Shown here: positions 1 to 8,369 of the stretch, in pieces
Numbering within the stretch: position 1 is the stretch's first letter
Layout: every line of letters starts with the position of its first letter
Assembly (NCBI GenBank): GCA_030622125.1
Contig: JAUXGM010000091.1
Location: 1-8,369, forward strand
Source of the DNA: a bacterium
GTDB lineage: Bacteria > AUK180
Direction: 5' to 3'
Length of the DNA: 8,369 bases
Program-made: the position numbers and the translations under genes
Notes under the pieces: generated by a model
What the model saw: the letters and a program-made list of their open reading frames with translations, nothing else
What the model was told of the DNA's origin: nothing
The model's database searches: none

Positions 1-293
1 CTATACCCTTAGAAGTAAAATTTGGCTTTAAATATAAAATAAAAAATAACATTTATCTTTATCCTTATCTATGTTCGGGTCCTGTTTATGAAGAAATAAC
101 GGATTTTCATAGTAATGATGGCAGGTGGGCATTGAATTTCAATTATGGAACTATTATTTCATTAAAATTAGGGGAAAAAGTTCGTGGGTTAATTGATATC
201 GGCTTTTCTTCTCTATCAGAAGATAAAGAAAATGTAATATATTCCTTTTTATTTGGTCTTGGACTTGCTTATACTATATCAAAAGGAGATTAA
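1..293 (+). CDS. C-terminal end of a beta-strand-rich, probably outer-membrane protein (5' truncated)
   Basis: An open frame runs in from the window edge (first full codon at base 3) for 96 residues to a TAA at 291-293. The visible part alternates polar and hydrophobic/aromatic residues in strand-length pieces separated by Gly/Asn/Asp turns, for example 'FGFKYKIKNNIYLYPYL', 'WALNFNYGTIISLKLG' and 'FLFGLGLAYTI'. This is the pattern of a transmembrane beta-barrel or porin-like protein of Gram-negative outer membranes. It does not end in the usual terminal aromatic residue (it ends SKGD), so a periplasmic beta-rich protein is also possible. The stop lies 2 nt before the next ATG, and that gene's ribosome binding site is inside this reading frame, so the two genes are probably co-transcribed. 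No specific family is recognised because the N-terminal part is missing. Confidence 0.6.
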   Translation, partial: IPLEVKFGFKYKIKNNIYLYPYLCSGPVYEEITDFHSNDGRWALNFNYGTIISLKLGEKVRGLIDIGFSSLSEDKENVIYSFLFGLGLAYTISKGD

Positions 294-295
294 AT

Positions 296-1081
296 ATGAA
301 AAGAAAAAAATACTTTTTAATTATTTTGTTGCTTTTATTGTTTTTTTCTTGTGGTAAAAACCCCTTGATTCCATGTTTAAAAAAAACATTCTTATTTCCA
401 TTAAAATTGGGGAATAAATGGATTTATAAACAGGAATTTTATGATGAATTTAATGACAAATTATATATATATACAATTACAAGAGAGATTAGAGAAAAGA
501 CAGAAATTAATGGTAATGAATGTTATGCTATAATTAATATTCAACAGGATTCAAAGTACATTTTAGATGGAATAGATTATATTAATTCTGAAGGAAAAAA
601 ACTTATAGAATATGGATATGAATTTAATGAAAAAGTAGTTGATAGGAAGTTATCATTTAAATATAAGTTCAATGGTATTTACTATAATTCTATTGAAGAA
701 CTAATTTATAATATGAAACATTTAAAATCTAAAAATACAAAATCTCCTATCGTGCATAGCAAACCATGTATTATTCTTGATTACCCTTTATTTGATGGGA
801 AAAAATGGCAATGGTGTAATATAGAGGGTGTTTTTAGTATTGATAAAAAGGTTCTTGGCACTGAAACTATTGAAATAATGGGAGAACAAATGGAGGCAGT
901 TAAGATTGAAAATATATATACAGGCATTGACGGTATAGAATATTATGAATGGTATAACGAATTAGGAGAAATAAAAAATTATTCTATTTATAAAATTGAA
1001 ATATATGATGAAAATGGAGATTATTTAGGTACTGGAAATTTTTATGACACAGTATATTTAATTGAATATGATTTAAAATAA
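296..1081 (+). CDS. Putative outer-membrane/periplasmic lipoprotein, function unknown
   Basis: The 261-residue protein starts with a lipoprotein signal peptide: basic residues 2-5 (KRKK), a hydrophobic core at 6-17, then 'FFSCG' with the likely lipidated Cys19. The residue at -3 is Phe rather than the usual Leu, a loose lipobox. The mature part begins with a short Pro/Lys linker and 'FPLKLGNKWIYK' (about 35-46). That opening is common in beta-rich lipoproteins of uncultivated Gram-negative phyla. The rest is predicted beta-rich, with repeated Tyr/Glu strands, and has a 'GTETIEIMGEQMEAVKIE' stretch near 189-206 followed by a 'YYEWYNELGEI' segment. No catalytic motif is visible. The ATG at 296 has AAGGAG at 283-288 with good spacing and follows the upstream stop by 2 nt. 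The gene ends just before the promoter region of the peptide cluster, so it is probably in a separate transcription unit. Confidence 0.8.
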   Translation: MKRKKYFLIILLLLLFFSCGKNPLIPCLKKTFLFPLKLGNKWIYKQEFYDEFNDKLYIYTITREIREKTEINGNECYAIINIQQDSKYILDGIDYINSEGKKLIEYGYEFNEKVVDRKLSFKYKFNGIYYNSIEELIYNMKHLKSKNTKSPIVHSKPCIILDYPLFDGKKWQWCNIEGVFSIDKKVLGTETIEIMGEQMEAVKIENIYTGIDGIEYYEWYNELGEIKNYSIYKIEIYDENGDYLGTGNFYDTVYLIEYDLK

Positions 1082-1119
1082 AATAAAATTAAAAATAATT
1101 CTTGAAATAAAATTAAAAA
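1081..1119. repeat. 15-bp direct repeat in AT-only spacer
   Basis: AAATAAAATTAAAAA occurs at 1081-1095 and again at 1105-1119, 24 bp apart start to start. The second copy lies between the -35 and -10 boxes of the proposed promoter. It may be an operator-like or curved-DNA element, but with only A and T the match could be low-complexity chance. Confidence 0.35.
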
Positions 1120-1129
1120 ATGGTAAAAT
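1102..1129 (+). promoter_or_regulatory. Predicted sigma70 promoter of the peptide cluster
   Basis: TTGAAA at 1102-1107 and TAAAAT at 1124-1129 are separated by 16 bp. The -10 is preceded by TGG (1121-1123), an extended -10 motif. Transcription would start near 1136, leaving a leader of about 65 nt before the first gene of the peptide cluster. This spacer is the only intergenic gap of more than about 35 bp in the window, so it is the natural place for the cluster promoter. The spacer composition is nearly pure A/T, so chance matches are easy. Confidence 0.5.
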
Positions 1130-1201
1130 ATACATAATGAAAAATAAAAATCGGATTGTCATTATTAGTAGCCGTATAATCTCTTTTAGGAGGCAGGATA
1201 T

Positions 1202-1525
1202 ATGAAAAGGAAGAAAACTCAAAAAAAAATAAAAAAAGAAGAATGTGAATTTTTGTACATTGATATTTTTGGGCATCCTTATTGTACAAAAAATATCAAA
1301 GAAGGAATGAATTGTGAATTCTTTATTCCATCGGAAGAATATCAAGAGATGAGAAGACAACTTAAAGAACAAGGCGTATTGGATGACAAAAATAGCCATT
1401 TCAAAGTTCCCTCAACATACAGATGTGCAAAATATGATAAATACGCCGACAAAAATGGTCATCTCCCACCCAAAATGCGTCCCAGACCGCCAAAGGGATT
1501 TAGTAGTATTACAGGAGAATTCTAA
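1202..1525 (+). CDS. Hypothetical four-cysteine basic protein, first gene of the peptide cluster
   Basis: The 107-residue protein begins after a strong ribosome binding site (AGGAGG at 1188-1193, 8 nt from the ATG). The N-terminus is very basic (KRKKTQKKIKK). Four cysteines follow at 15, 28, 38 and 75, in 'EECEF', 'HPYCTK', 'GMNCEFF' and 'YRCAKY', with His25 beside Cys28. The arrangement could bind a metal or form disulfides but matches no motif I can name. The tail is Pro/Arg/Lys-rich (about 89-98, 'PPKMRPRPPK'). There is no signal peptide or membrane segment. It lies 21 nt before the PqqD-like gene on the same strand, so it probably belongs to the peptide operon. Possible roles are an accessory, immunity or regulatory protein; none is shown by the sequence. 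It is long for a RiPP precursor but cannot be excluded as a second substrate. I do not recognise the family. Confidence 0.7.
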   Translation: MKRKKTQKKIKKEECEFLYIDIFGHPYCTKNIKEGMNCEFFIPSEEYQEMRRQLKEQGVLDDKNSHFKVPSTYRCAKYDKYADKNGHLPPKMRPRPPKGFSSITGEF

Positions 1526-1546
1526 TATAAAAAAAAGGATGCAAAT

Positions 1547-1843
1547 ATGTTCAAGCAAAATTTAAGATTCAGAATAGACGATGACGCAATGTTCACAAGA
1601 TTAGATGATGAAACCATTATATATAACAATAAGACCTCCTATTATTATACATTGAATGAAGTCGGTAGTGAGATATTTAAATTGATCTCGGATGATTTGG
1701 CGTTTGGTGAAATCGTAAAAACTATTTATGATAACCACAAAACCGATATTAGTATTGATGTAGTGAAAAACGATGTATTTGAAATACTAAATGACCTCCT
1801 TTCCGAGAAAATAATTGTAAAAGTAGATGATCATTCTAAATAA
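1547..1843 (+). CDS. PqqD-family peptide chaperone (RiPP leader-recognition protein)
   Basis: At 98 residues this has the length and pattern of PqqD-like winged-helix proteins. The hallmark is a beta-wing followed by a helix: 'DDETIIYNNKTSYYYTLNEV' (about 20-39), then 'GSEIFKLISD' (40-49), a helical linker, and a second helix pair ending near residue 93. In PqqD, lasso B1 and related proteins this fold is the RiPP recognition element: it binds the leader of the precursor as an added beta-strand and presents it to the modifying enzymes. A ribosome binding site (AAAGGAT, 1534-1540) precedes the ATG. Its 3' end overlaps the McjB-like gene by 17 nt, so translation is probably coupled. Here it most likely pairs with the radical SAM enzyme and the precursor at 3264-3416. 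The family assignment is firm; the exact client is inferred. Confidence 0.88.
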   Translation: MFKQNLRFRIDDDAMFTRLDDETIIYNNKTSYYYTLNEVGSEIFKLISDDLAFGEIVKTIYDNHKTDISIDVVKNDVFEILNDLLSEKIIVKVDDHSK

Positions 1844-2237
1844 AATCCTTATAAGAATAGAAATTATGATATATCTTGCCTTGATAGAAACTTTGTTTTT
1901 TTTTAATATTTCACTTAGAACTTCTGTACGCATTTTAAAGAAAATTCCTGTAATTAAATTTCACTCCAATGATGATCGCATTGTGTCATCAATAAATTGG
2001 GTTTTGTATAAAAAACTACTTGGACTGCATTTTTTCGTTGGGAACTGCATGAGATATAGTTGCTTGCTTTACTTATTCCTTAGCAAAGAATATGAAGATA
2101 TTTCTTTGTCTATTGGAGTGAAAAAGGAAAATGGGAGAATAAAGGCACATTGCTGGCTCGAAAAATGCAGCAAACTTTTTTATGAACCGCACACAACAAA
2201 GGTCAATTATAAAAAATTAGGAGAATTTAGAGGATGA
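1827..2237 (+). CDS. McjB/B2-like transglutaminase-fold leader peptidase
   Basis: This 136-residue protein matches the core of lasso-peptide B2 (McjB C-terminal) proteins, cysteine-protease-like enzymes that remove the leader. The segment 'GNCMRYSCLLYLFL' (72-85) carries the expected nucleophile Cys74. It is followed by 'SIGVKKENGRIKAHCWLEKC' (95-114), the family's GV...AHxWxE pattern with catalytic His108. The third catalytic residue, usually Asp 12 after the His, is Glu120. The N-terminal third is hydrophobic (about 14-30) and may be a membrane-associated or buried helix. The first ATG (1827) lies inside the PqqD-like gene. An ATG at 1866 (residue 14) is an alternative start, and neither has a strong ribosome binding site. 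The stop overlaps the radical SAM start as ATGA. It lacks a separate N-terminal RRE domain, which fits the stand-alone PqqD gene upstream. Confidence 0.82.
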   Translation: MIILNKILIRIEIMIYLALIETLFFFNISLRTSVRILKKIPVIKFHSNDDRIVSSINWVLYKKLLGLHFFVGNCMRYSCLLYLFLSKEYEDISLSIGVKKENGRIKAHCWLEKCSKLFYEPHTTKVNYKKLGEFRG

Positions 2238-3283
2238 AGATAATTAAAGATATAAAACACATACAAAATGAAATGATTGAAAAAAGGATACCGATATCCG
2301 TGAACATTGAACTCACTCATAGATGTAATTATAATTGTATTCATTGCTTGAGAGACATTAGAACGACACCGGAACTTTCTACGGAAGAAATTGTGGATAT
2401 TCTACATCAATTGAAGGAGGCGGGGACATTAGAACTTGCAATAACAGGTGGAGAGGCATTATTACGAGAAGATATATGGGAAATTCTTGATGAGGTTAAG
2501 AAGCTTAAATTTTCAACTACATTCTTTACAAATGGTTGGCTTGTAACGGAAGATGTTGCTGAACGGTTATCCAAATATAATTTGAGAAGTGTTGATATAA
2601 GCATCTATGGAATGGATCCGAAAATCCATGATAAGGTAACAACAGTTCACGGTTCATTCAATAAATTAATGGAAACAATTGATCTTTTACAAAAATATAA
2701 TGTTCCGATAAGGTTGAAAATGCTGCTTTTCAATTTCAATGTTGATGAATTACCAAAGGTTTACGAGTTTGCAATGCAAAAAAAGTTACCATTTTCATTT
2801 GATGAATTGATTTTCATTGCAGATTCCGGTTCGGCACATCCTCTAATGTATACTGTTTATGGAGGACAGATAAAATTCATAGAAAAATACCGTCTGAAGC
2901 TATCTTCAAGAGAAAGGATTTGGGTGGATTACAGTGTTGAAAAAAGATCGGGAGCAAGAATAATGTGCACCGCCGGAAGAACAACTGCCGCTATAACGCC
3001 AGATGGTTATTTGCTGCCTTGTATCGTTTGGAGAACCCAAATCGGTAATCTTAAAAAAACACAATTCAAGGTATTATGGAAAAACTCAAAAAAAATCAGA
3101 AAAATACTTGACATTAGTGATGAAAATTTTGTAAAATGTTTTACATGCAGATTAAAGGCTAATTGTCGGGTCTGTCCCGGAATGAATGAAACGGAATATA
3201 AAAATCCTTTCGTTCCAAGTCCACAGAAATGCAGGTTGACCGAAATTAAAACGGAGGTGCTTGATGAGTACAAACAGATATAG
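2234..3283 (+). CDS. Radical SAM/SPASM peptide-modifying enzyme
   Basis: The 349-residue protein has a classic radical SAM core. CNYNCIHC (Cys31, Cys35, Cys38) binds the 4Fe-4S cluster that cleaves S-adenosylmethionine, and 'ITGGEALLRED' (70-80) is the GGE SAM-binding strand. The C-terminal SPASM domain holds seven more cysteines in the expected layout: C245-x12-G258-x4-C263, then C302-x2-C305-x5-C311-x2-C314, and C333. They should bind one or two auxiliary clusters. SPASM enzymes next to a PqqD protein and a small precursor usually install thioether, C-C or related crosslinks on that peptide, and that is the likely role here. There is no built-in N-terminal RRE domain, consistent with the separate PqqD protein. 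AGGAG at 2219-2223 precedes the ATG, which overlaps the upstream stop. The last 20 nt overlap the precursor gene. The bond chemistry cannot be read from the sequence. Confidence 0.93.
   Translation: MKIIKDIKHIQNEMIEKRIPISVNIELTHRCNYNCIHCLRDIRTTPELSTEEIVDILHQLKEAGTLELAITGGEALLREDIWEILDEVKKLKFSTTFFTNGWLVTEDVAERLSKYNLRSVDISIYGMDPKIHDKVTTVHGSFNKLMETIDLLQKYNVPIRLKMLLFNFNVDELPKVYEFAMQKKLPFSFDELIFIADSGSAHPLMYTVYGGQIKFIEKYRLKLSSRERIWVDYSVEKRSGARIMCTAGRTTAAITPDGYLLPCIVWRTQIGNLKKTQFKVLWKNSKKIRKILDISDENFVKCFTCRLKANCRVCPGMNETEYKNPFVPSPQKCRLTEIKTEVLDEYKQI
3251..3259 (+). promoter_or_regulatory. Strong ribosome binding site of the precursor peptide gene
   Basis: ACGGAGGTG contains GGAGGT (3253-3258), 5 nt before the ATG at 3264 and inside the end of the radical SAM reading frame. 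It is the best Shine-Dalgarno match within the peptide cluster after the AGGAGG at 1188. It decides the start of this small gene and fits a need for a lot of precursor. Confidence 0.75.
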
Positions 3284-3416
3284 CAAACCGATACTTGTAA
3301 AATATGAAAAAGTGCGGGATGTTACTACCGCAAGTGTTATGGCGGAAGGAACTGCTAATGCAGCAGATTGCACACTGACAAGATGTACAAGTGAACCGCC
3401 AACAATAAAAGGCTAA
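3264..3416 (+). CDS. RiPP precursor peptide, 50 residues, with YxxPxL leader motif and two C-terminal cysteines
   Basis: This small gene overlaps the radical SAM gene by 20 nt and has a strong ribosome binding site. The N-terminal part, 'RYSKPILVKYEKVRDVTTA' (5-23), contains Tyr6-x-x-Pro9-x-Leu11, the motif by which lasso-type leaders dock on B1/PqqD recognition domains. A Gly/Ala-rich stretch (27-34, 'AEGTANAA') follows and would suit a leader/core boundary. The last 16 residues, 'DCTLTRCTSEPPTIKG', hold the only two cysteines (36 and 41, four residues between) with several Thr and one Ser. These are candidate sites for radical SAM thioether or other crosslinks (Cys, Thr) and for phosphorylation (Ser43, Thr). 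No lasso cyclase is encoded nearby, so a lasso fold is unlikely. The motif, size, position and neighbours together make the precursor role likely. Core boundaries and modification are inferred. Confidence 0.85.
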   Translation: MSTNRYSKPILVKYEKVRDVTTASVMAEGTANAADCTLTRCTSEPPTIKG

Positions 3417-3424
3417 AAGAATAA

Positions 3425-4404
3425 TTGAATAAATTAACCATTTTAAATACTACTTTACAACAACTTCAAGAAAAAGTAGTGTTAAATTTTTTTTTAAAAA
3501 ACCGTTTTCATTTTTAAATTTATCATTATATACAAACTCCCCCGACATTATAAAGGTATTAAAGAATTATTCCCCTGTTCAGGAATTTTCTAATAAATTA
3601 AATTTCAAGTTTTTTTTTTATGATACAAAGGGATTTTCTCTCGGATATACAATTAATCTTTCAGGTGAAGATAAAATTCATAGTGAAGCACTGTTTGATA
3701 TTTACTTGTATAATGATCTCTATTTTATTTTTCTGAATAAAAATTTTTATATTAAGATAGATATTGAAAATAAAGAGGTCTCAATCTTTGGCAATGTGAA
3801 TAAAAATTGGAACAAAAATTATCTGCAACAGTTTGTATTTACACCTATCATAGAAATACTTATGCGTTTAAACGGTTTTTTTTCGCTTCATGCAGGTGGA
3901 GTTTCAAAAGGCAAAGATTGTTTACTAATACTCGGCAACAGTGGCGTAGGAAAGACCCTTAATACCTTAATGTTTTTGAAAAATGGATATAAATTTATGG
4001 GAGATGATACGATATTTCTTGATAATTCATTAAATGTGTATCCATTTTTAAAACCGATACATCTTACAAAAAATTCTTTTAGATATTTGAATAATTTAAA
4101 ATCCGTGAATATTCCGAAGATAGACAAAGAAACATATTTTGTAGAAGATCTTTTATATAAAAAACAATATACAACACGATCAAAAAAAATAAAAGGGGTC
4201 TATTTTTTAGATAGTAAAAGGGATAAAAATTATATAAAGAAAATAAAAAAAAGCGATTGCTTTAAAAGAATACTTTCATATTCACTTGTACCGATATCAA
4301 AAAAGAGTAATTTGGAACAGATGAAGATCATTGAAGAACTCGCAAAAATACCTACCCATCAAGTTGGATTAAAAAACGGGGAGTTTTTAAAAGATGTCAT
4401 TTAA
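3425..4404 (+). CDS. HPr-kinase-like (HprK-related) kinase; start and N-terminal frame uncertain, apparent -1 frameshift near 3493-3502
   Basis: The C-terminal 232 codons (from TTG 3706) contain an HprK-type P-loop kinase core: 'SLHAGGV', then Walker A 'GNSGVGKT' (3934-3957), and 'YKFMGDDTIFL' with the paired aspartates typical of HPr kinases. Relatives in lasso-peptide clusters phosphorylate the precursor, and others accompany PqqD proteins in exopolysaccharide loci. The kinase frame stays open back to 3433 and its sequence there looks like real protein ('LGYTINLSGEDK'), but it has no ATG or GTG start. A TTG at 3425, 8 nt after the precursor stop, opens the neighbouring frame ('MNKLTILNTTLQQLQEKVV') and runs to TAA at 3515-3517. 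A -1 shift at T9A6 joins the two into about 326 residues, a normal length for such kinases. Otherwise the gene is broken or starts late at 3706. The last 11 nt overlap the ligase gene. Confidence 0.72.
3442..3495 (+). terminator. Terminator-like hairpin with T9 tract between precursor and kinase
   Basis: The arms 3446-3456 and 3473-3483 pair over 11 bp (perfect core ACTACTTT/AAAGTAGT plus one G-U and two A-U pairs). After a bulged A3445, three more pairs follow (3442-3444 with 3484-3486). The loop is 16 nt. A run of nine T (3487-3495) starts directly at the base of the stem. This is the layout of an intrinsic terminator, though the stem has only two G-C pairs and would be weak. Partial termination here would give much precursor mRNA and less kinase and ligase mRNA. 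It overlaps the proposed N-terminal coding part of the kinase. Confidence 0.5.
3493..3502 (+). other. Candidate slippage/-1 frameshift site
   Basis: Read in the frame of TTG 3425, the sequence is T TTA AAA AAC. It holds two overlapping X XXY YYZ heptamers (T TTA AAA and A AAA AAC), correctly phased for a -1 ribosomal shift. The T9 run just upstream (3487-3495) could also let RNA polymerase slip. Either event moves the reading into the long kinase frame. No clear stimulatory structure is seen downstream; the only hairpin lies upstream. A simple indel or assembly error in the homopolymer would look the same. Confidence 0.4.
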
Positions 4405-6853
4405 TAAAAATTTTTTTATTACTATTTCTTTCTTGTTCATATCAATAATCATATTAAACTTTCAGGTTCATTTTACTGGGAATCTCATTTTAATTTTTAT
4501 TATATACATTTTTGTGTTCGGTTTGCCGAGTGCGTTTGTATTTAAAGATGCAACGGATTATTATCTAATCACCGCACTTTCCATTTTGCCTTTTATATTC
4601 TGGTTCAAAACACATAATCCATATATAATAAAGACACCGATATTTTATATTTTTATGACATTAGCACTAATTTCATTTATTAGAACGAAGAAAAAATTGA
4701 TGTTCAATTTTTTTGATATCATTGTTTTTAGCGGACTTATCTTTATGTTCATATATTCATCTATCGGTAAGTATTATAATGCAAGATTTTCGGAACTTTC
4801 CATTCAATTAAATAGTTTTTTTCTGGTTTATTTGTTGGTTCGATTTTCCAAAAGTAAGACAAAAATAGCAAATTTTTTGATCTATATCGGAACCATTATA
4901 TCACTATACGGCATAATTCAATGGATGGGACAGGATCCTTTTGTTCCAGGCGAACGATTTAGTATCCCCTTCAAATCAAGAATAATAGGAACGCTTGGAA
5001 ATCCCAATTTTTTTTCCGGCTACCTTATCGGCATTTTTTCTCTGACTTTTTATCTATTTTTACAGAATAAAAAAAAACTATTCCTTTTTGCTTCTATAAT
5101 TCAGTTCATTGCACTTTTAGCAACGGGAACTCGAGGAGTTTTTATTGCATTTCTCTTTTCTCTTTTATTACTCGTCATTTACAACAAAAATATTAAAAAG
5201 TTTATCATACCAATTCTATTATTTATTGCATTGCTTTTTATTGTTCCATCAATGCGACAAAGGATGATCACTGCTCCATCACAAATATTGAATAAAAAAG
5301 GTTCTCTCGGGCAAAGGGAATTGATGTGGAAGACAGCCTTATCAATGATAAAAAACCGCCCATTAGGAATTGGGTTAGCCGGATACAGATTATTTTATCC
5401 TGATTACCAGGGCAGGAATTTAGATGATCCTGCTTTTTTAATTCTTTCAACACATGCCAGACATCCGCACAACCAATGTTTGGAATGGGCTACTGCCGGT
5501 TCTATCTTTCTCTTTTTTTGGTATATATTTTTAGGTATTTTTGTAATAATGATTTTTTCAAAAATAAAGGATAAAAGCTATTATGCTGCCTTTGCTTTTT
5601 CATTTATTGTAATCTTTATACACAATTTGATATCAGTGGTTATCAACTATGAACCACCACTTTCAAATCTTGGGTTTATGTTGGCAGGAATTTCATTTAT
5701 ACTGGGAAAAGAAAAATTCAAGATCAGCAAGAATTTTCTCCTGATCCCATTGATTCTTAATATTATATTTATTCCAATGTGGTGGAAGAAAGTTATCGGT
5801 AGCTATTATTTCGCTCAGGGCGTCGGTTATATCAATCTTTATCAAGAAAGACAGGATCCGAATTTCTTAAAAGATGCAAATAAAAAATTAAAACAAAGTT
5901 CACGGTATGATAATCGCTTCGTTAATACATGGTATAGAATAGGCAACAGCTATACCCTTCTTGCAAAAAAAGCCGGTGAAGAGAAAGAAAGGATAAAATA
6001 TCTTGAAAAAGCAGTTAAGTATCTTAAAAAAGCAGATTCTCTTAAACCTTCCTATTATGAAATAAGATACAACATTGGACTTGCATTGATAAATTTGAGA
6101 AGATACGATGAAGCCGACAGATATTTAAAAAGTGCAATGGAAATAGAGCCGTATAAATTAAATATAATAAGGCAATGGTGCGAACTTTTTATAGGCAAAA
6201 ATCGAGATCTGTCAAATAAAAAAAACCTTTCGGAAATAGAAAAAAGATTAAATTATCTTAGAAAAAGTATTGAATTACAGGAAAAGTCTTTAAACTATTT
6301 GAGTGGAGGCAAGAAGGATATTTCAAATAGTGAAATTTTGACATCAAAATTATATTTGTCCAAGCAATTGGGATTTATTAACTATAAAACTGAAAATTAC
6401 AAAAACGCAGCAGATTATTTTTTAAAAGGGTATAATATTGCAAAGTCGGTAAAAAAGGAAAATGAGATAAAATTATTTCTAAATAATCTTCTTGCGATTG
6501 CAAGGAGGCAAAAAGATATTTCACTGGAAAAGAAATATTTGGATTTGCTTATGAACCATTTCCCACATTCTGCTGAGGTTTATTTAGAAAAAGCAATTTA
6601 TAGTATTAAATATGGTAATCAAAAACTCGGAATTGATATGATCAACAAACTTTTAGAAAGAGCAAAAGAAGAGAAAGTAAAAAACAGAATCTATACCCGT
6701 ATATTAAAAAATGGAGACCTCTCTATCTTTAAAAATCTAAATTGTTCTTCAAAGATAAAAACTCTTGCAAAATATATTGAAGTCAACGGTGTAAACAAAA
6801 ATGATCTGAATAAAAAATTCCCAACTCTAAAGGAGATCATAAATGGATTATGA
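4394..6853 (+). CDS. O-antigen ligase/polymerase (Wzy_C family) membrane protein with C-terminal TPR domain
   Basis: The 819-residue protein has about 12-13 hydrophobic segments up to residue 465, then a soluble helical tail. The membrane part carries O-antigen ligase/Wzy signatures: 'GTLGNPNFFSGYL' (199-211), 'TGTRG' (244-248), and a large periplasmic loop (about 285-368) with 'NRPLGIGLAGYRLFYP' and 'HARHPHNQCLEW', whose His/Asn cluster matches the family's conserved loop. These enzymes join or polymerise undecaprenyl-linked glycans outside the inner membrane. Some relatives glycosylate proteins. The tail (about 480-760) has TPR-like helix pairs, clearest at 'YNIGLALINLRRYDEADRYL' (559-578), probably for partner binding in the periplasm. 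The ATG at 4394 has GGGGAG at 4379-4384 and overlaps the kinase end by 11 nt. The end overlaps mazG by 11 nt. Acceptor and donor cannot be told from the sequence. Confidence 0.88.
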   Translation: MSFNKNFFITISFLFISIIILNFQVHFTGNLILIFIIYIFVFGLPSAFVFKDATDYYLITALSILPFIFWFKTHNPYIIKTPIFYIFMTLALISFIRTKKKLMFNFFDIIVFSGLIFMFIYSSIGKYYNARFSELSIQLNSFFLVYLLVRFSKSKTKIANFLIYIGTIISLYGIIQWMGQDPFVPGERFSIPFKSRIIGTLGNPNFFSGYLIGIFSLTFYLFLQNKKKLFLFASIIQFIALLATGTRGVFIAFLFSLLLLVIYNKNIKKFIIPILLFIALLFIVPSMRQRMITAPSQILNKKGSLGQRELMWKTALSMIKNRPLGIGLAGYRLFYPDYQGRNLDDPAFLILSTHARHPHNQCLEWATAGSIFLFFWYIFLGIFVIMIFSKIKDKSYYAAFAFSFIVIFIHNLISVVINYEPPLSNLGFMLAGISFILGKEKFKISKNFLLIPLILNIIFIPMWWKKVIGSYYFAQGVGYINLYQERQDPNFLKDANKKLKQSSRYDNRFVNTWYRIGNSYTLLAKKAGEEKERIKYLEKAVKYLKKADSLKPSYYEIRYNIGLALINLRRYDEADRYLKSAMEIEPYKLNIIRQWCELFIGKNRDLSNKKNLSEIEKRLNYLRKSIELQEKSLNYLSGGKKDISNSEILTSKLYLSKQLGFINYKTENYKNAADYFLKGYNIAKSVKKENEIKLFLNNLLAIARRQKDISLEKKYLDLLMNHFPHSAEVYLEKAIYSIKYGNQKLGIDMINKLLERAKEEKVKNRIYTRILKNGDLSIFKNLNCSSKIKTLAKYIEVNGVNKNDLNKKFPTLKEIINGL

Positions 6854-7523
6854 CAAGGCAATAGAAAATACAGCAAAATTACTTGAAGTTATTGATGAAT
6901 TGCTTGGGAAAAACGGTTGTCCCTGGGATAGAAAGCAGACAACGAATTCATTGACAAAAGATATTATAGAAGAGACTTATGAACTTGTTGATGCTATTGA
7001 GAGAAAAAATATTGAGAGCATTACGGAGGAATTAGGCGATCTCTTTTTTTTAATTCTTTTTGTCGGACATCTTGTAGAAAAGGAATATGATGCTGAATTT
7101 CATACATCCGTTAAAGGTGTAATCGATAAATTAGTAAGACGTCACCCACATGTTTTTAGCGGATTAAAAATAAAAGATGAAAATGAAATTTTAGTAAACT
7201 GGGAAAAAATAAAAAAAACGGAAAAACCCAGGAAAAAGATATTGGAAGGTATTCCGCTTCATCTTCCCGCACTTTTAAAAGCGTATCGGATACAGGAAAA
7301 ACTGGAACGATTTCAAGAAAAAAAGGAAGAACTTGTTCCAAGAGAAAAAATTCAGGAACTTTCTCAAAAATTAGAACACATATTTACTGTGAAAAATAAA
7401 GAAATAGCGGAAAAGAAATATGGAGAATTTCTTTTTGAATTAGTTAATGCAGCACGAAGATCCGGTATTGAAAGTGAAAAAGCATTACAAAATGAAAACG
7501 AACTTCATTTGAAAAAAGAATGA
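6843..7523 (+). CDS. mazG: Nucleoside triphosphate pyrophosphohydrolase MazG
   Basis: This 226-residue enzyme hydrolyses NTPs to NMP and pyrophosphate. The N-terminal domain is canonical: 'GCPWDRKQT' (25-33), the metal-binding helix 'IEETYELVD' (42-50, E43/E44/E47), and 'EELGDLFF' (62-69, E63 and D66), which completes the EExxE...ExxD active site, then 'RRHPHVF' (99-105). A linker with 'ILEGIPLHLPALLKAYRIQEK' character joins a shorter second domain. There 'EKKYGEFLFELVNAARRSG' (190-208) lines up with the usual 'EEEMGDLLFATVNLARHLG', but the key acids are changed (Lys and Glu for Glu and Asp) and the EExxE helix is lost. The second domain therefore looks inactive. AGGAG at 6831-6835 sets the ATG, which overlaps the ligase end by 11 nt. 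It is probably a housekeeping gene in the same transcript and is not part of a mazEF toxin pair. Confidence 0.93.
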   Translation: MDYDKAIENTAKLLEVIDELLGKNGCPWDRKQTTNSLTKDIIEETYELVDAIERKNIESITEELGDLFFLILFVGHLVEKEYDAEFHTSVKGVIDKLVRRHPHVFSGLKIKDENEILVNWEKIKKTEKPRKKILEGIPLHLPALLKAYRIQEKLERFQEKKEELVPREKIQELSQKLEHIFTVKNKEIAEKKYGEFLFELVNAARRSGIESEKALQNENELHLKKE

Positions 7524-7537
7524 AATTTATATATAAT
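7509..7537 (+). promoter_or_regulatory. Predicted sigma70 promoter for the dehydratase gene
   Basis: TTGAAA (7509-7514, inside the end of mazG) and TATAAT (7532-7537) are 17 bp apart, an almost perfect sigma70 pair. The start point would be near 7544, only about 11 nt before the ATG at 7555, with the ribosome binding site (GGAGG, 7546-7550) at the very 5' end of the mRNA. That short leader and the AT-rich background limit confidence. Read-through from mazG (31-nt gap) is the alternative. Confidence 0.4.
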
Positions 7538-7554
7538 ACAATTTTGGAGGTATA

Positions 7555-8369
7555 ATGAAGGTTCTAATAACAGGGATCACAGGATTTGCGGGAAGCCACC
7601 TTGCAGATTACATATTGAAAGAGCACCCCGAAGCAGAAATATACGGATTTAAAAGATGGAGATCAAGGGATGAAAACATTCTTCATTTATTAAATAAGGT
7701 AAAATTTTATGATGTTGATGTAAAAGATTTTACAGCAGTAAATAGGTTTATTCAGGAGATCAAGCCAAATAAGATTTTCCATCTTGCAGCACAAAGTTTT
7801 GTTCCGACTTCATGGAAATCACCGGCTGAAACACTTACAACCAACATTATTGGCGAACTCAATCTCTTTGAAGCGATAAGACAACATAATTTGATAAAGG
7901 ATACAAGGATACAGCTTGCCTGTTCATCCGAGGAATATGGAATGGTATATGATAATGAACTTCCAATAAAGGAAACAAACCCATTAAGACCGCTTTCACC
8001 GTATGCCGTCTCTAAGATTGGTCAGGATTATCTTGGATACCAATATTACAAGAGTTATGGCATTCAAGCGGTACGAACAAGAACATTCAACCATTCCGGT
8101 CCGCGCCGCGGAGATGTTTTCGTTATATCTACTTTTTCAAAGCAGATCGCAATGATAGAGAATGATATTCAAAAACCTATTATTTATGTCGGAAATCTTG
8201 ATGCAAAAAGGGATTTTACGGATGTAAGGGATGTTGTAAGAGCATACTGGATCGCACTTGAAAAATGTGATTCGGGGGAAGAATATAATATTGCAACAGG
8301 TGTTGCTCACACAATAAAAGAGGTATTGGATATACTGCTTTCATACTCAAATAAAAAGATAAAAATTGA
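7555..8369 (+). CDS. GDP-mannose 4,6-dehydratase-like SDR enzyme (3' truncated)
   Basis: The first 271 residues of an extended short-chain dehydrogenase/reductase are present, and the frame runs off the window. 'TGITGFAGSH' (6-15; Gly7, Gly10, Gly13) is the dinucleotide-binding loop and 'HLAAQSFVPTSW' (76-87) the conserved strand after it. 'SSEEYG' (124-129) holds Ser and Glu, and 'YAVSK' (150-154) the catalytic Tyr and Lys. 'FNHSGPRR' (178-185) and 'RDFTDVRDVVRAY' (219-231) are typical of GDP-mannose enzymes. A Glu at 126 fits the dehydratase (which converts GDP-D-mannose to GDP-4-keto-6-deoxymannose); the related 4-reductases (RMD) usually have Asp there. It would be cytoplasmic and would feed deoxysugar precursors to the surface glycan handled by the ligase upstream. 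GGAGG at 7546-7550 fixes the start. The family is secure; dehydratase versus reductase is less so. Confidence 0.85.
   Translation, partial: MKVLITGITGFAGSHLADYILKEHPEAEIYGFKRWRSRDENILHLLNKVKFYDVDVKDFTAVNRFIQEIKPNKIFHLAAQSFVPTSWKSPAETLTTNIIGELNLFEAIRQHNLIKDTRIQLACSSEEYGMVYDNELPIKETNPLRPLSPYAVSKIGQDYLGYQYYKSYGIQAVRTRTFNHSGPRRGDVFVISTFSKQIAMIENDIQKPIIYVGNLDAKRDFTDVRDVVRAYWIALEKCDSGEEYNIATGVAHTIKEVLDILLSYSNKKIKI

Follow-up and report, generated by a model that had tools for sequence, protein, structure and literature searches.

In phosphorylated lasso peptide clusters, such as the paeninodin and bsf clusters, the genes are arranged as B1-B2-C-kinase. A discrete PqqD-like B1 protein is encoded together with a B2 peptidase, and the HprK-like kinase carries the His-Lys-Asp-Asp set that lasso kinases require (PMC9266682). 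Lasso leaders possess a YxxPxL motif at positions -17 to -12 (PMC10368454), and Thr(-2) is present in most of these systems. Sactipeptide systems (StsC, PMC12710340; SkfB) possess a SPASM/twitch radical SAM enzyme, a YxxP-type leader, a Cys-containing core and, in the case of StsC, a separate PqqD-like protein. Thus, the set of PqqD, SPASM enzyme and YxxP-type precursor is already known, and lasso-type PqqDs adjoining radical SAM enzymes were noted earlier (PMC7470986). Ranthipeptide systems (CteB, PapB) combine a SPASM enzyme with core Cys residues and with acidic residues as possible acceptors. The locus described here shares the lasso-type B1, B2, leader spacing, Thr(-2) and kinase set. However, a SPASM radical SAM enzyme stands in place of the C enzyme and the kinase gene is split.

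The DNA analyzed (the window) is a whole contig (G000:C81; 8369 bases) from a genome of an uncultured bacterial phylum, in the neighbourhood of Ca. Mcinerneyibacteriota. Genes for a PqqD-like protein (B1), a B2-type peptidase, a SPASM radical SAM enzyme, a precursor peptide and an HprK-like kinase are packed in this order on the + strand. The original prediction had recognized these five parts, and they are borne out by profile matches and, for the precursor, by conservation in six genomes. It had, however, placed the start of the cluster at 1202. Positions 1202-1525 encode an unrelated 107-aa protein, which is not PqqD; because this gene is shared only by G000 and G002, the latter being a relative without the cluster, we rejected it as a member and place it outside the system. 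Because the window is an entire contig, the surroundings of the cluster could be checked only in relatives, and the flanks there were read. When the same five-gene neighbourhood was sought elsewhere, as the prediction had proposed, the order of the window was found in G004, G001, G003 and G005, and in G006 as far as its contig extends, which stops just inside the kinase gene. Thus, five genomes beyond that of the window, from two families, share the order, one of them with a truncated kinase. Genes for a BMP lipoprotein and an ABC ATPase are located 5' of the PqqD gene in five relatives. We rejected these as a necessary part: they are dispensable because the genome of the window does not contain any Bmp or BPD_transp_2 gene.

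The PqqD-like protein (98 aa; 1547..1843, +) matches PF05402 (2.6e-9) and the NCBIfam lasso_PqqD model (NF033536; 5.4e-10), is encoded at the same place in six genomes, and presumably acts as the RiPP recognition element. The 3' end of its gene overlaps the start of the B2 gene (136 aa; 1827..2237, +). The profile scores of the B2 protein are borderline: 26.3 bits for Transglut_core3 (PF13471; cut-off 26) and 32.3 for lasso_biosyn_B2 (NF033537; cut-off 33). Its identity as a transglutaminase-like leader peptidase is backed by an alignment of seven homologues, because the Cys-His-Glu/Asp set is kept in all of them: Cys74 and His108 are invariant, and Glu120 is Glu or Asp at His+12. In a search of the B2 sequence profile against solved structures, there was no match. 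The AlphaFold2 model (pLDDT 86.9) resembles transglutaminase-like and papain-like cysteine proteases among the solved structures weakly (Foldseek E >= 0.2; VIA Z <= 5.6).

The precursor gene (3264..3416, +) encodes 50 amino acid residues, with MSTNRYSKPILVKYEKVRDVTT as the putative leader and ASVMAEGTANAADCTLTRCTSEPPTIKG as the putative core, and the peptide had no match in a family-model search. The original prediction made its conservation a point to be checked, and the peptide is strongly conserved at the same place in all six copies. The leader has the exact geometry of a lasso leader (Y-17, P-14, L-12, T-2), with YSKPIL (3279..3296, +) as the recognition motif at -17 to -12. All seven precursors that adjoin a B2 gene, including that of L031 from another lineage, possess Thr(-2), ten residues after the Leu (Leu+10). 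In radical SAM precursors without B2, Thr(-2) is found in about 1 of 25 of a hand-picked set. Leader removal by B2, as originally proposed, therefore has good support, both from the precise placement of Thr(-2) and from its co-occurrence with B2. Cleavage would take place after Thr(-2)-Xaa, which would give a core of 28 residues (3330..3413, +). This core follows the pattern EGTx5CxLxRCxxEPxxxKG, in which E, G, T, C, L, R, C, E, P, K and G are invariant. Cys36 and Cys41 of the precursor are thus kept in six copies. All precursors end with Lys-Gly; they lack the C-terminal Ser that is the usual site of lasso kinases.

The radical SAM/SPASM maturase (349 aa; 2234..3283, +) matches PF04055 (4.9e-27) and PF13186 (1.7e-8). 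It contains the radical SAM motif C31-x3-C35-x2-C38 (CX3CX2C) and SPASM Cys residues at 245, 263, 302, 305, 311, 314 and 333. All ten Cys residues are invariant in six homologues, and there is no eighth SPASM Cys near C245 in these homologues. SkfB was the closest among the solved sequences and PqqE was second. In SkfB and CteB, which form thioethers, one auxiliary cluster is open (PMC8326336), and by analogy the seven-Cys pattern is expected to leave one auxiliary cluster open. In contrast to the StsC and SkfB systems, the locus contains a B2 peptidase and a kinase, and neither maturase nor precursor has a family-level match above curated cut-offs. In contrast to the ranthipeptides, the recognition element is a separate protein, the core motif differs from SCIFF and from CX3D repeats, and the crosslink is putative. 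From these features, we infer that the product is a peptide freed of its leader and crosslinked by radical chemistry, probably through thioethers; thioether formation is one among several SPASM chemistries.

Clusters in Omnitrophota, Desulfobacterota and other phyla (L032, L041, L039, L047 and L044) also combine a PqqD, a SPASM enzyme, a YxKPxL precursor and an HprK-like kinase. They differ from the locus in that they lack B2 and Thr(-2), their cores are variable, and several precursors are sometimes present; several of these clusters encode signal-peptidase-like proteins in place of B2. A precursor search in 285 genomes of the phylum of L032 gave matches in only two, that of L032 and one other, and in each the cluster is of the type without B2. 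In a second genome from the phylum of L031, PqqD and B2 are present and no SPASM gene follows them. In the enzyme tree, L032 and L053 are the nearest outgroup (support 90/90). Although this tree requires two changes for the recruitment of B2, a single origin may be possible.

These observations bear on two other readings of the product. The B1 protein, the B2 peptidase, the leader and the kinase are all lasso-type in look, and the genome of the window contains two genes with an Asn_synthase domain (PF00733). It is thus conceivable that B1, B2 and the kinase make a lasso peptide, the cyclase being encoded at another site in the genome, and that the SPASM enzyme tailors this peptide. However, both Asn_synthase genes are located on other contigs amid cell-surface or surface-polysaccharide-type genes. 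No lasso cyclase gene is present in the window, nor within about 10 kb in the flanks of the three relatives with the longest contigs, in line with the absence of an asparagine synthetase homologue that the original prediction had expected. The core also argues against a lasso: given cleavage after Thr(-2)-Xaa, position 6 holds the first acidic residue in 6/6 precursors, as compared with 7-9 for lasso peptides. We consider that no lasso ring is formed, and an aberrant lasso cluster seems highly improbable to us. A less remote, though still rather doubtful, idea is that the SPASM enzyme targets invariant residues, for example Glu-Gly-Thr, Arg or Lys-Gly. The peptide would then carry a C-C or C-O crosslink, an epimerised residue or some other modification, and its Cys residues would form a disulfide. 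The position of PqqE as second-best solved match is consistent with this idea, as is the retention of the EG motif in the L031 precursor and in certain L032 precursors that have no Cys. Nevertheless, the two Cys residues are kept without exception in the six copies, cyclophane chemistry would require an aromatic residue that the core lacks, and an open cluster is suggested by the SPASM pattern of seven Cys. Moreover, other L032 paralogues lack EG, and its role as a universal modification site is weakened. A thioether remains the preferred reading.

The suggestion that the locus may represent an undescribed class was overstated in view of the StsC and PMC7470986 precedents, and the part that stands is the presence of a B2 peptidase together with the kinase in a radical SAM cluster. 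We found no description of this combination: the literature search, in which subscription journals were thinly covered and which is thus a weak negative, gave no account of B2 with a radical SAM enzyme. The same search, with the same reservation, gave no account of frameshifting in such an HprK-like kinase.

The kinase matches TIGR04352 (2e-6) and PF07475 (3e-4). Its AlphaFold2 model (pLDDT 80.6) aligns by VIA-align with HprK/P (Z 12.4) and, over residues 5-305, with PEPCK (Z 14.7). The catalytic set of the window kinase is His135, Lys156, Asp173 and Asp174; this set is found in 4/5 kinases, and Asp-Glu replaces Asp-Asp in the fifth (G005/L026). The original prediction overlooked a frameshift at a run of nine T in the kinase gene. 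The gene starts with TTG at 3425 and its 5' part in the zero frame (3425..3517, +) encodes MNKLTILNTTLQQLQEKVVLNFFLKNRFHF followed by a stop; matching short frames are present in G004, G001 and G003. The kinase body of 305 aa (3487..4404, +) continues in the -1 frame past the T9 run (3487-3495). The slip site T9-AAAAAAC (3487..3502, +; zero frame NNT TTT TTT TTA A[AG]A AAC) splits the kinase at the same position and in the same phase in four genomes (G000, G004, G001 and G003) from three genera, as T9-AA[A/G]AAAC. The comparison comprises three independent lineages, all assembled metagenomes. In samples of 180, 234 and 210 kb per genome, T9AA[AG]AAAC occurred once each. Kinase identity between genera is about 32-37% and synonymous sites are at or near saturation. 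Between G004 and G001, dN is 0.020 and dS is 0.153 (dN/dS about 0.13), values that show purifying selection on the kinase. Because the T9 run is conserved despite this low identity and the kinase is under selection, the frame break indicates programmed -1 slippage. No RNA structure after the slip site is common to the four genomes (z 0.24, -1.0, -1.6 and -3.3). A classical stimulated ribosomal frameshift is therefore less favoured, and the slippage is probably transcriptional. Transcriptional slippage genes such as Shigella mxiE and spa (PMC5009743) likewise switch frame at a homopolymer for an extended product; the putative slipping gene here differs in being a RiPP-cluster kinase. In the sister family, G005 encodes a full-length kinase in a single frame, and both G005 and G006 possess a terminator-like hairpin just 5' of the kinase gene.

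The frame break could be explained in other ways. All sequences are metagenome assemblies and T runs are error-prone, so misassembly or gene decay has to be considered. We regard this as very unlikely, since T9 and its flanks are the same in four assemblies from three genera, other T9/T10 runs of the same assemblies lie within open frames, the kinase motifs are intact and the dN/dS value is low. It is also quite unlikely, if slightly less so, that translation of the kinase begins at some internal or non-standard start codon 3' of T9, with the 30-aa zero-frame ORF encoding a peptide of its own. Possible initiation sites would be TTG 3706 in the window and further internal starts in the relatives. 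However, these starts differ in place (73, 43, 43 and 25 codons past the slip), and the -1 frame of the window contains no ATG, GTG or TTG in the first 73 codons past the slip site. The PEPCK-like fold includes residues 5-73 after the slip, so that initiation from codon 74, the earliest start in the window, would remove strands of this domain. Furthermore, the FFFKK.. stretch after T9 is conserved in the -1 frame, and the G005 kinase is full-length in a single frame. Programmed slippage is the explanation that we retain.

We propose the following pathway, which as a whole we judge somewhat probable. B1 would bind the 50-aa precursor at its YxxPxL leader. The SPASM enzyme would then make one or two crosslinks in the core; thioethers, to which the two invariant Cys residues would supply the sulfur, are the most likely kind. 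The kinase would phosphorylate a Ser or Thr of the core; by analogy with Ser3 of BsfA, a Ser/Thr near the N-terminus is a possible target, and the candidates are the Ser/Thr at position 2 and the invariant Thr of EGT. Finally, B2, activated by leader-bound B1, would cut after Thr-Xaa (Thr at -2) and release a peptide of about 28 residues, with no lasso ring. In the family of the window, a complete kinase would be made only upon slippage of polymerase or ribosome at T9 (net -1), and in the sister family the hairpin would act 5' of the kinase gene; each should hold the kinase low relative to its substrate. More tentatively, and with less than even confidence, we suggest a phylum-wide RiPP family in which a lasso leader peptidase was recruited to a radical SAM product, and in which the kinase is made only via T9 slippage. 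In this reading, the near-invariant core would point to a housekeeping function (as a cofactor or signal) and not to a bacteriocin.

B2 peptidases have been described as lasso-peptide enzymes; here one is encoded beside a radical SAM enzyme, the cyclase is absent and the Thr(-2) rule is kept. This suggests that one RiPP class can combine its core chemistry with the leader removal of another. Genome mining that reads B1 plus B2 as a lasso signature would assign such clusters wrongly. We found no earlier case made for programmed slippage in a gene of a RiPP pathway than that of the T9 frame break. Together with the hairpin of the sister family, this frame break leads to a testable claim, namely that the kinase must be in short supply compared with its substrate.

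The genome that carries the cluster (G000) is a metagenome-assembled genome of 2.08 Mb, in which the complete contig C81 (8369 bases) is the window. L026, a locus among the nearest public relatives, bears the name Candidatus Mcinerneyibacteriota, and the matching genome, G005, shares its class with G000. As the original prediction stated, five genes are packed on one strand: those for a PqqD-like protein (1547-1843), a B2-type leader peptidase (1827-2237), a radical SAM/SPASM maturase (2234-3283), a 50-aa precursor (3264-3416) and an HprK-like kinase in two frames (3425-4404) lie on the + strand and overlap or nearly do so. The PqqD-like protein, maturase and kinase have family matches. The family call of B2 alone is borderline; it is nonetheless backed by seven homologues, in which Cys74 and His108 are invariant and the residue at His+12 is Glu or Asp. 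When this neighborhood was sought elsewhere, as had been proposed, the identical gene order was found in three genomes of the same family (G004, G001 and G003) and in G005, which belongs to another family of that class. The G006 copy, from the same family as G005, is cut off by the contig end just inside the kinase gene. Maturases of the relatives are 44-68% identical to that of the window. The predicted start at 1202 does not hold: the gene at 1202-1525 is unrelated to the cluster and was ruled out as a member because it is found only here and in the cluster-less relative G002. Its product is a 107-aa Cys-containing protein with 58% identity to that of G002.

In relatives, genes for a BMP lipoprotein and an ABC ATPase precede the cluster; in the loci L023-L025, L106 and L107, the lipoprotein and nucleoside-type ATPase genes are directly upstream of PqqD, without adjacent permease genes. 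Because G000 has no Bmp or BPD_transp_2 (permease family) gene, the cluster does not need them. The region 3′ of the kinase (4394-8367) encodes O-antigen-ligase/TPR, MazG and GDP-mannose-dehydratase-like proteins. The order of the first two is kept in G004, G001 and G003, and the third also follows the kinase in G004 and G001.

The product is predicted not to be a lasso peptide, in agreement with the original prediction. There is no lasso cyclase gene in the window, and none within 10 kb in the three relatives for which long contigs are available. G000 has two Asn_synthase genes, located on other contigs next to glycosyltransferase-, flippase- and sugar-nucleotide-type genes. Furthermore, with positions counted from Thr(-2), the Thr two residues before the predicted cleavage site, the core has its first acidic residue at position 6, versus 7-9 in lasso peptides. 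The leader nevertheless resembles lasso leaders, in which YxxPxL is at -17 to -12 and Thr usually at -2 (PMC10368454). Tyr6, Pro9, Leu11 and Thr21 match this spacing exactly; therefore, the predicted cut is between Thr22 and Ala23, giving a 28-aa core. Thr(-2) is present in 7/7 precursors beside both SPASM and B2 genes (the six copies here and L031, with the leader YKKYELKKYLTIADLTK), as against 1 (L038) of some 25 precursors picked by hand from SPASM loci that lack B2. Shared descent means that these counts are not independent, but L031 is from another lineage, and its maturase groups apart in the tree. In a second genome of its phylum, L162 (reverse strand 2981-3653) has a PqqD-B2 pair followed by no SPASM or cyclase gene.

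The maturase possesses the radical SAM CX3CX2C motif and seven SPASM Cys, all invariant; there is no eighth Cys near C245. SkfB and CteB, in contrast to PqqE and SuiB, possess an auxiliary cluster whose open site can bind a substrate Cys (PMC8326336). By analogy with anSME and CteB, the seven Cys would leave one auxiliary cluster open. Because the core, in addition, has two invariant Cys and no aromatic residue, thioether formation is the likeliest chemistry, and a fairly probable one. The kinase adopts the HprK/PEPCK fold (PEPCK: VIA Z 14.7, 256 residues, 4.5 Å; HprK/P: VIA Z 12.4, 127 residues, 2.6 Å) and carries the His-Lys-Asp-Asp set that lasso kinases need (PMC9266682). The precursor C-terminus has no Ser; core position 2, Ser or Thr in 6/6 precursors, is a candidate target. 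In the BsfA precursor, the phosphate is on Ser3 (PMC10368454).

The kinase gene is split between frames at T9-AA[A/G]AAAC in G000, G004, G001 and G003. In the window, the zero-frame 5′ part is at 3425-3517 and the kinase body at 3487-4404; the other three split loci are L004, L005 and L006. In the four genomes, the short frame begins within about 15 bases 3′ of the precursor stop and ends soon past the T9 run, and the -1-frame kinase has no ATG, GTG or TTG for 73, 43, 43 and 25 codons, respectively. Starts internal to the kinase frame would cut the fold, because residues after the slip belong to the PEPCK-like domain in the predicted structure. All four genomes have the same motif in the same phase (NNT TTT TTT TTA A[AG]A AAC). 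It was found exactly once in each sample (180 kb, 234 kb and 210 kb), and G004 and G003 have few runs of nine or more Ts (3 and 6, respectively). Because kinases of different genera are only about 32-37% identical, with synonymous sites at or near saturation, selection has maintained the run. The comparison of G004 with G001 gives a dN of 0.020 and a dS of 0.153. These features indicate programmed slippage. Ribosomes are known to slip by -1 at the heptamer T_TTT_TTA (U_UUU_UUA, PMC5009743). However, we favor transcriptional slippage, because there are nine Ts and no common RNA structure downstream. In G005 and G006, a hairpin with T8 or T9 (AAGCGGTCGACAGACCGCTTTTTTTT, AAGCGGTCTTTTGACCGCTTTTTTTTT), judged terminator-like by eye, instead lies directly before the kinase start (about 5205-5245 in L106 and 5355-5395 in L107), near the place of the slip run in the other family. 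Either device, slip site or hairpin, would reduce the amount of kinase made relative to that of precursor.

Omnitrophota, Desulfobacterota and others have clusters of PqqD, SPASM enzyme, YxKPxL precursor and kinase that lack B2. The nearest outgroup in the maturase tree consists of L032 and L053 (support 90/90), and L032 precursors share a KYxKIKRIQAASVAEG-like stretch. Therefore, the kind of cluster in the window probably arose when B2 joined a kinase-bearing radical-SAM RiPP type that already existed. In Omnitrophota, L032 (10965-11919) and L153 (genome G365) have several tandem YxKPxL precursors with PqqD, SPASM enzyme and kinase; their cores vary and a K[IV]KRI stretch is common. Loci from different phyla (L039, L044, L047, L020 and L013) have precursors that share an EEVLAxGCK-type stretch and are encoded next to SPASM and HprK-like genes, several also with PqqD and signal-peptidase-like genes; they possibly form one wide uncharacterized radical-SAM RiPP family. 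The proposal of an undescribed class goes too far. PqqDs of lasso type next to radical SAM enzymes had been recorded in RRE-Finder (PMC7470986), and the StsC sactipeptide system (PMC12710340) has, like our cluster, a discrete RRE and a YxxP-type leader. In contrast, our literature search, which covered few subscription papers, found neither B2 in a radical-SAM cluster nor slippage in a RiPP kinase described.

The small peptide, whose conservation had been in question, is kept in all six copies: the leader residues Y, K, P, L, K, Y and T and the core residues E-G-T, C, L, R-C, E-P and K-G are present in 6/6 precursors. As far as seen, each genome has one copy. This fixed core and single copy suggest that the product may be more cofactor- or signal-like than bacteriocin-like.

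Follow-up and report, generated by a model that had tools for sequence, protein, structure and literature searches.

Lasso B2 peptidases work with a Cys-His-Asp triad, and the full consensus of lasso leaders is YxxPxLx3Gx5T. The YxxPxL part of these leaders occupies positions -17 to -12 and is usually followed by a threonine at -2 (PMC10368454), and the rings of known lasso peptides consist of 7-9 residues (PMC5067487). YxxP leaders occur in other RiPP classes too, and sactipeptides offer examples of discrete RREs paired with YxxP/WxxP leaders (StsC, PMC12710340). Phosphorylated lasso peptides (paeninodin, pade; bsf cluster of Bradymonas) combine a Y(-17)xxP(-14)xL(-12)...T(-2) leader, which has Ile at -2 in bsf, with separate B1 and B2 proteins and an HprK-type kinase. 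In the sactipeptide system StsA/StsB/StsC, a discrete PqqD-like RRE for an aromatic-x-x-Pro leader is paired with a SPASM radical SAM enzyme, and WgkB/WgkC-type clusters likewise pair PqqD and radical SAM proteins.

The window, meaning the whole stretch of 8,369 nucleotides that was analysed (contig C81 of a 2.08-Mb genome), encodes in this order a PqqD protein, B2, a radical SAM/SPASM enzyme, a small peptide, an HprK-like kinase, a Wzy_C/TPR protein and MazG (Table 1). Leader pattern, separate B1 and B2 and the spacing of the kinase active site agree with pade and bsf; in contrast to these, the cluster has a radical SAM/SPASM enzyme in place of cyclase C, a conserved CxLxRC motif and no Asp or Glu at core positions 7-9, the last point depending on the predicted cut site. 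Its lasso-type B2 and kinase may set the cluster apart from StsA/StsB/StsC, and the thioether is here a proposal. Among NCBIfam models, the radical SAM enzyme matches WgkB best (5e-37) and the PqqD protein has WgkC in second place (1.4e-08), but these scores lie far below the curated cut-offs and the precursor is without the W-G-K motif. The small gene, its homologues, the selection on it, the PqqD-B2-rSAM-peptide-kinase-Wzy_C order and the catalytic residues are read directly from the sequences. They probably describe the precursor of a RiPP that uses lasso-type leader machinery and whose core would be modified by a radical SAM/SPASM enzyme in place of the lasso cyclase.

Table 1. Features of the cluster, in coordinates of the window
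Feature	Coordinates	Strand	Evidence and remarks
PqqD-family recognition protein (B1-like)	1547-1843	+	PF05402 2.6e-09; best PDB relative TbiB1, 7e-05
Lasso-type B2 leader peptidase (Transglut_core3)	1827-2237	+	C74, H108, E120
Radical SAM/SPASM maturase	2234-3283	+	CxxxCxxC and full SPASM cysteines
Shine-Dalgarno GGAGGT	3253-3258	+	5 nt 5' of the ATG; GGAGG in all relatives
Precursor peptide gene	3264-3416	+	ATG at 3264, stop after 50 codons; ORF reading and alignment with homologues
Leader motif Y6-S-K-P9-I-L11	3279-3296	+	Alignment; lasso register -17 to -12 (PMC10368454)
T21-T22	3324-3329	+	T21, at -2, is invariant; B2 would cut behind residue 22
Predicted 28-residue core ASVMAEGTANAADCTLTRCTSEPPTIKG	3330-3413	+	Predicted from the Thr(-2) register
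C36-x-L38-x-R40-C41	3369-3386	+	Invariant in alignment and both paralogs; presumed radical SAM target
HprK-like lasso-peptide-kinase homologue	3425-4404	+	About 326 aa if a -1 shift occurs at T9; plain ORF list only 3706-4404
11-bp hairpin	3446-3483	+	Upstream of T9, z -2.55; possible attenuator; missed by the terminator scan
T9 tract	3487-3495	+	Same position and exact length in four window-family loci; slippage or -1 frameshifting proposed
Wzy_C/O-antigen-ligase-like TPR membrane protein	4394-6853	+	Next gene wherever a relative's contig is long enough, both families

The precursor gene translates as MSTNRYSKPILVKYEKVRDVTTASVMAEGTANAADCTLTRCTSEPPTIKG. An earlier sequence-only reading had pointed to a 50-codon frame with a GGAGGT site, a 20-nt overlap with the radical SAM gene and the residues Y6, P9, L11, C36 and C41, all of which are exact. 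A homologue of 51 aa lies at the equivalent place in five other genomes, directly 3' of the orthologous radical SAM gene (loci L002 in G004, L003 in G001, L007/L013 in G003, L014 in G005 and L015 in G006), and the overlap is kept in every relative. Together with the window these genomes form two families of one class (f1 with the window, L002, L003 and L013; f2 with L014 and L015). Homologous loci that lack the frame or carry random stops had been named as the observation that would count against the gene; all five relatives carry it intact, with zero in-frame stops. The order from PqqD to kinase is identical in all of them, with the L015 contig ending inside the kinase gene. The cassette is kept in six of the seven genomes of the class and is absent from G002, a 91% complete genome of the window's family. 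Alignment A1 is invariant at M1, Y6, K8, P9, L11, K13, Y14, T21, E28, G29 and T30 and, in the C-terminal part, at C36, L38, R40, C41, E44, P45, K49 and G50. Unlinked paralogs, both at contig ends, are found in two f2 genomes (L043, 63-209, and the end of L044); they retain Y, KP, L, T, EGT and C-x-L-x-R-C, while E44 is not kept. Behind the L043 paralog lie RmlD and a RelA-like gene. When a precursor profile was run against 386 genomes, matches outside the clade were leader-level or spurious only. Comparison of the genomes thereby confirms the small gene as real, and as one overlooked for its shortness.

With Y6 set at -17, P9 falls on -14, L11 on -12 and T21 on -2, an exact fit to the lasso register. 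The position of the consensus glycine is taken by Glu, Asn or Ser in these precursors. The PqqD protein points the same way, as its nearest PDB relative is a lasso B1 protein and its nearest NCBIfam model is lasso_PqqD_Bac; by homology and register, it would bind Y6-x-K-P9-x-L11 and present the peptide. The earlier reading of the peptide as a precursor with a PqqD-type recognition motif and two conserved cysteines is supported, while the lasso nature of the leader and of the neighbours had been overlooked. Since other PqqD/radical SAM RiPPs use YxxP, this motif alone is not diagnostic, and the diagnostic elements are B2 and the Thr(-2) register, which are conserved jointly in all six loci.

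Both B1 and B2, the pair that marks a lasso peptide cluster, are present, B2 being weak in the window family. In the window, B2 scores just over the cut-off of PF13471 (7.6e-06, 26.3 versus 26) and just under that of NF033537, lasso_biosyn_B2 (1.1e-07, 32.3 versus 33 bits). The L013 protein has zero Pfam matches; profile scores are weak throughout f1 and good in f2, whose homologues exceed the NF033537 cut-off. Cys74 and His108 are invariant in 12 of 12 aligned sequences and an acid follows 12 residues past the histidine in 11 of them, which fits the lasso B2 triad. An AlphaFold model from three sequences was poor, with a pLDDT of 62, and gave only noise in Foldseek, and the B2 profile had no match among PDB sequences. 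The assignment of the f1 proteins as B2 thus draws on weak profile scores, synteny and catalytic residues. From the exact register, the Cys-His-Asp/Glu protease is predicted to cut after Thr21-x22 and would release a core of about 28 residues.

The radical SAM enzyme is closest in the PDB to the sactisynthase SkfB (6e-23). It would act on the C36-x-L-x-R-C41 loop, most likely by linking Cys through a thioether to Leu38, Arg40 or some other acceptor residue. Crosslinks from Cys to Thr, which had been suggested earlier, are weakened by the alignment. No core threonine from residue 37 to residue 47 is kept in every relative (Thr37 is replaced by Ala, Thr39 by Gly or Asn, Thr42 by Gly and Thr47 by Ala or Pro), so that threonine was rejected as the conserved partner. 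Leu38 and Arg40, which lie between the two cysteines, never change and are the top candidates for the acceptor should thioethers be formed. A disulfide, an epimerisation or a C-C crosslink may be formed instead.

Such an enzyme together with conserved core cysteines is one mark of sactipeptides and ranthipeptides, a thioether from Cys sulfur to carbon being another, and it is quite conceivable, if somewhat short of probable, that the product is an ordinary member of these classes in which the radical SAM enzyme crosslinks Cys36 and Cys41, with the B2-like protein incidental or a generic leader peptidase. The full SPASM enzyme with its kinship to SkfB and to the sactipeptide maturase model of StsB, the invariant Cys pair and the precedent of StsC speak for this. 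Against it stands the joint conservation of B2 and the exact Thr(-2) register in all six loci, and the S-C bond on which it builds is a putative one. The two explanations overlap, as they differ on the role of B2 and agree on the radical SAM step.

Selection on the peptide bears on what the product is used for. Comparison of the window with L002 gives a dN of about 0.22 against a dS of about 1.8, and from EGT onward the codon changes comprise 10 synonymous and 2 non-synonymous ones. Identity in the same comparison is 76% for the peptide, 68% for the radical SAM enzyme, 47% for B2 and about 35% for the kinase. Judged by these alignments, conservation within the cluster peaks in the precursor core, which is under strong purifying selection. 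An alignment of related clusters had been expected to keep Y-P-L and both cysteines around a variable stretch; the motifs are indeed kept, and the stretch between them is not variable. This conservation suggests a fixed physiological product and not a diversifying antibiotic. A cofactor-like or signalling peptide that serves the producer, as the PQQ or mycofactocin precursors do, is accordingly entertained as a possibility of a tentative kind, compatible with a lasso-type leader route. The retention of the cassette across the class agrees with it, and no cognate transporter or immunity gene was recognised in the conserved cassette. On the other hand, no dependent redox enzyme was recognised beside the cassette, and only the Wzy_C/TPR gene travels along. 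The Wzy_C/TPR protein may take part in the same pathway, or its target may be surface glycans. Upstream of the cassette, the window holds a 107-aa Cys-containing ORF without Pfam match (1202-1525), at a position where the relatives hold an ABC-transporter ATPase gene.

A true lasso peptide, closed by a cyclase encoded elsewhere in the genome and tailored further by the radical SAM enzyme, is improbable. Lasso leader, B1, B2 and kinase are all there, and PF00733 proteins are encoded in all genomes with the cluster. However, no cyclase is linked to the loci, the PF00733 genes lie on other contigs only, and the majority of them, with open frames of about 600-650 aa, match ordinary asparagine synthetases in size. 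Moreover, if the cut falls behind residue 22, just one conserved acid lies near the core start, at core position 6 (E28). The locus has the make-up expected of a RiPP, a short precursor gene that stands with an RRE protein and a modifying enzyme and is conserved across genomes. A chance ORF at 3264-3416, where the radical SAM gene ends, for which shortness, overlap with the upstream gene and zero Pfam and NCBIfam matches could be cited, is rejected with near certainty by conservation in six genomes, low dN/dS and two unlinked paralogs.

The kinase active site has the same spacing as H-G-G-G-K-S-D-D of BsfK (+15, +18, +20, +21, +22, +38, +39), with T for S. The pattern H-x14-G-x2-G-x-GK[ST]-x15-DD is found in the window and the f1 loci, where L002 has at most one additional residue between H and G. 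The kinase may phosphorylate the core, and the best candidate sites are residue 24, which is Ser or Thr in eight of eight precursors, and the invariant Thr30. In the f2 kinase of L014 the P-loop is degraded and D-E stands in place of D-D, so phosphorylation may not be general. A kinase AlphaFold model from three sequences was of low confidence.

The least expected observation of the analysis concerns how this kinase is read. The T9 tract of the window recurs at 7256-7264 in L002 and L003 and at 5960-5968 (minus strand) in L013. Within 12-13 kb, T9 is the only run of at least nine A or T in L002, L003 and L013, while the window, which is AT-rich, contains five. ATG, GTG and TTG are absent from the kinase frame between its upstream stop and T9, and for 71, 41, 41 and 23 codons after T9 (window, L002, L003 and L013). 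A short ORF that starts with TTG or GTG just 3' of the peptide stop enters T9 in the other frame, and a -1 shift at T9 joins the two ORFs into 326, 324, 324 and 324 aa, respectively. The start-less stretch can be aligned to the N-terminal part of the f2 kinase: the match of the window with L014 spans the shift and covers 108 residues (E 3e-05, four-sequence comparison), while the matches of L002 and L013 are weak (E 0.5-1). Within this stretch, L002 and L003 differ by two synonymous changes and one non-synonymous change, too few alone to prove coding. The window-family kinase thus appears to need transcriptional slippage or a -1 frameshift at T9. A plainer alternative is a start at the first in-frame TTG or GTG (3706 in the window), with the upstream similarity as a decayed remnant.

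At the counterpart site, the f2 loci have strong intrinsic terminators between precursor and kinase (L014 5205-5231 and L015 5340-5368; z -4.3 and -6.2), followed by an ordinary kinase ATG. These terminators probably keep precursor transcripts in excess. In f1, the U-tract of such an attenuator behind the precursor gene may have been absorbed into the kinase gene, whose synthesis would then need slippage. The 11-bp hairpin before T9 is found in the window, and none is present in L002 and L003.

Loci with B2 and a radical SAM enzyme extend beyond the class. B2 matches occur in 37 of 386 sampled genomes, and a radical SAM motif lies within 1.5 kb of B2 in 9 of 30 fetched loci, seven of them outside the window's class. 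RRE-Finder lists about 300 discrete lasso-type RREs that co-occur with radical SAM enzymes (PMC7470986). The window group is one branch of this broader arrangement: the radical SAM enzymes of the B2 loci in other phyla fall into different subfamilies, mostly shortened at the C-terminus, and CxLxRC is missing from every precursor found there. The same leader register is found at L079 (YTKPTLTKHKPLRDIT), L078 (FVKPMLIRHESLPEVT) and L083 (FIEPKLTKQESLVKST). L079, from another phylum, also shares the PqqD-B2-rSAM-precursor-kinase order, but its cores are very short and Cys-free and its radical SAM enzyme is 25% identical and without the full SPASM cysteines. Its cluster (1980-2280 and 5812-6129) has two precursors with lasso leaders and a nucleotidyltransferase gene behind HprK, and two further lasso-leader ORFs lie upstream (YERPILRRVGWLRDVT and YQRPTLRRVGWLRDVT). 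PqqD-HprK-radical SAM-B2 clusters are present in L080, L081 and L082, where the search gave no convincing precursor candidate; their phylum has a B2 gene in all four sampled genomes.

The YxxP part also accompanies radical SAM enzymes that have no B2 next to them (L088, L092, L100 and L102). In another phylum, a conserved precursor family YSKPVLTKYGTVKDVY[TN]GPSCKAIM lies beside SPASM radical SAM genes (L046 5202-5330, minus strand, with PqqD too; L088 2550-2678; L089 2544-2672; L092 2513-2662), and a second family, RPY.KP.IK...IKDTFLACGKC, occurs in L100 and L102.

Searches of the literature turned up no cluster of lasso leader, B2 and radical SAM enzyme, which is weak evidence as subscription papers were mostly outside reach. 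The cluster joins two RiPP worlds that are usually classed apart, a lasso-type leader, peptidase and kinase on one side and a radical SAM enzyme on the other, and similar B2-radical SAM pairs exist in several other phyla. As a tentative proposal, it may represent a RiPP group of its own, built on a rewired lasso apparatus (B1, B2 and kinase) with the cyclase exchanged for a radical SAM/SPASM enzyme, in which the dose of the kinase would be set by an attenuator and T9 slippage, and whose single conserved CxLxRC product would be used by the producer itself.
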